A stretch of 64,000 bases of DNA from Thermotoga caldifontis AZM44c09 (lineage in GTDB: Bacteria > Thermotogota > Thermotogae > Thermotogales > DSM-5069). The first letter of the stretch is position 1, and every line of letters starts with the position of its first letter. The notes under the pieces were generated by a model that worked only from the letters and a program-made list of their open reading frames with translations, was not told where the DNA came from and ran no database searches. Below, one piece after another: positions 1 to 64,000 of the stretch. Where the stretch lies: the NCBI RefSeq assembly GCF_000828655.1, contig NZ_AP014509.1:1054001-1118000 (forward strand), in the 5' to 3' direction. The translations under genes were made by a program, and so were the position numbers.

Positions 1-111
1 ATGGGACTTCTGTATCAGAGCTCTCTCGGCTTGATGGTATCGCTGTCTCTGTTACTTCAGCTTGGGAGCGTTGCGGTCATGTACGTGCTCAAAGCCCGCG
101 CGGCGGTTTGA
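1..111 (+). CDS. C-terminal end of an unidentified membrane protein (partial)
   Basis: The first 111 bases read as an open frame ending in TGA, giving 36 residues that are mostly hydrophobic (LLYQSS, then MVSLSLLLQLGSVAVMYVL) and close with a short basic tail KARAAV. This looks like the last transmembrane helix of a polytopic protein whose body lies upstream of the window. The frame overlaps the end of the convergent glycosyltransferase gene by 23 bases. The family cannot be named from this piece. Confidence 0.45.
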   Translation: MGLLYQSSLGLMVSLSLLLQLGSVAVMYVLKARAAV

Positions 112-808
112 CGATGTACCAGAGAAGTTTGGCAACATCTCTGGGCACGTTCTTCTTCTGGCGTGGTGATTGAAGGTATCTGTACAGCCATTCGAGTTTG
201 AGATCCTGAAAGATCTTCGGGGCTCTCCTTTTGTAACCCGAGATCACGTCGAACGAGCCGCCCACGCCCATCGCGAAAATTGCAGGGACTTTCTGAAAGT
301 GTTTGTGTATCCATGTTTCCTGTTTTGGAACACCCATGCCGACGAACAACAGATCGGCTCTGGAAGATGAAATGAGTTCTATCGGGCCGTCTCCGTTGAA
401 ATAACCGTGGTGGTAACCGGCTATTATGCTGCCGTAAGTTTTTTCCAGATTCTTCGCCGCCTTTTCGACGACCTCCGGTTTGCTTCCCAGTAGAAAAACC
501 TTCAGTTTCTCTTTCGCTGCGACCTCGCAGAGACGGAGCATCATGTCTATGCCCGTGACGCGTTCGGACGTTTTCCTGTGGAACCTTTTTATCGCGAGGA
601 TCACGCCGAACCCATCAGGAAGGATGAGGTCAGCGCTGCGAACGACCTTTCTGTACTCCGGACTCTCTATCGTTGTGACGACGATGGTGGCGTTCGCGGT
701 GACGACGAAAGTTTTCTTCCTCTGGAGGACCCTGTCTCTGATCTCCGAGAACATTTCGTCAAAGGTCCCTACGCTCACTGGCAGGCCGAAGATTTCTACC
801 TTTTCCAA
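89..808 (-). CDS. WecG/TagA/CpsF family glycosyltransferase
   Basis: A 239-aa cytoplasmic GT26-type glycosyltransferase, the family that adds the second sugar (for example ManNAc) to an undecaprenyl-diphosphate-linked acceptor in cell-surface polysaccharide synthesis. Recognisable motifs in order are VTANATIVV near residue 37, LPDGFGV near 65, LLGSKPEVVEKA near 107, VGMGVPKQE near 157 and GVGGSFDVISG near 181. Length matches the family. I place the start at a TTG eight bases after GGAGG (MEKVEIFG); an earlier TTG would overlap that Shine-Dalgarno. It is transcribed away from the tRNA-Leu gene. The exact sugar donor cannot be told from sequence. Confidence 0.85.
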   Translation of the reverse strand: MEKVEIFGLPVSVGTFDEMFSEIRDRVLQRKKTFVVTANATIVVTTIESPEYRKVVRSADLILPDGFGVILAIKRFHRKTSERVTGIDMMLRLCEVAAKEKLKVFLLGSKPEVVEKAAKNLEKTYGSIIAGYHHGYFNGDGPIELISSSRADLLFVGMGVPKQETWIHKHFQKVPAIFAMGVGGSFDVISGYKRRAPKIFQDLKLEWLYRYLQSPRQKKNVPRDVAKLLWYIVKPPRGL

Positions 809-853
809 GGGGAAACCTCCAAACAAAATTTAAGGCCGGTGTACCCGGCCTCC

Positions 854-941
854 TGGTGCCGAGGGCGGGACTTGAACCCGCACGGGTGGAAACCCACATG
901 ATCCTGAGTCATGCGCGTCTGCCATTTCCGCCACCTCGGCA
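854..941 (-). tRNA. tRNA-Leu (anticodon CAG)
   Basis: On the minus strand the sequence begins TGCCGAGGTGGCGGAAATGG and ends CCCTCGGCA followed by an encoded CCA. The acceptor stem TGCCGAG/CTCGGCA pairs fully, the anticodon stem CATGA/TCATG encloses CTCAGGA (anticodon CAG), and a long variable arm (TGGGTTTCCACCC) marks a class II tRNA. The T arm is GCGGGTTCAAGTCCCGC. Confidence 0.97.
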
Positions 942-955
942 CGCTGCCGTAAATA

Positions 956-984
956 ATATTACCACATACCGCCGGCCAGTTCAA
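956..984 (-). promoter_or_regulatory. Sigma-A-type promoter for tRNA-Leu
   Basis: On the minus strand TTGAAC is followed by a 17-base spacer and TAATAT, ending 14 bases before the mature tRNA 5' end. Both hexamers are near consensus and the spacing is ideal. Confidence 0.8.
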
Positions 985-1041
985 GAGTCTTCAGCCAGGT
1001 CATGGATACAGAACTGGTACAGAAATGAAATGATCGTGTCA

Positions 1042-1070
1042 TTGATATGGTGTTCTATATTACTATAACA
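1042..1070 (+). promoter_or_regulatory. Promoter with a possible GntR/YtrA operator
   Basis: TTGATA (1042-1047) lies 16 bases before TATAAC (1064-1069), with start of transcription expected near 1076 and the GGAGGTG site at 1080-1086. An imperfect dyad, TGTT-TATA / TATA-ACA (1051-1070), overlaps the -10 element. Because the operon encodes a GntR-type regulator, this dyad is a candidate autoregulatory operator; that part is inference. Confidence 0.45.
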
Positions 1071-1091
1071 ATATGATACGGAGGTGACAGG

Positions 1092-2021
1092 ATGTCTCTC
1101 ATCCTTCAATCCAGGCTCGTAAGAATGGCTTTGATACTGGCAGCGCTCGGGGTTCTCGGCTGGTTGACGCCTTTCGCCCCACTCAAATTCATGGTTGCGC
1201 TCGCATCGGTTGTGATCCTCGCTATTTCTATGAAAGTGTACATCAGGCGCGTTGCAGGACTCACAGTACTTTCGATCGTCTTATTCCTCGTGCCCATGAC
1301 GGTGAACCTTTATTCGAAGGTCATTCTCGGTGCGCTCGAAAGCCTGAGCATCTGGCCGTACGTGTCGATCGGCGCAGAGCGTGAACCGAACGAGACACTA
1401 ACGCTGCAATCCAACGTATCGATCGCGATCCATGGGAGTGTGGAAGTGACACTGGTCGGGGGAAAATCCGTTGAGCTTCCAGCGGAGCTGAAGGTAAAAA
1501 CTGAGAAAGACCGACTGGAAATCTCGGGCGGTGAGAGCTCTCGAAAGTACATCATGAAGATCGGTACGGATGGGCTCAGAACGCTCTTCATCGATGCTTC
1601 CTCGATCTCGCTGAAAGGTGAAGGGTCCATGGACGAGCTTCAGATCGAAGGTACAGCGATAAACGTGGTTGCGAGCGTTCAAAGCAAAAAGTTGTTCATC
1701 AAGGGAACAGGTGTCAACGTGGACTCGATCCTTTCCGGTGAGAGTTTACGCATCGATGGAACGGGATTGAACCTGAAAGGTACGCTCTCGTTCGATCAGG
1801 TAAAGATCGATGGAACGGGCATATCGATGAAACTGGAATTGAGTGATTGTGAGCAGGTGTTCATCGATGGTACGGGCATCAACGGTGAAGTGAAGGTGGC
1901 TGGTACGAGAGACACCAAACTGGTGCTGAGCGGAACGGGTGGAACTGTGAAGCTGCAGAACACGATAGGAGACAGGTTGAACGTGCAGAGTTCGAACGTT
2001 AAGGTGACGAGTGAGTGGTGA
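1092..2021 (+). CDS. Membrane protein with C-terminal IDGTG-repeat beta-solenoid
   Basis: A 309-aa protein of unknown function. Residues 8-100 hold three to four hydrophobic segments. From about residue 125 the chain turns polar and beta-rich, and from 180 to 300 it contains about six units of 18-21 residues centred on GTG-type turns (IEGTAIN, IKGTGVN, IDGTGLN, IDGTGIS, IDGTGIN, LSGTGG), as in beta-helix or GIN/DUF4097-like domains. RBS GGAGGTG sits 6 bases before ATG. It is first in an operon with a GntR regulator, a membrane component and an ABC ATPase, suggesting an envelope-stress or export role. The repeat domain would lie at the membrane surface; which side is not clear. Confidence 0.75.
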   Translation: MSLILQSRLVRMALILAALGVLGWLTPFAPLKFMVALASVVILAISMKVYIRRVAGLTVLSIVLFLVPMTVNLYSKVILGALESLSIWPYVSIGAEREPNETLTLQSNVSIAIHGSVEVTLVGGKSVELPAELKVKTEKDRLEISGGESSRKYIMKIGTDGLRTLFIDASSISLKGEGSMDELQIEGTAINVVASVQSKKLFIKGTGVNVDSILSGESLRIDGTGLNLKGTLSFDQVKIDGTGISMKLELSDCEQVFIDGTGINGEVKVAGTRDTKLVLSGTGGTVKLQNTIGDRLNVQSSNVKVTSEW

Positions 2022-2386
2022 ACATGCTGAGAAAGGTCGACAAGCACAGCGGTATTCCGGCGTATCTTCAGATAGTCAATCAAATAAAGGCCGAGATCCT
2101 GCTCGGCAATCTGAAGGCTGGTCAGCAGCTTCCAACCGTCCGGGAACTCGAAACGATCTTCGACGTGAACATAAACACGATTCTGAAGGCCTTTGACAGG
2201 TTGAAAATGGAAGGCTACCTGGTGGCTGAACAGGGGGTTGGATATTTCGTGGCGAAGGAACTGAACGTCGATGCCGAGATCGTCTCGGCGATCAGGGAAC
2301 TGGTTTCCAAAATGAAGTCCAGACAGTTCGACCTGTACACAACCCTGGTCCTCATCGAGGAGGTGTGGAGGAATGAGAGAATTTGA
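2015..2386 (+). CDS. GntR-family (YtrA-type) transcriptional regulator
   Basis: A 123-aa regulator. Residues 10-75 form a winged helix-turn-helix typical of GntR proteins (QIKAEILLGNLKAGQQLPTV, then NINTILKAFDRL and GYLVAEQGVGYFV). The short helical C-terminal tail without a ligand domain is typical of the YtrA subfamily, which usually controls a neighbouring ABC exporter. It overlaps the upstream gene by 7 bases and the next by 14, so translation is coupled. GTG at 2015 or 2018 and ATG at 2024 are all possible starts; AAGGTG upstream favours the GTG codons. Confidence 0.88.
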   Translation: MVNMLRKVDKHSGIPAYLQIVNQIKAEILLGNLKAGQQLPTVRELETIFDVNINTILKAFDRLKMEGYLVAEQGVGYFVAKELNVDAEIVSAIRELVSKMKSRQFDLYTTLVLIEEVWRNERI

Positions 2387-2945
2387 TGTCTATGTGAAGA
2401 AACAGCTTCTCGAGAAATTTCCCAGCATGGTGTTCTTCTTCGTCGTCACGATGATACCGAACTACGGCGCGAAGGTCTTCGGTAGCTTCTTTTTGATACT
2501 CTTTTCACTGGCGAGCGACGTGAGACAGAAACGACTGGACCTTCTGCTCTATCTTCCACTCACGCGCAAACAGATATTCTGGTTCGAATACCTGTTTCTT
2601 TCTCTTCTAATCTCTGTTTCGTTCTTTGTCGGACTCCCCTTCGCGGAAAGAAACGTCGGAGCTTTCTTGATACTGCTCAGGTCTCTGATCTTCCTGTGGG
2701 CTTATCTGGGCGTTGTTCTGTCGGCCGTGAGCGTCGGATTCGATCCTTTCGGTGCGGCGTTTCTGTTTTTACTCTTCGATCTCGTCATGAGCTCGATAGG
2801 TTCAACGAAGCTGTCCGTCAGTTTCAACCCGTACAGATTCGTCAGCCCCCTGAGGCAGGAAAGCATTCTGGCATCTTTCATCTTCGCTATCGGCTTGACC
2901 TGCGTTTCTTACAGACTCTTCACGACGAGGGGTGGAGAAAGATGA
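2373..2945 (+). CDS. ABC exporter membrane subunit, small (putative)
   Basis: A 190-aa polytopic membrane protein with about five hydrophobic segments and the pattern SDVRQKRLDLLLYLPLTRKQ after the second one; an LPLTRK-like loop is typical of ABC-2 permeases of YtrC/YtrD type. It lies between the GntR regulator and the ATPase, overlapping the ATPase start by 4 bases (ATGA). Inferred to be the permease partner of that ATPase. It is shorter than usual ABC-2 permeases, so it may act as a dimer. Confidence 0.7.
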   Translation: MREFDVYVKKQLLEKFPSMVFFFVVTMIPNYGAKVFGSFFLILFSLASDVRQKRLDLLLYLPLTRKQIFWFEYLFLSLLISVSFFVGLPFAERNVGAFLILLRSLIFLWAYLGVVLSAVSVGFDPFGAAFLFLLFDLVMSSIGSTKLSVSFNPYRFVSPLRQESILASFIFAIGLTCVSYRLFTTRGGER

Positions 2946-3766
2946 TCCGTGTGGAACATCTGAGAAAGAACTTTTCCGGCAAGCAGGTTCTGAGCGATGT
3001 GTCTTTTTCTGTGGAACCGAACAGTATCCTTGCACTCGTTGGTCCGAACGGGGCGGGAAAGACCACGACGGTCCGGTGCGTGACGGGCGTTTTGAAACCG
3101 GATGGGGGTTCAATAACTCTGTTCGATGCGAAGTTCGATCGCGTCGATTCGCACATCGTCAAGCAAAGGATCGCGGTGGTTCCAGAAGAGAGGACCGTTT
3201 TCAGAAACTTCACTGGCTCGGACTACGCACAGCTGTGGTCGAGTCTTTATCCCGGCTGGGATGAATCGACCTTTTCAAACTTCGTCGCCCGTTACGGGTT
3301 CGATCTCTCCCAGAAGGTTGAATCCTACTCCATAGGCATGAAAACGCTGTTTCTGGTCGGCCTGTGCATCTGCAGTCAGGCAGACTTGCTCATACTCGAT
3401 GAGCCAACCCAGCATCTGGATCCCACCGTGAGACTGGAGGTCATGTCTCTGCTGAAAGGATATGTGGACGATAGAAGATCGGCCATAGTGTGTTCACACG
3501 AAATCTTCGAACTCGAAGAGTACGCCACGCACCTGGCAATCATGAAAGAGGGAAGGATCATCTACGCAGATTCCATCGACGCAGCCAAGGAGAAACACAG
3601 ACTGATCGAAAGGGGAGAAACCTTTGAAAAAGGTGAGATCGTAGGTCTGGTGGGACAGGCGGTGCTGGTTAGAACGGATGCCGACATCGGCAGGTTTCCA
3701 AAGCTCAGCGAGATCGTGGTTGGCTATCTGGCAGGCAAATCCGAACGCAAACTCGCACTGAAATGA
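2942..3766 (+). CDS. ABC transporter ATP-binding protein
   Basis: A 274-aa ATPase starting at ATG 2942 (MIRVEHLRKNF). Walker A is GPNGAGKTTT near residue 38; the Q-loop region carries VVPEERTVF; Walker B LLILDEPTQHLDP lies near 152-164; the H-loop is IVCSHEIFELEE near 183. The usual LSGG signature is changed to YSIGMKT, as in many YtrB/CcmA-like exporter ATPases. Last gene of the GntR operon; followed by a hairpin shared with the convergent permease gene. Confidence 0.92.
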   Translation: MIRVEHLRKNFSGKQVLSDVSFSVEPNSILALVGPNGAGKTTTVRCVTGVLKPDGGSITLFDAKFDRVDSHIVKQRIAVVPEERTVFRNFTGSDYAQLWSSLYPGWDESTFSNFVARYGFDLSQKVESYSIGMKTLFLVGLCICSQADLLILDEPTQHLDPTVRLEVMSLLKGYVDDRRSAIVCSHEIFELEEYATHLAIMKEGRIIYADSIDAAKEKHRLIERGETFEKGEIVGLVGQAVLVRTDADIGRFPKLSEIVVGYLAGKSERKLALK

Positions 3767-3768
3767 AA

Positions 3769-3786
3769 GCGGGCCTGACGGCCCGC
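3769..3786 (-). terminator. Terminator hairpin between convergent genes
   Basis: GCGGGCC-TGAC-GGCCCGC forms a 7-bp stem. On the minus strand it is followed by TTTCATTT, so it serves the purine permease; it may also stop the plus-strand operon. Confidence 0.7.
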
Positions 3787-3791
3787 CTCAC

Positions 3792-5126
3792 TCATTCTCT
3801 CAGCAGGATCAGATACAGGACGAAGAGCACCGCAAGGATCCAGGTGAACCAGTGTACCTGTTTCGCTTTTCCCGAAAGCGCCTTGACGATCGGATACGTC
3901 ACTATTCCCAGCGCTATACCGTTCGCGATCGAGTACGTCAGTGGCATCATGAGCAACGTTATGAAAGCGGGGATCGCTTCGGTGATATCGTCCCAGTCAA
4001 CCTTTTTCAGACTCTTCATCATCAGCACACCCACGAATATCAATGCGGGAGCCGTTGCCGCAGCGGGTACCGTCATCGCTAAGGGTGAGAAGAACAGCAT
4101 CAGCAACATCAAAACAGCGACCGTGACCGCCGTCAAACCCGTTCTGCCGCCCTCCGCTATACCCGCGCTGCTCTCGATGTAGGTCGTGACTGTGGAAGTT
4201 CCGAAGATGGCTCCAACGGATGTTCCAACTGCGTCGGCCAGGTAGGCCCTCGAAGCTCTGGGGAACTCTCCGTTCTTCGTGAACCCAGTGGATTCTGCGA
4301 GTCCCGTCAAAGTTCCGACCGTATCGAAAAAGTCCACAAAGAAGAAGGTGAAGACCACCATCCAGAACGTCGCGCTGCCGAGTGCCTGCAGGTTGAAGTC
4401 CATCTTCATGAACGTCGGTGCCACGCTCGGAATCTTCCCCACGATGCCGTGATACTTCGTCACACCGAACACTGGTAATGCCCCTATCACGGTGCTGGCA
4501 AGAATGCCTATCATGATCGCACCTGGTATTTTCATTGCGAACAGCGCGGCAATGATGAAGAAGCCTATGATCGCTACCAGAACGTTCGGATCACTCAGAT
4601 GGCCGAGGCTGACGAACGTTGCAGGATCGCTCACCACGATACCCGCACTCTTCAAGCCTATGAACGCGATGAACAAACCTATACCGGCCCCGGTCGCAAG
4701 CTTGACCGATGCAGGTATCGCCCTCACGACAAAGCTCCTGGCACCGGTCACAGTCAGGATTATGAAAATGATTCCTTCGACGAACACTGCCGCGAGTGCC
4801 ACTCTCCAGTCGATGCCCATTTTGAGACAGACTGTGAAGGCGAAATACGCGTTCAGACCCATACCCGGAGCGAGTGCGAACGGATAGTTGGCGTACAGGC
4901 CCATGATCATCGTGGCTATGAAGCTTCCCATGATGGTGGCGACCATGAAAGCACCGAAGAACTGAGCGTAGAGGCTGCTGTCAGCGCTTGCTCCGGGGAT
5001 CACGTTGATGAGGATCGAGGGGTTCACGAACACGATGTAGGCCATCGTCAGGAAGGTGGTGATACCAGCGATGATCTCACGACGAACAGTCGTACCATGC
5101 TCTTTCAAGCGAAAGAGCTTCTCCAT
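3792..5126 (-). CDS. NCS2 family nucleobase permease (AzgA/PbuG type, guanine/hypoxanthine)
   Basis: A 444-aa polytopic membrane protein. The N-terminus MEKLFRLKEHGTTVRREIIA followed by GITTFLTMAYIVFVNP is diagnostic of the AzgA/PbuG branch of NCS2 proton symporters for hypoxanthine, guanine or adenine. Other family blocks are LAPGMGLNAYF, GTSTVTTYIESSAGIAEGGR and VDWDDITEAIPAF. Twelve or more hydrophobic segments and a length typical of the group. The start is the ATG preceded by GGGAGG seven bases upstream. No purine-riboswitch consensus was found in the leader. Confidence 0.92.
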   Translation of the reverse strand: MEKLFRLKEHGTTVRREIIAGITTFLTMAYIVFVNPSILINVIPGASADSSLYAQFFGAFMVATIMGSFIATMIMGLYANYPFALAPGMGLNAYFAFTVCLKMGIDWRVALAAVFVEGIIFIILTVTGARSFVVRAIPASVKLATGAGIGLFIAFIGLKSAGIVVSDPATFVSLGHLSDPNVLVAIIGFFIIAALFAMKIPGAIMIGILASTVIGALPVFGVTKYHGIVGKIPSVAPTFMKMDFNLQALGSATFWMVVFTFFFVDFFDTVGTLTGLAESTGFTKNGEFPRASRAYLADAVGTSVGAIFGTSTVTTYIESSAGIAEGGRTGLTAVTVAVLMLLMLFFSPLAMTVPAAATAPALIFVGVLMMKSLKKVDWDDITEAIPAFITLLMMPLTYSIANGIALGIVTYPIVKALSGKAKQVHWFTWILAVLFVLYLILLRE

Positions 5127-5235
5127 GCGCTCTCCCTCCCACAGGTGGAAGTGAAAAACAAAAGACGGAAAAATCATAACCGCCACAGCTTAAAAGTTTT
5201 TGACGCGGAGGTTGAAAGAGAAAAACGACCAGCAG

Positions 5236-5264
5236 AAAAAGAAAAAGGCCCCTTTTTCGGGGCC
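5236..5264 (-). terminator. Rho-independent terminator (minus strand)
   Basis: On the minus strand GGCCCC-GAAAAA-GGGGCC is followed by TTTTTCTTTTTC. No intact gene lies directly upstream; it sits just after the decayed AIR-synthase-like fragment and is probably that gene's old terminator. Confidence 0.75.
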
Positions 5265-5299
5265 TCAAGTTCGTCAGATTGTATGGAACCGATCTGGCT

Positions 5300-5790
5300 C
5301 GTATTTTCCTGAAAAGTTCATCGAGGTTCTAAATCTCATCGATGGGTCGCACGAAATTTCCTGTAGTAGTTCGGCGTTCGAAGTTTTGCACACCAGCTTT
5401 TGTCCTTCCAGGTCGCAATTTCTCATTTTGCAGACTTGCGATCCTTTGTCTTTATCATCGTTTGATCCTCGGTTCTCATCGATTCGATCCCGCAATCCAG
5501 CCAGTTCGGTCGACTTAGACCGAGGGCCAGTTACGAGCCGAACTCGCCAGGCAGATACTTTTCCTCAGGAGATCTCCCATACTATATATACGGAACCTGG
5601 GTATTTCCTTTTGGAAACAGAACTGTGAATTTTCATGAGTTCGAGCGAAACCAGGCAGCCGGGCGTGGGAATGGAATCCGATCAGTTCAGGACGCACCTT
5701 GAAAGCTTCACACACCGTAGGAAGGATCGCCACTTGCACGATCTCATCTTCCAGGGAAAACTTGACACCACCTGCTCCGTGTGCTAATAT
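5300..5790 (-). pseudogene. Decayed C-terminal fragment of an AIR-synthase-like (PurM/HypE C domain) gene
   Basis: Reading the minus strand from 5790, one frame gives LAHGAGGVKFSLED, then VQVAILPTVCEAFKVRPELI, which resembles the glycine-rich start of the AIRS C domain and the following P-x-VCE-F-x-V-x-P-x-x-LI stretch. A +1 shift then gives PGCLVSLELMK and KYPGSVYIVWEIS (compare SG-LL and IGEI of the family), and a further shift gives RVRLVTGPRS. There is no N-terminal half: the fragment begins at the fMet tRNA promoter. The match is by eye, so the family call is tentative; the multiple frame changes argue for a relic. Confidence 0.4.
5762..5790 (+). promoter_or_regulatory. Consensus promoter for initiator tRNA
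   Basis: A perfect TTGACA (5762-5767), a 17-base spacer and TAATAT (5785-5790), ending 12 bases before the mature tRNA 5' end. Confidence 0.9.
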
Positions 5791-5802
5791 GATTAACGGC
5801 GT

Positions 5803-5879
<77 letters not shown>

Positions 5880-5890
5880 GATTCGTCCAA

Positions 5891-5920
5891 GCCGGGCTCT
5901 GTGGCCCGGCTTTTGTTTTT
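5891..5920 (+). terminator. Terminator of tRNA-fMet
   Basis: GCCGGGC-TCTGTG-GCCCGGC followed by TTTTGTTTTT. Confidence 0.92.
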
Positions 5921-6350
5921 GCGTACAGTCCGGTCGACAAGGCTGGCTCTTTGTTTTTCCATTGAGTCAAGGAGAAGCTGGAAGGTGTTTAACGCAAAAG
6001 GTGCCACATTCTTTGTATAGACTTCGTTCGTTGTAAGAGAGATAATGCTACGCACGGTAAACAAGCACAGGTTTGTGTCGAAAGAAGGAATGCTGACACG
6101 ACTTGGAAAGAGATGTGGGAACATATTCAAGGAAATTTTCGAAGGCGCACGAACGGTGCTCGAGACGTGGCTTACTACTTCCAGAGCAGGGAAGAAAATT
6201 CCGATCGATGAAAATCAGCGGCTAAACTCGTTGAGTACTTTTCCCTTTGGTGGAAGAAAACTTTGGGATCAAAACACTTCTGCTATACGTGATGGGTGAA
6301 CAATCGTTCGAAGTTTTCTGGAAAGCCGAAGTGTCAGCCGCGGTTTTTTT
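5921..6350 (+). other. Gene-poor spacer
   Basis: No convincing gene. An 84-codon frame at 6045-6299 has no ribosome binding site and no recognisable family, and the opposite strand is no better. The sequence is A+T-richer than the core genes nearby and is probably degraded DNA at the edge of the accessory island. Confidence 0.5.
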
Positions 6351-6353
6351 ATT

Positions 6354-6380
6354 TTGACATTTGGTATTACAATGCATAGT
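6354..6380 (+). promoter_or_regulatory. Probable promoter of the accessory cassette
   Basis: A perfect TTGACA (6354-6359) follows a T-rich run. The -10 is less certain: CATAGT (6375-6380) is 15 bases away. AGGAGG follows at once (6381-6386). Confidence 0.45.
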
Positions 6381-6387
6381 AGGAGGT

Positions 6388-6537
6388 GTGAATATCCAGG
6401 TCTGGCTTGGGATTATCCCTCTTTTCATTATCGGCTCTGTTATTCTCATCTCCACATGTTCATATAAGCTCCGTGGTAATTTGTCTGATTTCAACCTTTT
6501 GGTGCGCCTTGAAAACCTCACGTATCGCTATAGGTAG
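6388..6537 (+). CDS. Small membrane peptide (putative, 49 aa)
   Basis: After AGGAGG (6381-6386) a frame of 49 codons encodes a short N-terminus, a hydrophobic helix (VWLGIIPLFIIGSVILIST) and a basic, polar tail ending YRYR. This is the shape of a single-span membrane peptide. The only standard start codon, GTG at 6388, is one base from the Shine-Dalgarno, which is too close; in-frame ATC at 6394 would be better spaced but is a rare start. It ends 34 bases before the next gene's start and probably shares its transcript. Unrecognised family; existence as a gene is uncertain. Confidence 0.35.
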   Translation: MNIQVWLGIIPLFIIGSVILISTCSYKLRGNLSDFNLLVRLENLTYRYR

Positions 6538-6556
6538 TATAATATGAAAACCTCAC
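6510..6556 (+). repeat. 12-bp direct repeat around a TATAAT
   Basis: TGAAAACCTCAC occurs at 6510-6521 and again at 6545-6556, 35 bases apart. A perfect TATAAT (6538-6543) sits between them just before the 432-aa gene. It could be a paired regulator site or a small duplication. Confidence 0.5.
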
Positions 6557-6570
6557 ACGGAGGTGAAAGT

Positions 6571-7869
6571 GTGAGAGAGCAGGAAGGAGAAGAAAAGAAA
6601 CTTCAGAATCAGGAATTCGACACTGATATCTCACCTGAGTGGCAAAAGAAATTTCCTATCCGGGGACTTCTGATAGTCATTCTCATCCTTTTGTGTTCTG
6701 GTTCTCTTGTAACCAGCCTGTTAACTGTGTTCTTATTAAACCAGTTTCTTAGTAACGCTCAGATATTCTTCAAGCCATCAGCTCATAGTTCAATTATTCC
6801 TCGCCTCATCGAAGAAGCAGAAACCAGATTGTCCGAGAAAGACTATGAAACTGCTCATCTCATGATTCTAAACGCGTTAATACACTCTCTTAACAATTCT
6901 GAGCTTTTCGAGGAATACGAACGAATCCTCAACCTGGTCACCTCAAACGTTGAGAGTCCCCAAACCGTGCTCTGGATTTTGAACACTGGAGAAACTCTTA
7001 TTATAAAAGCAATGTTTGAGAAGGATCCAGTACATTTCTCGAGCATCTATCAGATTTTGAAATTTATAAGAGACAAAAGATCGGAGTATCTCGAGAATCT
7101 AGTAGGGTACATCTGGAAACTCGAAAAAGGTGGAGAAATTGAACGGGTGAATCTCCTCACGAGGAGCTGCATGGACATTTTTGCATCTTCCAAAAAACTA
7201 GCAGAAAGCCTTATAGATTTATTCGTAAAAAGACTGGAGCATCTTTCGGAGTCAGAGGATCCTTTGCTTGGCCAAGCATATGATACTCTGGAGATAGCAT
7301 TATCTCTTGAGGAAAAGCTTGCCTCAAGCATGATCGAGATTACCTCAATTAAAGAGAAAGTCAGCAGGATAAATGAACTAGTTGGTTACATTGAAAAGAG
7401 AGAACTAGAGAGAGAAAAAGCTTCGTTACTAGCCTCACCTGATATATGGAAATACAAAGATGAATCTGAGGAGGTATTATCAGCAAAGGTCCAGACTTTT
7501 GTAACAAAAGTCCAGGTGCTACTCAATAATCCTCTTATGGATGACAGTGAGAAAGAAAAAATTTACCAGACCATGTACAAAATTCAGAAGGACTATCAAA
7601 CCATACTTGAGGAGAAGAAAGCTAAGAGTTTGAAATACTACAATCAATGGGCACTGGAGATCTTAAAAAAGTATAATCCTAACTGGAAAACATCACAAAT
7701 AGTTGAATATGGAAGAGAATTGGGAAAGATTGATAGAAAGTACTTGTTTACGGAGGTTGATATGTACTATAACTACCTGCTCTCCAAAATCATTGAAAAA
7801 CTCAAGGAAAAGGAGGACATCACTAAATTCGTAGACAACATGTTTCAGCAACACAAGCATTCACCATAG
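6571..7869 (+). CDS. Membrane-anchored helical protein of unknown function
   Basis: A 432-aa protein with no family I recognise. An acidic, Glu/Gln-rich N-terminus of about 25 residues is followed by one strong membrane helix (residues 32-57, GLLIVILILLCSGSL onward), and the remaining 370 residues are charged and predicted helical, with stretches resembling tetratricopeptide or coiled-coil helices (for example LIEEAETRLSEKDYETAHL). With a cytoplasmic N-terminus the large domain would face outside. GTG 6571 is chosen because GGAGGTG lies 6 bases upstream; ATG 6544 lacks a site. Codons are A/T-richer than in neighbouring operons. It ends 15 bases before the next gene, so the two are co-transcribed. 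Confidence 0.75.
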   Translation: MREQEGEEKKLQNQEFDTDISPEWQKKFPIRGLLIVILILLCSGSLVTSLLTVFLLNQFLSNAQIFFKPSAHSSIIPRLIEEAETRLSEKDYETAHLMILNALIHSLNNSELFEEYERILNLVTSNVESPQTVLWILNTGETLIIKAMFEKDPVHFSSIYQILKFIRDKRSEYLENLVGYIWKLEKGGEIERVNLLTRSCMDIFASSKKLAESLIDLFVKRLEHLSESEDPLLGQAYDTLEIALSLEEKLASSMIEITSIKEKVSRINELVGYIEKRELEREKASLLASPDIWKYKDESEEVLSAKVQTFVTKVQVLLNNPLMDDSEKEKIYQTMYKIQKDYQTILEEKKAKSLKYYNQWALEILKKYNPNWKTSQIVEYGRELGKIDRKYLFTEVDMYYNYLLSKIIEKLKEKEDITKFVDNMFQQHKHSP

Positions 7870-7884
7870 AGGAGGTGAAAAGTT

Positions 7885-8772
7885 ATGAGGAAGACGTTTA
7901 CCATTATTGTCTTCTTGATATCGAAACTTTCGTTCGGACTTTCTGGAATAGAACATACATATATGTCGAGAATGATCACAGATGTTTTGAAAGTTCCTGC
8001 CAAATATGAACAGTTGTTCGATTTTCATAGAGCCATAGATACTGTTCCAGGTTGCAGCGCACCCGGAGGATGGTTTCACAGAGAACAATGGGGACACGAT
8101 GTGAGTAGTCTCGAGAGGCTACTGTTTGACAACAGATTCGATCTTTCTCCTTCCCAAAAGAAGATAGCGTGGGCTGTTCATATCCTTGAAGATTCAAATA
8201 CCAAAATGGGAGTGTCACCTGAGTCGGTAATAAAAGCGAGAAGGATCCTAGCGGGGGAATATTTCAAGCTCTCTACTCTTAGAACTATAGAGTACACTGG
8301 AATGTTAAGTTTCTTTGATTTTATATATCAAGTAGCTGTGTTGGGTTCCAATGTAAAGACTGCTACAATAAGCACTTTGAAAAAATACGGCTTAACAGTT
8401 GGTGTTTCAATTAGTGTGAATTTCATCGCATCAAAAATCTATCCGTACGTATACTCTCAGTCTTCCAAATTTATGTCGTTTCTACCCTCAGGATTATTAG
8501 GGCCCCTTGTCTACTTGACAGTGGATATTGCTTTGAGGAGCATAGCGAGCGGATCTTTTCTGAAAGCGCTCCTTTCCCCGCAAACTCTTGCGAGCGCTTT
8601 CTTTACAGCATTGCTTTTTGTTCCCTATGGTCAAATCATAGCCCCAGTAGTTACAGCAGTCATTTGGATGTTCGATCTGTTCAAAACCGATAGTATCCAG
8701 GTTTTCAATGATACTTTTGACAAAAAGTACAACGAGTATCTTTTGAAACAAGCTGAAATGAGTGTGAGATAG
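7885..8772 (+). CDS. Exported protein with phospholipase C-like His/Asp pattern and hydrophobic C-terminus
   Basis: A 295-aa protein behind a strong AGGAGGTG site. Residues 1-20 are a signal peptide (MRKTFTIIVFLISKLSFGLS). The next 90 residues hold H24 (IEHTYMS), D52 (HRAIDTVPG), H65 and H70 (WFHREQWGHD), and H99-x3-D103 (AVHILEDSN), an order and spacing resembling zinc-dependent phospholipase C/S1-P1 nuclease folds (H, D, H, HxxxD). The last His/Glu ligands of that family are not visible. Residues 140-265 carry several hydrophobic, glycine/serine-rich segments that could enter a membrane. A+T-rich like its upstream partner. Function is unassigned; the metal-enzyme idea is inference from motif order. 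Confidence 0.75.
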   Translation: MRKTFTIIVFLISKLSFGLSGIEHTYMSRMITDVLKVPAKYEQLFDFHRAIDTVPGCSAPGGWFHREQWGHDVSSLERLLFDNRFDLSPSQKKIAWAVHILEDSNTKMGVSPESVIKARRILAGEYFKLSTLRTIEYTGMLSFFDFIYQVAVLGSNVKTATISTLKKYGLTVGVSISVNFIASKIYPYVYSQSSKFMSFLPSGLLGPLVYLTVDIALRSIASGSFLKALLSPQTLASAFFTALLFVPYGQIIAPVVTAVIWMFDLFKTDSIQVFNDTFDKKYNEYLLKQAEMSVR

Positions 8773-9030
8773 ATGAGAATTCCTCAGAAACCTGTCCAGG
8801 AACGATTTCAACCTATTTACGAGTATCGATGGAGCTTTTGCAAGTAGATTGGTTAGTTCACCACGTGCTATCCCATTCTTCGATTACGCTACACGCTTAC
8901 CGGCTTCTTCGCTCCGTAATGGTTCCAAGAAAATACGATCTACTTCATCTTGAAACCTAACAGATCTATTGGTTCTATCTTTTTGCGCCATCGAAACTTG
9001 TTGGTTGTGAAGTTCCACGGTCTCCCTCTC

Positions 9031-9068
9031 AAGAACGAATCGTTCTTCCGTGAAACTCTCAAAGTTTC
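9031..9068 (+). repeat. Two adjacent perfect inverted repeats
   Basis: AAGAACGA-A-TCGTTCTT (9031-9047) and GAAACT-CTCAA-AGTTTC (9052-9068) lie four bases apart. They could be operator sites or hairpins of a small RNA; neither has a T-run typical of a terminator. Confidence 0.6.
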
Positions 9069-9163
9069 ATTCCACCCTGCACAGAGTTTATTTGTACCCG
9101 TAAATCGCTGTCACTATTCCTCCAAAGTGTTCGTTCAGAGTTTCAATGATGCTTTAAATTCTC

Positions 9164-9189
9164 GCTCCCACCTCCTGAAAAGTGGGAGC
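9164..9189 (-). repeat. Hairpin resembling an IS200/IS605 right-end structure
   Basis: GCTCCCAC and GTGGGAGC form an 8-bp stem with a 10-base loop. On the minus strand the context ATGAAGAGAGGAG, hairpin, GAGAATTTAA resembles the subterminal hairpin after many IS605 tnpB genes. No tnpB coding sequence is readable upstream, so at most this is a remnant. Confidence 0.3.
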
Positions 9190-9409
9190 CTCACTCCTCT
9201 CTTCATGTACGGCTTACGAGTATAAATCCAGAAAGCACATCCCATTTATGAGATTGGGAATAGAGTCAAGCGTTGTACTTGCCCCCACTGTTTTCGTCTG
9301 ACAACTTTTTTCAATCGCAGTTTACCTTACTTATTCCATCACCGAACAGCCAGGTATGTACAGCGACAATGTGATCTTCGTGCGTTGCCTGTTAATCGGT
9401 GCGTGCTCA

Positions 9410-9892
9410 TTAAAGCACCTGAATCCTTTTAAGCCACGCTTCGATATCCTTTTTGAGATCTTTCTTCCCACCCCCGTAGACGACGAAAGGCTGAAGTATC
9501 TCTGAGTTGGGACAGAGCCTTTTCAGATCTTCCAGCATGTTCTGTATGCCCCCACCACCGTGTGAAAAGAAAGGTGCGATCTTTTTATTGGACAGATCGT
9601 GCTGGGACAGGAAGGTGATGATGGGCACCGCGAGAGTGCCCCACCAGTTGGGTGAGCCCAGGAACAAGAGCTGGTACTTTCCGACATCGATCCTCGTTTT
9701 TATGGGCCGTCTGTAACCGGATCTGATCTCTTTTTTCGCTTCTTCAACCGTTTGTCTGTACGAACTTGGGTAAGCCTGTTCGGGTTCGAGCTCAACGATG
9801 TCACAACCGAGCAGTTCTTTGATGATCTGTGCGATCTTTCGCGTGTTACCGGACCAGCTGTAATAAACGATCAGTTTGTCCAGAAGGTCCAC
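9410..9892 (-). CDS. Flavodoxin domain protein
   Basis: A 160-aa FMN-binding protein. The phosphate loop is YSWSGNTRKIA (residues 11-21), preceded by the KLIVYY strand; the second FMN-contact region is LGSPNWWGTLAVP (near 78), and SHGGGGIQN (near 109) supplies the third. This is the flavodoxin_4-like form typical of anaerobes, probably an electron carrier or NAD(P)H:quinone-type reductase partner. It follows the aldo-keto reductase gene by 23 bases, suggesting a redox operon. The start is uncertain: GTG lies inside AGGAGGTG, while CTG at 9883, eight bases after AGGAGG, gives a more typical N-terminus. Confidence 0.9.
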   Translation of the reverse strand: MDLLDKLIVYYSWSGNTRKIAQIIKELLGCDIVELEPEQAYPSSYRQTVEEAKKEIRSGYRRPIKTRIDVGKYQLLFLGSPNWWGTLAVPIITFLSQHDLSNKKIAPFFSHGGGGIQNMLEDLKRLCPNSEILQPFVVYGGGKKDLKKDIEAWLKRIQVL

Positions 9893-9915
9893 CTCCTCTC
9901 ATCGCTTCGAGTGTT

Positions 9916-11058
9916 TCATGCTCCCAGCTCGCTGTGAACTTTCTCCATCAGTGATGGAATTTCAAGACCCTGTGGACACTTGCTGAGGCACTCACCACAC
10001 TTTGTGCAGAAAGATGCCGCTATTTTCTGGCTCTGGAACCATCTGTAGATACCCTTTCCACCCTCGAAGTCTTCAAACATGATCGTTTCGTTGTAGACTC
10101 TGAAATTGCCAGGAATGTCCACCCCGTTCGGACACGGCATGCAGTAACCGCATTCTGTGCAGTTTATCACCGCGTAGGATTCCAGAGTTCTTTTCACCTC
10201 TTGGATCAGTTGAAGTTCATTTTCTGACAGATTTCCAACCGTCAGACGCTGTGCGATCTCGACGTTTTGGCGAACCTGTTCGAACGTGCTCATCCCGCTG
10301 AGGATGACTGTGACCTCTGGGAGATTTGCGAGCCATCTGAGGGCCCATTCGACGTCTGACCATCGCTGTGGATGTCTGTTCAAGATTTTTCTCGCTTTGT
10401 CCGGCAGTTTTGCCAGCTTGCCACCTTTGAGCGGTTCCATGATCACCACCGGTAGACCCTTCGATGCTGCGTATTTGAGTCCTCTGAGCCCCGCCTGGTA
10501 ATCAACGTCCATGTAGTTCAGCTGAATCTGGCAGAAATCCCAGCCGTCATAACCGTCCACGATCTCTTTGAACACGGGATACTTATCGTGGAAGGAGAAA
10601 CCAGCGAACCTGATTTTTCCCTGCGCTTTGGCTCGTTCGAAAAATTCGTAAAACTTCAACGATTTTATCTTCTCCCACCTTTGCCTGTTCAACGCGTGCA
10701 TGAGGTACATGTCTATGTGGTCGGTTTGCAGTTTGTTCAACTGTTCATCGAGGTATCTGTCGAAATCTTCGGGCTTTTCCACCTGCCAGACTGGAGATTT
10801 TGTCGCGAGGAAAACTTTCTGTCTGTATCCATCCTTCAAAGCCTTCCCAACGACTATCTCACTCTTACCGCGGTGGTAAGGGTACGCGGTGTCGACGTAG
10901 TTGACACCGTTGTCGATCACGTAGCGGATCATTCTTATGGCTTCCTGCTCGTCGATCTGTGACTCGTCGTTGTTGAGCACAGGAAGTCTCATCGCACCGA
11001 AACCCAGAATCGAGCACTTGACTCCCGTTTTTCCAAAATCTCTGTACTGCACAAACAT
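9916..11058 (-). CDS. Aldo/keto reductase with C-terminal ferredoxin-type iron-sulfur domain
   Basis: A 380-aa cytoplasmic oxidoreductase. The N-terminal TIM-barrel of the AKR family begins YRDFGKTG and carries the catalytic tetrad in VDTAYPYH (Asp, Tyr), LATKS (Lys) and YLMHALN (His). The C-terminal 70 residues contain two Cys clusters, CTECGYCMPCPNGVDIP and CTKCGECLSKCPQGLEIP, each able to bind a [4Fe-4S] cluster. This architecture is common in Thermotogales and clostridia and links carbonyl reduction to ferredoxin or flavodoxin, here matching the flavodoxin gene just downstream. ATG 11058 is very close to GGGAGG; GTG 11052 is an alternative start. Confidence 0.92.
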   Translation of the reverse strand: MFVQYRDFGKTGVKCSILGFGAMRLPVLNNDESQIDEQEAIRMIRYVIDNGVNYVDTAYPYHRGKSEIVVGKALKDGYRQKVFLATKSPVWQVEKPEDFDRYLDEQLNKLQTDHIDMYLMHALNRQRWEKIKSLKFYEFFERAKAQGKIRFAGFSFHDKYPVFKEIVDGYDGWDFCQIQLNYMDVDYQAGLRGLKYAASKGLPVVIMEPLKGGKLAKLPDKARKILNRHPQRWSDVEWALRWLANLPEVTVILSGMSTFEQVRQNVEIAQRLTVGNLSENELQLIQEVKRTLESYAVINCTECGYCMPCPNGVDIPGNFRVYNETIMFEDFEGGKGIYRWFQSQKIAASFCTKCGECLSKCPQGLEIPSLMEKVHSELGA

Positions 11059-11075
11059 CCCTCCCTGCAAGGGTT

Positions 11076-12047
11076 TCATCTCGCACGTTTGATGACATAG
11101 AATTTCCAGTAGTTCTTGAGAAAGATCAGAAAGGGTAACGCTATGAGAATACCACCAAAGCTGAATAAATCTGCAAAGAGCAGGATCGTCAACAGGATTA
11201 TAAACCAGTGGATTCTCAACGCACCGCTCTGAATTCTTGGAGCGAGGAACCACATTTCAAGCTGGTTGGCTGCCACGAGGATGACGGTACCGATCAGGAG
11301 CCCCAGCGGTCCGAAAGTCGTAAAGGAGAGCATCAGCAAAGGTATTGCAGATATTACTACGCCCAGGTAAGGGACAAAATCGGTTATGAAAGCGAGAACC
11401 CCGAGGAAGAACGCACTCGGGATTTTAAAGAAGAAAGCTCCAAAACCGATGAAGAGACCCACAAACATGGCGACAAGCACCTGACCGCCCACGAACCTTT
11501 CGAACTCCCTGTAAGTGATGCGCAAAAAGTTCTTACCATCCTGTGGGTCGTCGGGAAAAAGGTAAGAAACTCCTTCTTTGACCAGTTTCTTCAATGACGA
11601 CACTATGAAGGATGTCACGATCACGAGCACCGCTGCTGTGATGAAGGAAGGAACGTAGCTGACGACGCGGTTCAAAAAACCTGCCGCACTCTGTGCAAAA
11701 GATGCGCTTAGACTGCTCAGCAAGGCTGAGACCCACGAAGGCATTTTGAGAGAGCCAATCTGCGTGACTGCCCTCTCTATCTGAGAGATCACTTTTCGAG
11801 CCTCTCTCAGCACCACGGGAAAGAAGTTGACTGCTGAATAGGCGATCAGCATGAAAATCACCACATTTGAAATCGTCCGTGAAAGCCAGCGAGGTCTCTT
11901 CACCACGATCGCGATGAATTTCGTGAGGTGGTCAACGATGATGGATAGATAGAGACCAACGATGAGTGCTGTCACGATGAACGGAGAAAGTTTCGCGACG
12001 ACGAGAAAAATCACCAGATACATCAACGCAAAATGTTTGTTCTTCAT
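11076..12047 (-). CDS. AI-2E family transporter (PerM/YdiK-like)
   Basis: A 323-aa membrane protein with about eight hydrophobic segments in the AI-2 exporter family layout: two helices, a short break and a third (VVIFMLIAYSAVNFF), a soluble middle region, then VGGQVLVAMFVGLFIGFG, ITDFVPYLGVVISAIPL and a closing pair. The VPYLG-x-x-x-x-x-IP block is the family signature. Substrate is unknown; some members act as Na+/H+ antiporters rather than signal exporters. Start MKNKHFA follows GAGGTG. Probably co-transcribed with the downstream reductase 17 bases away. Confidence 0.88.
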   Translation of the reverse strand: MKNKHFALMYLVIFLVVAKLSPFIVTALIVGLYLSIIVDHLTKFIAIVVKRPRWLSRTISNVVIFMLIAYSAVNFFPVVLREARKVISQIERAVTQIGSLKMPSWVSALLSSLSASFAQSAAGFLNRVVSYVPSFITAAVLVIVTSFIVSSLKKLVKEGVSYLFPDDPQDGKNFLRITYREFERFVGGQVLVAMFVGLFIGFGAFFFKIPSAFFLGVLAFITDFVPYLGVVISAIPLLMLSFTTFGPLGLLIGTVILVAANQLEMWFLAPRIQSGALRIHWFIILLTILLFADLFSFGGILIALPFLIFLKNYWKFYVIKRAR

Positions 12048-12082
12048 GCACCTCAACCTCGGAAAATTACGCCATATTCGAA

Positions 12083-12108
12083 GAAAAACCCCCTCCACGG
12101 GGAGGGGC
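12083..12108 (-). terminator. Terminator after the NADH-oxidase-like gene
   Basis: On the minus strand CCCCTCC-CCGT-GGAGGGG is followed by GTTTTTC, 15 bases after the stop codon. Confidence 0.85.
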
Positions 12109-12123
12109 TTCAAAATCACATGC

Positions 12124-13455
12124 TCACAGAACGGATTCTGCGGCTATGGTGAGTGGATAGGTCGTCGGCGCGGATGTGAGCAGTGGGTGTGTTCCTATCT
12201 GCATCGTGAACAGATCGTTCGCCGTCACGCCTTTCTGGATTCCCAGGCTCAGTATGTTGACGATCTCTCCAATGCTTTTGCCACCGCACACCTGTGCGCC
12301 GAGCAGGATCTTGCTGTCCTGGGAGAATATGAGTTTCACGATGAGTTTGCTCGTGTCCGCGAACTTGGCAGGATGCCTGTCGAAGGATTCGGCTTTTCCA
12401 ACCACGATCTCGAATCCTTCCTCCCGCGCGGTCCTCTCGGTTATACCGACGGAACCGAACGCTCTGCTACCGATAACGGTGGAGTACGCGTTCAGCGAAC
12501 CTTTGTTCGTTCTGATCACCTTGAGGCCGTAAAGGTTGGATGCGGCGATCCTGGCGTCGAACACGGCCGCAGAGGCGAGCATGAGCCTGGAAGGTTTGCC
12601 GGTCAAAAAATCTCTGTGCTGGACACAATCGCCAGCCGCGAAGACGTCCACTTTCGATGTTCTCATGTATTCATCGGTCTCTATGAAGCCGTACTCTGTG
12701 ATCTTCAAACTAAGCTTCCGCGCCAGGTCGCTGTTGGGTTTGTAACCGGTCGCGATTATGACGGCGTCCGCAGCGATCCTTTCACCGTTGTCGAGCGTCA
12801 CGCCCTGCACGACTTTGGAACCGAAGATTTCAACGACCTTCGTGCTCGTGTACACCTTCACGTTTTCTGCCTCGATCTCCTTGCGTGCCAGCTCTCCGAA
12901 GTCGGGATCGAAAGAAACTGGCAGCAGGCAATCCATCATTTCAACGATCGCCACGTTCTTTCCAGAGCGTTTCAGCTCGTCTGCCACCTCAACTCCGATG
13001 AATCCTCCACCAATGATGACCACGTTTTTGCTGTTCTTCGTCTTTTCCAGTACCGTTCTCAGATAGTTGGCATCTTTCGAGACCGTGAACACGTTCTCGA
13101 GTTCCACACCGGGTATCTTTGGAACTGCGGGAACCGATCCAGTTGCGAGGATCAGTTTATCGTATTCGATTTCTGTTCCGTTTCCTGTGAAAATCTTTTT
13201 CTGGCTCACGTCACCGTCCACCACTTCGTCGATCAGCAGGTCTATTCCGGCCTTCTGGAACCTTTCCTCCACACCCATGTAGTTACTTTCCACACCGTTC
13301 AGCGTGTGGAAAACGTACGGAATTCCACACGGAACAAGCTCTTTCTGTATTTTCTTCACGACGAGTATCTTCTTGTCCTTGTAAAATTTCTTCGCGGTGA
13401 AGGCCGCAACCAGACCCGCAGGCCCTCCTCCAACGACCACGACGTCGTACCTCAT
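12124..13455 (-). CDS. FAD-dependent NADH oxidase / CoA-disulfide reductase-like flavoprotein
   Basis: A 443-aa pyridine nucleotide-disulfide oxidoreductase. FAD-binding VVVGGGPAGLVAA is at residues 6-18, a single redox Cys43 lies in VPCGIPY (as in Nox/CoADR, not the CxxxxC of lipoamide dehydrogenase), the NAD(P)H Rossmann motif VVIIGGGFIGVEVA is near 155, and the second FAD motif VDVFAAGDCV near 270. These enzymes reduce O2, polysulfide or CoA disulfide; in anaerobes they often detoxify oxygen. Start ATG has GGAGGTG seven bases upstream. A monocistronic unit with its own promoter and terminator. Confidence 0.92.
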   Translation of the reverse strand: MRYDVVVVGGGPAGLVAAFTAKKFYKDKKILVVKKIQKELVPCGIPYVFHTLNGVESNYMGVEERFQKAGIDLLIDEVVDGDVSQKKIFTGNGTEIEYDKLILATGSVPAVPKIPGVELENVFTVSKDANYLRTVLEKTKNSKNVVIIGGGFIGVEVADELKRSGKNVAIVEMMDCLLPVSFDPDFGELARKEIEAENVKVYTSTKVVEIFGSKVVQGVTLDNGERIAADAVIIATGYKPNSDLARKLSLKITEYGFIETDEYMRTSKVDVFAAGDCVQHRDFLTGKPSRLMLASAAVFDARIAASNLYGLKVIRTNKGSLNAYSTVIGSRAFGSVGITERTAREEGFEIVVGKAESFDRHPAKFADTSKLIVKLIFSQDSKILLGAQVCGGKSIGEIVNILSLGIQKGVTANDLFTMQIGTHPLLTSAPTTYPLTIAAESVL

Positions 13456-13493
13456 GGGATCACCTCCGGCGAAGTTTTCAAAGTTACAATACA

Positions 13494-13523
13494 ATTCTAC
13501 ATCGAAACTGGTCGAAATTCCAA
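13494..13523 (-). promoter_or_regulatory. Putative promoter of the NADH-oxidase-like gene
   Basis: Minus-strand TTGGAA, 18-base spacer, TAGAAT; transcription would start about 30 bases before the ATG. Confidence 0.5.
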
Positions 13524-13549
13524 CTCGTATGGTCTGAATTTTTCTTTCA

Positions 13550-13583
13550 AAACAAAAGGGCGGGACCGCTGAGCCTCGCCCGG
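13550..13583 (-). terminator. Terminator of the Ig-lipoprotein operon
   Basis: On the minus strand GGGCG and CGCCC frame a partly paired loop and are followed by TTTTGTTTTG, 18 bases past the stop of the 1606-aa gene. Confidence 0.75.
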
Positions 13584-13600
13584 TACATCAAAGATGTGAA

Positions 13601-16600
13601 TCACTCAGTCGAAACGATCACTGTGAAGGAGAAGGACTTTTCATTTCCGGCGAAATCTCTCAGCAGGATCTGAACCTGCGAATTGTTCAGAACGTCGATC
13701 TCTGCTGAAACGCTGTAGGTCGCACCGCTCTGAGTCCTGTTCCAGCTCGTGCCTGAATGAATCTTGTTTCCGTCAACGTACACCGCCGACTTGTCCCAGT
13801 CGATGTTTTCTTCCACCACGGTGAATTTGAGAACCTTGCTACCGGCGCTCTGTAGAGTCACGCTCGTTCCGTCTTCAGTGACAGAGATGTTGTCTATCTC
13901 AACGTTCGATATCTGTGGTTGTGTCCTGTCCAGAACGATCAGGATCGTCTTTTCACTGCTGTGACCGGCACGATCGATTGCGGTCAACTTTATCGTGTTC
14001 GAACCGTCGTTCAAGCCGACGTTGATGGTTCCGCTGATTGGACCGTCGGTGATCCTCGGCGCTCCGTTCACGTACACTGCCACCCCTGCGAAATTGGCAT
14101 CGACCACGTTCCACGTCACTGTGGCCGACGTTTCTCTGGTGTAGTAAGTACCATTCACAAGCTGTAGATTAACACATTTGAACTCCACAATCCTCGGGGC
14201 GAGTGTATCAACATAAATTTGCTTGGTCAACTCTCCCCTGTTGCCAGCTTTGTCGTAAGCTTCGAATTTGAACGTGCAAGTGTCCTCATCACGGGATGGC
14301 GGCCTGTAAGACCAGCTCACGTTCGTTGCAGGTTGGTTTATGCTGAACTCTCTCTGGAACATATCGTTGACGTAGATCGCCAACGTTGCGACGCTCGTCA
14401 AGTTGTCGGATACGTTCAGATCAAACCTGACGCCAGTCTCGGAAGCTATTTCTGTAGGCTCCATACGGACACTGATCACGGGGGCAGACGTGTCGTGGTA
14501 CAGTGTGCCGGAATAGTTCGCCGAGTTTCCGACCGTATCTCTCACGTACAGGGAGAAGCTCGCGAAGCTGTTGGCTGCCAGACCGTGGTCGAAGATGAAC
14601 GTTCCGGGCTGTGGTCGGATCAGCCTGCCACCGAGTTCGAGGATCGCTTCGGCCACTCCGAATTCTTCTCTTATGGTCAGTTCCACCGTCGGCTGGTTCG
14701 TGTACACCTTTCCGCTGTCGCTCAGCAGGATGGGTGCCGTGTTGTCGAAGACGACGTCGGCAAAACATCGAACGTCGGTCAGCTGCGACGCGTTGTTCGC
14801 CCAATCGTACACCTTCAGGGCTATTCTGTGTGCTCCATCTGTGTGATTCGCGGTGTTCAGAGCGAAGATGTACTTCTGGCTGCCGTCCTGAACGGGTGAC
14901 GACAGCGTGAGCTTTCTCACGCCATCGATGTACAGCTCGATCTTCTGAACATCGTGTGGCACGTCCGTGTTCTCAACGATTGCCTCGACCGGCAGGATAG
15001 ATCTGTAAATTCGCTTTCCATCGAACGTTGGCGCATCTGGCAGTTCTATCCTCACGACCGGTTGGGTCTTGTTGTCTATCACCACGGACAGCTCACCCGT
15101 ACCGGTCGCACCGCTCGTGGTCGTGGCCTTCGCCACGAGCCTCGCGATGCCATCGGTGTACGTCAGCAAGGGTACGTTCTCGAACGTCCAGCTGTTCGTC
15201 GCCAGATCGGACTTTTCCCCGATCTTCACAGAATTTCCTGACGCATCGATCAACCACAGCTCGACGCGGTGGATCGGTTCGGTGTTGTCAAGGAAGCTCA
15301 CCCTGACATCCGTCACGCTCCTGACGATCTTTCTTCCTTCCGGGCCTATCCCGTAGTACTTACCTTCAGGTATGTCTACGCTCACGATGGGTGGTGTCAG
15401 GTCCTCAACCTCGATGTTCTGCTGCGCGATCAACGTGGAATTGTTGAACACGTCGAGTGCCTCGAGATTCACGTAGTACTCTCCTACGCGCGTAGGTGTG
15501 AACATCGGCACATCTTGGTTGCTTATGAAGATTTCTTTCACCAGATTTCCGGAAGTGTATTCGAACAGTTTCTTGACGATCTCGCTGTAATTTTTCTCGT
15601 TGGCCTCCTTGTCAACGACGATGACTCTGACTTCTTTCAATCCGGTATCGTCGCTCACTTTGAACTGCGTGTTGTTGTTCAGACTGCCACGGATCTGTAC
15701 CAGCACGGGCGCGTTCATGTCGTACACTTGGGAGGATGGATAGATCTGGAAGGTTCTCAGGCCCTCGCTGCCGGGCTTATTTTCTTCATACGCGTAGATC
15801 GTGAAGTTCAGCCTCGTTTCGTTGTTGTCCAGATCTCTCACAACGATTCTGAACTGATTTTCAAATGGATTCAGACCTGTGATGGTGGTGTTCAGCTGTG
15901 ACGAGCTGGACGTCGCGATGTCTTTATAAACGTCGTAATCTTTTCTCTGCAGCCTTATGCTGGCGACCTTTCTGTTGTCCTCGGCATACACAGTCACGTT
16001 AGCTGTCACGGTACCTGTGCTGGACGTGACGAGATCATAAACACCACCGTCGATGATGTCTTTCCCATCGAGTTTTGCGGTGGTTATCCTGGGTGGCTCG
16101 CTATCGATGACCGCAATGAAGCTCGTACCCCTGCCCTCTTCACCTTTGTCCGTTCTGGCTACGAAATCGATCGTGTAGTTTCCGGGCTCACTGAAGGTAG
16201 TTTTCGGGATCGTTGTTTCGTAGATGTTGTACGTCGAGGTGGTAGCCGATGGTGTGGGAATTCTGTATTCTTCACTTCTGTTGGCATAGCTGATCACGAA
16301 CTTCGCATCTTTAGTCAGATAAACGCTCGTCCGCACCCTCACTTTAAGCTCGTAACCGCACTGGTGCAGCTGGCCCGGCAGCGGTTGTTCGAAAACAACG
16401 CCGAGATCCAGTATGTTCACAGTGGCGCTCGCGGACCCGGACAGGTTCACGTTGTTTTTGTAGTAGAAGTCGACCCTGTACTCTCCCGGTTGCTTCACCC
16501 TCCAGTTCGCGCTGAAGCTGTACACGGGTCCGCTTCCAGATGGTGCCACCGCTATCGTCTCGTCCACGGGTCCTTTCACATCGAAGTAAGCCTGCACTGG

Positions 16601-18421
16601 CTCGTTCGTGTCGATCACCTGTGCGTTGAGAGAAAGGCTCATGTTCGGAGCGAACGGAGTCCTGAATCCATCCTCTGGTTGTAGAATTCGTACGATCGGT
16701 CTTTCCGTCGTGACAAAGACGCTGCCGGTGGCCTCAGCAGTGAACCCTTCCACGTCGACGACGACCACTGTGATTTCGTGTTCGCCGAGCACCGTAGCGA
16801 GCCATTCCCACTCGAAAACGTTGACTTTGGGAGGAACAGAGTCCCTCTTGACGCCATCCACAAAGAAATCGCATCTGCTCAATCCAAGATCATCCTCGGC
16901 CACGATCTTGAAGCGCACGCGTTCTCCCTGAGCGAGAGTCGAAGGTGCGTAGGAAAATTCCTTTATCCTCGGGGCTTTGACGATGTACGCTTCATCGACC
17001 GGGAACTGACCTTTCTGTGTGGAACTGTTGTTTCGCGTGTCGTAAGCGGTTACAAAAACTTCGTAAATCCCTTTTTTGGTGAAGGTTTCGGTCAGCGTGA
17101 AAACGCCGCCACCTATCGGTGAGGCTTTCAAGGGACCTTTCGATTCGGGACCGGAGAACGTCATCTCGACACGATCGACCTGCACGTTGTCGGTCACGAA
17201 CACGTAGAACGTGTATGCCTGGTTGATCGGCACGCCGTAAGGTGGTGTGAAATAGATCGTCGGTGGTTCTTTATCCTCAACCCCTACGTTGATCGTGTAG
17301 TAAGCTTCACTCCATTCGCTGGCATCATCGATCGCGACGGCCCTTATCCTGTGTATGCCTTTCACCGCAGTCCATTCGTGTTCGTACGGGGGCTGGTTGA
17401 ACGTCCTCACGGGAACGTTATCTATATAAAGGATCACCTGCTTCACCGCGGAATCATCGCTGGCCTGGATGGTTATTTTGACTTTCTCGTTCTCTATGGG
17501 CGCAGGTTTGTCTACCTGAATGGACACGGAGGGTGGAAGGTTCAAGCCGATCTCTATGGTTCCCGTTCTGCTCGTGTGGTTGTTCCTCGAGTCGTAAGCG
17601 GTCACTGTGAAGGTGTATGGGTTCGTGGTTCCCACGTTACGGGTCAGATTCCACGTCACGCTCGTCGATGGCTCGCTCGGAACGAACTGGACTTCTCTTC
17701 CATCGTTGAAAACGATGCGTGCGACACCGCTCACATCGCTCGCCACGATTGTTATGCTCACGACACTGCCTGGTCTGACCTTTTTCGGAAGATCCGGGAA
17801 GCTTATCTCTGGTCCGGTCGTGTCACCCGCGATCGAAACGTTCAGAGTCAGCCTGGCCGTGTTCGAATTTCCCTCGTTGTCGACGGCGTAAGCTTCCAGT
17901 GTGTACGTACCGGCCTGTGCCTGAAAGGTGTGCCTGTTGTTCACGAGCTGCACCTCTTTGTTGTTCACCCTGAGACCGACACGCATGATGCCGCTCTCTC
18001 TGTCCTCGGCGTTCACAAAAACCGTCACAGTTTCGCCAGGCAGGGGGCTGGTTGGCGATGTGACGATCGTGACACCCGGTGCGGTCAGATCGACGGTTCT
18101 GAACTGACCTATCACCCTGCTGGAGACGTTGCCGGCCCGGTCGTGGACCACCACGCGGAGCGTGAACGATCCGTACGGGGCCGGGAAGGAGATCTGGCCA
18201 GGCTGAGAGGTTCTGTAGATGAGCCTGTCGTTGGCGTAAATTTCCACTCTATCGATACCGCTCTCATCGGAGGCAGAAACGTTCAGAACGAAACTTTCGT
18301 TGGCCACGTTCGCCAGTTTCAGAACCGAAACGTCGAGTTTGGGTGGATTTTTGTCGAGCATAGCACAAGAAACGAGTGTCAGCAATGTGAGAACGAGGAT
18401 CAACCTGATGAACTTCATCAT
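13601..18421 (-). CDS. Giant surface lipoprotein of tandem Ig-like modules
   Basis: A 1606-aa protein with a lipoprotein signal (lipobox LVSC, Cys19). The rest is about 15-17 beta-rich modules of 90-100 residues, each opening with a D-x-T/P-PP-like linker (VDLTAPGVTI, GDTTGPEISF, LNLPPSVSIQ, VEDKEPPTIY, IDSEPPRITT, FDNTAPIL) and containing SDDSAVKQVILYIDN-type strands, as in Big/cadherin-like bacterial Ig folds. No enzymatic domain or C-terminal anchor is seen. It overlaps its smaller paralog upstream by 4 bases (ATGA). Inferred role: a long rod attached to the membrane or toga, for adhesion, structure or polymer binding. Confidence 0.85.
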   Translation of the reverse strand: MMKFIRLILVLTLLTLVSCAMLDKNPPKLDVSVLKLANVANESFVLNVSASDESGIDRVEIYANDRLIYRTSQPGQISFPAPYGSFTLRVVVHDRAGNVSSRVIGQFRTVDLTAPGVTIVTSPTSPLPGETVTVFVNAEDRESGIMRVGLRVNNKEVQLVNNRHTFQAQAGTYTLEAYAVDNEGNSNTARLTLNVSIAGDTTGPEISFPDLPKKVRPGSVVSITIVASDVSGVARIVFNDGREVQFVPSEPSTSVTWNLTRNVGTTNPYTFTVTAYDSRNNHTSRTGTIEIGLNLPPSVSIQVDKPAPIENEKVKITIQASDDSAVKQVILYIDNVPVRTFNQPPYEHEWTAVKGIHRIRAVAIDDASEWSEAYYTINVGVEDKEPPTIYFTPPYGVPINQAYTFYVFVTDNVQVDRVEMTFSGPESKGPLKASPIGGGVFTLTETFTKKGIYEVFVTAYDTRNNSSTQKGQFPVDEAYIVKAPRIKEFSYAPSTLAQGERVRFKIVAEDDLGLSRCDFFVDGVKRDSVPPKVNVFEWEWLATVLGEHEITVVVVDVEGFTAEATGSVFVTTERPIVRILQPEDGFRTPFAPNMSLSLNAQVIDTNEPVQAYFDVKGPVDETIAVAPSGSGPVYSFSANWRVKQPGEYRVDFYYKNNVNLSGSASATVNILDLGVVFEQPLPGQLHQCGYELKVRVRTSVYLTKDAKFVISYANRSEEYRIPTPSATTSTYNIYETTIPKTTFSEPGNYTIDFVARTDKGEEGRGTSFIAVIDSEPPRITTAKLDGKDIIDGGVYDLVTSSTGTVTANVTVYAEDNRKVASIRLQRKDYDVYKDIATSSSSQLNTTITGLNPFENQFRIVVRDLDNNETRLNFTIYAYEENKPGSEGLRTFQIYPSSQVYDMNAPVLVQIRGSLNNNTQFKVSDDTGLKEVRVIVVDKEANEKNYSEIVKKLFEYTSGNLVKEIFISNQDVPMFTPTRVGEYYVNLEALDVFNNSTLIAQQNIEVEDLTPPIVSVDIPEGKYYGIGPEGRKIVRSVTDVRVSFLDNTEPIHRVELWLIDASGNSVKIGEKSDLATNSWTFENVPLLTYTDGIARLVAKATTTSGATGTGELSVVIDNKTQPVVRIELPDAPTFDGKRIYRSILPVEAIVENTDVPHDVQKIELYIDGVRKLTLSSPVQDGSQKYIFALNTANHTDGAHRIALKVYDWANNASQLTDVRCFADVVFDNTAPILLSDSGKVYTNQPTVELTIREEFGVAEAILELGGRLIRPQPGTFIFDHGLAANSFASFSLYVRDTVGNSANYSGTLYHDTSAPVISVRMEPTEIASETGVRFDLNVSDNLTSVATLAIYVNDMFQREFSINQPATNVSWSYRPPSRDEDTCTFKFEAYDKAGNRGELTKQIYVDTLAPRIVEFKCVNLQLVNGTYYTRETSATVTWNVVDANFAGVAVYVNGAPRITDGPISGTINVGLNDGSNTIKLTAIDRAGHSSEKTILIVLDRTQPQISNVEIDNISVTEDGTSVTLQSAGSKVLKFTVVEENIDWDKSAVYVDGNKIHSGTSWNRTQSGATYSVSAEIDVLNNSQVQILLRDFAGNEKSFSFTVIVSTE

Positions 18422-19929
18422 CTCACCTCGAGCAAGAACGACAGGTTCTGGAGTGTGTTTTCGTAGATGTCGCTCACACCTGTCGGGATCAGGTAGAACC
18501 TGCCGTTCGTCAGAGAAATCGCTCCAACGTAGTCAGCTCGCTTCAGATCGTCCGAAACGCTTTCCTGAACGAGTACAACCTGACCAACAGGGTTGATCGC
18601 CGGGAACGGACTCGAAGAGATGAGAACCATGATCGTGTTGTTCCGTTTGACAGCCGTGTCATCGCTGATCGACATCCTCACACCGTAATAACCCGGAGAG
18701 ATGACGGTGTACGCATCGGTCCTGAGCCGCGCGTCTCCTATCACGAAGCTGTCGATTCTCGGTGGACGATCGTCTTGAACGTCGATCTGAATCGCATCGA
18801 GCCCGACCCTGCCGTCTTCCGTCTCGATCATAACGCTCAGGACGTGCCTGCCAGAGGAGGCGATCCAGTAGTATTTGTCGGCCCTCCCATCGGACACCAC
18901 GTTCCCGTCGACACTGAAGACGATCCTTTTGACGTTGTATTCGTTCGTGGAGGCTTGGAGTTCGACGAGTTCGCCCGGGCTCGGATTCGTGGAGCTGATC
19001 TTCAACTCGACGCTCGCCGGCCCGGTTCCCACCGCGAAAACAGTTCCAGCGATGCTCAACTTGTTTCTCCCATCCATCACACTCACCACGACAGAATGTA
19101 GATTCGGCGCGTTGAACTCACCCAGACTGACAGGGATCTCTATGGAACGCGTTTTTGAAAATTCTTTTTTGAACTTCTCGACACCGTCCAGCTCCACAAT
19201 CACCGAGCGTAGCTCCGTGTCGTCTCTCGCCTTCACGTTGAGCACAACGTTCTCACCGACCGAGAAAACGTTCTTGACGAACGACAGTTCCAGCGTAGGC
19301 TCGCTGTTATCAACCGAGTAGATTGTAATGACCGTGGAAGTCGAAGCCCTCGCGAAATCGCTGCTCGAAATGACCGCATTGATTGGATATTCACCCTGAG
19401 AGAGCCTCGGCAGTTCTATCACTATGGGTTGAACTGTGGTCTGAACCGACCTGGTTTCGTTGCCCACAGTGACTGCTGTCTTAACGATCCTGCTCTCTTT
19501 CTCCTCAACTTCGATGGAAAGATAGCTGGTCGAATCCTCTTCTGGAAAACCTGGAACAACGCGCAAAGATTTTATGATCGGAGGAGTGTTGTCCAGAACG
19601 TTCACCACGTGCTGAGTTCTTCCTTCCTGACCGAAGATGTTCCTCACGTATCCTTCCACAATGTAACTTTTTGCTTCGGTCGGAAACCAGGCGTACTGCA
19701 GAGGAACCGTGTCACTGCTGCACACCGTCACACCGTCTATCGAGATGCTCGTCAGCGTCACGCCTATATTCAAAGGACTGGTTAAAACGATGGTCACGGT
19801 GCTGTATGGTGTCGGTGTGGGAGGATCGACGGCCAATGTCACAGCGAGATCGCTGCTCGGCTTTTGACAGCTGTTTACAAGCAAAACGATCGCGACAAAG
19901 ATTGGCAGAAGTATGTGTAGCCTTTTCAA
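18418..19929 (-). CDS. Ig-like-module lipoprotein, smaller paralog
   Basis: A 503-aa lipoprotein. TTG 19929 is taken as start because GCGGAGGATGATAG precedes it and it gives a clean signal peptide MKRLHILLPIFVAIVLLVNSC with lipobox Cys21; an upstream ATG would add nine acidic residues. The mature part contains about four to five Ig-like modules (linkers DNTPPIIKSL, DNSEPTLELS, DDRPPRIDSF) and a C-terminal LTNGRFYLIPTGVSDIYENT segment. First gene of a two-gene operon with the 1606-aa protein. A TACAAT at 19984-19989 on the minus strand may be the -10. Confidence 0.82.
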   Translation of the reverse strand: MKRLHILLPIFVAIVLLVNSCQKPSSDLAVTLAVDPPTPTPYSTVTIVLTSPLNIGVTLTSISIDGVTVCSSDTVPLQYAWFPTEAKSYIVEGYVRNIFGQEGRTQHVVNVLDNTPPIIKSLRVVPGFPEEDSTSYLSIEVEEKESRIVKTAVTVGNETRSVQTTVQPIVIELPRLSQGEYPINAVISSSDFARASTSTVITIYSVDNSEPTLELSFVKNVFSVGENVVLNVKARDDTELRSVIVELDGVEKFKKEFSKTRSIEIPVSLGEFNAPNLHSVVVSVMDGRNKLSIAGTVFAVGTGPASVELKISSTNPSPGELVELQASTNEYNVKRIVFSVDGNVVSDGRADKYYWIASSGRHVLSVMIETEDGRVGLDAIQIDVQDDRPPRIDSFVIGDARLRTDAYTVISPGYYGVRMSISDDTAVKRNNTIMVLISSSPFPAINPVGQVVLVQESVSDDLKRADYVGAISLTNGRFYLIPTGVSDIYENTLQNLSFLLEVR

Positions 19930-20126
19930 ACTATCATCCTCCGCTATATATTTCATCGCTCAGCACAGCGTTCCCTTTAGGAAATTGTAGCAGTCACGTG
20001 TTCAGGAAGAAACTCACCCTGGAACATGCATGTTGGTTTTGAAGCCGTCGGATCGAGTCTAATCGTTTTCTAATCGATCGCGGACCATAATCTACTTAAC
20101 TGAGCCCACATCCGGGGGGATACGGC

Positions 20127-21314
20127 ATGAAAGAAAGATTCAGTTCGATGGTCTGGTTTCTGCTGGTTTTCTGCTTGTTCTCACCTTCGTGTTTTCTGGC
20201 AAGGCAGTCGAGCTGGCAGAGAACGTTCGGTGGTCCCGGCATCGATTACGCCCGAGACGTCGTTGTGGACGAGGACGGTAGTTTCCTGATCGTCGGTGGT
20301 ACATCCTCGTACGGTGCGGGTAAGTTCGACGTGCTCCTGTTGAAGGTGAACCAGAACGGTGAAGTCATTTTCTACGCTACGTTCGGCGGTCGTGAGGATG
20401 ACTGGGCAGTGTCGATCGCAAAAACGAGTGATGGTTTCATAATCGCAGGTTCAACGAGATCCTTCGGTGCGGGTGGCAGTGACATCTACGTCGTGAAGGT
20501 CGATAAGAAAGGCAACAGGATCTGGGAGAAGACTTTTGGTGGTACCGGGGATGAATTCGCGTACGCAGTTGTGGCTGTGGAAAATGGGTTCATCGTGGCT
20601 GGGAGCACGAAGTCGATACCTGGAAAGGATCGTCAGGCTTATCTGATCAGACTGGATTCACAGGGCAACGTGCTCTGGCAGAAAGACTACGGTGGTGAGA
20701 AGGAAGAATCGTTTTTCTCGATAACACCAACTTCCGATGGTTTTCTCGCTGTGGGTCAATCGGGCACGCCAGGGCACATAGACAGCTCGGGTGAATGGGT
20801 TGCGGAATACGACGCTTACGTTGTGAAGATGGACAGAAACGGTCAGATCCTGAGAGAAGAGTTCCCGGGAGGACCCTACGAGGACGGACTGTACAGGGTC
20901 GTGCGAACAAAAGATGGTGGTTACATCGCCGTTGGCTGGAGCGAATCGGCGAACGTGATCCGGGGCTACTACGTTGTGAAGTTTTCGAAGGATGCCAGCG
21001 TCCTGTGGAAGAAGGTTATCGAAACACCCATGCCGCACACCGGCAGAGCCATCGTTGAAACTTCCAACGGTTATTTCATCGTTGGCTCAGGGATACCTCT
21101 CGATTCTCCGGTGGACGACGTGTTCCTCGTGAAGATCGACTCGAAAGGCGAGCTGGTCGAGGTGAAAAGATACGGCGGAGACAGGCTCGACACAGCCTTC
21201 TCTGCTCAGGCTGTGAAAGATGGATTCGTGATAGTTGGAGACACGGCTTCGTTCGGCACCGGCACCGACGTCTACATCCTTAAGACCGACATGAACGGAG
21301 ACGTTTCTCAATGA
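20127..21314 (+). CDS. Secreted seven-repeat beta-propeller protein
   Basis: A 395-aa exported protein. Residues 1-25 are a signal sequence (WFLLVFCLFSPSCFLA). The mature chain consists of seven repeats of 45-58 residues with the pattern W-x-x-TFGG-x-x-D-x-A, G-F-x-x-GST-S-x-G, D-x-Y-V-V-K-D-x-x-G-N. Seven such units can close a single beta-propeller. Such delta-60-like repeats occur in surface or periplasmic proteins that bind partners or polysaccharides. No catalytic motif was seen. RBS GGGGGGA six bases before ATG. It stands alone, diverging from the Ig-lipoprotein operon. Confidence 0.82.
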   Translation: MKERFSSMVWFLLVFCLFSPSCFLARQSSWQRTFGGPGIDYARDVVVDEDGSFLIVGGTSSYGAGKFDVLLLKVNQNGEVIFYATFGGREDDWAVSIAKTSDGFIIAGSTRSFGAGGSDIYVVKVDKKGNRIWEKTFGGTGDEFAYAVVAVENGFIVAGSTKSIPGKDRQAYLIRLDSQGNVLWQKDYGGEKEESFFSITPTSDGFLAVGQSGTPGHIDSSGEWVAEYDAYVVKMDRNGQILREEFPGGPYEDGLYRVVRTKDGGYIAVGWSESANVIRGYYVVKFSKDASVLWKKVIETPMPHTGRAIVETSNGYFIVGSGIPLDSPVDDVFLVKIDSKGELVEVKRYGGDRLDTAFSAQAVKDGFVIVGDTASFGTGTDVYILKTDMNGDVSQ

Positions 21315-21389
21315 ACTGAAACAACTGGACCGAACTGAACCTGCACGAAAGCGTTTCTGCTTCGATTCGCTGGACTATAATCACACTGG

Positions 21390-22139
21390 GTGATCGGTGT
21401 GAGGATGATCTTCCTTGGAACTTCGGCCGCGGTGGCCAGTGCGGAAAGGGACAACACCGCGATCCTGTGCGACGATGTCCTCATCGATTGTCCCGGAAAC
21501 GTTTTTGGCAAGATGCTCAAAGCTGGTTACGATCCGTTGAAGCTTCAAGCCGTCATCATCACACACCGGCACGTGGATCACTCTTACGGTTTGCCTTCCC
21601 TTCTGGAAATGCTCAGACTTTCTGGAAAGAAAGAGACACTCAGGCTGTACATCAACGAAGATTTCTATTTCGAAGCGAAACAGATTTTGAACGCGTACGG
21701 GCTCTTCAGAGAAGATTTCCCCGTGGAAGTCGTGTCCATCAGAGGTTCGGATGCGTTTTTCATAGACGGTCTCAAGATAGAGACATTCCACGTGAGGCAT
21801 TCTGTTCCGAACTTCGGTCTGAAGATTTCAGATTCGAAGGCCGTAGTTGTGTACAGCAGTGACACGGAGCCTTGCGAAGAAGTCATAGAGCGGGCGAGAA
21901 ATGCGGATGTGCTCATCCACGAAGCCACCTGCGCCGAATTCGTTACGGGAAGGAAAGAAGGGCACAGCTGTGTCGAAGACGCTGCAAGGATCGCTAAAGA
22001 AGCCAGGGTGAAGGTTCTCTGTCTGGTCCACCTCGGGTCGGAGCTGGAAAACCGTATCGACGAATTGAAGCAAAAAGCTGAGGGAATTTTCGATGGCAGA
22101 GTCGTAATCCCGCAGGATTTAGACCGGCTCGTGGTTTGA
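21390..22139 (+). CDS. MBL-fold hydrolase, RNase Z-like
   Basis: A 249-aa metallo-beta-lactamase fold protein. The metal motif is THRHVDHSYGLP (near residue 58; H-x-H-x-DH), with further ligands in ETFHVRHS (near 130), YSSDTEP (near 151) and LVHLG (near 211), an order seen in RNase Z and its relatives. N-terminus MIFLGTSAAVASAERDNTA matches the GTS/A-x-x-R-x-x-T of tRNA 3' endonucleases, but the flexible arm is not evident, so a phosphodiesterase of another type is possible. Start ambiguous: GTG 21390, GTG 21399 or ATG 21405. A TATAAT at 21376-21381 implies a very short leader. Confidence 0.82.
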   Translation: MIGVRMIFLGTSAAVASAERDNTAILCDDVLIDCPGNVFGKMLKAGYDPLKLQAVIITHRHVDHSYGLPSLLEMLRLSGKKETLRLYINEDFYFEAKQILNAYGLFREDFPVEVVSIRGSDAFFIDGLKIETFHVRHSVPNFGLKISDSKAVVVYSSDTEPCEEVIERARNADVLIHEATCAEFVTGRKEGHSCVEDAARIAKEARVKVLCLVHLGSELENRIDELKQKAEGIFDGRVVIPQDLDRLVV

Positions 22140-22142
22140 ACC

Positions 22143-23393
22143 ATGGTGAAGTTCTCAAGACTGTTGCTGCTCGGTTTTGGGTTTTTCGGGATCAACACGA
22201 TCTGGCCCCTGTACAACGCGTACGTTCCAATATTCCTGAAATCGTTTGGCCTCTCTTCCTTCGTAGTGGGCGTGTACATGACGATCGACAACATCTTCGC
22301 CCTCGTCCTCTCACCCTACGTGGGTGCGTTGAGCGACCAGACGGTGACGAGACTGGGTAAAAGGAAACCTTACATACTGATCGGGGCACCGATGGCATCG
22401 GTGTTTTTCCTGCTCGTACCGATCTTCTGGTTGAGACACGATTTTCTCGCGATAACTTTCAGCATCGTAATGATGAATCTGTCGACGGCACTGTTCAGAT
22501 CTCCCCTGATCGCCCTCATGCCCGACATAACACCCGCGGAGTACAGGAGCCAGGCGAACGGGATCATCAACTTCATGGGCGGTCTGGGAGCGATGCTGGC
22601 CTATCTGGCCGGAAGGTTCCTGTACGAGATCTCACCGACTGGACCGTTCTTCGCCGGATCGATCCTGCTCGTGGTTTCGAATCTCCTCGTGGTTCTCTTC
22701 ATAAAAGAACCCCTTCTTTCGAAGACGAAGGGTAGACCATCGATCGCAGAGATCTTCAAAAGAAGTCACAGAGAACTGCTCGAGAATTTGAAGGAACTGA
22801 TCGTGTCGAAAGAGAAAAGTCTCTTCTTCATGCTCCTGTCGATCTTCCTATGGTTCACAGGTTTCAACGCGCTGGAAACGTTTTTCACAAGTTATGCGAA
22901 GTTCTATCTGGATTTACCGGAACACATCGCCACCGGTATGCTCGGCGTGCTCTCGCTGGCCTTCATGCTCTTTTCCGTTCCGGCCGGATACATCGGTGCG
23001 AAGTTCGGTAGAAGAAGATCCATCGTCCTCGGTCTTTCCACCACGGCCGTGTGCCTGCTCACAGGAACCGTGCTGGCTTCCCAGATCAAGGGTGAGGCCA
23101 TCGTCAAGCCTTTCTTGGTTTTGTTCGTGATCGGCGGGACTGGGTGGGCACTGACGAACGTCAATTCGCTACCCATCGTTCTGGACATGGCACCGAAGGA
23201 TAAGCTCGGTGGTTACACCGGACTGTACTATTTTTCCTCGATGCTCGCGAACATAGTCTCTCCACCGCTGACGGGTTTGGCGATGGACCTGCTCGGCTAC
23301 AGAATACTCTTCGTGTTCGCGGCGAGTTTTGTGATAGTTTCCTCGATCACCGTGAGCTTCGTCAAGCGCGGAGTCAGCGCGGAGAAAGTCTGA
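22143..23393 (+). CDS. MFS transporter (SLC45/sugar-cation symporter-like)
   Basis: A 416-aa carrier with twelve hydrophobic segments. The loop between helices 2 and 3, GALSDQTVTRLGKRKPYIL, matches the SD-R-x-G-R-R-x-PY pattern of sucrose/maltose-type symporters; the equivalent C-half loop is GYIGAKFGRRRSIVLG. It starts three bases after the MBL-fold gene's stop and is probably co-transcribed. Substrate likely a sugar or glycoside, by family only. Its 3' end overlaps the convergent arginase-fold gene by 20 bases. Confidence 0.85.
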   Translation: MVKFSRLLLLGFGFFGINTIWPLYNAYVPIFLKSFGLSSFVVGVYMTIDNIFALVLSPYVGALSDQTVTRLGKRKPYILIGAPMASVFFLLVPIFWLRHDFLAITFSIVMMNLSTALFRSPLIALMPDITPAEYRSQANGIINFMGGLGAMLAYLAGRFLYEISPTGPFFAGSILLVVSNLLVVLFIKEPLLSKTKGRPSIAEIFKRSHRELLENLKELIVSKEKSLFFMLLSIFLWFTGFNALETFFTSYAKFYLDLPEHIATGMLGVLSLAFMLFSVPAGYIGAKFGRRRSIVLGLSTTAVCLLTGTVLASQIKGEAIVKPFLVLFVIGGTGWALTNVNSLPIVLDMAPKDKLGGYTGLYYFSSMLANIVSPPLTGLAMDLLGYRILFVFAASFVIVSSITVSFVKRGVSAEKV

Positions 23394-24045
23394 AAAGTGA
23401 CAGTCCAGAAGGCCGCTTTGCGTACCTGAGGACGATGTCGAGCAGTCTCAGATTTATTTGTTCACCCCGTTCCATCTCGAAAAGATCTCTCGGCTCGCCA
23501 CTGATGTCCACACCGACCACTGTGAAGTTTTCACACAAAAATTCGACCGCTTCGAAGAGTTCATCCAGCGTCATCGTACCCTGGTCCCAGCCGAGTTTCA
23601 GAAAACGATCCGAGAGGACGTCTTTGTCTATGCTCAGATAGATCGGATGTTCAAAATGCCTCGGCAGCTGATCCATCTTTCTTACGATGTGGACCGCCTC
23701 GAGATTTTCCAGTCTCTTCGCCTTTCTGATCCAGTTGTCACACGTGATCAGTGGAGAGGTTTTTTTCATGTCGTCTCTGTGATTGTCGAGGACGACGAGT
23801 TCGAAGTTCGTATCGATTTGAGTAAGGAAGATGTAGGAAAAATGATGGTACGCGGAATCGCCAAGAAAGCTAATGAAGGCTCGGCACTTCATGTTCTCAG
23901 CCACACGTTCCAGCGTGGACTCGTCGCACATGTACTTGACCGACTTGAGATGCCTCAGATCTATGTGAGTCGCCTTCTGGAGGAGCTCGGGTTGGAAGAA
24001 GTAGACCCCTTCAAAATCGAGCAGAACCACGTCCCCGCGCGGCAT
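23374..24045 (-). CDS. Arginase-fold (ureohydrolase-like) protein
   Basis: A 223-aa protein, shorter than usual arginases (about 300 aa) but with the metal-binding blocks in order: FLGDSAYHHFSY (GD-x-x-x-HH), VLDNHRDDM (D-x-H-x-D), LSIDKDVLS (S-x-D-x-D) and a late Glu in VDISGEPRD. These supply the ligands of a dinuclear Mn site. The specificity loops of arginase, agmatinase and formiminoglutamase are lost or altered, so the substrate cannot be named. Start ATG 24045 (MPRGDVVLLDFEG) is preferred, with GAGGGGG upstream; TTG 24078 is also open. Confidence 0.7.
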   Translation of the reverse strand: MPRGDVVLLDFEGVYFFQPELLQKATHIDLRHLKSVKYMCDESTLERVAENMKCRAFISFLGDSAYHHFSYIFLTQIDTNFELVVLDNHRDDMKKTSPLITCDNWIRKAKRLENLEAVHIVRKMDQLPRHFEHPIYLSIDKDVLSDRFLKLGWDQGTMTLDELFEAVEFLCENFTVVGVDISGEPRDLFEMERGEQINLRLLDIVLRYAKRPSGLSLFRLSPR

Positions 24046-24129
24046 GGTGGGATATCCCCCTCTGGACAGATCCCTCAATTTGATTTATACTACGTTTTGG
24101 TCCAGGACGGACGGGCAAAAATCGACGGC

Positions 24130-24156
24130 TTGACTTGTCGAAACTTGTGGTATAAT
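24130..24156 (+). promoter_or_regulatory. Promoter of tRNA-Glu
   Basis: TTGACT (24130-24135), a 15-base spacer and a perfect TATAAT (24151-24156), 11 bases before the tRNA. The spacer is short by two bases. Confidence 0.75.
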
Positions 24157-24167
24157 AAACAGTGTGT

Positions 24168-24242
24168 GGCCCCATAGGATAACGGCTAGTCCATCGGATT
24201 CTCAGTCCGAAGGTCGGGGTTCGACTCCCCGTGGGGCTACCA
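24168..24242 (+). tRNA. tRNA-Glu (anticodon CTC)
   Basis: Acceptor GGCCCCA/TGGGGCT, anticodon arm TCGGA-TTCTCAG-TCCGA (anticodon CTC), T arm CGGGGTTCGACTCCCCG and encoded CCA. Confidence 0.96.
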
Positions 24243-24249
24243 ACACGAT

Positions 24250-24280
24250 GGCCCCGGTGTGATCCGGGGCCTTTCATTTT
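24250..24280 (+). terminator. Terminator of tRNA-Glu
   Basis: GGCCCCGG-TGTGAT-CCGGGGCC followed by TTTCATTTT. Confidence 0.9.
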
Positions 24281-24588
24281 CTCCTTCCTCTCTGAGAGGT
24301 CACTCAATCGAAAGAGTGAAAAATCAATTGTTTCGCATCGCCGATCGATACTGAACAATGCGCATCTGCGCTAAGCTGTTCAACCAGAGCGTCAGTCACT
24401 TTTGAAGAGGATTGACAGCTTTTCGGCAACGAAGCAGACTTTTCTTGTCTTCAAGCCGTCGACTTCGAATTTCTACAGTTTCATTTATTCAGGGTATGTT
24501 TTCCAGAGAGCTCTTTCATGCTATCAGCCGCTGCGAGAAATTTCCACTTCGCCCGATTCACGGCGGTGTTTCTGGCGCGTCTGGACAA
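24281..24588 (+). other. Intergenic region without recognised content
   Basis: About 300 bases between two terminators. Open frames here lack ribosome binding sites and known motifs. No tRNA, repeat or promoter was recognised. Confidence 0.6.
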
Positions 24589-24618
24589 CAAAAAAACCCG
24601 GCCACACGGCCGGGTTTG
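24589..24618 (-). terminator. Terminator of the Tct/TRAP operon
   Basis: On the minus strand AACCCGGCC-GTGT-GGCCGGGTT runs into TTTTTG, 17 bases after the stop of the TRAP binding-protein gene. Confidence 0.93.
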
Positions 24619-24634
24619 ATTTTCATCACAGTGT

Positions 24635-25597
24635 TCACTGTCTGAGAACTTCGTCCCACGTCGTGACGGGCCACGTGGTTTTGAAGAGTTCTTCCACGGC
24701 GGGAGCTGCCAGTTCTCTGATCGCCTTCAAAGCCGCTTCGTCCAGCTGTATGACCTTCATGCCCTTTTCCTGCAAAAACTTGATGATGTCTCCTTCGCTC
24801 GCTTTGAGCTTTTCGGTCGCCCAGGTGCACACTTCGTCCATGACGCGGTGCACCAGCTGTCTTTCTTCGGGGGTCAATCTCTCGTAGGCGGTTCTGTTCA
24901 TCATGATCCAGCCAACACCGCACTGGTGGTTGGTTATGATGAGGTAAGACTGCACTTCGTAGAGCTTGAACGAAGATATCTGTGTCACATCGCCCTCAGA
25001 AGCTTCCGCTCTACCTTCCTTCAAAGCTTGATAGAGCTCGGGCAGAGGAACCGGTACCGCCTTGGTTCCGATCGCTTCCCAGATTTTGACCCAGGTGGGC
25101 ACAACCGGAAGCCTCAGTTTCAAATCCTTGATGTCCTCTGGGCCACGTATCGGCTTGTTCGCGGTCATCTGTCTGTAGCCACGGTAGACCGTACCAAGAC
25201 AAACCATGTTGCCTTTCTCTTCGATTATCGCCCTGGCTTTTTCGCCGATCGGTCCGTTCCAGACCCTCAGGAAGTGCTCGTAATCTTTGATGACGAACGG
25301 AGCGTTGACGAAGAAATATTCGGGTGCAAAGACTTCCACGGGTCGACCACCTGTGAACTGCAGATCGACGATCCCTTTCGCGCACAGGTTGTTCGCCTCT
25401 TCTTCCGACACCGCGCCGATCTGGAGTTCCACAACGATCGTCCCGTTCGTCGCAGCCTCGATCTTTTCTTTGAACTTCTTCATGGCCTCTGCGAGAATGT
25501 GACCTTCCTGGAACGGTGTGGTCGCCTTCAAAACGATCTGGAATCCGAACAGTGCGGTGACGATCAGCGCGAGTGAAAGAACTAAGAATTTCCTCAC
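24635..25597 (-). CDS. TRAP transporter substrate-binding protein (DctP family), orphan
   Basis: A 320-aa exported solute receptor. GTG 25597 is chosen (AGGGGG eight bases upstream), giving the signal peptide MRKFLVLSLALIVTALFGFQ. Family blocks are KATTPFQEGHILAEAMKKF, VDLQFTGGRP, YRGYRQMTANKPIRGPEDIK, DLKLRLP (the conserved Arg that binds the ligand carboxylate) and PLPELYQALKEGRAEASEG. DctP proteins normally work with DctQ/DctM membrane subunits, but none lies here; instead a TctAB transporter is encoded in the same operon. Last gene before the terminator. Confidence 0.92.
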   Translation of the reverse strand: MRKFLVLSLALIVTALFGFQIVLKATTPFQEGHILAEAMKKFKEKIEAATNGTIVVELQIGAVSEEEANNLCAKGIVDLQFTGGRPVEVFAPEYFFVNAPFVIKDYEHFLRVWNGPIGEKARAIIEEKGNMVCLGTVYRGYRQMTANKPIRGPEDIKDLKLRLPVVPTWVKIWEAIGTKAVPVPLPELYQALKEGRAEASEGDVTQISSFKLYEVQSYLIITNHQCGVGWIMMNRTAYERLTPEERQLVHRVMDEVCTWATEKLKASEGDIIKFLQEKGMKVIQLDEAALKAIRELAAPAVEELFKTTWPVTTWDEVLRQ

Positions 25598-25645
25598 AAA
25601 CACCACCCCCTATCGGTGAAATTGCCCTTCGATACACCTCTCACG

Positions 25646-26824
25646 TCATTGAATGAGAACCTTCTTTCCCAGCTCCGCAGAAACGTAAGCTGCGTACATC
25701 ACCAGCATGGTGTCTTTTGCGAGATCGAAACCGCTCAAAACCGTTCTGTCCTCCAGCACAGCCATGGCAAAATCTTTCATTTCCTGTGGATAACCCCTCG
25801 TCCAGAATTCATCGGGTGATGGGAACGTGTAACCTGCCTTCGTTTCGAGTTTCTCACTGATGTATTCGTCACCCCAGACGGTTTCGTTCGGAGCGAAGGC
25901 CACCATCGCGCTGTTCGGTGTGATGTTGGCCACGATCATGCCCTTTGAACCGTAAAGCTCGAGCCTGTTCTTCACACCACCCAGGCTCACGTCCGTTGAG
26001 AAAACGGTGGCTCTCGAACCGTCTTCGAACTCCAAGATCACTATCGACCAGTCTTCAACGTCGTACCACGAACTCACAACGTAGCACGGTTCGTTCTCCA
26101 GACTCTTCATTTTCGTGAGGTTTGCAACGCTGGCCAGCACCGATACAGGTTTGATGGGTTTTCCGTCTCTCGCGTATCCTTCATAGTGTTTCATGTGGAT
26201 CACGGTGGCTATGGGGTGCGAACCCAAACGCATCAGGCTGCCGCCACCTGAAGTTCTCCACCTGCGAGAGTACGTTGCCTGAGAACCTGAATGACTGCAT
26301 TCAGCCCGGAGTTCGAAGACCACCATGTTCGAGGCTTTGAGCATCCTTTTCATCTTCTCTACTGCAGGTGCGTACACCCAGTTCTCCGCGTACATGAACT
26401 TGACGTTTGCGGTCTTCAGTTTCTGTTCTAAGAGCGTCACTTTTTCCTTCACTTTGTCGTACATGTGTGTTTTTGGGATACTGCCGACTTCTTCAACGTC
26501 AGGTTTGTCTTCTCCAAAGTAACCTGTGAGGGGCTTTTCGCAGATCACGTGTTTTCGATTTTCAGCCGCGCAGAGTATCACATCGTCGTGAAGGTTCGTG
26601 GGAGTGCAGACATCCACAACGTCGATTTCCGGGCTGGAACAGAGCTGTTCGAAGTTGTCGAACACGTGGGGGATCCCATACTCTTTCGCGAACCTTTCGG
26701 CGTTCTCTTTGTGTCCAGCACAAACGCCCACCACGTCGACGAGCTGATAGTTTTCTTTGAACGCCGCCATGTGAATCTTCGCTATGAAACCGGCACCAAC
26801 GATACCAACCCTTACCTTCTTCAC
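25646..26824 (-). CDS. Gfo/Idh/MocA family oxidoreductase
   Basis: A 392-aa NAD(P)-dependent dehydrogenase. The N-terminal Rossmann fold starts VRVGIVGAGFIAKIHMAAF, with DVCTPTNLHDD near residue 75 and CEKPLTGYFGE near 98 (the EKP motif). The C-terminal half carries GGGSLMRLGSHPI (G-D/H loop) and strands of the family's open beta-sheet. Substrates in the family are sugars, inositols or sugar acids. GTG 26824 follows GAGGGGG by eight bases. Fourteen bases separate it from the M24 gene, so it is in the Tct operon and probably acts on the imported compound. Confidence 0.9.
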   Translation of the reverse strand: MKKVRVGIVGAGFIAKIHMAAFKENYQLVDVVGVCAGHKENAERFAKEYGIPHVFDNFEQLCSSPEIDVVDVCTPTNLHDDVILCAAENRKHVICEKPLTGYFGEDKPDVEEVGSIPKTHMYDKVKEKVTLLEQKLKTANVKFMYAENWVYAPAVEKMKRMLKASNMVVFELRAECSHSGSQATYSRRWRTSGGGSLMRLGSHPIATVIHMKHYEGYARDGKPIKPVSVLASVANLTKMKSLENEPCYVVSSWYDVEDWSIVILEFEDGSRATVFSTDVSLGGVKNRLELYGSKGMIVANITPNSAMVAFAPNETVWGDEYISEKLETKAGYTFPSPDEFWTRGYPQEMKDFAMAVLEDRTVLSGFDLAKDTMLVMYAAYVSAELGKKVLIQ

Positions 26825-26837
26825 GTGCACAACCCCC

Positions 26838-27935
26838 TCACAGAACGAGCATGTCGGGTTTGATGAACGAGACACCTTCCACTTCGAGTTTCAAGATCGG
26901 GAAAACGAAAGGTTTCGTGATCATGATGGGACCTTTTTCGGTGACGATGAAACCGTCCTCCGACTTCGTACCGCTGATCGTCGGATTCCAGCAGAAAGCC
27001 TGGTTCCTTCTTACTGTTTGCTGGCAGTCCGGTGTGACCCTTATGTCGCGCGCGTAATAACCCATCGGACCACCCTGATGGTGCCGTTTCCATTCATCGT
27101 GGTAACCTCTTTTCTCGTACTCTTCGATCGCTGCGAGCACAGGCACGTTCATCTTTTCTCCGATCTTCGTCTTCGCTATCATCAAACATTCGATTTCAAC
27201 GTTTTCTCTGTACTGTTTCAGCAAATGCTTCGGTGGTTCTCCGAAATGAACCATCCTGGTGACGGTCGTGATCAATCCTTTGTACCTCGCGTTGACGGAG
27301 ACCATCACGAGCCGTTCTACTTTTTTCATGGTGGGGATGGGGTGTCTGTACAGTTTTGCTCTTTCGTCGGCTGCGACCATGAAACCTGTCGGATCGATCC
27401 TGTACTTCCAGAGTTCCGCGCTGATCCGTCCTGCTATTTCGGCCTCCACATCGCCGGGCCTTGTGAACAGAAGGACGCTCTCCAGGGCCCTGGAAAGTTT
27501 TTCTCCAAGGTACAGATAGCGTTCTATCTCAGCGTCTGTCAGTTCGTATCTGAGCTCGTTGAACTCCGATTCGACGTACACCAGGCCAGGTACAGGAGTG
27601 TCACAACCGACCTTTTCACCGGCGATCTTTTTAACGATCTCCAGCTCCTTGTTTTCATACCATTCGTAGGAAACGATCTCAAAGCCCAGTTCGCCCACTT
27701 CTTCGTCCTTCATTCTCGGCGCCTCGATCGCGTTGGCGATCAGATAGCAGTTGTCTCTGGTTACGAGCACCGAACACACACCCATCTCGGTGGCTATACC
27801 CACCATGTTCAATCCGCCGGCCGTGATCCAGGAAAAGTTAGGCTGCTTTTTGATGAGCATCGCGACTAAGCCTTTTCTGTCGAGGAACTCTCTGACACGG
27901 TTCAGTTTGATCCGCACTTCTTCGTTTCTGGTCAT
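26838..27935 (-). CDS. M24 family (aminopeptidase P / creatinase-like) protein lacking metal ligands
   Basis: A 365-aa pita-bread-fold protein. The N-terminal creatinase domain (residues 1-135) precedes the M24 domain. Family landmarks are RHPIPTMKKVERLVMVSVNA (His198), YKGLITTVTRMVHFGEP and KRHHQGGPMGYYARD. In active aminopeptidases the first two metal Asp residues fall in VDFGA and sDITR; here the matching positions are SVNA and TTVTR, so the two Asp are replaced. This points to a creatinase-like, metal-independent hydrolase. Its ATG overlaps the TctA stop by 4 bases. Operon context suggests it cleaves an imported amide or guanidino-type compound, which is inference. Confidence 0.82.
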   Translation of the reverse strand: MTRNEEVRIKLNRVREFLDRKGLVAMLIKKQPNFSWITAGGLNMVGIATEMGVCSVLVTRDNCYLIANAIEAPRMKDEEVGELGFEIVSYEWYENKELEIVKKIAGEKVGCDTPVPGLVYVESEFNELRYELTDAEIERYLYLGEKLSRALESVLLFTRPGDVEAEIAGRISAELWKYRIDPTGFMVAADERAKLYRHPIPTMKKVERLVMVSVNARYKGLITTVTRMVHFGEPPKHLLKQYRENVEIECLMIAKTKIGEKMNVPVLAAIEEYEKRGYHDEWKRHHQGGPMGYYARDIRVTPDCQQTVRRNQAFCWNPTISGTKSEDGFIVTEKGPIMITKPFVFPILKLEVEGVSFIKPDMLVL

Positions 27936-29425
27936 GATCTCGCGGCCTCCTTTTTCGAGGATCTGTAGGCTCCAAGCAAGGAAAGGGTCACTGAAACGAA
28001 GGCAGCCAGAAGCAAAGTCAGAGAAATTGGTCTTCTGAACAGGATCGTCCAGTCGTTCTTCGCGATGAGCAGGGTCCTGTTCAGGTTCTGTTCCGCCATG
28101 GGTCCGAGGATCAAGCCCAGCACCAGTGGTGGCATCGGAAAACCTGCCTTTCTCATCAAATAACCCAGAACGCCAAAGCACAGCGCAACTGCCACATCGT
28201 ACACGCTGTTTCTGAGCGAGAATGAACCTATAATGCACAATGCAAGGACGATCGGCATGAGTACTTCATCTTTGATCTTCAGAATGTTCGGGGCGAGTAT
28301 CGAGGAAACGAAACCCACCGCGAGCATCATGAACTGAATGATGAACCATCCCGCGAAGAACGAGTAAACCACCCTGGGCTGCTGGGTGAACAACAGTGGG
28401 CCGGGGCGGATTCCGATCAGTACGAACGCACCCAGCATCACCGCGGTGACGGCATCCCCGGGGACACCAAGGGATAGTGTTGGTACCATCGCTCCACCCG
28501 TCACGGCATTGTTGGCAGTTTCACAGACGGCCACACCTTCGAGTGCACCCTGACCGAATTTTTCTTTGTTCTTCGACCATCTCTTCAGCTCGTTGTATGC
28601 CAGGAAGGTTGCGATCGTACCACCTGTGCCTGGTAGAACACCTATCAGAGTACCGATGATGATTCCAACGATGATGGGAACGACCAGGCTCTTCATTTCT
28701 TCCCAGCTGAGCAACAGTTGACCCAGAGAAGTGGTGGTCTGAACTGGTGGGGTTCTTTTCTCAAGTTTGTCCAGAACCTCCGAGACGGCAAAAACACCGA
28801 TCATGACAGGTAGAAAATCGAAACCGTTGGCGAGGGCATCTATTCCAAGTGTTAGGCGCTGAGAGCCGGTCACGTTGTCGATGCCTATAAGGGACAGAAG
28901 CAAGCCTATGAGCCCAGCGATCAAACCTTTGATCAAATCCTTTCCAGAAACGCTCGCAATGATGGTGAGTCCGAAGACAGCCAGCGCGAAGTATTCGGGT
29001 GGCCCAAACTTGAGGGCGAATTTGGCAAGTAAAGGAGCCAGAAACACCATACAGATACCACTCACAAGGCCGCCGAAGAATGAGCCGATCAGTGCTGCAG
29101 AAATGGCTTTGCCCGCTTTGCCCTGCTGTGCGAGTGGATAGCCATCGATGACTGTGGCGGCCGCTGAAGGTGTGCCGGGAGTTCTCAGAAGGATTGCGGA
29201 GATGGAACCGCCGAACATCGAAGCGCAGTACATGCCGGTCAGCATGAGCAGAGCTGTCTCGGGCTTCATGTAGTAGGTGAACGGCAAGAGCAGAATTATA
29301 CCCATTGAGGACGTCACGCCCGGCAGTGCACCCACCACTATGCCGCTCGCGACACCGATCAGCATGATCAACAAGTTGGAAGGCATCAGAGCTGTTTTAA
29401 GTCCCTCCAGCCAGTAACTGATCAT
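27932..29425 (-). CDS. tctA: Tripartite tricarboxylate transporter large membrane subunit TctA
   Basis: A 497-aa polytopic protein of the TctA family. Diagnostic blocks are VGALPGVTSSMGIILLLPFT, MYCASMFGGSISAILLRTPG, GGSISAI/NTPG-like TPSAAATVIDGYPLA, and LPGTGGTIATFLAYNELKRW plus LGVPGDAVTAV in the second half. It forms the transport channel with TctB and uses TctC as receptor, importing carboxylates by an ion gradient. RBS GAGGTG. Twelve bases downstream of tctB. Confidence 0.95.
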   Translation of the reverse strand: MISYWLEGLKTALMPSNLLIMLIGVASGIVVGALPGVTSSMGIILLLPFTYYMKPETALLMLTGMYCASMFGGSISAILLRTPGTPSAAATVIDGYPLAQQGKAGKAISAALIGSFFGGLVSGICMVFLAPLLAKFALKFGPPEYFALAVFGLTIIASVSGKDLIKGLIAGLIGLLLSLIGIDNVTGSQRLTLGIDALANGFDFLPVMIGVFAVSEVLDKLEKRTPPVQTTTSLGQLLLSWEEMKSLVVPIIVGIIIGTLIGVLPGTGGTIATFLAYNELKRWSKNKEKFGQGALEGVAVCETANNAVTGGAMVPTLSLGVPGDAVTAVMLGAFVLIGIRPGPLLFTQQPRVVYSFFAGWFIIQFMMLAVGFVSSILAPNILKIKDEVLMPIVLALCIIGSFSLRNSVYDVAVALCFGVLGYLMRKAGFPMPPLVLGLILGPMAEQNLNRTLLIAKNDWTILFRRPISLTLLLAAFVSVTLSLLGAYRSSKKEAARS

Positions 29426-29437
29426 TCGATTCGCACC

Positions 29438-29887
29438 TCACAGTGAGAACCTTGGCAAAGGTATTTTGAATATGATCGTGAAGACATAGTAGATCGCGAT
29501 CGAAGTGACCACGCTCAGAACCGCGTTCAGCAGGATCTTCTTTGAGCCAAACACGTACATCGCGAAGAACAGGAGTGGCCCTGTTGTGAGGATGAATCCA
29601 AGTTTCTTGAAGAGATAGACGTACAGAACGAATGAGACGGTGAGGCCGACGAGACTGAAGACGAAACTGGAATCGATTCGAGAACGTGCGGCGCGTTCTT
29701 TTTTCGACAGCAACGCGCGCACTATCAAAAGCACACCGCAGATGATCAAACATACCGTGACGAGCCTCGGAAAACCGGCCGAACCAAGCCCGATCCTCGG
29801 TTTTCTCATCCCGATGGTGCTCAAGAGAAAGATCAGACCTACGAGCGACACGATTGCGCCAGAGAGTACGTCACTTCTCTTCGACAT
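29438..29887 (-). CDS. tctB: Tripartite tricarboxylate transporter small membrane subunit TctB
   Basis: A 149-aa protein with four hydrophobic helices (SGAIVSLVGLIFLLSTIG; RLVTVCLIICGVLLIVRAL; SLVGLTVSFVLYVYLF; ending in LSVVTSIAIYYVFTIIF and IPLPRF). The helix layout, the RIGLGSAGFPRLV loop and the closing LPLP-like IPLPR motif are typical for TctB. It lies directly between tctC and tctA, as usual. Confidence 0.92.
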   Translation of the reverse strand: MSKRSDVLSGAIVSLVGLIFLLSTIGMRKPRIGLGSAGFPRLVTVCLIICGVLLIVRALLSKKERAARSRIDSSFVFSLVGLTVSFVLYVYLFKKLGFILTTGPLLFFAMYVFGSKKILLNAVLSVVTSIAIYYVFTIIFKIPLPRFSL

Positions 29888-29903
29888 GGCACATCACCTG
29901 AAG

Positions 29904-29923
29904 CCCCGCCCCGAAGGGCGGGG
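29904..29923 (-). promoter_or_regulatory. Intercistronic hairpin with UUCG loop, tctC-tctB
   Basis: On the minus strand CCCCGCCC-TTCG-GGGCGGGG is a perfect 8-bp stem with an extra-stable UUCG tetraloop and no T-run. Such hairpins behind binding-protein genes stabilise the upstream message or partly attenuate transcription, giving more receptor than membrane subunits. Confidence 0.75.
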
Positions 29924-29930
29924 AACGTGA

Positions 29931-30890
29931 TCATTTACCGTACTTTTCGCCGACCTTCTTGATCTTCATCAGATTCTCCCAGAAGGCGTTTTGTTCTCGA
30001 ACGAATCTTGTAAATGTTACTGTATCCATGTAGTGGAGCACGTTTCCCATTTCCTTCGCTTTCGCTATGAACTCAGGGTCGTTCATGCATTTGTAGAAGA
30101 TGTCGTGGAGCGCCCGAACGATTTCAGGTGGTGTTCCTCTCTGTACGGCCACACCTCTCCACATACCCAGCGTGAAATCGTAGCCAAGTTCTCTGGCGGT
30201 CGGAACGTCCGGGAACACGCTGAGCCTCTGTGTGCCCAGTACCGCCAGACACCTCAGCTGGCCGGCCTGAACCTGTGGCACACCTTCCGGGGCGGCAGCC
30301 ATCACAGCGTCGATGTGACCTGCTACGAGATCTGCGATCGCCGGAGCTCCACCGTTGTAAGGCACGTGAATGAACCTCACACCCACGAAGTCTTCGAACG
30401 CGAGTGCAACCAAATGGTTCCCACCACCGGCACCACCGTTACCCATCGTGACCGTTTCGGGGTTTTTCCTGGCGGCGTTCAGAAGATCTTCGAGCGTTTT
30501 GTAAGGCGAGTTGGCGTTGACCAGGATGTAACTTGGATCGTTGACGATGTTGATCACAGGCACGAAATCGTCCACAGTGAACTTCACTTCGCTCCAGTGG
30601 ATCTTCGTTATGATCGGTGTGGCCAGCGACAGCAAAGTGTAGCCGTCAGCAGGGGCTTTCAGGAACTCCATCGTTCCGGTCACTGCACCCGCGCCGGGAA
30701 TGTTGTTGACCACGAGTGGCTGGCCGTTGGCGTACTTTGGAAAAACGGATGCGATGGCTCGGAACAGTAGATCTGTAGCACCACCAGCCGACCAAGGTAC
30801 GATGATCGTGACAGGTCTGGTTGGAAAGTTCACCTGTGCGAGCGCAAGGACACCGATGAGAAGCAATGCGAGCAGTGCCTTTGTCCTCAT
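29931..30890 (-). CDS. tctC: Tripartite tricarboxylate transporter receptor TctC
   Basis: A 319-aa exported solute-binding protein (Bug family). Signal peptide MRTKALLALLLIGVLALAQV, then the family start FPTRPVTIIVPWSAGGATD, NIPGAGAVTGTMEF, MGNGGAGGGNHLVALAF, VPYNGGAPAIADLVAGHIDA and a YAVQRGTPPE-like block (VAVQRGTPPEIV). Bug receptors bind carboxylates through the SAGG and GAGG loops. GGGGAGGTG precedes ATG. First gene of a six-gene operon ending at the terminator near 24.6 kb. Confidence 0.95.
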   Translation of the reverse strand: MRTKALLALLLIGVLALAQVNFPTRPVTIIVPWSAGGATDLLFRAIASVFPKYANGQPLVVNNIPGAGAVTGTMEFLKAPADGYTLLSLATPIITKIHWSEVKFTVDDFVPVINIVNDPSYILVNANSPYKTLEDLLNAARKNPETVTMGNGGAGGGNHLVALAFEDFVGVRFIHVPYNGGAPAIADLVAGHIDAVMAAAPEGVPQVQAGQLRCLAVLGTQRLSVFPDVPTARELGYDFTLGMWRGVAVQRGTPPEIVRALHDIFYKCMNDPEFIAKAKEMGNVLHYMDTVTFTRFVREQNAFWENLMKIKKVGEKYGK

Positions 30891-31135
30891 GAATACACCT
30901 CCCCACGTTTTGGAAATATTTTTTTCAACGGACTCTCATCACATTCAAAACAAAGAAGGAGCTTATTTTACTGATTTTGTCAGATCCAAACTGACGTTAG
31001 GGGTCCGGTAGCTGTATCGTACTTGTCAAAAAAATTTTATCTCCAACGGCACAGATTTGTGCACACCTCAAGTTTGCAAAACGGTTGCTTGTAGTTTACG
31101 CAAAAATGAAGATGGCTGGGTGCGGTGCATTAGAT

Positions 31136-31798
<663 letters not shown>

Positions 31799-32716
31799 TC
31801 AGCTCCCCTGTACAGGACCAAAGTCCTTCAACGGCCATATCCGCAAAATTGGTCTTCCTATCACGTGATCCTTCGGCACGAAGCCGAAGTACCTGCTGTC
31901 GAAACTATCGTTCGTGTTGTCACCCATGAAGAAATAGAATCCCTTGGGTACTTCGACCTCGACGCCTTCTGGTGTTTTTCTGATGTACTTGCTCAGATCT
32001 ATGTCCTTGTAGATCTCCGAAAACGTTTTATCGAAAGCGGCACCGAGTGGGACAGGATACATGCCTCCGACTACAGAGAACACCAGGTTGGCAGCTTCGA
32101 TGTTCGTCTGCGCCAAGCGCTGCAGAAATTGCCTGTACGAAGTTGGATTGTTCCTCAGCTTACTCGCTTCAAAAAACCAGTTCAAAAGCTCCGGGTATTT
32201 GAAAACACCTTCGGGTGTATAAACTATGTCCTTGAGTTTTTCGTTCAGCTTTCCATTGACGTACAAATGGTACTTGCCGTCTTCTGACAGTTTGATCTGC
32301 AGAACGTCTCCCTCTTTGCCGACCAGACGCTTGACGTACTTCACCCTGCCTCTGAACTTGGCCGGTGCGAACAGGTCCATGAACTTGTCGAAAGGCCTGA
32401 GCATCGTCAGGGCACGCTCGTCCACGAACGGAGCCCAGAACACGACTATGTCGCCTACCTGGGGTTCCCTAACGGTGTAGGTTATCTTCTCGATGAACAA
32501 TCTGTCTCCCACGTTTATTGTTGGAATCATGGAGCCTGTCGGTACCAGCATCGTCTCAAAAACGTACAGCCTGATGATCGTTGCTGCGACGATCGCGTAG
32601 GCCAGGGACTTCAACCAGTCGAGTGCGTACTTTTTCACTTTTTCCTTGTTGATCGTGACGCCTCCTATTCCTTCTTCTTTCTTCGACTTAACCTGCTTCT
32701 CTTTCACGAGCGTCAC
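31799..32716 (-). CDS. lepB: Signal peptidase I
   Basis: A 305-aa membrane protease that removes signal peptides outside the membrane. A basic cytoplasmic tail (residues 1-30) precedes one membrane helix (35-55). The catalytic Ser62 is in [10 protein letters not shown] and the Lys general base in [11 protein letters not shown] (Lys129); [14 protein letters not shown] is box E. A roughly 90-residue insertion between boxes D and E (about 150-240) makes it longer than E. coli-type cores. It overlaps rplS by 4 bases. Confidence 0.95.
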
Positions 32717-33063
32717 TCTCTTTTTTCTTTCAGCTTGATCTTCCCTTTCACATCGCGCAGATAGTAAAGTTTCGCCCTTCTTGTTTCCGCTTTCTTAACG
32801 ACTTCGAGCTTCTCGATGATCGGTGAGTGGTACGGGAAGGTTCTCTCGACTCCTATTCCACCGCTGGCAATCTTGCGCACCGTGAATGTCTTGCTCAGTC
32901 CAGAACCTCTGATCTTGATAACGATTCCTTCGAAGATCTGCGTCCTTTCCTTACCGGATTCCACGACCTTGACATGGACTCTGACCGTGTCGCCGGGTCT
33001 GAACTCGGGGAGCTCTCTGTACTGGTCTTTCTCGATCAGTCTTACGAGATTGTCCATGCTCAC
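32713..33063 (-). CDS. rplS: 50S ribosomal protein L19
   Basis: A 116-aa protein at the 30S-50S interface. Family features are [51 protein letters not shown] and the basic end [14 protein letters not shown]. The gene order trmD-methylase-rplS-lepB supports it. Confidence 0.98.
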
Positions 33064-33066
33064 AGT

Positions 33067-34362
<1,296 letters not shown>

Positions 34363-34363
<1 letters not shown>

Positions 34364-34866
34364 CACATCCACTCCGGAAGTTTTACGACCAGTCTTTTCT
34401 GCGGTTCGAACTGTACGATGCATTCTCTGATCATTGGAACGAGGACCTCTCCGCCTTTTCCTTTCACCACTGCCACGTCGTTCGAACCCGTCTCGATGAT
34501 GTCAACCACCTTGCCGATCATCTCACCGCGCTCGTCGTACACGTCCACGTTCAACAGCTGGTAGAAGTAGTATTCGTTCGCTTTGAGCTTGGGTAGATCT
34601 TCGATCCTTACCGCGAGCTGTAAACCCACGATCTTTTTCGCCGTTTCAACGTTGTCTATGCCTGCGATCTTCAAAAGATACTCTTTACCGACTTTCCTGA
34701 TCCTCTGCACGGTGACTCTGTAAATGCCGTTTCGAGACTCATCCTTTATGAAGACCTGTTTCAGGTTGGCGAAGACCTCTCCCACGTTGGTCGTGGGAAA
34801 AACCTTGACGTTTCCGAACAAACCGTGAGTCCGCGTGATCTTACCGATCACGATGTACTCGCTCAC
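34363..34866 (-). CDS. rimM: 16S rRNA processing protein RimM
   Basis: A 167-aa factor for 30S maturation that binds S19. N-terminal RimM barrel: VIGKITRTHGLFGNVKVFP; the linker LKANEYYFYQLLNVDVYDERG starts the PRC-barrel, followed by GKVVDIIETGSNDVAVVKGK and VLVPMI. The order khpA-rimM-trmD is conserved. Confidence 0.97.
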
Positions 34867-35087
34867 CTTACCACCCGCAGGGTGAAGTCCTCCGCATCGA
34901 ACAGGGCCGAGAAGAGGACCTTCAAAGATTTTATGGTCCTTCCATCCTTTCCTATGACCTGGCCGACGTCCTCATCGTTCACCACGATCTCGAACACTTT
35001 GCCGTCGTTTTCGTCGAACTCGACCACGACAACGTCTTCAGGGTGTTTCACGATACCTTTGACTATGTACTCAAGCATTTGTTTCAT
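34863..35087 (-). CDS. khpA: KH-domain RNA-binding protein KhpA
   Basis: A 74-aa single KH domain: [19 protein letters not shown], then [18 protein letters not shown] with the GxxG loop (GKDG). KhpA-type proteins bind structured RNAs and pair with KhpB in Gram-positives. The ATG at 35087 makes the length typical, overlapping rpsP by 17 bases and rimM by 4. Confidence 0.93.
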
Positions 35088-35367
35088 CTGTGGTTTCTCT
35101 CTTGCCATACTTGATCTCGTGCACTTTCTTGAGCACGCCCGCCTTACTGAGTATGTCTCTCGCCGTGTCGCTGGGTTGGGCACCTTTCAGTATCCATTCG
35201 ACTGCCCTCTCAACGTTGACCTTTATTTCGGCAGGGTTGCGCAGGGGATTGTAGAAACCCAGCGACTCGATGTAGGCTCCGTCACGTTTCTTTCTGGAGT
35301 CAACAACGACGATTCTGTAGAACGGCATATTCCTTTTTCCCATTCTCGTGAGCCTGATCCTTACCAC
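35071..35367 (-). CDS. rpsP: 30S ribosomal protein S16
   Basis: A 98-aa ribosomal protein: [39 protein letters not shown] and [20 protein letters not shown] are family signatures. Thirteen bases behind ffh. Confidence 0.98.
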
Positions 35368-35379
35368 ACCAACACCTCC

Positions 35380-36681
35380 TCAAAGCCCGAAAGGCAGTTT
35401 CAGCTTCCCATGTTTGAGCCTTTGCATGAGTTCCTTCATCTGCTCGTAAGACTTCAAAAGTTTGTTCACATCCTGAACCGTCGTACCGCTACCTTTTGCG
35501 ATCCTCAACTTCCTGCTCGCGTTCAAAATCCTCGGATTTCTCCTCTCTTCAGGTGTCATCGAATTGATGATCGCCTCGATCTTTTTCAGTTCTTTCTCGC
35601 CCGCATCGACGTCCACCTTGGGTGCCCCAGGCAGCATCTCGATCAGGGAGCTCAGCGGGCCCAGTTTCTTCAGTTCTCTCAGCTGCTCGCGGAAATCTTC
35701 CAGCGTGAACTGCGCCTGGAGCATCTTCTTCGCTGCCGCTTCCATCTTTTCTCTGTCGAGCTCTCTCTCAGCCTTTTCGATGAGGCTGAGGACATCGCCC
35801 ATGCCCAGAATTCTGCCCGCGACTCTGTCCGGATAGAAAGGCTCAAGTGCGTCGAGCTTTTCCCCAACACCTATGAACTTGACGGGCTTTCCGGTGACGT
35901 AACTTATCGATAGAATCACACCGCCACGGGCGTCGCCGTCCAGTTTCGTCACGATGAAGCCTGTCAGGGAGAGTCGCCTGTCGAACTCGAGGGCGGAATT
36001 CACCGCGTCCTGTCCCACCATCGCGTCGACGACCATGAGTATCTCGTCCGGATTGGTTAAGGACTTTATGTCTTCAAGTTCTTTCATCATTTCATCATCG
36101 ATGTGGAGCCTTCCCGCTGTATCGAGCACCAGAACGTTGCAGTGAAGTTCCTGAGAAGCCTTCAGGGCACCTTTGACTATCTCGAGAGCGTTTTTTCTGT
36201 CCCCGGAGAACACCGGGATGTTCAGACTCTTACCGATCTTCTCGAGCTGGTCGATCGCGGCGGGTCTGTAAGTGTCGGCAGCGACGAGCAGAGGATTTCT
36301 GCCCTGTTTCCTCAAATAGAGTGCCAGCTTACCGGCCGTCGTGGTCTTTCCGCTACCCTGGAGTCCCACCAGCATGATCACGGCGGGCTGGTGCTTCAGT
36401 TGCAGCGGAACGTTGAAACGGCCCATGATGTTGATCAGCTCGTCTCTGACGATCTTTATGAACTGCTGGTCCGGCGTGAGACTCTTCAGTACTTCTTCTC
36501 CGAGCGCTTTCTGCTTGACGTTTTCAATGAAGTCTCTGACCACTTTGTAATTGACGTCCGCTTCCAGCAGGGACAGTTTGACCTGCCGAACGGCCTCGCT
36601 TATGTTCTTTTCGGTCAGTCTTCCTTGGCCCGTTATCGCTCTGAAGATCTTCGACAGTTTTTCCTGAAGGTTTTCGAACAT
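35380..36681 (-). CDS. ffh: Signal recognition particle protein Ffh
   Basis: A 433-aa SRP GTPase that targets nascent membrane and secreted proteins together with 4.5S RNA and FtsY. The N domain starts MFENLQEKLSKIFRAITG; G motifs are GLQGSGKTTTAGKLA, LDTAGRLHIDDEMM, TKLDGDARGG and GVGEKLDALEPF; the C-terminal M domain is methionine-rich with the RNA-binding helix NPRILNASRKLRIAKGSGTT. ATG 36681 follows AAGAGGTG. First gene of the nine-gene cluster through upp. Confidence 0.98.
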   Translation of the reverse strand: MFENLQEKLSKIFRAITGQGRLTEKNISEAVRQVKLSLLEADVNYKVVRDFIENVKQKALGEEVLKSLTPDQQFIKIVRDELINIMGRFNVPLQLKHQPAVIMLVGLQGSGKTTTAGKLALYLRKQGRNPLLVAADTYRPAAIDQLEKIGKSLNIPVFSGDRKNALEIVKGALKASQELHCNVLVLDTAGRLHIDDEMMKELEDIKSLTNPDEILMVVDAMVGQDAVNSALEFDRRLSLTGFIVTKLDGDARGGVILSISYVTGKPVKFIGVGEKLDALEPFYPDRVAGRILGMGDVLSLIEKAERELDREKMEAAAKKMLQAQFTLEDFREQLRELKKLGPLSSLIEMLPGAPKVDVDAGEKELKKIEAIINSMTPEERRNPRILNASRKLRIAKGSGTTVQDVNKLLKSYEQMKELMQRLKHGKLKLPFGL

Positions 36682-36698
36682 GAACAACACCTCTTCTC

Positions 36699-36727
36699 AT
36701 GATACGCCATATCCTGGTTCAGATCAA
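36699..36727 (-). promoter_or_regulatory. Putative promoter of the ffh-upp operon
   Basis: Minus-strand TTGATC, 17-base spacer, TATCAT. Transcription would begin near 36692, only about 11 bases before the ATG, leaving just the AAGAGGTG site as leader. Confidence 0.5.
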
Positions 36728-36908
36728 TTAACTGAAGGGCGATGTTCGCAACGAATCTGCCGCATCTATGTTACAACCATTGAACGATAAATGTGTGGTT
36801 TAACTTAATCCACATGATTTGGAAACCGTAATGTCAGATACCGCCCCGCGGTTCTTCAACAAAACGTCAATTCGATGTGCGGTGTTGTTTAACGAAATTG
36901 ATGTATAA

Positions 36909-38156
36909 ATGGTTCGCATGGCGAAATATTCGAATCCGTTCCGGGCGTTGAGGAACAAGAACTACTTTCTTTTCTGGTTACCACAGAGCATCTCTTTGAT
37001 CGGCACCTGGATCGACACGACGCTCAGGGGCTGGGTTGCCGTCAACCTCTTTTCCGAGAACAGAGCCGCCGGGTTCATCGGTTTGATAGCCTTCCTCAAA
37101 GGGCTCCCAACGGTCGTTCTCTCTCCCGCGTGTGGCGTGATCATAGACTGGTTTGGGCCGAAGAACGTTCTCCTGTTCACCCAGATCGCCGACGCGTTGA
37201 ACGCCACGCTCATGGCTTACTTGGTGCACAGAGGCGTTCTGAACGCAGTCCAGTTACTCGTACTGAGTGTGGCGATGGGGATCTCTCAGGCCTTCTATCT
37301 GCCTTCGCGTAACACCTTCATCGGATCCATCGTGTCGAAGGAGCTCTTGTCGAACGCGCTTGCCCTCCACGCGATGATATTCAATTTCGCGAGAATGATA
37401 GGACCTTCGATAGCGGGATTCGTTGTTGAGTACAGAGGTATGGGCTTCGGGTTCATCGTCAACGCGTTGACATTCGTACCCCTGATAGTCACTCTGCTGT
37501 TCATCAAGGTGGAGAAACCAGCCGTTCGAAAGACGGAGAGAAAGTTCTTCGCGGATTTGAAAATGGGTGTCCAGTACGTCATGTCCAGCAAGGTTCTGCT
37601 CATCACGTTCCTCTCTTCCACAGTTTACGCCGTGTTCGGTATGCCTTACAGCATGCTCATGCAGGCCTTTGCGAAGAGTGCCGTGAAAACAGGTCTCGTC
37701 GGTTACGGATTGATCATGGGTTCGATGGGACTCGGAGCACTCGTGGGTGCAACGTTCGCAGGCTCTCTCGAGGCTGAGACGGTGCTCAAGTTCAGAGAAG
37801 AATATCTGATATTCGCCATAGGGCTGAGCACTCTGGTCTCTTTCGTTTATCCACCCGCTGCGTACGTGATGTCCTTTTTCAACGGTGCGGCACAGACGAT
37901 CTTCTTCAACACGGCGAACACGAGAACTCAGTACCTGTCGCCCCAGCACATGCGTGGTAGAACGATGTCTCTCTACGCGCTGATAAACAACGGTGGTTCT
38001 CCCGTGGGCACTTTCCTGTTTGGACTTCTGGGAAACGCCATAGGAATAAGGAACACTTACGGTGTGCTCGCCTTCGCGATGATCGCCTACTTTATGGCCA
38101 GGAGAACTGTCAGATCGCTCCAGCTGGATCTGGAAAGTCTTTCTCAGGTGAGATAA
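36909..38156 (+). CDS. MFS transporter (MFS_3 / EntS-like)
   Basis: A 415-aa polytopic carrier. N-terminal FRALRNKNYFLFWLPQSISLIGTWIDTT is the hallmark of the TM-effector/EntS-like branch of drug and siderophore exporters; VVLSPACGVIIDWFGPKNVL is the loop 2-3 motif with D-x-x-G-x-K, and RNTFIGSIVSKELLSNALAL the loop after helix 4. Substrate unknown, probably an efflux pump. No good ribosome binding site before ATG; a short-leader mRNA is possible. Its end overlaps the convergent TauE-like gene by 13 bases. Confidence 0.88.
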   Translation: MVRMAKYSNPFRALRNKNYFLFWLPQSISLIGTWIDTTLRGWVAVNLFSENRAAGFIGLIAFLKGLPTVVLSPACGVIIDWFGPKNVLLFTQIADALNATLMAYLVHRGVLNAVQLLVLSVAMGISQAFYLPSRNTFIGSIVSKELLSNALALHAMIFNFARMIGPSIAGFVVEYRGMGFGFIVNALTFVPLIVTLLFIKVEKPAVRKTERKFFADLKMGVQYVMSSKVLLITFLSSTVYAVFGMPYSMLMQAFAKSAVKTGLVGYGLIMGSMGLGALVGATFAGSLEAETVLKFREEYLIFAIGLSTLVSFVYPPAAYVMSFFNGAAQTIFFNTANTRTQYLSPQHMRGRTMSLYALINNGGSPVGTFLFGLLGNAIGIRNTYGVLAFAMIAYFMARRTVRSLQLDLESLSQVR

Positions 38157-38872
38157 CTGATGCCACTGACCACAACCGTTGCGAGCAGGATGTATCTGAG
38201 CCAGGTGACACCCTTCTTCACCGCGAATTTAGCACCGAACTGTGCTCCTATCATGCTACCGAAGCCCAAAACCAAACCGGCCAGTGGTTGAACCTTCCCG
38301 TTCAAAAGGAAAACTAAAAGAGAAAACGGTGTGTAGAGCAAAACGATGAAAACCTTCAAGGCGTTGTTCCTCACAAGGTCCAGTCCTAAGAGCACGGCCG
38401 TGAAGAACACGAAGAAGAATCCCACACCAGCCTGAATGAATCCACCGTAAAAGCCTATACCGAAGAACGCGAGAACGATGAGCGGAACGTTCAGCCTTTC
38501 CTTCTTCTGACCTGACCACATCGAGGGCTTCAAAACTATGAAGATGGCCATCACGAGGAGCAACACACCCACGATCTTCTTCAGAAGAGACAGGGGAATG
38601 TTGACCACCACGTAGCTTCCAAGGATCGAACCGACCGTGGCGGGAATCGCGCACAGCAGAGACAGTTTCACGGGCAAAACTTTATCCTTGTAAAAGCTCC
38701 TCACAGCGGCTATGTTCTGCATCAGAATGGCGATCCTGTTCGTACCGTTCGCGACACCGAGGTCCATGCCCAGCAAGGTGAGCAACGGCAACGTTATCAA
38801 GCTGCCACCGCCGCCCACAACGTTCAGAAAGCCTGACGCTATACCCGAAAGGAAGACGAGAAAGTAAAGCAA
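38144..38872 (-). CDS. TauE/SafE family membrane protein (sulfite/anion exporter-like)
   Basis: A 242-aa membrane protein with eight hydrophobic segments. The first repeat carries GFLNVVGGGGSLITLPLLTLLG, the second FFGIGFYGGFIQAGVGFFFVF, the two G-rich half motifs of TauE/SafE proteins, which export sulfite, sulfoacetate or other organosulfur anions. GxxNxxGGGG with NGTNRIAILMQN is typical. It starts 13 bases after the M42 peptidase stop and is probably in that operon. Confidence 0.9.
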   Translation of the reverse strand: MLYFLVFLSGIASGFLNVVGGGGSLITLPLLTLLGMDLGVANGTNRIAILMQNIAAVRSFYKDKVLPVKLSLLCAIPATVGSILGSYVVVNIPLSLLKKIVGVLLLVMAIFIVLKPSMWSGQKKERLNVPLIVLAFFGIGFYGGFIQAGVGFFFVFFTAVLLGLDLVRNNALKVFIVLLYTPFSLLVFLLNGKVQPLAGLVLGFGSMIGAQFGAKFAVKKGVTWLRYILLATVVVSGISYLT

Positions 38873-38884
38873 GGCGGAATCACC

Positions 38885-39880
38885 TCACCGATTTTCCAAA
38901 ATGAGAAACGTCAAAAGGTCTATGAGATTGACCAGATCGGTGATGGAAATGTACTCAGCGGGCGTGTGCAGATATCTCACCGCGAGGGTCACAGGAACCA
39001 TTTTCGCACCGAATTCCATGGCGACCGATCCATCGGTGCCCCCACCCGTTACTCCCACCTGCACGGGGATGTTGTTTTTCTCAGCTACCTGAAGCACATG
39101 TTTCATCAAATCGAAGCTCGCGAACGCGCTGTTATCAAGCATTCTGAGGACCGGTCCTTTTCCCGGTGCGACATCCCCAGTCAGTGCTGAACAGCACGCG
39201 AACGAATCGATAGCGTAACAGACGTCCACTTTGTGATTCGCCACAAACGCTTTCGCGCCTTTGAGTCCTATCTCCTCCTGGACTGTCCAGACGAAGTAAA
39301 CTCTCTTTCTGAGCTTCTCGTTCTTTACCCTGTTCAAAACTTCGAGCATGGCTAAGCAGCCGAACCTGTCATCGATCGATCTCATGGAGAAAAATTCGCG
39401 ATTCAGAACGCTCGCATGTTTCTTGAACACGGCGTAGTCCAACACTTTAACTCCCAGCGCTTCGGCTTCCTGCTTGCTCTTGCAGCCTATATCTATTCTC
39501 AAATTCTCCGTCGCCTGTTGACCTGACAGGTGTGGCGGTGTGATGCCGATCACGCCTTCCAGGATGCCCGATTCGGTCACGATCTGCAGGTGAGAACCAG
39601 CGAGGATCTTGTCATCGAATCCGCCTATCTTTCTGAAGTTCAAAGTGCCGTCGCTGTTCACACCGGTTATCACCAGGCCAATCTCGTCCATGTGTGCCAT
39701 CAGCGCGATCGTTTCATCGCCTTCACCGATCTCAACGATCAGGTTGCCAACGTTGTCCACCCGGTAAGGAACATCCAGTTTCTCGATCAGATGTTGGCGG
39801 ACCAGTTCTTCTCTGCCGGACACTCCGGGGATCGAACAGAGCTCGATCAAACTCTCCACCATCTTCTCCACGTTCTTCAC
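38885..39880 (-). CDS. M42 family metalloaminopeptidase
   Basis: A 331-aa cytoplasmic TET-type aminopeptidase. Zinc and catalytic residues lie in ALMAHMDEIG (His, Asp), RSIDDRFG (bridging Asp), WTVQEEIGLKGA (catalytic Glu-Glu), VCYAIDSF (Asp) and VRYLHTPAEY (His). GGGTDGS is the G-rich loop. Length and motifs fit glutamyl or leucyl aminopeptidases that form dodecamers and finish peptide degradation. GTG start (MKNVEKMVES). Confidence 0.94.
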   Translation of the reverse strand: MKNVEKMVESLIELCSIPGVSGREELVRQHLIEKLDVPYRVDNVGNLIVEIGEGDETIALMAHMDEIGLVITGVNSDGTLNFRKIGGFDDKILAGSHLQIVTESGILEGVIGITPPHLSGQQATENLRIDIGCKSKQEAEALGVKVLDYAVFKKHASVLNREFFSMRSIDDRFGCLAMLEVLNRVKNEKLRKRVYFVWTVQEEIGLKGAKAFVANHKVDVCYAIDSFACCSALTGDVAPGKGPVLRMLDNSAFASFDLMKHVLQVAEKNNIPVQVGVTGGGTDGSVAMEFGAKMVPVTLAVRYLHTPAEYISITDLVNLIDLLTFLILENR

Positions 39881-39917
39881 CTCGGAAGAGATTGTAGCAA
39901 AATGTTCGCAGTAATAA

Positions 39918-41447
39918 CTATTCGATTTCCTGGAACAATTGTTTCACTCTGTCGAACAACCTTTTAGAAAAAATCGCGAGCAGTACGGCACAACCGAACG
40001 GCACACCGTAGAAGATCAAAAACGCAACATTCTGGACCCCGACGATTTCAACGAGTGCTGATCGCACGGACGTTTGAAACGGCAGAAGGCAGATTAGAGA
40101 CAACAGGAGGACGATCCCTTGGATTGTCAGAACTCTCGTGGAGGTCAGTACGCGTGATGGATTGGATGGATCCGACCTGAACGGTTGTTTCAGATAGAAC
40201 AGCATCCCCAAGGTTGAAGAGAAAAGAAATACCGTTAACATGACAGGAACGAGCAGAAAGATTGTGGAGGGTAAAGAGAACCAGAACTTGAAAAACACCA
40301 GCATCGCCGAGAACAGTGCCAGGTAGATGGAAGACGGAACGATCAATTTCGGCAAAAGAAGGTTCGACTCCTTCACGGGAAGCAGAACCGGCAGGGGCCA
40401 CACGGAAAGTTCCTGCTTCGTGAGCATCGCCGAATTGTAGGCAACGTAGGAACCGCTGAGCGTTGTGAAGAGCATCATGGCGGGCACGAAGTTTCTGAAA
40501 GAAACTCCGAACAGAACGCCGAAAGCAACCGGATAAAGAAGCGTGAACAGACTTTGTTCGTTTCTCGCCAGAATCTTCAAATCCTTCCAGAACACTTTAC
40601 CCGCGCCGAACCAGATCCTTCTTGAGGACCTGAAGGAAACTTTCTGTTCGAAACTCAACTTTTCAGCCACCGGCACCGAGAGTAAAAAGACTGTGGGGCA
40701 GACGATCAGCATGATCAAAAGGTAGAAGGGTTCGTTCAGCGCCCTCACGGGCCAGGCGAAAATGTTCAATGGATGCATGAACTTGGTCAGCGCGTGTGAA
40801 AGAAATGAGGTGTCTTGATTGACCAAGTTTCGCGCGTAGTTCGGGAGGAATTGCATAGCGAGGAAGAAGAGGACGATCGTGACTATCAAGCCCGCCGTAC
40901 TGATCCTTCTCGCCTGAGACCTTTCCAGGAAAAGACCGAACACGCACGAGAGAAGAAAAGACAGAGAAAGCATGAGAAAAACGAACAAGATTGCGACCAG
41001 AAAACCGTAGAAGAGGTTTCCTCCGGACGCGACGACATAGGCAGGAAACACGAACAAATACATCACCACGGTGAGAGGTTGCAGTGCGAGCGTTAGAACC
41101 ATCTGGTAAGCGACGATGGCCCATCTTTCGATCGGGAAGGTCAGCAGAAACTGTATCTCCTCGTTCCGCGCGAAAGAGTTTATCAAGCTCGGTACGAAAG
41201 AGATCAGAAAGAGAAGACCGCTCAGGATCGACCACTGCACCATCAACAACGTTGAGAGTGTGTAAGTGGAAATTCTGACGGCAGACAGAACTTTGAACAG
41301 CTCGAAGAACAAAGACCCCAGAGGAAAACCGATGATGAAAGACGAAACGACCAACGCCACAAAACCGAACGAGCGCCGGGTTCCTCCACCTCTTCGACTG
41401 TAACGTGCACCCAGGCCGTACTTGAGTAACACCAGAAGCTGTCTCAT
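39918..41447 (-). CDS. ABC transporter permease subunit (ABC-2-like)
   Basis: A 509-aa protein with about twelve hydrophobic segments in two halves, separated by a charged cytoplasmic stretch (SFEQKVSFRSSRRIWFGAGK, FWKDLKILARNEQ). The FARNEEIQFLLTFPIERWAIVAYQ loop matches ABC-2-type permeases in which an L-x-x-P-x-x-x loop contacts the ATPase. It follows the ATPase gene by 6 bases. Probably an exporter; substrate unknown. Confidence 0.8.
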   Translation of the reverse strand: MRQLLVLLKYGLGARYSRRGGGTRRSFGFVALVVSSFIIGFPLGSLFFELFKVLSAVRISTYTLSTLLMVQWSILSGLLFLISFVPSLINSFARNEEIQFLLTFPIERWAIVAYQMVLTLALQPLTVVMYLFVFPAYVVASGGNLFYGFLVAILFVFLMLSLSFLLSCVFGLFLERSQARRISTAGLIVTIVLFFLAMQFLPNYARNLVNQDTSFLSHALTKFMHPLNIFAWPVRALNEPFYLLIMLIVCPTVFLLSVPVAEKLSFEQKVSFRSSRRIWFGAGKVFWKDLKILARNEQSLFTLLYPVAFGVLFGVSFRNFVPAMMLFTTLSGSYVAYNSAMLTKQELSVWPLPVLLPVKESNLLLPKLIVPSSIYLALFSAMLVFFKFWFSLPSTIFLLVPVMLTVFLFSSTLGMLFYLKQPFRSDPSNPSRVLTSTRVLTIQGIVLLLSLICLLPFQTSVRSALVEIVGVQNVAFLIFYGVPFGCAVLLAIFSKRLFDRVKQLFQEIE

Positions 41448-41453
41448 ACCACA

Positions 41454-42218
41454 TCACAGTTCCTTCACGATCTGCAGTATGTCCTCTTCCGTTGCGGTAA
41501 GACGCAGGAACACGTCTTCCAGGCTTGCCACATTGTCTCTTACAAGCTTCCTCAGTTCATCCATCGTACCTTCGGCGATCAAAGAGCCTTTATCTATGAT
41601 ACCGATGCGAGAACACATCTTCTCGGCTATCTCCAGCACGTGTGTGGTCATGAAAATGGTGCAGCCCTCCGACGCATACTTTGCGAGTAACAGCTTCAGA
41701 ATCTTTGCGGACCTGGCGTCCAGACCAACGGTCGGTTCGTCCAGAAAGATCACCCTCGGTTTTCGCACCAAGACACTGACCAGCATCAACTTCTGTTTCA
41801 TTCCGTGGGACATATCGGCGATGAACTTGTCCAGATAATCTATCCCGAATGCCGAGCAAAGTTCTTCTATTCTCTCGCGCATCGATTTTTTGTCCAAGCC
41901 GAAGATCTCGATCACGAAGTTCAAAAACTCGTAACCCCGCAGGCTCGAATACATCCTTGGTTCGTCTGGGACGACTCCGATGGACCTTTTGATCTCTATT
42001 TCAGCTTTCTGCATGTCCATACCGAGCACGCGAATGGAACCGGAGGAAGGTTTGAGCGTTCCGGTCAGCAATCTGATCGTCGTGGTCTTTCCCGCACCGT
42101 TCGGACCGAGAAAGCCGTAGATTTCACCCTGAAAGACTTTCAGGTTCAGATTGTCCACGGCACGGACCTTTCCGAAGTTCTTCACCAGATCCCTGGTCTC
42201 TATGACGATGTTCCCCAT
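41454..42218 (-). CDS. ABC transporter ATP-binding protein
   Basis: A 254-aa exporter-type ATPase. Walker A GPNGAGKTTTIR (near 38), Q-loop GVVPDEPRMYSSL, signature MSHGMKQKLML (LSGGQ variant), Walker B VIFLDEPTVGLDARSAK, H-loop FMTTHVLEIAEKMC. The C-terminal EDVFLRLTATEEDIL extension resembles drug/antibiotic exporters (DrrA-like). Coupled with the permease downstream. Confidence 0.93.
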   Translation of the reverse strand: MGNIVIETRDLVKNFGKVRAVDNLNLKVFQGEIYGFLGPNGAGKTTTIRLLTGTLKPSSGSIRVLGMDMQKAEIEIKRSIGVVPDEPRMYSSLRGYEFLNFVIEIFGLDKKSMRERIEELCSAFGIDYLDKFIADMSHGMKQKLMLVSVLVRKPRVIFLDEPTVGLDARSAKILKLLLAKYASEGCTIFMTTHVLEIAEKMCSRIGIIDKGSLIAEGTMDELRKLVRDNVASLEDVFLRLTATEEDILQIVKEL

Positions 42219-42229
42219 CGTTTTTCCTC

Positions 42230-43471
42230 CTACAGCCTTTCCGCAGCCAGACTCGCGAGTGGGGACCTCACGCCTCGCTTCAGTGTCACGTGTGCCACCA
42301 GCGGGTTTCCTATCAGTCTCGAAGCTGCGTAGACGAGACCGTTGCTGTCTTTGTCCAGATAAGGCGTATCGATCTGGTAAGGGTCTCCCGTCAGCACGAT
42401 CTTCGTGTTGTTTCCAACCCTTGTGAGGATCGTTTTCACTTCGTGTGGCGTCAGGTTCTGTGCTTCATCTATGATCACGAACTGGTTCGGGATGGTTCTT
42501 CCCCTTATGAAACTGAGTGCCTCTATCTCCATGATGCCCTTCTTCAAAAACTCTTTCAGACTCATTCCCACACGATCGAACAGAAATTCCAGATTGTCCA
42601 TGATTGGTTGCATCCACGGCTCGAGTTTCTCTTCCAGCGAGCCTGGGAGATAGCCCACATCCTTTCCCATAGGAATCAGCGGGCGGGCAACGATGATGCG
42701 GCGGTACCTCTTCTGGTTCACGGTCTTTTCTAAGGCGCAGGCGAGTGCGATCAGTGTTTTCCCTGTACCCGCTGAGCCGACCATCGTCACCAGAGCGATG
42801 CTGTCATCCATCATGGCGTCCATCGCGTAGAGCTGTTCTTCGTTCAGAGGTTGTATACCCCAGACCGTGCTGGAAAGGTCCAGAGACAGTCTTGTCGCCC
42901 TTCCTTCCTTCACCTTGAAGTATCCGGTTGGGCTTTTGAGGTATTCGTTCTCACGGAAATTGTTGACAGTCTGACCTTCAGAAACGTTCTCTTCAACCAT
43001 CCTGTATCCGTCCGGAAGCAGGGCAAGGTTGGATCTGTCCGTCAGATAATCCTGCGCTTGGATGTTGAGTGCGGATGCCTTCACCCTCAAGCTGATATCC
43101 TTCGTCACTAAGATCGTGGGAATGGAACTGGTTCTTTTGATCCGTACGACGTACGCCAGGATCCAGTTGTCTATGTACTTCGATTTGAAGTACTCGACGA
43201 AGTCTTCCCTCAGGTTGGTCAGACTCATGACTGTGAGCGTTCCACCGTTTTTCAGCTTCACGCCTTTCGAGAGATCGCCCATCTGCCTGAGTGCGTCGAG
43301 TTCTCTGACCACGTGTCTTGCGGATCTACCGATCGAATCGTTTCGACGTTTGAGTGAGTCGAGTTCCTCCAGCACCGGCAGAGGTATGATAACGTTGTTG
43401 TCCTCGAAGTTGTAGATACTCTCAGGGTCGTGGATGAGAACGTTCGTGTCCAGCACGTAATTCTTCACCAT
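42230..43471 (-). CDS. PhoH-family ATPase with N-terminal PIN domain (PhoH2 type)
   Basis: A 413-aa toxin-like RNase/helicase architecture. PIN domain (1-140): VLDTNVLIHDPES, PLPVLEELDSLKRR, ILVTKDISLRVKA with the acidic residues needed for RNA cleavage. PhoH domain (about 205-400): VWGIQPLNEEQLYAMDAMMD, Walker A VGSAGTGKTLIALA, Walker B FVIIDEAQNLTP and LTGDPYQIDTPYLD. PhoH2 proteins unwind and cut RNA. The neighbouring dnaQ-like gene overlaps by 7 bases. Confidence 0.93.
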   Translation of the reverse strand: MVKNYVLDTNVLIHDPESIYNFEDNNVIIPLPVLEELDSLKRRNDSIGRSARHVVRELDALRQMGDLSKGVKLKNGGTLTVMSLTNLREDFVEYFKSKYIDNWILAYVVRIKRTSSIPTILVTKDISLRVKASALNIQAQDYLTDRSNLALLPDGYRMVEENVSEGQTVNNFRENEYLKSPTGYFKVKEGRATRLSLDLSSTVWGIQPLNEEQLYAMDAMMDDSIALVTMVGSAGTGKTLIALACALEKTVNQKRYRRIIVARPLIPMGKDVGYLPGSLEEKLEPWMQPIMDNLEFLFDRVGMSLKEFLKKGIMEIEALSFIRGRTIPNQFVIIDEAQNLTPHEVKTILTRVGNNTKIVLTGDPYQIDTPYLDKDSNGLVYAASRLIGNPLVAHVTLKRGVRSPLASLAAERL

Positions 43472-44034
43472 TCCTCACCACTCCACGTTCTGACAAATTC
43501 AGTGACGTCCACGTTCAGTTCTCGAACCATCCTCAGGAAAATCTTTGCGGTGATGATCGCATCGTCGAGGGCCCGGTGTGTTGGAGCGGGTAGATCGTAA
43601 CGTTTCGCCAGCCACGACAGGGTCTTCTTCTCCTTGAACAACAGCTCGGCCAGCTCGTAGGTGTCCAGAAAACGCACCGTGGGCAGAAACGCACCCACTT
43701 CCTTGGCTGTGAAATCGAGGAAAGTCAGATCGAACTTCGCACGATGGAAGACCATGATGGCTCTGGTCATGTAGCTGCGAATCTTTTCGAAAACCTGACC
43801 CATGCTCGGTGCATTCTGAAGCTCTTCGTTTCCAATACCGTGGACTTTCTCGATCATCGCCGGAACTCGTATGTGTGGGTTCACGAGTGAGTGGTAGATG
43901 CCCCTGTAGATGATCTTTCCTTTGTAAATGGGTACGATGGCGACCTCTACGATGCGGTCGCCTGCCATTGGATCCGTTCCTGTGGTTTCAGTGTCCATGG
44001 CACAAAAGACGTGTTCCGAGGGTTTCAGTTTCAA
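43465..44034 (-). CDS. DnaQ-like 3'-5' exonuclease (DEDDh)
   Basis: A 189-aa exonuclease. Exo I is AMDTETTGTDP (D-x-E), Exo II FHRAKFDLTFLDF (the D of NAxFD), Exo III HRALDDAIITAKIF (H-x4-D), all ligands for two Mg ions. GIGNEELQNAP is the conserved H-G-I block. It resembles DNA polymerase III epsilon but stands alone and could be a repair or RNA-trimming nuclease. Overlaps the MscS and PhoH genes by 4 and 7 bases. Confidence 0.92.
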   Translation of the reverse strand: MKLKPSEHVFCAMDTETTGTDPMAGDRIVEVAIVPIYKGKIIYRGIYHSLVNPHIRVPAMIEKVHGIGNEELQNAPSMGQVFEKIRSYMTRAIMVFHRAKFDLTFLDFTAKEVGAFLPTVRFLDTYELAELLFKEKKTLSWLAKRYDLPAPTHRALDDAIITAKIFLRMVRELNVDVTEFVRTWSGEEW

Positions 44035-44813
44035 ATCACTCGCTCCTTGATGTGAACGTCGAGCTGCGGGAAGGGTATAGTGATACCGTTCGATTCGAGT
44101 TCCCTCTTTATCCTCTGAGCCAGCGAGTTAACGGCGTCGAAGTAGTTTTGCCGCTGCACCCAGAAGAGCACATTGAAGTCTATCGATGAAGCGCCAAAAC
44201 CATTGAACACGATCACGTTGGCCAGCTCAGGTGATTTCTCGACGAGTGGTTCCTCGTCGAGGCACTTTTTGAGCACTTCCAGAACCTTGGCGAGATCGCT
44301 TCCGTAAGACACAGAGACCTTCAGTTCGAACCTCCTGACGTTCGTTGGCCAGTAATGTATGAGTCTCTGACTCCACACCTGCTTGTTGGGAATGAAGACC
44401 CGCTTTCCGTCGAAGGTGCGCAGCACCGTGTGGTTATAGTTTATCACCTCGACGGTTCCGCTTATACCGTCTATCTCGACGACGTCTCCCTCGAGAAGTT
44501 TTCCGGTGAAGATCACGAGCAGGCCGCACATGAAATTTGAAAGTGGTTCCTGAACCGCGAAACCCACGGCAATTCCACCTATCCCGAGCGCAGTCAGGTA
44601 GGGAACCAAGTTGACGCGCCAGATGTCCAGTACGACCATCAGGGCGATAACGAGGATGATCGTGAGGAGGACCGTTCGAAGCGTGTTCTTCATACGCATC
44701 TCCTTGCCAAGTTTTCGTGTTACTCTCAGTATTCCTCCATAGATGAGCCTGTAGACGATGTAGGCAACGACCAGGGTTATTCCTGTTTTTATCAGCTGGA
44801 TCAGCACGTCCAT
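44031..44813 (-). CDS. Small-conductance mechanosensitive channel (MscS family)
   Basis: A 260-aa osmotic safety valve. One to two N-terminal helices precede the pore helix GIGGIAVGFAVQEPLSNFMCGL (glycine/alanine packed), then the beta domain VVEIDGISGTVEVINYNHTVLR with the usual GxVExI pattern, and the cytoplasmic alpha/beta part ending ITIPFPQLDVHI. ATG 44813 has GGGAGG ten bases upstream. It heads the operon MscS-dnaQ-phoH-ABC and diverges from ftcD. Confidence 0.93.
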   Translation of the reverse strand: MDVLIQLIKTGITLVVAYIVYRLIYGGILRVTRKLGKEMRMKNTLRTVLLTIILVIALMVVLDIWRVNLVPYLTALGIGGIAVGFAVQEPLSNFMCGLLVIFTGKLLEGDVVEIDGISGTVEVINYNHTVLRTFDGKRVFIPNKQVWSQRLIHYWPTNVRRFELKVSVSYGSDLAKVLEVLKKCLDEEPLVEKSPELANVIVFNGFGASSIDFNVLFWVQRQNYFDAVNSLAQRIKRELESNGITIPFPQLDVHIKERVI

Positions 44814-44891
44814 CCTCACTACCTCCCGCACCAAAGTCATAATAACACACCGTTTTCGAGTATAATCACGTTGGTGATGGAGGTGAACAGC

Positions 44892-45818
44892 GTGAAGATA
44901 GTGGAGTCTGCTCCAAACTTCAGCGAAGGAAGAAGGGAAGAAGTCGTTCGAGAGATAATCGCTCAGGCAGAGGGTATTAAAGACGTCTGGATTTTAGATT
45001 GGTCGATGGATGCGGATCACAACAGATCCGTAGTGACGCTGGTCGGTGCGCCAGAACCGCTCCTCGAGGCCCTGTTCAGGATGACGAAGAAAGCCGCAGA
45101 AATCATCGATATGAGAGTGCATAAAGGAGAGCACCCGAGGATGGGGGCAACGGACGTCATCCCGCTGGTGCCCGTCATGAACGTCACGATGGAGGAATGT
45201 GTTGAGCTTTCGAAGAAGCTCGGTAAGAGAATTGGGGAAGAGCTGAAGATACCTGTGTTTTTGTACGAAAGGTCCGCGACGGCTCCGCACAGAGAGAATC
45301 TTGCGGACATCAGGAAGGGTGAGTTCGAAGGCTTCTTTGAAAAGATAAAAGATCCCATGTGGAAGCCAGACTTTGGTCCGGATGAGGTGCATCCAACGGC
45401 GGGTGTGACCGCTGTGGGAGCGAGGGAGTTTCTGATAGCCTTCAACGTGAACCTTGGGACGACGAGAATAGAGGTTGCAGAGAAGATAGCAAAGGCTGTG
45501 AGGCACATAAGCGGTGGCTACAGATACGTCAAGGCGATCGCCGTTGATCTGAAAGAGAAGGGTATGGTGCAGGTATCCATGAACATGACGAACTACAAGA
45601 AGAGTCCTCTCTTCAGAGTTTTCGAGACGATAAAGCGCGAAGCAGAGAGATACGGCGTGCCAGTCGTCGGTACGGAGATCATCGGCATGGTGCCACTACA
45701 AGCGATGCTGGACGTCGCGCAATTTTATCTGCAGCTCGATGATTTCAATGCGAACAGGATCATAGAGACCAAGATCATCGAGATCCTCGCGAACAAGTTG
45801 AAAGAGGTGGGTCAATGA
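44892..45818 (+). CDS. ftcD: Glutamate formimidoyltransferase
   Basis: A 308-aa enzyme that moves the formimino group of N-formimino-glutamate to tetrahydrofolate at the end of histidine degradation. Motifs: ESAPNFSEGRR at the N-terminus, WSMDADHNRSVVTLVG, DMRVHKGEHPRMGATDVIPL with the catalytic His region, YERSATAPHRENLADIRKGE and VGTEIIGMVP. GTG 44892 lies six bases after GGAGGTG. A TATAAT at 44861-44866 may start the long plus-strand operon. Overlaps hutI by 4 bases; no cyclodeaminase domain. Confidence 0.95.
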   Translation: MKIVESAPNFSEGRREEVVREIIAQAEGIKDVWILDWSMDADHNRSVVTLVGAPEPLLEALFRMTKKAAEIIDMRVHKGEHPRMGATDVIPLVPVMNVTMEECVELSKKLGKRIGEELKIPVFLYERSATAPHRENLADIRKGEFEGFFEKIKDPMWKPDFGPDEVHPTAGVTAVGAREFLIAFNVNLGTTRIEVAEKIAKAVRHISGGYRYVKAIAVDLKEKGMVQVSMNMTNYKKSPLFRVFETIKREAERYGVPVVGTEIIGMVPLQAMLDVAQFYLQLDDFNANRIIETKIIEILANKLKEVGQ

Positions 45819-47014
45819 TACAGCTCGTCGTTGGTGCGAAGAAGCTCTGTACACCGATCGGAAACAAACCAAGATCCGGACAGGACATGTCCAGACTCGA
45901 GGTCTTCAACAACGTCTATGTTTCAATCGAAGACGGCATCATAGTCGATATTTCCACGTCGAAGCCGAGGGATTTCGTCAGATTCCTCGAAGCGGACCTC
46001 GTCGTGCCGGGCTTTGTGGACTGTCACACACACATTCCCTTCTACGGTTTCAGGGAGAACGACTTTCTCAAGCGTGTCGGTGGGGCAACGTATTTGCAGC
46101 TCCACAGCTCTGGTGGTGGATTGTTCGAGACTGTGGAGAAGGTCAGAAAAGCTTCGGAGCGTGAACTCGTCAGGTTCAACCTGAAGTTTCTGAGAGAATT
46201 TCTGAAAAAAGGTGTCACCACTTTGGAGTGCAAGAGCGGTTACGGGCTCGATAGAGAGAGCGAGCTGAAGCAGTTGAGAATCATCCGTGCGCTTTCGAGA
46301 GTGGTTCCACAGGATATCGTCGCCACTTTTCTCGGAGCACACGCGGTTCCAAAGGATGTGGATGAAGCGGAGTACATCAATCAGCTGATAGACATGCTCG
46401 ATGAGGTCAGAGATTACACAGAATACGTGGACATATTCTGCGAAGTTGGAGCGTTCAGCGTCGAATCGGCGAGGACGTTTCTCAGCAAAGCGGCGGAGAA
46501 AGGTTTCAGGTTGCGCGTTCATGCTGACGAGATTTCCAACATCGGGGCGAGCAAGCTCGCGGCCGAGCTGAAGGCCGTTTCCGCAGACCATCTCATAAAA
46601 GTTGACGAAGAAGCGATCGACATGCTATCGAGATCGGGCACCATCGCGGTGTTGATGCCCGCGACGAGCTTTCATTTGAACGAGGCCTACGCACCTGCAC
46701 GTGCGCTCATAGATTCGAACGTTCTTGTGGCGATCGCGAGTGATTTCAACCCTGGCTCGAGTCCAACGCTTGAACCTTCGTTCGTCATGCATCTGGCTGT
46801 GAGGCATTTGAAGATGACACCGGAAGAGGTGCTGACCGGTTTCACGTTGAATGCGGCCTGTGTACTGAACCTGGCTGACAGGCTTGGCACGATCGAAGTT
46901 GGCAAGCAGGCGGATCTGCTCCTCTACGACGATGCAGATCTTTTGACGCTACCCTACCTGGTCGGTTTGAGACCCAGAGTGGTCATCAAGAGGGGTCAGG
47001 TGTTTGAAAATTGA
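45815..47014 (+). CDS. hutI: Imidazolonepropionase
   Basis: A 399-aa amidohydrolase converting imidazolone propionate to formimino-glutamate, the step before FtcD. Metal and substrate motifs: VPGFVDCHTHIPF, GGATYLQLHSSGGG, CKSGYGLDRESELK, RVHADEISNIG, VSADHLIK, MPATSFHL and SDFNPGSSPT. The first His motif is DCHTH (usually DPHTH/DSHTH). Histidine ammonia-lyase and urocanase are not in the window. Confidence 0.95.
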   Translation: MIQLVVGAKKLCTPIGNKPRSGQDMSRLEVFNNVYVSIEDGIIVDISTSKPRDFVRFLEADLVVPGFVDCHTHIPFYGFRENDFLKRVGGATYLQLHSSGGGLFETVEKVRKASERELVRFNLKFLREFLKKGVTTLECKSGYGLDRESELKQLRIIRALSRVVPQDIVATFLGAHAVPKDVDEAEYINQLIDMLDEVRDYTEYVDIFCEVGAFSVESARTFLSKAAEKGFRLRVHADEISNIGASKLAAELKAVSADHLIKVDEEAIDMLSRSGTIAVLMPATSFHLNEAYAPARALIDSNVLVAIASDFNPGSSPTLEPSFVMHLAVRHLKMTPEEVLTGFTLNAACVLNLADRLGTIEVGKQADLLLYDDADLLTLPYLVGLRPRVVIKRGQVFEN

Positions 47015-47453
47015 CGTTTGGGTCCTGGGAAAGATGAAGAACTTTGCGAAAATCGCTGAAGAATACATGAAGATGCTCTCCCGATTCGTGGACATCGATC
47101 TGCTGGAGCTCGGTCACGAGAGCATCGAGGACGAATCTCTGCTGAGAAAAGATGCCATGAAGGTTCTGAAAATGCTTCGCGACGACGATTACCTCGTGCT
47201 TCTCGACGAACACGGTACGAGCTACGACTCGATCTCTTTCGCCAACCATCTTTCTGAGCTTTTGTGTAAGAGAAACAGGATCGTCTATCTGGTGGGCGGG
47301 CCCATGGGCGTTGATGAGAGTGTGAAGGCGAGGGCGAACGAAAGACTTTCTCTTTCCAGGATGACGCTGACGCATAGACTGGCGGTTGTGGTGCTTTTAG
47401 AACAACTGTTCAGAAGCTTTAAAATCCTGAACAACGAGAGGTATCATTACTGA
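47004..47453 (+). CDS. rlmH: 23S rRNA (pseudouridine1915-N3)-methyltransferase
   Basis: A 149-aa SPOUT enzyme modifying helix 69 of 23S rRNA. Signatures: YMKMLSRFVDIDLLEL, YLVLLDEHGTSYDSISFANHL, IVYLVGGPMGVDESVK and LSRMTLTHRLAVVVLLEQLFRSF. TTG start within the end of hutI (11-base overlap). Confidence 0.96.
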   Translation: MKIDVWVLGKMKNFAKIAEEYMKMLSRFVDIDLLELGHESIEDESLLRKDAMKVLKMLRDDDYLVLLDEHGTSYDSISFANHLSELLCKRNRIVYLVGGPMGVDESVKARANERLSLSRMTLTHRLAVVVLLEQLFRSFKILNNERYHY

Positions 47454-47471
47454 ACTGGAGGTGAGTAACTG

Positions 47472-48773
47472 GTGGAAGACCCGTACAGTAGTTTCTTGCA
47501 ACTGCTCGTAATGATCTTGCTTTTGGCGCTTTCGGCAGTTTTCTCCGCATCGGAAACGGCGCTCACGTCGTTGAGCAGGCTGAAACTGATCAAGAAAAAC
47601 GAGCAGGAATCGATCCATCGAGTGAACAGAATGCTCACAGCGGTTCTGATCATGAACAATTTCGTGAACCTCATGCTCTCGTCGGTGGCAACGTTGCTCT
47701 TCGTGAGACTGTTCAGAAACTTCAACGAGGGACTCGTCGCGGTGATCGGAACGATTTTCGTCACCTTCGTTGTGCTCGTCGTGGGTGAAATATCACCGAA
47801 GATTTACGCCAGGGAGTACGCAGAACAGGTTTATCAGCGGGTGGATGCGCTGTTGCGCTTGCTGGATCGGCTTCTGTCTCCTTTGATCAGTCCGTTGCTG
47901 CGCATCAGCAACCTTGTGGTCCAACTGATGGGTGGAAAGGCCATGGAGGATGCGCCTTTCATAACGAGCGAGGACATAATCAACGCGGTGAATGTGGGGA
48001 CAGAGGGTGGTACGATCGGTAAGCAGGAAGGCATGATCGTGGAGCAGACCTTCAAGATGAGCGAGACTGACATAAAGGAGATCATGACACCCAGGGTGGA
48101 TGTCGTGGCCATAAACGAAAACGCAACGGTAGAGGAATTCTTCAAACTCGTGAACGAGGAAGGTTACTCTCGAATCCCCGTTTTCAGGGAAGACATCGAC
48201 GACATAGTGGGTATCTGCTACGTCAAGGACGCCGTCACCCTGGTGGAACAGCTGGGCTGGGACGTGGCGAGGAACAAAAAGGTTTCCGAGATCATGAGAG
48301 AACCCATTTTCGTTCCCGATACCATGAAAGTCAGCACGCTGTTGAAGATATTCAAGGAGAAAAAGATGCACATGGCGATCGTGGTGGACGAGTTCGGTGG
48401 CACCGCTGGTATAGTGACCCTGGAAGACATCCTCGAGGAGCTCGTCGGTGAGATCATGGACGAATACGACTACGACGAGACCAGCAACATCAGGAAGGTT
48501 TCGGAAAACAGTTACATGGTGAAGGGTACGACGCCCCTGAACGATATCGAAAGAGAGCTCGACGTTGAGTTCCCGCCCACCGAGCACGAAACACTCGCTG
48601 GCTATCTGCTTGAACAGTTCCAGAGGATTCCGAGCGTGGGGGAAGAACTGGATGTGAATGGTTTTCACTTCAAGATCGTTGCGGCAACGAAGAGTAAGAT
48701 AGACAGAGTCCTGATGACAATAAAAAGGAGAGAAGCGGATGAGCGAAAAGGAACTGATCGAAAAGGCGATTGA
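47472..48773 (+). CDS. CNNM/CorC-HlyC family membrane protein with CBS domains
   Basis: A 433-aa protein. The DUF21/CNNM membrane domain (residues 1-185) starts LLLALSAVFSASETALTSL and includes VLVVGEISPKIYA. Two CBS domains follow (about 205-325: IMTPRVDVVAINENATVEEF; IVVDEFGGTAGIVTLEDILEE), then a CorC_HlyC C-terminal domain (345-425). These proteins transport or sense Mg2+/Co2+; older 'hemolysin' names are misleading. Overlaps cdd by 35 bases. Confidence 0.93.
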   Translation: MEDPYSSFLQLLVMILLLALSAVFSASETALTSLSRLKLIKKNEQESIHRVNRMLTAVLIMNNFVNLMLSSVATLLFVRLFRNFNEGLVAVIGTIFVTFVVLVVGEISPKIYAREYAEQVYQRVDALLRLLDRLLSPLISPLLRISNLVVQLMGGKAMEDAPFITSEDIINAVNVGTEGGTIGKQEGMIVEQTFKMSETDIKEIMTPRVDVVAINENATVEEFFKLVNEEGYSRIPVFREDIDDIVGICYVKDAVTLVEQLGWDVARNKKVSEIMREPIFVPDTMKVSTLLKIFKEKKMHMAIVVDEFGGTAGIVTLEDILEELVGEIMDEYDYDETSNIRKVSENSYMVKGTTPLNDIERELDVEFPPTEHETLAGYLLEQFQRIPSVGEELDVNGFHFKIVAATKSKIDRVLMTIKRREADERKGTDRKGD

Positions 48774-49125
48774 AGCCATGCGAAGGGCGTATGCACCCTA
48801 TTCCAACTTCAAGGTTGGTGCAGCTTTACTGACGAAGTCGGGAAAGGTTTTCGTCGGGTGCAACGTTGAGAACGCGTCCTTTGGACTGTCCGTGTGCGCC
48901 GAGAGGGTGGCAATGTTCACCGCGGTGGCCGCCGGTGAAACACAGTTTGAGAAACTCGTTGTCGTTGCGAACGCGAGTTCTCCTGTGAGTCCGTGCGGGG
49001 CGTGCAGACAGGTGATGAGCGAGTTTGGAGATTTTGAAGTGATACTGGCGAACACGAACGGTGACACCGTGAAGACGAGAGTTTCGGAACTTCTACCGTA
49101 CGCGTTCAAACTCAGGGAGGGATGA
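48739..49125 (+). CDS. cdd: Cytidine deaminase
   Basis: A 128-aa zinc enzyme deaminating cytidine and deoxycytidine for salvage. Motifs [35 protein letters not shown] (C-A-E zinc and catalytic residues) and [13 protein letters not shown] (second zinc motif). Placement just before era is common in Firmicutes and Thermotogae. Confidence 0.97.
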
Positions 49126-50015
49126 ATTTGAAATCCGGTTTCGTAACAGTCGTCGGAAGGCCGAACGTGGGTAAGTCGAGTCTGATAAACAGTTTCATGG
49201 GAAGGAAGGTCCTCATCGTCACAAAAAAGCCACAGACCACACGCAACCGTATACGTTGTGTCTATACAGACGCAGAACATCAGATAATCTTCATCGACAC
49301 ACCGGGCATCCACAAACCTCTGCACAGACTGGGACATTTCATGGTGGAAGCTGCCGTGCAGGCGATGAAAGGGGTAGATCTGATACTCTTCGTCGTGGAT
49401 GCCACGAAAGGTTTTGGAGAACCTGAAGAGCAAATAATAGGCCTGTTGAGGGCATCCAAGAATAGAAGCTTTCTGGTGATCAACAAGATAGACCTTGCAG
49501 AGGACTACGAGCATCTGGCAGAGCTGGGCCGTCAGAAGTACGATTTCGAAAAGACCTTCTTCACCAGCGTCGTTAAGAATGAGGGCGTGCAGGAACTGTT
49601 CGAAGCCATAAAGGCCGCCATGCCGGAAGGACCCATGTACTTTCCACCGGACACCGTGACCGATCGTCCGTTGTCTTTCCAGTTCGCCGAGATCATAAGA
49701 GAGAAGGTGCTCCTGCTCACCAGAGACGAAGTGCCACACTGCGTTGCGGTGATCGTGGATGAGATAACAGAGCGCGATAACGGAGTGTTGTACGTCGCCG
49801 CGACCATCTACGTCGAGAGGGATTCGCAGAAGGGAATACTCATCGGCAAAGATGGCAGGATGATAAAACAGATCGGCACGCTCTCCAGGATCGAAATGGA
49901 ACAGCTGGTCGGAAAGAAGATCTATCTCGATCTGCACGTGAAGGTCAAGAAGAACTGGAGGGACAAAGATTTCATAATACTGAACGAGGTAGGCATGAAA
50001 GACGATCTCCAGTGA
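49122..50015 (+). CDS. era: GTPase Era
   Basis: A 297-aa GTPase for 16S rRNA 3' end maturation. G1 [16 protein letters not shown]2 region [12 protein letters not shown]3 [17 protein letters not shown]4 [10 protein letters not shown]5-like [11 protein letters not shown]-terminal KH domain [18 protein letters not shown]. Overlaps cdd by 4 bases. Confidence 0.97.
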
Positions 50016-50025
50016 GGTGAACGGC

Positions 50026-51090
50026 TTGCCCACACTTTACGTGAACCTCTCCAAAATCGCCACGAACACGCGTCGTCTGATCGAACTCCTTTCCGGCCAG
50101 GGTATAGAGCTCGTGGCCGTCACGAAGGTGACTCTGGGTGATCCGAACATCGCCAGAGTGTTGCGTGAATCGGGCGTTCGAACCATAGCCGATTCGAGGA
50201 TCCAGAACATCGAACGGATGAAATCCGACGGAATAAATGGACCGTTCATGATGTTGAGGATTCCGCAGGTGAGCGAACTCGGTAGGATTGTCGATCTGTG
50301 TGAGTACGTTCTCGTTTCAGAACTGGAAGTGGTGGAGAAGATTGAGCAGCTCTGTCGGGAGAAGAAGCGAAGGGTGAAGCTGATCTACATGGTGGACGTT
50401 GGAGATCTGAGAGAAGGTGTATGGTACGAGTACGCGGTGGAAGAGATCGCGCAGGCCGTCAGGATCTGTGACTGGGCCGAGGTTTGTGGTGTCGGGACGA
50501 ACCTCGGATGTTACGGTGGCGTTTTACCGAGCGAAGAGAACATGCGCACGTTGCTCAGCATAAGAGACCGTGTTGAAAAAATAGTCCGCAGACCCTTACC
50601 GATCGTTTCTGGCGGAAACACGTCTGCGCTCAAACTGATAGAAGAAGGAAGACTCCCCGAGGGTGTGAACCAGTTCAGAGTGGGAGAAGCCATATATCTC
50701 GGCACGGACGTGACGAACAACAGGGAGATCGAATGGCTGGAGAAGGATGCTTTCATTCTCGAAGCCGAAGTGATCGAAGTGAAGACCAAACCGTCCGTTC
50801 CGGTTGGTGAAACAGGGTTCGACGCTTTCGGAAGGCGTCCCGTGTTCGTGGACAGGGGCTGGCGAAAGCGTGCGATCTTAGCGCTCGGAGAGCAGGACAC
50901 CGTGCCGAATCATCTGAAACCCCTCGATGGGGGAGCCGTCGTGATCCACGCATCGAGCGACCACACGATCTTGGACATCACCGACGTGGAAAGGCCCATC
51001 CGTGTCGGCGACACGGTGCGTTTCAGGTTGAGTTATGCGGCCCTCTTGAGGGCGATGAACTGTCCGCATGTGGAGAAAGTCTACGTCTGA
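50026..51090 (+). CDS. PLP-dependent alanine/ornithine/lysine racemase-family protein
   Basis: A 354-aa fold-III PLP enzyme. The cofactor lysine is in ELVAVTKVTLGD (near residue 36), with MVDVGDLREGVW, GVGTNLGCYGG and VSGGNTSALKLIEEG (phosphate binding) following; C-terminal beta domain from about 230 with GGAVVIHASSDHTILD. This matches the ornithine-racemase-like group rather than Alr. Thermotoga peptidoglycan is known to contain D-lysine, so lysine racemisation is an attractive but unproven role. TTG 50026 after GAGGTG is preferred over GTG 50017. Confidence 0.85.
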   Translation: MPTLYVNLSKIATNTRRLIELLSGQGIELVAVTKVTLGDPNIARVLRESGVRTIADSRIQNIERMKSDGINGPFMMLRIPQVSELGRIVDLCEYVLVSELEVVEKIEQLCREKKRRVKLIYMVDVGDLREGVWYEYAVEEIAQAVRICDWAEVCGVGTNLGCYGGVLPSEENMRTLLSIRDRVEKIVRRPLPIVSGGNTSALKLIEEGRLPEGVNQFRVGEAIYLGTDVTNNREIEWLEKDAFILEAEVIEVKTKPSVPVGETGFDAFGRRPVFVDRGWRKRAILALGEQDTVPNHLKPLDGGAVVIHASSDHTILDITDVERPIRVGDTVRFRLSYAALLRAMNCPHVEKVYV

Positions 51091-51104
51091 AGGGGGAAAG
51101 AGTG

Positions 51105-52469
51105 ATGGCGTTCCTGGATGAGAACTATCTCCTCAGCTGTGAGACGGCGAGACAGCTTTATCAACTGGTGAAGGATCTTCCCATCGTCGATGCGCACAAC
51201 CACAGCGACGCCAGAGAGATCGTCGAGAACAAAGGATGGAACGACATATGGGAAGTCGAAGCCGCCACCGATCACTACGTCTGGGAACTGATGAGGAGGA
51301 GAGGGGTCCCGGAAGAAAAGATCACGGGAAAAGCGAGCAACTATGAAAAATGGCTGGCGCTCGCCGAGGTGTTTCCGAAGTTCGTCGGCAATCCGACCTA
51401 CGAATGGATACACCTGGATTTGAGAAGGCGTTTTTCTATCAACGAAATCATCTCCAAAGAGACGGCGCAGATCATCTGGAACAAGGCGAAGGAAAAGTTG
51501 CAGAGCGATGACATGAAGCCTCAGAGACTCTTGAGGGACATGAACGTTGAGATCATGTGCACGACGAACGATCCGGCGGAAGATTTGCGTTATCATGAAC
51601 TCGCACGCGAGAGGGTCGAAGGTATAAAGATACTGCCAACCTGGAGGCCGGACAGGTTTTGCAAGGTTCATTCACCCGACTTCAAAAAGTTTGTCTCCCA
51701 GCTCGAGGAACGCACGAACGTTTCGATCACTGACCTTTCCACTTTCTTGGATGCTCTGAAGAAGACGCACGATCGTTTTGCCGGGCTCGGTTGCGTTTGC
51801 AGCGATCATGCACTCCTCGAGCCGATCGTTCACAGGGTCGGCGAGGGTGAGGCATCGAGGATTTTCGAGAAGGCTCTTAAAGAACCTGTGTCCTACGAAG
51901 AGCATCTGAAGTTTCAGTCCTACATGATGTACAAGTTCGCCGAGATGAACAGCGAAAAAGACTGGGCCATGCAACTTCACATAGGCGCGATGAGGGATTA
52001 CAGGATCAAGTTGTTCGAGAGGCTTGGACCCGACAGTGGTGGAGACATCATAGCGGGGTTCGTCGACGTGGCGAGAGGCATGAAGGATTTCTTCAACGAT
52101 TTCGATGGAAAGATCAGAATCGTTCTGTACTGCATGGACACGAGCTATCTGCCGGTGATGGCCACCATTGCCAGGGCCTTCGAAAACGTCTTCCTCGGCG
52201 CACCGTGGTGGTTCAACGACAGTCCCTTCGGCATGAGGTGGCACCTCGAATACATAGCGTCGGTGGACCTTCTGAGCAACTTCGTCGGTATGGTCACCGA
52301 CTCGAGAAAACTCATGTCCTACGGATCGAGGACCGAGATGTTCAGGAGGGTCCTCTGCGACGTGGTTGGCACGATGGTGGAGCGCGGACAGATTCCCTTG
52401 GGTGAGGCCATCGAACTCTGCCGTGAGCTGAGTTATTCGAGGCCGAAGGAATTCTTCTTTGGGAGATGA
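51105..52469 (+). CDS. uxaC: Glucuronate isomerase
   Basis: A 454-aa uronate isomerase (D-glucuronate to fructuronate, galacturonate to tagaturonate), the entry step of hexuronate catabolism. Landmarks: LPIVDAHNHSDAREI (metal His pair), WELMRRRGVPEE, CTTNDPAEDLRYHE, ILPTWRPDRF, QLHIGAMRDY and GAPWWFNDSPFGM. No other uxa/uxu gene is near; it rides in the era operon. Confidence 0.95.
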   Translation: MAFLDENYLLSCETARQLYQLVKDLPIVDAHNHSDAREIVENKGWNDIWEVEAATDHYVWELMRRRGVPEEKITGKASNYEKWLALAEVFPKFVGNPTYEWIHLDLRRRFSINEIISKETAQIIWNKAKEKLQSDDMKPQRLLRDMNVEIMCTTNDPAEDLRYHELARERVEGIKILPTWRPDRFCKVHSPDFKKFVSQLEERTNVSITDLSTFLDALKKTHDRFAGLGCVCSDHALLEPIVHRVGEGEASRIFEKALKEPVSYEEHLKFQSYMMYKFAEMNSEKDWAMQLHIGAMRDYRIKLFERLGPDSGGDIIAGFVDVARGMKDFFNDFDGKIRIVLYCMDTSYLPVMATIARAFENVFLGAPWWFNDSPFGMRWHLEYIASVDLLSNFVGMVTDSRKLMSYGSRTEMFRRVLCDVVGTMVERGQIPLGEAIELCRELSYSRPKEFFFGR

Positions 52470-52473
52470 GCGA

Positions 52474-52653
52474 ATGCAGTTCAGCGAGAAGGACAAGAAA
52501 AAAATTGAAGCGAAACTGAACGAGGGTTACAATCTCGTCGAAATCGTGGTGAAGAACAGAAACCGCTTCGCTATATTCGAGAAAAATGAGAACTACATCG
52601 CGGTGAAGCTTTCGAAATTACCCAGGCAAGAAGAAAAGTCCGACGAGGAGTAG
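52474..52653 (+). CDS. Small conserved-looking protein of unknown function
   Basis: A 59-aa charged protein (MQFSEKDKKKIEAKLNEG, then VEIVVKNRNRFAIFEKN) predicted to fold as helix plus beta hairpin, with an acidic tail EEKSDEE. GGGAG lies eight bases before ATG 52474, and the gene follows uxaC by 4 bases, which supports real translation. Family not recognised. Confidence 0.65.
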   Translation: MQFSEKDKKKIEAKLNEGYNLVEIVVKNRNRFAIFEKNENYIAVKLSKLPRQEEKSDEE

Positions 52654-52684
52654 CCGGTGAGAGAAAGAGTGACCGTTGATTTCC

Positions 52685-53251
52685 TCATCGTTCCACGTAC
52701 TCGGAAGGCATACACAGGATCTTTCCGATCCTCAGATCGAACAGCCTGGACGAGTTCGCCGGCTTCAACACCACGGCCGTGTCTAAACCTTTGCTCGAAC
52801 CGCCGCACGCGACCACCCACTCGTCGCACCTGACAAGCCCAGCGTCGGCGGCCATCAGCGCGATCTCCACACACACCTTGAAACCCTGACCGATCAAACG
52901 GAGCGCATCGGCGACGATCTCGGCTGCGTGTACGCCTCCGTACTGTCTTCTGAACGCTCTCTCCACACTCGAAAGCGCGTGCGTTGCAGTGTGTACGGTG
53001 TGACCTTCTTCCGTCAGTCGTTTTCTCAATTCCGCAGGAAACTCATCGAAGTTCGGTTCTTTGAAGCCCACGTGGTGTGTCACGACGATGAGCCTGATCC
53101 CCTCTGGAACCATTTCCAGGGCTTTCTGGGCGCTGTAACCTCGTGACGACGCTATGAGCAACTTTTTTGAATCCGTCTTCAACGCCTCTTCGATCGCGAT
53201 TCTCAATGTTGATTCTGTGTTCTCTTCGCCGGCCGTCCTGAACAGCACCAT
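52685..53251 (-). CDS. Stand-alone pyruvate kinase C-terminal (alpha/beta) domain protein
   Basis: A 188-aa protein resembling the C-terminal domain of pyruvate kinase without the catalytic barrel: NTESTLRIAIEEALKTDSKK, LLIASSRGYSAQKALEMVPE, RLIVVTHHVGFKEP, and an extra C-terminal part CDEWVVACGGSSKGLDTAVV. Such proteins are common in thermophiles and archaea and may bind a sugar phosphate or act as regulators; no activity can be assigned. ATG has GGGAGGTAAGG upstream. The minus frame stays open much further upstream, but that is a shadow of the S9 peptidase gene. Confidence 0.85.
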   Translation of the reverse strand: MVLFRTAGEENTESTLRIAIEEALKTDSKKLLIASSRGYSAQKALEMVPEGIRLIVVTHHVGFKEPNFDEFPAELRKRLTEEGHTVHTATHALSSVERAFRRQYGGVHAAEIVADALRLIGQGFKVCVEIALMAADAGLVRCDEWVVACGGSSKGLDTAVVLKPANSSRLFDLRIGKILCMPSEYVER

Positions 53252-53268
53252 CGTCCTTACCTCCCTGC

Positions 53269-53274
53269 TATAAT
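53269..53274. promoter_or_regulatory. Shared -10 region of two divergent genes
   Basis: TATAATA reads as TATAAT on the plus strand (toward the S9 peptidase) and TATTAT one base over on the minus strand (toward the PK-C-like gene). Start codons lie about 35 and 20 bases away. Neither side shows a good -35. Confidence 0.45.
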
Positions 53275-53308
53275 AGTACCAAATGCGAACCAACTGGAGG
53301 TGGACTCG

Positions 53309-55306
53309 TTGGAGAAGATAAAGCTGGACGATCTCACCAGGTTCAGGTTCATTTCCAATCTCGCACTCTCTCCAGACGCCACGAAACTCGCCTTCGTCGT
53401 CCACGGGATGAACCTTCAGGACAACGGCTACGATTCCTGCATCTGGCTGTACGATGTCGAGTCGAGGAGGCTGTTCCAGCTGGCCTCGTCGAACCGTGAC
53501 AGCTCTCCCGTCTGGCTGAACGATTCGCAGCTTCTTTTCGTTTCCTGGAGGGACGAGAAAGATCAGAAGAGAAAAGAGAACGGAGAACCACTCACCGTGT
53601 TCTACACGATCGACGTGGCGGGTGGAGAAGCGAAACGAGCCTTCGAGTTGCCTTTCTTCATCAAGCAGGTCAAAAAGCTGAACGATGACACGATCATCTT
53701 CACCGCTGTGTACGATCACAGGTTGAAAGATTTCTGGCTGCTGTCGAAGGAAGAGAAAGAAAAAGCGTTGAAGGCACTGAAGGACGAAAAAGATTACGAG
53801 GTTCTGGACGAGATACCCTTCTGGTCGAACGGCTCTGGTTTCACGAACAAAAGAAGGATCAGGCTCTACAGTTACAATCTCAGAAGCCAGCAGATCGTAC
53901 CGATCAGCGACGAATTTTCGAACATCGAATACTTCTCTGAAGGCAGGAATGGAAACTTGATCCTTTACATCGCCAACCGTTTCGAGCACGTTATGAGACG
54001 AAGCAACGATCTTTACCTTTACGATGCCGAAAAGCACCGTTCGCTCCTGCTCACACACGCCGAAAGGTTCAGATACGTCTTTGCCGAATTCATGAGCGAA
54101 AAAATCGTCTTCGCCGGGAGCGACATGGAACGCTACGGCATCAACGAAAATCCAAAGTTCTATATGCTCGATCCTTCCAGCAGAGAGGTACAGTTGCTCA
54201 CACCGGATTTCGACGCGAGCCTTTACAACAGCGTCAACAGCGATTGCAGGTACGGTTCCAACAGAACCTTCAAGGTGGACGGGGAACGACTCTACTTCGT
54301 GAGCACTCGATGGCACGATGCGCAGCTGTACAGGATGGATCCTTCTGGACGGATAGAACAGCTCACCTTCGGCAAGGGTTCCGTCGATGGCTTCGACGTT
54401 GTTTGTGGAAAAATTTTCTTCGTCGGGTTGAGGAACATGAAGCTTCAGGAAGTGTATCAGCTCGCGGAAGGTGAAGAGAGGCAGATCAGCGGGTTCAACG
54501 AGTGGGTGCAGAGAGAGCGGTTCGTTTCGAAACCTGAAAGGTTCACTTTCAACGCGGACGATGGCACGACGATCGAGGGCTGGGTCATGAAACCTTTCGG
54601 CTTCGAGCCCGGGAAGAAATATCCCACGATCTTGCAGATCCACGGAGGACCAAAGACCGTCTATGGGGAAGTGTTCTTCCACGAGATGCAGCTGCTCACG
54701 AGCGAGGGGTACGTCGTGCTTTACTGCAATCCCCGTGGGAGCGATGGCAGGGGGAACGATTTTGCGGACATTCGGGGCAAGTACGGAACGATCGACTACG
54801 AAGACATCATGCGGTTTGTCGATGAGTCGCTGAAGCGATTCGATTTCATCGACGAAAACCGTCTCGGTGTCACGGGCGGTTCTTACGGTGGCTTCATGAC
54901 GAACTGGATCATCGGTCACACGGATAGGTTCAAAGCCGCCGTCTCTCAGAGGAGCATCGCGAACTGGATCAGCAAGTTCGGGACCACGAACATAGGTTAC
55001 TTCTTCGTGGAGGATCAGCATCTGGCAACACCGTGGAGCGATTTCGAAAAACTGTGGTGGCACTCACCCATGAGGTACGCCGACAGGGTGAAGACGCCGA
55101 CCCTCTTCATCCATTCCGAGGAGGACTACAGATGCTGGCTCGTCGAGGGCATTCAGATGTTCACATCGCTGAAGTACCACGGCGTTGAAACAAAACTCGT
55201 GATGTTCAGGGGAGAGAACCACGAACTGAGCAGGAGCGGAAAACCCTTGCACAGACTCAGAAGGCTGAGAGAGATCCTCGACTGGTTCGAAAAGCATTTG
55301 AAATGA
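53309..55306 (+). CDS. S9 family serine peptidase (acylaminoacyl-peptidase-like)
   Basis: A 665-aa cytoplasmic prolyl-oligopeptidase family enzyme. An N-terminal WD-like beta-propeller (about 1-390; SPDATKLAFVVHG, SSPVWLNDSQLLFVSWRD) covers the active site. The C-terminal alpha/beta hydrolase holds HGGPKTVYGEVFFHEMQ, the nucleophile Ser525 in VTGGSYGGFMTNW, Asp in HSEEDYRCW and His in RGENHELSRSG. It removes acylated or plain N-terminal residues from peptides. TTG 53309, eight bases after GGAGG, is preferred to the GTG overlapping it. Confidence 0.94.
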   Translation: MEKIKLDDLTRFRFISNLALSPDATKLAFVVHGMNLQDNGYDSCIWLYDVESRRLFQLASSNRDSSPVWLNDSQLLFVSWRDEKDQKRKENGEPLTVFYTIDVAGGEAKRAFELPFFIKQVKKLNDDTIIFTAVYDHRLKDFWLLSKEEKEKALKALKDEKDYEVLDEIPFWSNGSGFTNKRRIRLYSYNLRSQQIVPISDEFSNIEYFSEGRNGNLILYIANRFEHVMRRSNDLYLYDAEKHRSLLLTHAERFRYVFAEFMSEKIVFAGSDMERYGINENPKFYMLDPSSREVQLLTPDFDASLYNSVNSDCRYGSNRTFKVDGERLYFVSTRWHDAQLYRMDPSGRIEQLTFGKGSVDGFDVVCGKIFFVGLRNMKLQEVYQLAEGEERQISGFNEWVQRERFVSKPERFTFNADDGTTIEGWVMKPFGFEPGKKYPTILQIHGGPKTVYGEVFFHEMQLLTSEGYVVLYCNPRGSDGRGNDFADIRGKYGTIDYEDIMRFVDESLKRFDFIDENRLGVTGGSYGGFMTNWIIGHTDRFKAAVSQRSIANWISKFGTTNIGYFFVEDQHLATPWSDFEKLWWHSPMRYADRVKTPTLFIHSEEDYRCWLVEGIQMFTSLKYHGVETKLVMFRGENHELSRSGKPLHRLRRLREILDWFEKHLK

Positions 55307-55323
55307 GGGGCCGAAGGCCCCTC
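55305..55323. terminator. Hairpin between convergent genes
   Basis: GAGGGGCC-GAA-GGCCCCTC, overlapping the S9 peptidase stop codon and 7 bases from the end of the DUF4382 gene. No T-run on either side, so termination strength is uncertain. Confidence 0.5.
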
Positions 55324-55329
55324 GTTCGT

Positions 55330-56160
55330 TCACTGGATGTTGATGTCGCCAAGATTGACATCTTTGTCCTTTACAGTCACGGTCAGCGTTGTCGCCGGAG
55401 TGAGTTCGAAGATGTACTCAGGATCCTGCGCTGACTGCCAGTTTGTGTATATCTTCAGTTCGTAGTCACTGGGCTGCACCTTGCACAGTTTGAACTCACC
55501 GGCCTGCCAGTGGGCCGATGCTTTGTGCGTCAGCGTCACCGCGGTCGGACTCGGCTGACGCGTTTCGAACAGCGCGACCAGTGCGTGAGCAAGGCCTTGA
55601 TCATTCTGCACGACTCGACCCGTGATGTCGTACAGTTGGCCGTACCGCACGTGGATGACCGGAGTCATGTGGTATTGGACCGGGTTGTTTCCATGCTCTG
55701 AACTCGTCGCAGAGCCTGTGACCTTGATCGACCTTGAAAGGTCGAAGTCCAGGACGATGGAAGTGCCCGCCGTCACGTGGAAGCCCTGCAGGTTGTACTT
55801 CAACGAACCGGAGCTGATCCGCAGAGGATAGTCGGTCCCGCTCACGGTGATCGTGGCGCTCGAGATCTCGAAACGCAGCTGGCCGTAGGTTCCTTCCGGC
55901 ACAGACCCGACGTACAGTTCCTGACCGACGAGGTCCAGTAGGTTCACCGTTGTTGCCTCGTCGCTGACGACCACCGTGGCATCTTCGCTGAGCAAAAGTA
56001 TGCGATCGATCGTCACGAGGATGCGTTCAACATTTTCGATGGGCAAAACCGCGTCGGTGAGGTACACTTTGACGCTCGGCTGTGACCAGCTCAGAAGCGC
56101 ACACGAGGCGAGCACGAGGGCTATCGTGATACCCACCAGAACGAGCAGCGTCTTTCTCAT
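55330..56160 (-). CDS. DUF4382 lipoprotein
   Basis: A 276-aa lipoprotein. Signal peptide MRKTLLVLVGITIALVLASC with lipobox Cys20. Residues 28-165 match the DUF4382 pattern: VKVYLTDAVLPIENVERILVTIDRI, then VNLLDLVGQE and GTYGQLRFEI; residues 175-276 form a second beta domain (YDITGRVVQNDQGLAHALVA, a carboxypeptidase-regulatory-like fold). Surface exposed by inference; function unknown. ATG has GGAGGTGAGG upstream. Confidence 0.88.
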   Translation of the reverse strand: MRKTLLVLVGITIALVLASCALLSWSQPSVKVYLTDAVLPIENVERILVTIDRILLLSEDATVVVSDEATTVNLLDLVGQELYVGSVPEGTYGQLRFEISSATITVSGTDYPLRISSGSLKYNLQGFHVTAGTSIVLDFDLSRSIKVTGSATSSEHGNNPVQYHMTPVIHVRYGQLYDITGRVVQNDQGLAHALVALFETRQPSPTAVTLTHKASAHWQAGEFKLCKVQPSDYELKIYTNWQSAQDPEYIFELTPATTLTVTVKDKDVNLGDINIQ

Positions 56161-56196
56161 ACCCTCACCTCCACACCCAGTCAGGAAACAGAGCAA

Positions 56197-57138
56197 TTAT
56201 AAACCTTCCAGCTCTTCTGGATACGGTCTCAGGTATCGCTGGTTCAGCAGGTACTCAACGTTGAATTTCTCTGCGTAGAGCATGAAAGTCCGTCTGACCT
56301 TGGTCAGACTCGCCGAACCAGACGAGAAATCGTTCAGAAGTTTCACGAGTTTTCTCTTTTCCTTTTCATCGACTCTGTCTTTGAAGTATCCGTAGATGTG
56401 CTGGAGCACGTTGAAATGTTTCCCGCGCGTCGGCTGGACGGACAGGGCCGAACGGAACAGATCTTTGTACTGCGAGAATATTTCTGAGAGTTCCGCACCT
56501 TTCAAATTAGAGACCAGCTTTCCGAGCTTTTTCAACAGCGATGGACTGTGCGCCATGAGCAGGTATTTGTACCTCTCGTGGAGTTTCAACAGCTCCGTCT
56601 TAGAACCAGTCTCGATGGCTTCTCTGAGTTCTGCGCTGGCGAAGATCCTGCACAAAAAGTGCTCTCTGCGCCAGAAATGTTTCAATCCGGATTCGTCTGT
56701 GAACGCAACCTGCGGGAACTTCTCCATCGCCACTTCTGCGAAGATTCCCGAAGTCTTCACCACGGATCTTTTGCTTTCGCAAAGTCTGTATGCGATCGCG
56801 TCCCGCAGTGCGCAGGAAGGAGACTTTCCCTTCAGCACGAAACCGTCCACCTTATCCAGCGCGTCGAGGAAATCCACACTGAATTTCAGCAGTGCTTCGG
56901 TGAGGTCTCTGTCCGTTTCTTTCTGCACGGCTCTCTTCTTCTCGTCGAAAACGATCACTATGGGATCCCTGGGCACAGGTAAACCGATACCCACTTCGGG
57001 ACAGACTCTGATCACGTCAACGAGTCGGGCAAGCTTTTCGCAGAATTCGTCTTTGATCCGCTTGCCGTTGTATCTGACCGGTTCAGAAACCAAACACGCG
57101 GAGAAGACCACCTTCGGTTTTGAAAATGCTTGAGCCAT
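56197..57138 (-). CDS. DUF523-DUF1722 fusion protein
   Basis: A 313-aa protein of two domains. DUF523 (1-150): VVFSACLVSEPVRYNGKRI, VCPEVGIGLPVPRDP, LKGKSPSCALRD with four conserved Cys that could hold a metal cluster. DUF1722/YbgA (about 175-310): HERYKYLLMAHSPSLLKKLG and GKHFNVLQHIYGYFKD. This fusion is widespread; thiouracil desulfurisation (DUF523) has been proposed for relatives, and YbgA is linked to photolyase operons, but no role is proven. Lies three bases after the plsY fusion gene. Confidence 0.9.
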   Translation of the reverse strand: MAQAFSKPKVVFSACLVSEPVRYNGKRIKDEFCEKLARLVDVIRVCPEVGIGLPVPRDPIVIVFDEKKRAVQKETDRDLTEALLKFSVDFLDALDKVDGFVLKGKSPSCALRDAIAYRLCESKRSVVKTSGIFAEVAMEKFPQVAFTDESGLKHFWRREHFLCRIFASAELREAIETGSKTELLKLHERYKYLLMAHSPSLLKKLGKLVSNLKGAELSEIFSQYKDLFRSALSVQPTRGKHFNVLQHIYGYFKDRVDEKEKRKLVKLLNDFSSGSASLTKVRRTFMLYAEKFNVEYLLNQRYLRPYPEELEGL

Positions 57139-57141
57139 TCT

Positions 57142-58329
57142 CTATCCACCCAGCACGCCCTTCACGAAGTTCATCACGATACCGGAAAAGAGTGGCACCG
57201 ACACGTTGTCGTTGATGGCCAGCGGTAAAGCTTCACAGATCGTGGCTGCGATCGCTCCGGACAACCCGGCCAGAAACGGTACGAGGTTCAGAACGTGGAG
57301 CACGTACGCCGTATAGACGCAGAGCACAAAGTGCGCCAGCGTGCCTTCAACCGTCTTGTGAAAGAGTTTCGTCCTGCCGAAGCTCATCCCGACGATCTTC
57401 GCTGCCAGATCTCCCAGGATCATGAAGGAACACGCCGCGACGGCAACGTTTTTATCGAAGAAGAGGTAGCTCAGCGTCACACCGAGCAGGAACAGAGTCA
57501 TCGAGGATAGACGCTTCCTTTCACTCTCTTTGAACATCTTGAATTTGAACCTGTCGTGGAAGAATTCGCCCGTTTTCCTGTGAGAGAGCCTCACCAGATC
57601 GAGCATTAGAAAGACTCCGAGCAGGACGACCAAGAGGAGCATGAAAGAGCCTTTCTGCAGCTGCGAACCCAGTAAGAGCAGCAGGAAGGCGGCGGGCCTG
57701 ATGATCACACGCCACGGCCTTATGTTCTCGTGAAAGACGATCAACTTCCAGTTGATGATGTTATACAAATTGATCGTGAGAAGAACGAAAATCGGAACGA
57801 CGATGAGATAGGAACGGTCCGGCAACCTGAGCATCACGAGGAACGCGAGTGAGGGGAGCACGAAGAGTCCCACCACATCTCCTTTCCTGGACACCAAGAA
57901 CAGAACGATCACGAGCAGTACCAGCACGGAAAGATCGGACAACAGTATTTTCAATGGGATCTTCAACCATTCAGTCCAGAGAAAATAGAGCAGTATTCCA
58001 ACGGTCGTGGCCGCACCGCGGCCGCCTCTGAACTGGAGGTAGAAGGGGAAGATGTGACCTGCGACCGCGCTCATCGCGGAGGTGAAACAGATCGGTTCCG
58101 AAAATCCTATAAGAGAGGTCAGCTTGAACGCAAGGATTCCTTTTGAGACATCGTACAGTGCCGTGAACACGGCGGGCCACAGGCCGACGTTCCTGAAGAC
58201 GTTCGTTGTCCCCGCGTGTTTGGTACCGATCTGACGTATATCGATTCCCATCACGAGCTTCGTTATGAAATACGCAGGTAAAAAACTCCCCAGCAGATAA
58301 CCCAGCAGGACCGCAACGAGCAACTGCAT
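57142..58329 (-). CDS. PlsY glycerol-3-phosphate acyltransferase fused to a CTP-kinase-like membrane domain
   Basis: A 395-aa integral membrane protein, twice the usual PlsY length. Residues 1-200 match PlsY: YLLGSFLPAYFITKLVMGID, GTKHAGTTNVFRNVG (motif 1, usually GSGNxGATN, so altered), AGHIFPFYLQFRGGRGAATT (motif 2) and LYNIINWK (motif 3). Residues 215-395 hold six more helices with FMILGDLAAKIVGMSFGRTK and KTVEGTLAHFVLCVYTAYVL, the GD-x-x-A-x-x-G-x-x-FG-K and K-x-x-EG patterns of dolichol/phytol/diacylglycerol kinases that use CTP. Combined lipid synthesis and phosphorylation is inference. Confidence 0.82.
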   Translation of the reverse strand: MQLLVAVLLGYLLGSFLPAYFITKLVMGIDIRQIGTKHAGTTNVFRNVGLWPAVFTALYDVSKGILAFKLTSLIGFSEPICFTSAMSAVAGHIFPFYLQFRGGRGAATTVGILLYFLWTEWLKIPLKILLSDLSVLVLLVIVLFLVSRKGDVVGLFVLPSLAFLVMLRLPDRSYLIVVPIFVLLTINLYNIINWKLIVFHENIRPWRVIIRPAAFLLLLLGSQLQKGSFMLLLVVLLGVFLMLDLVRLSHRKTGEFFHDRFKFKMFKESERKRLSSMTLFLLGVTLSYLFFDKNVAVAACSFMILGDLAAKIVGMSFGRTKLFHKTVEGTLAHFVLCVYTAYVLHVLNLVPFLAGLSGAIAATICEALPLAINDNVSVPLFSGIVMNFVKGVLGG

Positions 58330-58438
58330 GAAGGATCTCTCCTGTTAATATTCTAATTCATTAAAAGTCTTCACACACGCATTTAAAGGTCAGCTTATTA
58401 TAATTCACTTGGAAAACCTTTCGAGGGGGGTGTGTCCT

Positions 58439-59779
58439 GTGAGGAAGCTCTTCCTGGTGATCCTGCTGACGGTTGTCTTTGGAGTGGTCATGGCCTCGTA
58501 CGTGAAGAACGTCATCTACTTCATCGGGGACGGCATGGGATTCAACCACGTTTACTTGGCAAGCGTTCTGGAAGGCAGACCGCTCAACATGATGAAGGCC
58601 CAGCACGTGGGAATCGTCAAGACCTTCTCTGCGAACACGTGGGTCACCGATTCTGCAGCCGCGGGAACGGCCCTGGCGAGTGGCTTCAAGACCAACAACG
58701 GCATGATCGGCATGCTTCCGAACGGTGAAAGCGTGCCGTCAATCGCGGAAGTGCTGAAATCCTACGGAGTGAAGGTCGGTATCGTGGTGACGTGCAGGGT
58801 CACCCATGCCACACCGGCGGCGTTCTACGGGCACGTTCCAGACAGGGACATGGAAAACGAGCTCGCTGAGCAGTTGATCGAGAGCGGTTTCGATGTGGTC
58901 ATGGGCGGAGGCATGAGACATTTCATTCCCGCATCGATGAAAGGCAGCAGCAGGAAAGATGAAAAGGACCTCATAGCGCTGGCGAAAGAACGTGGTTACA
59001 CGGTCATCACAAAGAAGAGCGAGATGGCGCAGGTCCAGTCTGGAAAACTTCTGGCACTCTTCGCTTCGAGCCATCTGGCTCCGGCGAGTGAGAGGACCGG
59101 GGAACAACCGATGCTCTACGAGATGGTGGAGAAGGCGCTCGAACTGCTGTCGAAGGATGGTGAACCCTTCTTCCTGATGGTGGAGGGATCCCAGATCGAC
59201 TGGGAGGCACACGGAAACGATCCTTACGGAGTGTGGAAAGAAGTCGTCGAATTCGATAGAGCTGTCGGTGTCGCGCTCGAATTCGCGAAGAAAAATCCAG
59301 ACACACTGATCATCGTCACCGCCGACCACGAGACCGGAGGCCTTTCCACTTCGACGGGAACGTACATGCTCGAGGTTGAAAAGCTCAGGAAATTCAAGGC
59401 CAACACGGACTGGTTCCTGGCGAGGTACAACGTTGAAGAGAAAGAAAAGTTCATCGCGGGCGTTAAGGAGTTCTACGACATAGAGATGAGCGAGGAGGAG
59501 TACCAGCAGCTTTTGAACATAAAGAGAACGGCGAAAACTCCGTACGATTTGCCCAACGCCTTTGGACGTTATGTAAGCTCGAAAGCGCTGCTGGGCTGGA
59601 CGACTTTCGATCACACGGGTGATCCGGTCCCGTTGTTCGCCTTCGGACCCGGCGCTGAGCACTTCACCGGTTGGCTGGACAACACAGACGTTCCAAGGAT
59701 CATCGCCCGGTTGATGGGTTATCCTCTCACGTATCCGATCCAGAAAGAACCCATCGTTACAGGTCCCGTGCTCTACTGA
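58439..59779 (+). CDS. Alkaline phosphatase (PhoA family)
   Basis: A 446-aa exported phosphomonoesterase. Signal peptide MRKLFLVILLTVVFGVVMA (GTG start eight bases after AGGGGGG). Metal and catalytic sites: FIGDGMGFNH (Asp), WVTDSAAAGTALASG with the phosphorylated Ser72, GHVPDRDMENE, VEGSQIDWEAHGND, VTADHETGG and WTTFDHTGDPVPLFAFGPGA. A perfect TATAAT (58399-58404) lies upstream without a clear -35 or Pho box. Followed by its own terminator. Confidence 0.95.
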   Translation: MRKLFLVILLTVVFGVVMASYVKNVIYFIGDGMGFNHVYLASVLEGRPLNMMKAQHVGIVKTFSANTWVTDSAAAGTALASGFKTNNGMIGMLPNGESVPSIAEVLKSYGVKVGIVVTCRVTHATPAAFYGHVPDRDMENELAEQLIESGFDVVMGGGMRHFIPASMKGSSRKDEKDLIALAKERGYTVITKKSEMAQVQSGKLLALFASSHLAPASERTGEQPMLYEMVEKALELLSKDGEPFFLMVEGSQIDWEAHGNDPYGVWKEVVEFDRAVGVALEFAKKNPDTLIIVTADHETGGLSTSTGTYMLEVEKLRKFKANTDWFLARYNVEEKEKFIAGVKEFYDIEMSEEEYQQLLNIKRTAKTPYDLPNAFGRYVSSKALLGWTTFDHTGDPVPLFAFGPGAEHFTGWLDNTDVPRIIARLMGYPLTYPIQKEPIVTGPVLY

Positions 59780-59797
59780 AAGCGTGCCAGAAAATGT

Positions 59798-59825
59798 CGG
59801 GTGGGCTCTTGCCCACCCTTTTGTT
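59798..59825 (+). terminator. Terminator of the alkaline phosphatase gene
   Basis: GGGTGGGC-TCTT-GCCCACCC followed by TTTTGTT. Confidence 0.93.
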
Positions 59826-59936
59826 AACTCATACAGAAAGAGAGAGCAAGTTGACGATAGAATGTGAAATCAGGCAAGATGAGATTCTCAACGGCAAGAA
59901 TGGCACACGGTCGTCCTCAGTTGTGATTCCTCCGGC

Positions 59937-59965
59937 TTGACAGAAGATGTTTCCGTATGGCTAAT
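59937..59965 (+). promoter_or_regulatory. Promoter of the sugar ABC / GH42 operon
   Basis: A perfect TTGACA (59937-59942), 17-base spacer and GCTAAT (59960-59965), predicting a start near 59972. Confidence 0.7.
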
Positions 59966-59978
59966 TTTGGGTGGGATC

Positions 59979-60000
59979 GTGCCGGTAACGTTACCGGCAC
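59979..60000. promoter_or_regulatory. 22-bp perfect palindrome, probable LacI-family operator
   Basis: GTGCCGGTAACGTTACCGGC followed by AC is fully self-complementary, centred between 59990 and 59991. The core GGTAACGTTACC, with central CG, is typical of LacI/GalR-family operators. It lies just after the predicted transcription start and 21 bases before the binding-protein ATG, where a bound repressor would block the polymerase. The regulator gene is not in the window. Confidence 0.8.
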
Positions 60001-60021
60001 AAAACTGAGGGGGGTGTTCTC

Positions 60022-61245
60022 ATGAGGAAGCTACTCGTCCTCGTCCTGTCTGTGATGGTGCTCTTAGTCTTCGCAAAAGAACGCATCGTCATCAACAGCT
60101 ACATGTCAGACCCGGCTCCGAGGAAGGCGCTGGCAGAACTGGTGGAGATGTTCCAGCAGAAGTATCCCGAATACGAAGTTGTGGTGAACACCTTCGCGCA
60201 CGAAGACTTCAAAGTCTTGCTGAGAACATGGCTCGCTTCGCCCAAAGGCACGGCGGACGTCGTCACCTGGTTCGCGGGCGAAAGGATGCGTTACTTCGCC
60301 GAGATGGGCCTCATCGTCCCGGTAGAGGAAGTCTTCGAAGGGAGCAAATGGGAAGACTACTTCCCCGAAGCGTTCAAGAGCACCTGCTCGTACAAAGACA
60401 AGATTTACTTCATTCCACAGAGCTGGTACTGGTGGGGTGTCTACTACAGAAAATCCGTGTTCGAAAAGCTCGGGATCAAGGAACCGAAGACTTGGGATGA
60501 ATTTCTGCAGGTGTGTGAAACACTGAAGCGAAACGGCATCGTGCCGATCACCATCGGTACCAAGTTCCCGTGGACCGCTGCCGGATGGTTCGACATATTG
60601 AACCTCAGGATCAACGGGCTCGATTACCACATCGCACTGACCGCAGGAGAGGTTCCGTACACCGATCCAAAGCTCATGAAGGTGTTCGAATACTGGAGAC
60701 AGTTCATCGACAGAGGATACCTGCTCCCCAACCACACGGCTTACGAGTGGCAAGAAGCTGCGACTTTCCTGTTCAGGGGTCAGGCTGGCATGTACTACAT
60801 GGGACAGTTCATCAAGGACGTGGCTCCGGCCGAGGTTAAGGACGATCTCGATTTCTTCAGGTTCCCGATCATCGATCCGAACGTCGCCCTCTACGAAGAA
60901 ACACCCATCGACGGATTCATGATTCCGGCGAACGCTCCGAACAAGAAGGGTGCCATAGTGTTCTTGAGGTTCATCGCTTCGAAGGAAGCTCAGGAGAAAT
61001 TCGCGAAGGATCTCGGAAGGCTCGCAGCCAACGTTGAGGTGGCCCCGCCCGACGAACACGCGAGGAAAGGGCTCGACATGATCCTCGCGTCCGCCGGTGT
61101 GGCTCAGTTCTACGACAGGGACACCAACCCGGAGATGGCCGAAGTCGGTATGAACGCGTTCATCGAGTTCATGCAGAATCCAAACAGGATAGGTGACATT
61201 CTGAAGAGACTGGAAGCCGAGAGAAAGAGGATATACGGTAAGTGA
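60022..61245 (+). CDS. Sugar ABC transporter substrate-binding protein
   Basis: A 407-aa exported receptor. Signal peptide MRKLLVLVLSVMVLLVFA, then VINSYMSDPAPRKALAELVE, FQQKYPEYEVVVN, ADVVTWFAGERMRYFAEMGL, FIPQSWYWWGVYYRKSVFEK and LGIKEPKTWDEFLQVCETLK, typical of family 1 (MalE/UgpB-like) carbohydrate receptors. Aromatic residues in QSWYWW probably stack on the sugar. Linked genes point to a beta-galactoside or similar oligosaccharide. Confidence 0.94.
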   Translation: MRKLLVLVLSVMVLLVFAKERIVINSYMSDPAPRKALAELVEMFQQKYPEYEVVVNTFAHEDFKVLLRTWLASPKGTADVVTWFAGERMRYFAEMGLIVPVEEVFEGSKWEDYFPEAFKSTCSYKDKIYFIPQSWYWWGVYYRKSVFEKLGIKEPKTWDEFLQVCETLKRNGIVPITIGTKFPWTAAGWFDILNLRINGLDYHIALTAGEVPYTDPKLMKVFEYWRQFIDRGYLLPNHTAYEWQEAATFLFRGQAGMYYMGQFIKDVAPAEVKDDLDFFRFPIIDPNVALYEETPIDGFMIPANAPNKKGAIVFLRFIASKEAQEKFAKDLGRLAANVEVAPPDEHARKGLDMILASAGVAQFYDRDTNPEMAEVGMNAFIEFMQNPNRIGDILKRLEAERKRIYGK

Positions 61246-61251
61246 ATCCGT

Positions 61252-61278
61252 CCCACGGGCGCCCCGCCCGTGGGTTTT
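61252..61278 (+). promoter_or_regulatory. Hairpin between receptor and permease genes
   Basis: CCCACGGGC-GCCCC-GCCCGTGGG followed by TTTT. A partial terminator or mRNA stabiliser, expected to keep receptor levels above those of the permeases. Confidence 0.75.
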
Positions 61279-61289
61279 GGGGTGATCTA

Positions 61290-62159
61290 ATGAAGAAGAG
61301 GCTGACACCCTATCTCTTCCTCGCAGGGCCCTTAGCCCTCTATTTCATCTGGGTCATATACCCCATCTTTCGTACCATCGTGGCGAGTTTCACGCGCTGG
61401 GACGGTATGACGAAGCCGAGGTTCGTCGGCTGGGAGAACTTCGTCAGGCTCTTCAACGATCGTTACTTCATCCTTTCTCTGCTGAACAACTTCAAATGGA
61501 TGATCGGTTTCGTCATACTCTCGATCCCACTCGGGCTTCTCTTCGCGATGCTCATGGACCAGAAGTATCCGGGCCACAGGATCTACAAATCTCTCGTATA
61601 TCTGCCGATGGCGCTGTCGTTCGTCGTGATAGGTCAGATATGGTCCTGGGTGCTCGAACCGGCTGGAGGCATCGTCAACACCTTTTTTCGATGGATCGGG
61701 CTGGAAAGTCTGGCGAAACCGTGGTTGAGCGATCCGAAGATAGTCACTTACTCGTTGATCTGGGCCGCACTCTGGAGACAGATCCCCTACGCGATGGTTC
61801 TCTTTCTGGCAGGTTTGCAGAGCGTCGATAAGGAACACGTTGAGGCGGCCATAGTCGATGGTGCGAACGCGTTTCAGAGGTTCTGGTACGTGATACTCCC
61901 CGAACTGAGACCCGCCATGGTGATAGCCATCACGGTCAACATCATCGATTCGCTCAGGGCGTTCGACATCGTGTTCGTCATGACCAGGGGTGGTCCATAC
62001 TATTCTTCGAGCGTCATGGCGAACTACATGTACATACAGGCGTTCCACAACTACAGGATGGGTTACGGTGCAGCCATAGCGGTGATACAGTTCCTCATAA
62101 CTTTCGGTTTCATCCTCGTCTACGTGCTGAACGTGCTCAAGAGGGAGGAAAGGATATGA
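61290..62159 (+). CDS. Sugar ABC transporter permease (MalF/UgpA-like)
   Basis: A 289-aa six-helix permease: LTPYLFLAGPLALYFIWVIY at the N-terminus, and the EAA loop EAAIVDGANAFQRFWYVILP (near 190) that docks on the ATPase. ATG 61290 follows GGGGTGATCTA. Its end overlaps the next permease by 4 bases. No ATPase gene is in the operon so far; a shared MsmK-type ATPase is likely. Confidence 0.94.
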   Translation: MKKRLTPYLFLAGPLALYFIWVIYPIFRTIVASFTRWDGMTKPRFVGWENFVRLFNDRYFILSLLNNFKWMIGFVILSIPLGLLFAMLMDQKYPGHRIYKSLVYLPMALSFVVIGQIWSWVLEPAGGIVNTFFRWIGLESLAKPWLSDPKIVTYSLIWAALWRQIPYAMVLFLAGLQSVDKEHVEAAIVDGANAFQRFWYVILPELRPAMVIAITVNIIDSLRAFDIVFVMTRGGPYYSSSVMANYMYIQAFHNYRMGYGAAIAVIQFLITFGFILVYVLNVLKREERI

Positions 62160-62986
62160 GAAAGACTCTCAAAGCCGTTTTCTTCTACGTGTTCTGTACG
62201 CTCATCGTGGTACTCTGGATGGTCCCGTTGGTGGTGGCGTTCTTCACCGCCTTCAAAACGATGGACGAGATCTTCATGCTCAGAAACTTCTGGGCTCCTC
62301 CAAAAACCTGGACTTTCGAGAATTTCAAGATCGCCTGGACTGAAGGCCGCATGGCGCGTTACTTCGTGAACACCGCCATTGTAACTGCAGCTTCTGTCGC
62401 TGGCACGCTGTTCCTTTCGAGCCTGAGCGCGTTCGCACTCGCCTGGTACGAGTTCAAACTGCGTTCACTCATTCTGATGATCTTCGTTTCGGGCATGCTG
62501 ATACCTTTCCAGATGCTGCTCATTCCGGTCTACAGATTTTCCGTCGTGACGGGTCTGTACGACACGTTGATCGGAGTGATACTGTTCCATATTGCCTTTC
62601 AGCTGGGTTTTTGCACATTCTTTTTGCGGAACTTCATGGTGACGATACCAACCAGCCTCTTCGATGCCGCGAGGATCGATGGTGCGAGCGCTTTCAGGAT
62701 ATATTCGAAGATCATCATGCCGCTGGTGAAACCTGCCGTTGCTGCCCTCAGCATCCTCGAGTTCACCTGGATATGGAACGATTATCTCTGGTCTCTGATA
62801 CTGCTCCAGAGTGACGCCAAGAAGACCGTCACGATAGGTCTCACCACCCTGCAGGGCCAATGGATCAGCAGCTGGAACATCATAGCCGCTGGGGCGTTGC
62901 TCGCCGCCACAGTTCCTGTTATAGTTTTTCTGATCTTCCAGCGATACTTCATCCAGGGTCTGACTCTGGGTAGCGTTAAAGGATGA
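62156..62986 (+). CDS. Sugar ABC transporter permease (MalG/UgpE-like)
   Basis: A 276-aa inner-membrane partner of the preceding permease: MVPLVVAFFTAFKTMDEIF, GMLIPFQMLLIPVY and the EAA loop DAARIDGASAFRIYSKIIMP (near 176). C-terminal FQRYFIQGLTLGSVKG is the family ending (FQRxFVxGLTxGAVKG). Confidence 0.95.
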   Translation: MRKTLKAVFFYVFCTLIVVLWMVPLVVAFFTAFKTMDEIFMLRNFWAPPKTWTFENFKIAWTEGRMARYFVNTAIVTAASVAGTLFLSSLSAFALAWYEFKLRSLILMIFVSGMLIPFQMLLIPVYRFSVVTGLYDTLIGVILFHIAFQLGFCTFFLRNFMVTIPTSLFDAARIDGASAFRIYSKIIMPLVKPAVAALSILEFTWIWNDYLWSLILLQSDAKKTVTIGLTTLQGQWISSWNIIAAGALLAATVPVIVFLIFQRYFIQGLTLGSVKG

Positions 62987-62997
62987 GGAGGGGTTGG

Positions 62998-64000
62998 ATG
63001 CAGATCTACGGTGCAGACTACTATCCGGAGCACTGGGAGGAATCCGAGTGGGAACGGCACGTGAAGATCATGAAGGAGATCGGTGTCGAATGGGTGCGGG
63101 TTGGCGAGTTCGCCTGGTCCGTCGTCGAACCTGAGGAAGGCCGGTACGATTTTTCGAAACTTGAAAGAGCAATGAAGGTTTTGAAAGACAACGGGATCAA
63201 GATCATCGTTGGAACGCCGACCGCGGCTCCCCCACTGTGGCTGACGAAGAAGCACCCGGAAGTCCTGCCTGTGGATAAATTCGGTAGGCAGAAAGGTCCA
63301 GGAAGCAGGAGACATTACTGTCCCGCGAACGAGACCTACCGCGAGTATTCGAAAAGGATCGTTGAAAAATACGCCGAACATTTCTCCCAGTACGCGGACA
63401 TGTGGCAGATAGACAACGAGTTCGGTTGCCACGACACGACCCTGTGCTACTGTGAGTCGACGAGGAAGGCGTTCATCGAGTGGTTGAAGAAAAAATACGG
63501 TTCCATAGACGAGCTGAACTACCGGTGGGGAAACAAGTTCTGGAGCCAGACGGTAATGGACTGGGACGAGATAGTCCTGCCGGTGAACACCCCTGCGTTC
63601 GAAAATCCCCACCTGATGCTCGATTTCTTCAGATTCTCGAGCGATCTGTACATAGACTACATGAACATGCAGAGCGAGATCGTTCGAAGGTACTCGGACA
63701 AACCGATCACCCACAACCTCATGGTGGATTTCTTCGACATCGATTACAGAAAACTTTCCGAGCATCTGGATCTCGTCAGCTGGGACAACTACGTTCCGAC
63801 GAAGGTTTACGAGCCTCTCAGACAGGCGGCGAATCACGACTTGATGAGATCGTTGAAGAAGAAGCCTTTCCTCGTGATGGAACAACAACCGGGAAGGGTC
63901 AACTGGAAGATCGTCAACGAACAGTATCCCGATGGGTTCGTGAAGCTCTGGATCAAACAGGCTCACCTGCACGGGGCTCTCGGAGTACTCGTGTTCAGGT
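62998..64000 (+). CDS. GH42 beta-galactosidase (N-terminal 334 residues; runs off the window)
   Basis: A cytoplasmic glycoside hydrolase starting MQIYGADYYPEHW after GAGGAGGGG. The family barrel shows VRVGEFAWSVVEPEEGRYDF, TPTAAPPLWLTKKHPEVLP, the acid/base Glu141 in WQIDNEFG and the nucleophile Glu295 in LVMEQQPG. Cys108, Cys150 and Cys152 match three zinc ligands of the A4-type enzyme, but the fourth (position 155) is Thr, so the zinc site is incomplete. The gene continues past 64000. It would cleave galactosides brought in by the ABC importer just upstream. Confidence 0.93.
   Translation, partial: MQIYGADYYPEHWEESEWERHVKIMKEIGVEWVRVGEFAWSVVEPEEGRYDFSKLERAMKVLKDNGIKIIVGTPTAAPPLWLTKKHPEVLPVDKFGRQKGPGSRRHYCPANETYREYSKRIVEKYAEHFSQYADMWQIDNEFGCHDTTLCYCESTRKAFIEWLKKKYGSIDELNYRWGNKFWSQTVMDWDEIVLPVNTPAFENPHLMLDFFRFSSDLYIDYMNMQSEIVRRYSDKPITHNLMVDFFDIDYRKLSEHLDLVSWDNYVPTKVYEPLRQAANHDLMRSLKKKPFLVMEQQPGRVNWKIVNEQYPDGFVKLWIKQAHLHGALGVLVFR

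Follow-up and report, generated by a model that had tools for sequence, protein, structure and literature searches.

Type III CRISPR systems encode ancillary membrane effectors, including Cam1, Csx23, CorA, and Cam2/Cam3, that carry a second-messenger sensor (PMC10808066, PMC11014256, PMC11229360). Two adjacent genes, here called A and B, were analysed in the window, by which we mean the whole 64,000-nucleotide stretch of the Thermotoga caldifontis genome (G000). Like the described effectors, the A and B proteins are membrane associated and, in at least one relative (G092), are encoded at a type III locus. Unlike those effectors, they are two proteins with conserved parts predicted to lie outside the cytoplasm, and no CARF/SAVED/REC or other nucleotide-sensing domain was detected in either, as neither matched CARF/SAVED or a similar second-messenger sensor in Pfam or PADLOC. 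Moreover, a search of the window genome gave no match to Cas10, which excludes any dependence of the window pair on resident type III signalling. The features of the locus, in window coordinates, are as follows.

5803 to 5879, forward strand: tRNA-Met (CAT), called by ARAGORN and Rfam (RF00005), directly upstream of the pair's stretch
5880 to 6570, no strand: variable non-coding stretch between tRNA-Met and gene A
6388 to 6537, forward strand: 49-aa frame, unsupported as a gene
6552 to 6575, forward strand: perfect 7-bp inverted repeat CTCACAC...GTGTGAG (fold −10.4 kcal/mol, z −3.3)
6571 to 7869, forward strand: gene A, 432 aa, GTG start (frame calls, alignment, AF2, hydropathy)
7885 to 8772, forward strand: gene B, 295 aa, ATG start (frame calls, alignment, AF2, hydropathy)

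Both large frames were intact and adjacent in the window, with a gap of 15 nt between them. The strong Shine-Dalgarno sites that had been claimed for them were present, GGAGGTGAAA ahead of the GTG at 6571 and GAGGAGGTGAAAAGTT ahead of the ATG at 7885. Comparison of the window genes with those of two close relatives gave dN values of 0.31 to 0.40, far below dS values of 2.2 to 3.9 that were themselves saturated. As homologues at approximately 50% amino acid identity preserve both frames and their order and dN is far below dS, we conclude that A and B are real genes. The inverted repeat at 6552 to 6575 would form a hairpin with the Shine-Dalgarno sequence of A in its loop and the A start codon in its 3′ arm. 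No such hairpin was apparent ahead of A in the relatives, and thus it may be either a chance occurrence or a strain-specific control of translation. The 49-aa frame was also considered as a gene and was rejected, as its sole Shine-Dalgarno sequence abuts the GTG start and no significant homologue was found upstream of A in any relative. The cassette of three genes proposed in the original prediction is therefore reduced to the two large ones.

To determine the distribution of the pair, 101 Thermotogota genomes were searched, the whole sample by profile as well. Homologues of A and of B were found in exactly the same five genomes, as six copies: the window genome, a second genome of the same genus (G004), G049 (one copy on each of contigs C105 and C77), G031, and G092. 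Wherever the locus was complete, A and B were adjacent in constant order, separated by 15, 17, 14, or 41 nt or, in one case, overlapping by 4 nt; the G031 copy was split over two contig ends. Amino acid identity was approximately 50% within a close group of copies and 19 to 28% for the G049:C77 and G092 copies. A scan of GTDB contigs returned two Thermotogota metagenome-assembled genomes, both already among the carriers. Neither homologue was seen singly in an unrelated context, and the constant association of A with B agrees with the joint function proposed from the window alone.

Gene A encodes a protein with a charged N terminus, one membrane span by hydropathy (residues approximately 33 to 51), and a domain that was all helical in the AF2 model (pLDDT 82, and mostly above 85 in the helical part). 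The domain resembles a TPR-like helical solenoid in the model, and an all-helical protein behind a single membrane anchor is reminiscent of periplasmic scaffolds built from TPR or other helical repeats. A differs from such scaffolds in that it had no TPR profile match, and its Foldseek matches to helical-repeat folds were weak and unspecific (best E, 0.003). In G092, A starts with MYRSIFMCLILSVILGLLTLVSC, a lipobox that can be read directly from the sequence and that stands in place of the membrane span. As two different anchors, a span and a lipobox, are attached to the same domain, the helical domain is probably extracytoplasmic, and we infer that it probably works outside the cytoplasm.

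Gene B encodes a protein with a signal peptide, followed by a His/Asp domain and then by long hydrophobic helices (AF2, pLDDT 73; hydropathy). That all products of the locus are membrane or exported proteins thus held for A, by span or lipobox, and for B, by signal peptide, and lapsed for the unsupported 49-aa frame. Alignment of B indicated eight invariant residues (H24, D52, H65, R66, H71, D103, T106, and G109), and the small His/Asp site they suggest probably binds metal. The motif order H...D...HR...H...HxxxD..T..G resembles that of zinc-dependent phospholipases C (PF00882) and of the inner-membrane metal-dependent hydrolases YdjM/DUF457 (PF04307), and hydrophobic helices are a further similarity to these proteins. 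Relative to the YdjM motif H...PD.D...HRG..HS...HxxxD, the order in B is similar (H24, D52, H65-R66, H71, H99xxxD103) but the spacing is different, PD.D is absent, HR is not followed by G, and H99 is not conserved in every copy. The signal peptide and the partner gene are further differences. Membership in either family was examined and the profile tests were negative: no match above the curated cutoff was found to the Pfam profile of YdjM for any of 6 members of the pair or, for B, to that of zinc-dependent phospholipase C, and hhalign of B against Thermotogota YdjM members gave a probability of 0.1%. PF00882 did match in two pair-bearing genomes, to genes other than B. Since the profile tests failed, we do not claim that B belongs to either family.

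Searches of Pfam and PADLOC with both proteins, and of NCBIfam and PDB sequences with B, gave nothing significant, and the best Foldseek match of B had an E value of 1.3, with matches that were helical-repeat or random. Foldseek with both models identified no catalytic activity or fold. The large genes thus remain without a specific family match, as was first proposed, and neither matched a housekeeping family. One could still suppose that A and B serve as an ordinary enzyme or maintenance pair of the envelope, such as a YdjM-like metal hydrolase and its partner, that is often lost and regained. The motif order and signal peptide of B are compatible with such an enzyme, but the failed alignment to YdjM, the restriction to 5 of about 100 genomes, and the invariable pairing argue against it, and we consider it unlikely.

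Directly upstream of the pair's stretch is a tRNA-Met that was missed when the sequence was first read, and the GGG/CCC stem of its anticodon arm, together with an unpaired 1:72 position, indicates that it is the initiator. Three of the six copies follow the initiator tRNA-Met directly: those of the window genome, G004 (L015), and G049:C105 (L016), which represent two families. In other members of the window genus, the same tRNA site was occupied by transporter-like and other genes (G001), directly by a laminarinase-like gene (G002), or by other genes and a Cro/cI-like gene approximately 460 to 1,090 bases downstream of the tRNA (G003, L064). In G004, the order at the site was an SNase-LTD gene, the pair, and then the same laminarinase-like gene that G002 has. 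The gene between tRNA-Met and the pair in G004 encodes an SNase plus lamin-tail-domain protein (L015 11471-12406; PADLOC C3a212), and the Cro/cI-like regulator at the G003 site could be a trace of a former phage or element. The locus shares with tRNA-integrated genomic islands an adjacent tRNA and a content that varies among relatives.

Gene trees built with FastTree also pointed to transfer. The G004 pair grouped with that of G031, a member of another family (62% identity for A and 59% for B), and the window pair grouped with that of G049 (54 and 48%), whereas the window and G004 pairs were 50% identical for each protein. The permease adjoining the tRNA site was 94% identical between G000 and G004. 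As the G004 pair is closer to that of G031 than to that of G000 despite the nearly identical permease, different lineages of the pair took the same site; the tree conflict rests on six sequences. A further neighbour, at 1092 to 2021, had an identity of just 57% between G000 and G004, and thus low identity is not decisive by itself and more weight falls on the conflict in the trees.

Composition set the pair apart as well. The GC content was 0.386 for A and 0.403 for B versus 0.515 for the whole window, and their GC3 values, 0.43 for A and 0.41 for B, were the two lowest among the window's main genes (mean, 0.64; standard deviation, 0.07), which bears out codons richer in A and T than those of neighbouring genes. 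A foreign origin, already suspected from the window alone, is likewise backed by composition, gene-tree conflict, and the variable tRNA site. The flanks did not bear out a degraded island. A relative matched only the first approximately 50 bases of the stretch from 5880 to 6570, which include the tRNA terminator, and the corresponding stretch of G004 contains the SNase-LTD gene. No long plausible gene was present at 5880 to 6540 or 8773 to 9409, no remnants were detectable in either flank by tblastx and blastn against related loci, no second genomic copy of the downstream flank was found, and the tRNA was the one Rfam match. The flanks could be simply non-coding. We conclude that A and B are inherited together and have moved horizontally as an envelope pair.

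One explanation for transfer of the pair is that it is carried by a mobile element, or is what is left of one, and serves that element by altering the host envelope for superinfection or entry exclusion, with the tRNA site as the landing place. The variable tRNA-adjacent site, the foreign composition, the envelope location of the products, a Mutator-type transposase downstream of the G049:C105 copy, and the Cro/cI-like gene at the G003 site would all fit a mobile element. Against such an element, no integrase-like frame was seen in the pair's loci, no direct repeat of the tRNA end (att repeat) was found near the pair, and no relatives were found of B in IMG/VR viral contigs and phage records or of A in plasmid records. 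Moreover, two copies reside in cas neighbourhoods. We regard element cargo as rather unlikely.

The two cas neighbourhoods belong to the divergent copies. The pair of G092 (L020) was inside a type III operon, in the order helicase, large CARF-like protein, 264-aa protein, A, B, CARF protein (Cas_APE2256), Csx1-like CARF-PDDEXK protein, Cas10, and further type III-like genes; the window copy lies outside any such locus. In G049:C77 (L017), genes for a 216-aa exported protein and for a 196-aa protein accompanied the pair beside type I-B cas genes, which were named by eye, and a module of three genes encoding an RpoB-RpoC fusion (1,265 aa), a 239-aa protein, and an RtcR-like AAA protein (460 aa). 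No cas genes were found near the window copy and three others, and the G031 copy was between rnf and unrelated genes.

The module in G049:C77 belongs to a wider set. A fused RpoB-RpoC RNA polymerase, a single chain of approximately 1,230 to 1,475 aa with Rpb2 domain 6 and Rpb1 domains 2 and 5, is followed by a 220- to 300-aa protein and an RtcR-like AAA protein (approximately 460 aa), with matches in 26 of the 101 Thermotogota genomes, including that of the window. The polymerase adjoins cas6-, cas10-, type I-B cas-, CARF-, or CYTH-CARF-like genes in most of 11 loci, and a large CARF-like protein, with a CYTH-like start by eye, recurs beside the module or type III genes.

G000:C1:236865-240662 (L052 7865-11662), reverse strand: fused RNA polymerase module
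L017 8067-13930 and L053-L061: further loci of the module
L020 3333-6485, L057 8408-11584, L056 4487-7072, L053 12635-14914, L060 12511-14736, and L061 4076-7006: large CARF-like proteins

No full-length relative of the fused polymerase was found in phage or plasmid records, and no description of the module was found in the literature searched. The fusion may be a CRISPR-linked RNA polymerase. A relative of the 216-aa exported protein of G049:C77 was beside the same module in G070, and no remote copies of A or B were found in the fused-polymerase neighbourhoods of ten genomes.

The location of the G092 copy between CARF and Cas10 genes, the position of the G049:C77 copy beside type I-B cas genes and the polymerase module, and the SNase-LTD gene upstream in G004 that matches PADLOC C3a212 favour a role in defence. 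Caution is warranted, as the CRISPR link comes from two divergent copies (approximately 19 to 28% identity) and the G031 copy is beside rnf genes. Tentatively, this horizontally moved two-gene envelope module may act as an extracytoplasmic accessory arm of defence against mobile elements. A defence accessory is the reading that the neighbourhoods support best, ahead of mobile-element exclusion and of an ordinary envelope enzyme, and we hold it as possible rather than probable.

As defence accessories, A and B would act together outside the cytoplasm against phages or plasmids. Judging by the predicted topology, A would be tethered to the inner membrane on its outer side, by its span or, in G092, by a lipid, and would present its helical-repeat domain. 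B would be exported, carry its predicted metal-binding His/Asp site, and insert its hydrophobic helices in the membrane. A might scaffold or restrain B, and upon invasion B might damage or alter the membrane or block DNA entry. The original prediction had instead offered envelope interaction or antagonism, which was weighed here as an antagonism/immunity system against other bacteria. Exported and membrane products with a patchy distribution would suit antagonism, but no toxin domain was found, the loci examined contained no secretion system, and the pair was not accompanied by a conserved, separate small immunity gene. The neighbourhoods point more to defence against mobile elements than to contact-dependent antagonism, which we consider very unlikely. 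A bolder form of the defence reading would make the pair a Thermotogota immune effector of two extracytoplasmic proteins without a sensor, used both alone, as a mobile cassette at the initiator tRNA gene, and within type III CRISPR/CARF loci, as their envelope arm. B would then be a new metal-dependent enzyme that acts on membranes. In this full form the proposal is unlikely.

If the defence reading is true, a deep-branching phylum would have an immune effector with its working parts outside the cytoplasm, and one cassette would serve both alone and within CRISPR loci. Even without a defence role, a testable pair replaces what were mere hypothetical proteins, and the flank of the initiator tRNA-Met is a site of gene traffic in the Thermotogota.

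Follow-up and report, generated by a model that had tools for sequence, protein, structure and literature searches.

Introduction

A periplasmic substrate receptor is generally assumed to serve a single permease family. In the tripartite tricarboxylate transporters (TTT; TctCBA), TctC accompanies the membrane subunits TctB and TctA, and is usually, though not as a strict matter of definition, the sole type of receptor. In DctP-type TRAP transporters, a family 7 receptor with an arginine carboxylate filter goes together with an available DctQ and DctM.

Looser arrangements have been put forward. Passages of a 2018 review (PMC5812351) treat orphan TctC (Bug) receptors, which outnumber the permeases, and BctC–BctE signalling, and propose for the orphans a shared permease, signalling or a foreign permease. 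The same passages suggest that receptors of a foreign type may serve TTT membrane subunits, to explain TctA without any TctC. Excerpts of a 2025 report on TAXI–GltS (PMC12344293) argue strongly that a TRAP-type receptor can serve a foreign carrier: there, the receptor is conserved beside a secondary carrier other than DctQM.

Here we describe a six-gene unit found in a window of 64,000 nucleotides, the whole stretch of Thermotoga caldifontis AZM44c09 DNA analysed. Like other TTT loci, it encodes the complete set of TctC, TctB and TctA, classically ordered and followed by enzyme genes, but it adds, as its last gene, a receptor of another tripartite family. That receptor is a true DctP, and the nearest relatives found for it are haloarchaeal TRAP receptors; unlike a DctPQM system, the unit is without DctQ and DctM, and none is left over in the genome. 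As with the orphan Bug receptors in the cited passages, receptors are in surplus, although those are TctC, whereas here a DctP associated with a single operon is the one in excess. The nearest precedent for the mixture is TAXI–GltS; in the excerpted account, its receptor is a TAXI-subfamily protein and the only one beside GltS, whereas TctBA here already has TctC. In the open-access full-text literature, covered as titles and the starts of abstracts and with subscription papers mostly outside its scope, no account of a TTT operon with a DctP receptor was found. The operon offers a compact, conserved test system from a thermophile, with two purifiable receptors, one permease and no lone DctQM as a competitor. 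Should DctP indeed feed TctBA, ligand prediction from gene neighbourhoods and the way in which surplus receptors are counted will both need revision.

Results and discussion

A TctCBA operon that ends in a DctP gene

Open reading frames and Pfam matches placed six genes head to tail on the minus strand, each of the six proteins scoring above the Pfam cut-off. The first encodes the TTT receptor TctC (319 aa; 29931–30890, minus strand; PF03401, 205 bits), whose closest solved chain by sequence is 4x9t (E 2.7e-59). Adjacent to it are the genes for TctB, the small membrane subunit (149 aa; 29438–29887, minus; PF07331, 78.4 bits), and TctA, the large membrane subunit (497 aa; 27932–29425, minus; PF01970, 534 bits). 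The gene for a creatinase/M24-like protein (365 aa; 26838–27935, minus; PF00557, Peptidase_M24, 37.7 bits, and PF01321, Creatinase_N, 30 bits) overlaps that for TctA by 4 bases (27932–27935), and the remaining intergenic gaps are short. A Gfo/Idh/MocA-family dehydrogenase follows (392 aa; 25646–26824, minus; PF01408, GFO_IDH_MocA, 96.7 bits, plus C-terminal Gfo/Idh domains). The last gene encodes a DctP-type (family 7) periplasmic receptor, listed at 323 aa (24635–25606, minus; PF03480, 194 bits; NF037995). The spacing of its ribosome site, read from the sequence, suggests that translation probably starts at a GTG at 25597, three codons inside the listed frame. The N terminus of DctP resembles a signal peptide as judged by eye. 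No gene for DctQ or DctM lies within the six-gene unit. An earlier, sequence-only reading had claimed that a full TctCBA and a DctP without a DctQM partner share one unit; Pfam, gene order and the two boundaries, 30890 and 24635, which are exact, bear this out.

That reading also placed the end of the unit at 24.6 kb, where one strong intrinsic terminator lies directly after DctP (24594–24617, minus; ten-pair stem and T tail). At the other end, the block GATAAAATTTTTTTGA (31041–31026, minus) upstream of tctC is invariant in all four genus members while the remaining upstream region diverges. This conservation points to a likely promoter or operator, and the block overlaps a weak sigma-70-like site at 31063–31034. 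All promoter-like sites on the minus strand between 24300 and 31500 were 5' of TctC or within the preceding gene, and they numbered three, against 3.8 expected from shuffles. An internal promoter that would separate DctP from the other genes had been named in the sequence-only reading as evidence against it. Nothing promoter-like was found on the minus strand from TctC to DctP in this weak scan, and because its counts are at shuffle level the lack of an internal promoter counts as an absence and nothing further. The only hairpin in the T. caldifontis gap between the Gfo/Idh gene and DctP was a weak one of five pairs, overlapping the ribosome site, and a search against Rfam returned nothing except a downstream tRNA.

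The six-gene order is conserved in one family of Thermotogota

The DctP sequence was used as query against 103 Thermotogota genomes, that of T. caldifontis being a single contig of 2.01 Mb. Some DctP match was present in 50 of the 103, and nine, T. caldifontis included, carried an ortholog at an identity of at least 66%, the next best match being at 32%. Eight of these orthologs fall inside the Thermotogota family to which T. caldifontis belongs, in three genera, and the ninth is in a genome of another family (G089). A scan of further contigs with short exact peptides yielded four relatives, one of them an ortholog (L031, counted once together with G064).

All eight family genomes with a DctP ortholog showed the same six-gene order. 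Its recurrence in the seven besides T. caldifontis places the arrangement far beyond chance. DctP accompanies TctC in eight of eight operons, and a TRAP-type receptor gene is conserved beside a non-TRAP carrier, with two genes intervening between TctA and DctP; none of the eight contains a receptor–permease gene fusion. The gap preceding DctP ranges from 33 to 60 bases, and a hairpin, which varies in sequence between genera, lies directly 3' of DctP in every operon. The orthologs of DctP, TctA and the M24-like protein are present together in these eight family genomes and absent together from the other three, G056, G061 and G065, which are 71%, 81% and 99% complete, respectively.

The DctP reading frame is intact in all nine orthologs. 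Pairwise dN/dS was 0.094, 0.042 and 0.048 for the three DctP pairs with unsaturated dS, three further pairs being saturated and excluded from the range. These values, which resemble those of TctC and TctA, indicate purifying selection and argue that DctP is not a decaying relic. Estimates for the M24-like and Gfo/Idh genes, in which some rows carry upstream open-frame extensions, were not used. TctC is itself intact and conserved to the same degree as DctP. TctBA thus already has a receptor, which counts against a reading in which it has two.

The association of DctP with TctA was assessed within Thermotogota. Two other genomes (G066 and G051) have a DctP within about 6–12 kb of a TctA, and each DctP there has its own DctQM. 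The T. caldifontis genome contains seven other TctA loci, all without DctP, an observation that speaks against docking on TctBA.

DctP is a TRAP-descended receptor

An AlphaFold model of DctP, of moderate mean pLDDT (68.7), matched TRAP receptors with Z scores of about 22 and rmsd of 3–5 Å over 220–255 residues. For this predicted structure, the search confirms the TRAP receptor fold only and indicates no ligand. The substrate-filter arginines R145 and R165, which we take to be the equivalents of HiSiaP R127 and R147, are present in nine of nine orthologs and in all 50 other DctP sequences compared. The equivalent positions were placed with a HiSiaP sequence, and the numbering agrees with the SiaP alignment. 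Retention of both arginines fits a carboxylate ligand. By profile, fold and these two arginines, DctP is a true TRAP-descended receptor.

In a tree of 59 DctP sequences, the nine orthologs form one group (support 100/99). It stands beside four haloarchaeal receptors on a joint branch (100/100), the fork that separates the four being supported at 91/67, and this placement carries a long-branch warning. The stretch SEG-x-x-x-QI-x-SF is common to the orthologs and three of the four haloarchaeal receptors, and all four of the latter are encoded in ordinary DctPQM operons.

The docking surface was compared with that of HiSiaP, in which E172 contacts the QM elevator. Its equivalent is kept in eight of the nine DctP orthologs, as would equally suit docking to DctQM. 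D58 and S60 are given as docking positions in passages of a structural account of HiSiaP (PMC9352664). Both proved too variable among TRAP-linked receptors to discriminate, position 58 being arginine in 16 of the 50 non-orthologs. The docking positions speak neither for nor against a loss of TRAP docking residues from DctP.

All DctM proteins of the genome have their own receptors

The sequence-only reading had offered, as one way out, that DctP serves a remote TRAP system. The T. caldifontis genome encodes four DctP, three DctQ and five DctM proteins with near full-length matches; two further DctM matches, weak and partial, fall within open reading frames 452 and 897 residues long. Three of the five DctM genes sit with DctP and DctQ. 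The other two are fused DctQM genes that follow TAXI-type receptors, one of which was confirmed by Pfam and the other judged by sequence and place. All five adjoin a receptor of their own and the genome contains no receptor-less pair, so the suggestion of a lone DctQM was not borne out.

The same balance was seen in four relatives (G058, G059, G062 and G063), in which, as in T. caldifontis, the number of separate-type DctM proteins equals that of DctP minus the operon copy. G065, which lacks the operon, has three DctP and three separate-type DctM. There were two exceptions: in G060, one DctM is cut by a contig end and its receptor side is not visible, and G057 has an extra DctM of 362 residues, short at its N terminus, with neither DctQ nor DctP beside it. 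Neither amounts to an intact pair that would be free for another receptor. In G064, contig ends interrupt one of the DctPQM systems.

The enzymes, and neighbours of relatives that suggest a possible sugar-acid cargo

M24 metallopeptidases bind metal through five ligands, Asp, Asp, His, Glu and Glu. In the M24-like protein of the operon, four of the five positions are replaced (S213, T224, G289 and W316) and E326 is kept. The same loss is found in 15 of 15 aligned sequences, including that of T. caldifontis, from Thermotogota, haloarchaea and Pantoea, and the motifs HHQGG and WNP are invariant among them. Together, these features suggest a separate, probably non-metallo, branch. A fold model of this protein, made from two sequences, had a mean pLDDT of 39 and was left unused. 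The Gfo/Idh dehydrogenase has a paralog, 61% identical, directly after another TctCBA in the same genome. TctCBA with Gfo thus looks like the core of the operon, and the M24-like protein and DctP like additions.

The neighbours of relatives of three operon proteins bear on the cargo. Of the four haloarchaeal DctP genes, two have mannonate-dehydratase and UxaA-type genes as neighbours and another has mannonate dehydratase alone, the context of the fourth being not clearly one of sugar acids. Among four contexts of near TctA relatives, one includes alginate lyases and another 2-dehydro-3-deoxygalactonate genes, both on plasmids, and two give no clear pointer to sugar acids. In Thermotogota, relatives of the M24-like protein have tagaturonate epimerase, KduI and one DctPQM in their vicinity in G002, and KduI and DctPQM in G098. 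These neighbourhoods make a sugar acid the best guess for the cargo of the operon; it is a guess drawn from relatives at just 32–47% identity.

A DctP ortholog without either permease

The ortholog outside the family, in G089 (66% identity), is solitary and intact, and lies between genes that read, by eye, as rmuC and gpsA. It is the sole DctP of that genome, in which we found no DctM, no TctA and no ortholog of the M24-like protein. Contamination as its source is not supported, and the contig belongs to the G089 lineage: the adjoining gpsA is 76% identical to that of G091 and 72% to that of G095, which are of the same family as G089, as against 57% to the gpsA of T. caldifontis. In the stretches read, gpsA of G091 and G095 has neither rmuC nor DctP next to it. 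The position of DctP in G089 is thus not shared with these two, and acquisition by transfer is possible. Retention of DctP without any DctM argues that DctP does not need DctQM, and its retention without TctA counts against TctBA as the sole partner of DctP.

Possible roles of DctP

We suggest that one transcription unit would import and catabolise a carboxylate, which is probably a sugar acid. Import would fall to TctC and TctBA, and processing of the cargo in the cytoplasm to the metal-less M24-like protein and the Gfo/Idh dehydrogenase; the TRAP-descended DctP would have been incorporated as an additional periplasmic receptor. DctP may bind the same acid with a different affinity, or else a second one related to it, and would most likely deliver its ligand to TctBA. 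According to the excerpted text of PMC12344293, elevator mechanics are believed to be common to TRAP, TTT and GltS carriers. These shared mechanics, the operon as the only constant partner of DctP in the family and the lack of a spare DctQM all favour docking on TctBA, which we infer to be the most likely partner. Taken whole, the reading that DctP serves this sugar-acid-type import operon as its second receptor and probably docks on TctBA is tentative, and we give it a little less than an even chance. The broader proposal is that TctBA accepts two unrelated receptors, TctC and a TRAP-derived DctP, in an exchange between tripartite families, with a further role suggested by retention in G089, where neither permease is present; this is conceivable, and we advance it with greater reserve.

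DctP might instead be a ligand-loaded sensor or periplasmic buffer for the substrate of the operon, docking on a sensor kinase or chemoreceptor. The solitary, intact gene of G089 suits such a role, for which passages of PMC5812351 and PMC9602780 provide a precedent in Bordetella, where citrate-loaded BctC docks on BctE. However, the six-gene unit includes no gene for a sensor kinase, chemoreceptor or regulator, and DctP is the last gene of a catabolic operon. We regard a sensor as somewhat unlikely, yet a serious rival. Less likely again, though likewise a serious rival, is that DctP shares a resident DctPQM permease as an alternative receptor. The genome does have three complete DctPQM systems, the interface glutamate is retained in all but one ortholog and the DctP clade groups with DctQM-linked haloarchaeal receptors; the short lone DctM of G057 and the truncated one of G060 might also be cited in favour of sharing. 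On the other hand, no DctQM in T. caldifontis is without a receptor, the three resident receptors are just 26–29% identical to the operon DctP, and G089 has no DctM to share. That the nearest relatives found carry DctQM beside DctP would also accord with a passenger DctP, left over from a TRAP operon after the loss of DctQM and kept as last gene by chance. This is very improbable given the purifying selection on DctP and its uniformly intact frames, and its place before the terminator is conserved across three genera.

TctCBA and TRAP genes beyond the operon

Eight TctA/TctC systems were found in the 2.0 Mb genome of T. caldifontis, a striking richness given its small size; among family relatives having any, the TctA count ranged from 2 to 8. 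One of these loci, a second TctCBA outside the window (L143 3676-7845, at ~1757-1761 kb of the genome), is followed directly by a Gfo/Idh dehydrogenase gene whose product shares 61% identity with the window's Gfo/Idh dehydrogenase, and then by a gene that reads as dihydroorotate-dehydrogenase-like.

TRAP genes were also located in relatives. G057, an operon-carrying genome of the same family, has a DctPQM system in which DctM is split over two frames (L119 4864-7514) and, away from it, a lone short DctM (L111 5757-6845). Judged from these sequences, its TRAP systems look to be decaying. In G089, from another family, a solitary DctP (L072 9473-10438) is flanked by rmuC-like and gpsA-like genes. 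Searches of that genome revealed no second DctP, no DctM and no TctA; this DctP is a receptor without a visible carrier.

Features within the operon

The gap between the Gfo/Idh and DctP genes (25607-25645) contains GAGGTGTAT; identical letters stand before the TctC start, and in the gap no ATG follows them. The gap motif GGTGTATC was found again in 6 of the 8 family operons compared.

The creatinase/M24-like gene (26838-27935) has relatives in the stretches L107-L109 and L130-L135. Alignment of 15 sequences of this branch, from Thermotogota, haloarchaea and Pantoea, showed that four of the five metal ligands are missing in every one, and that the HHQGG and WNP motifs are invariant (15/15). 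Some branch members neighbour sugar-acid genes (KduI, UxaE) or GMC/SDR oxidoreductases.
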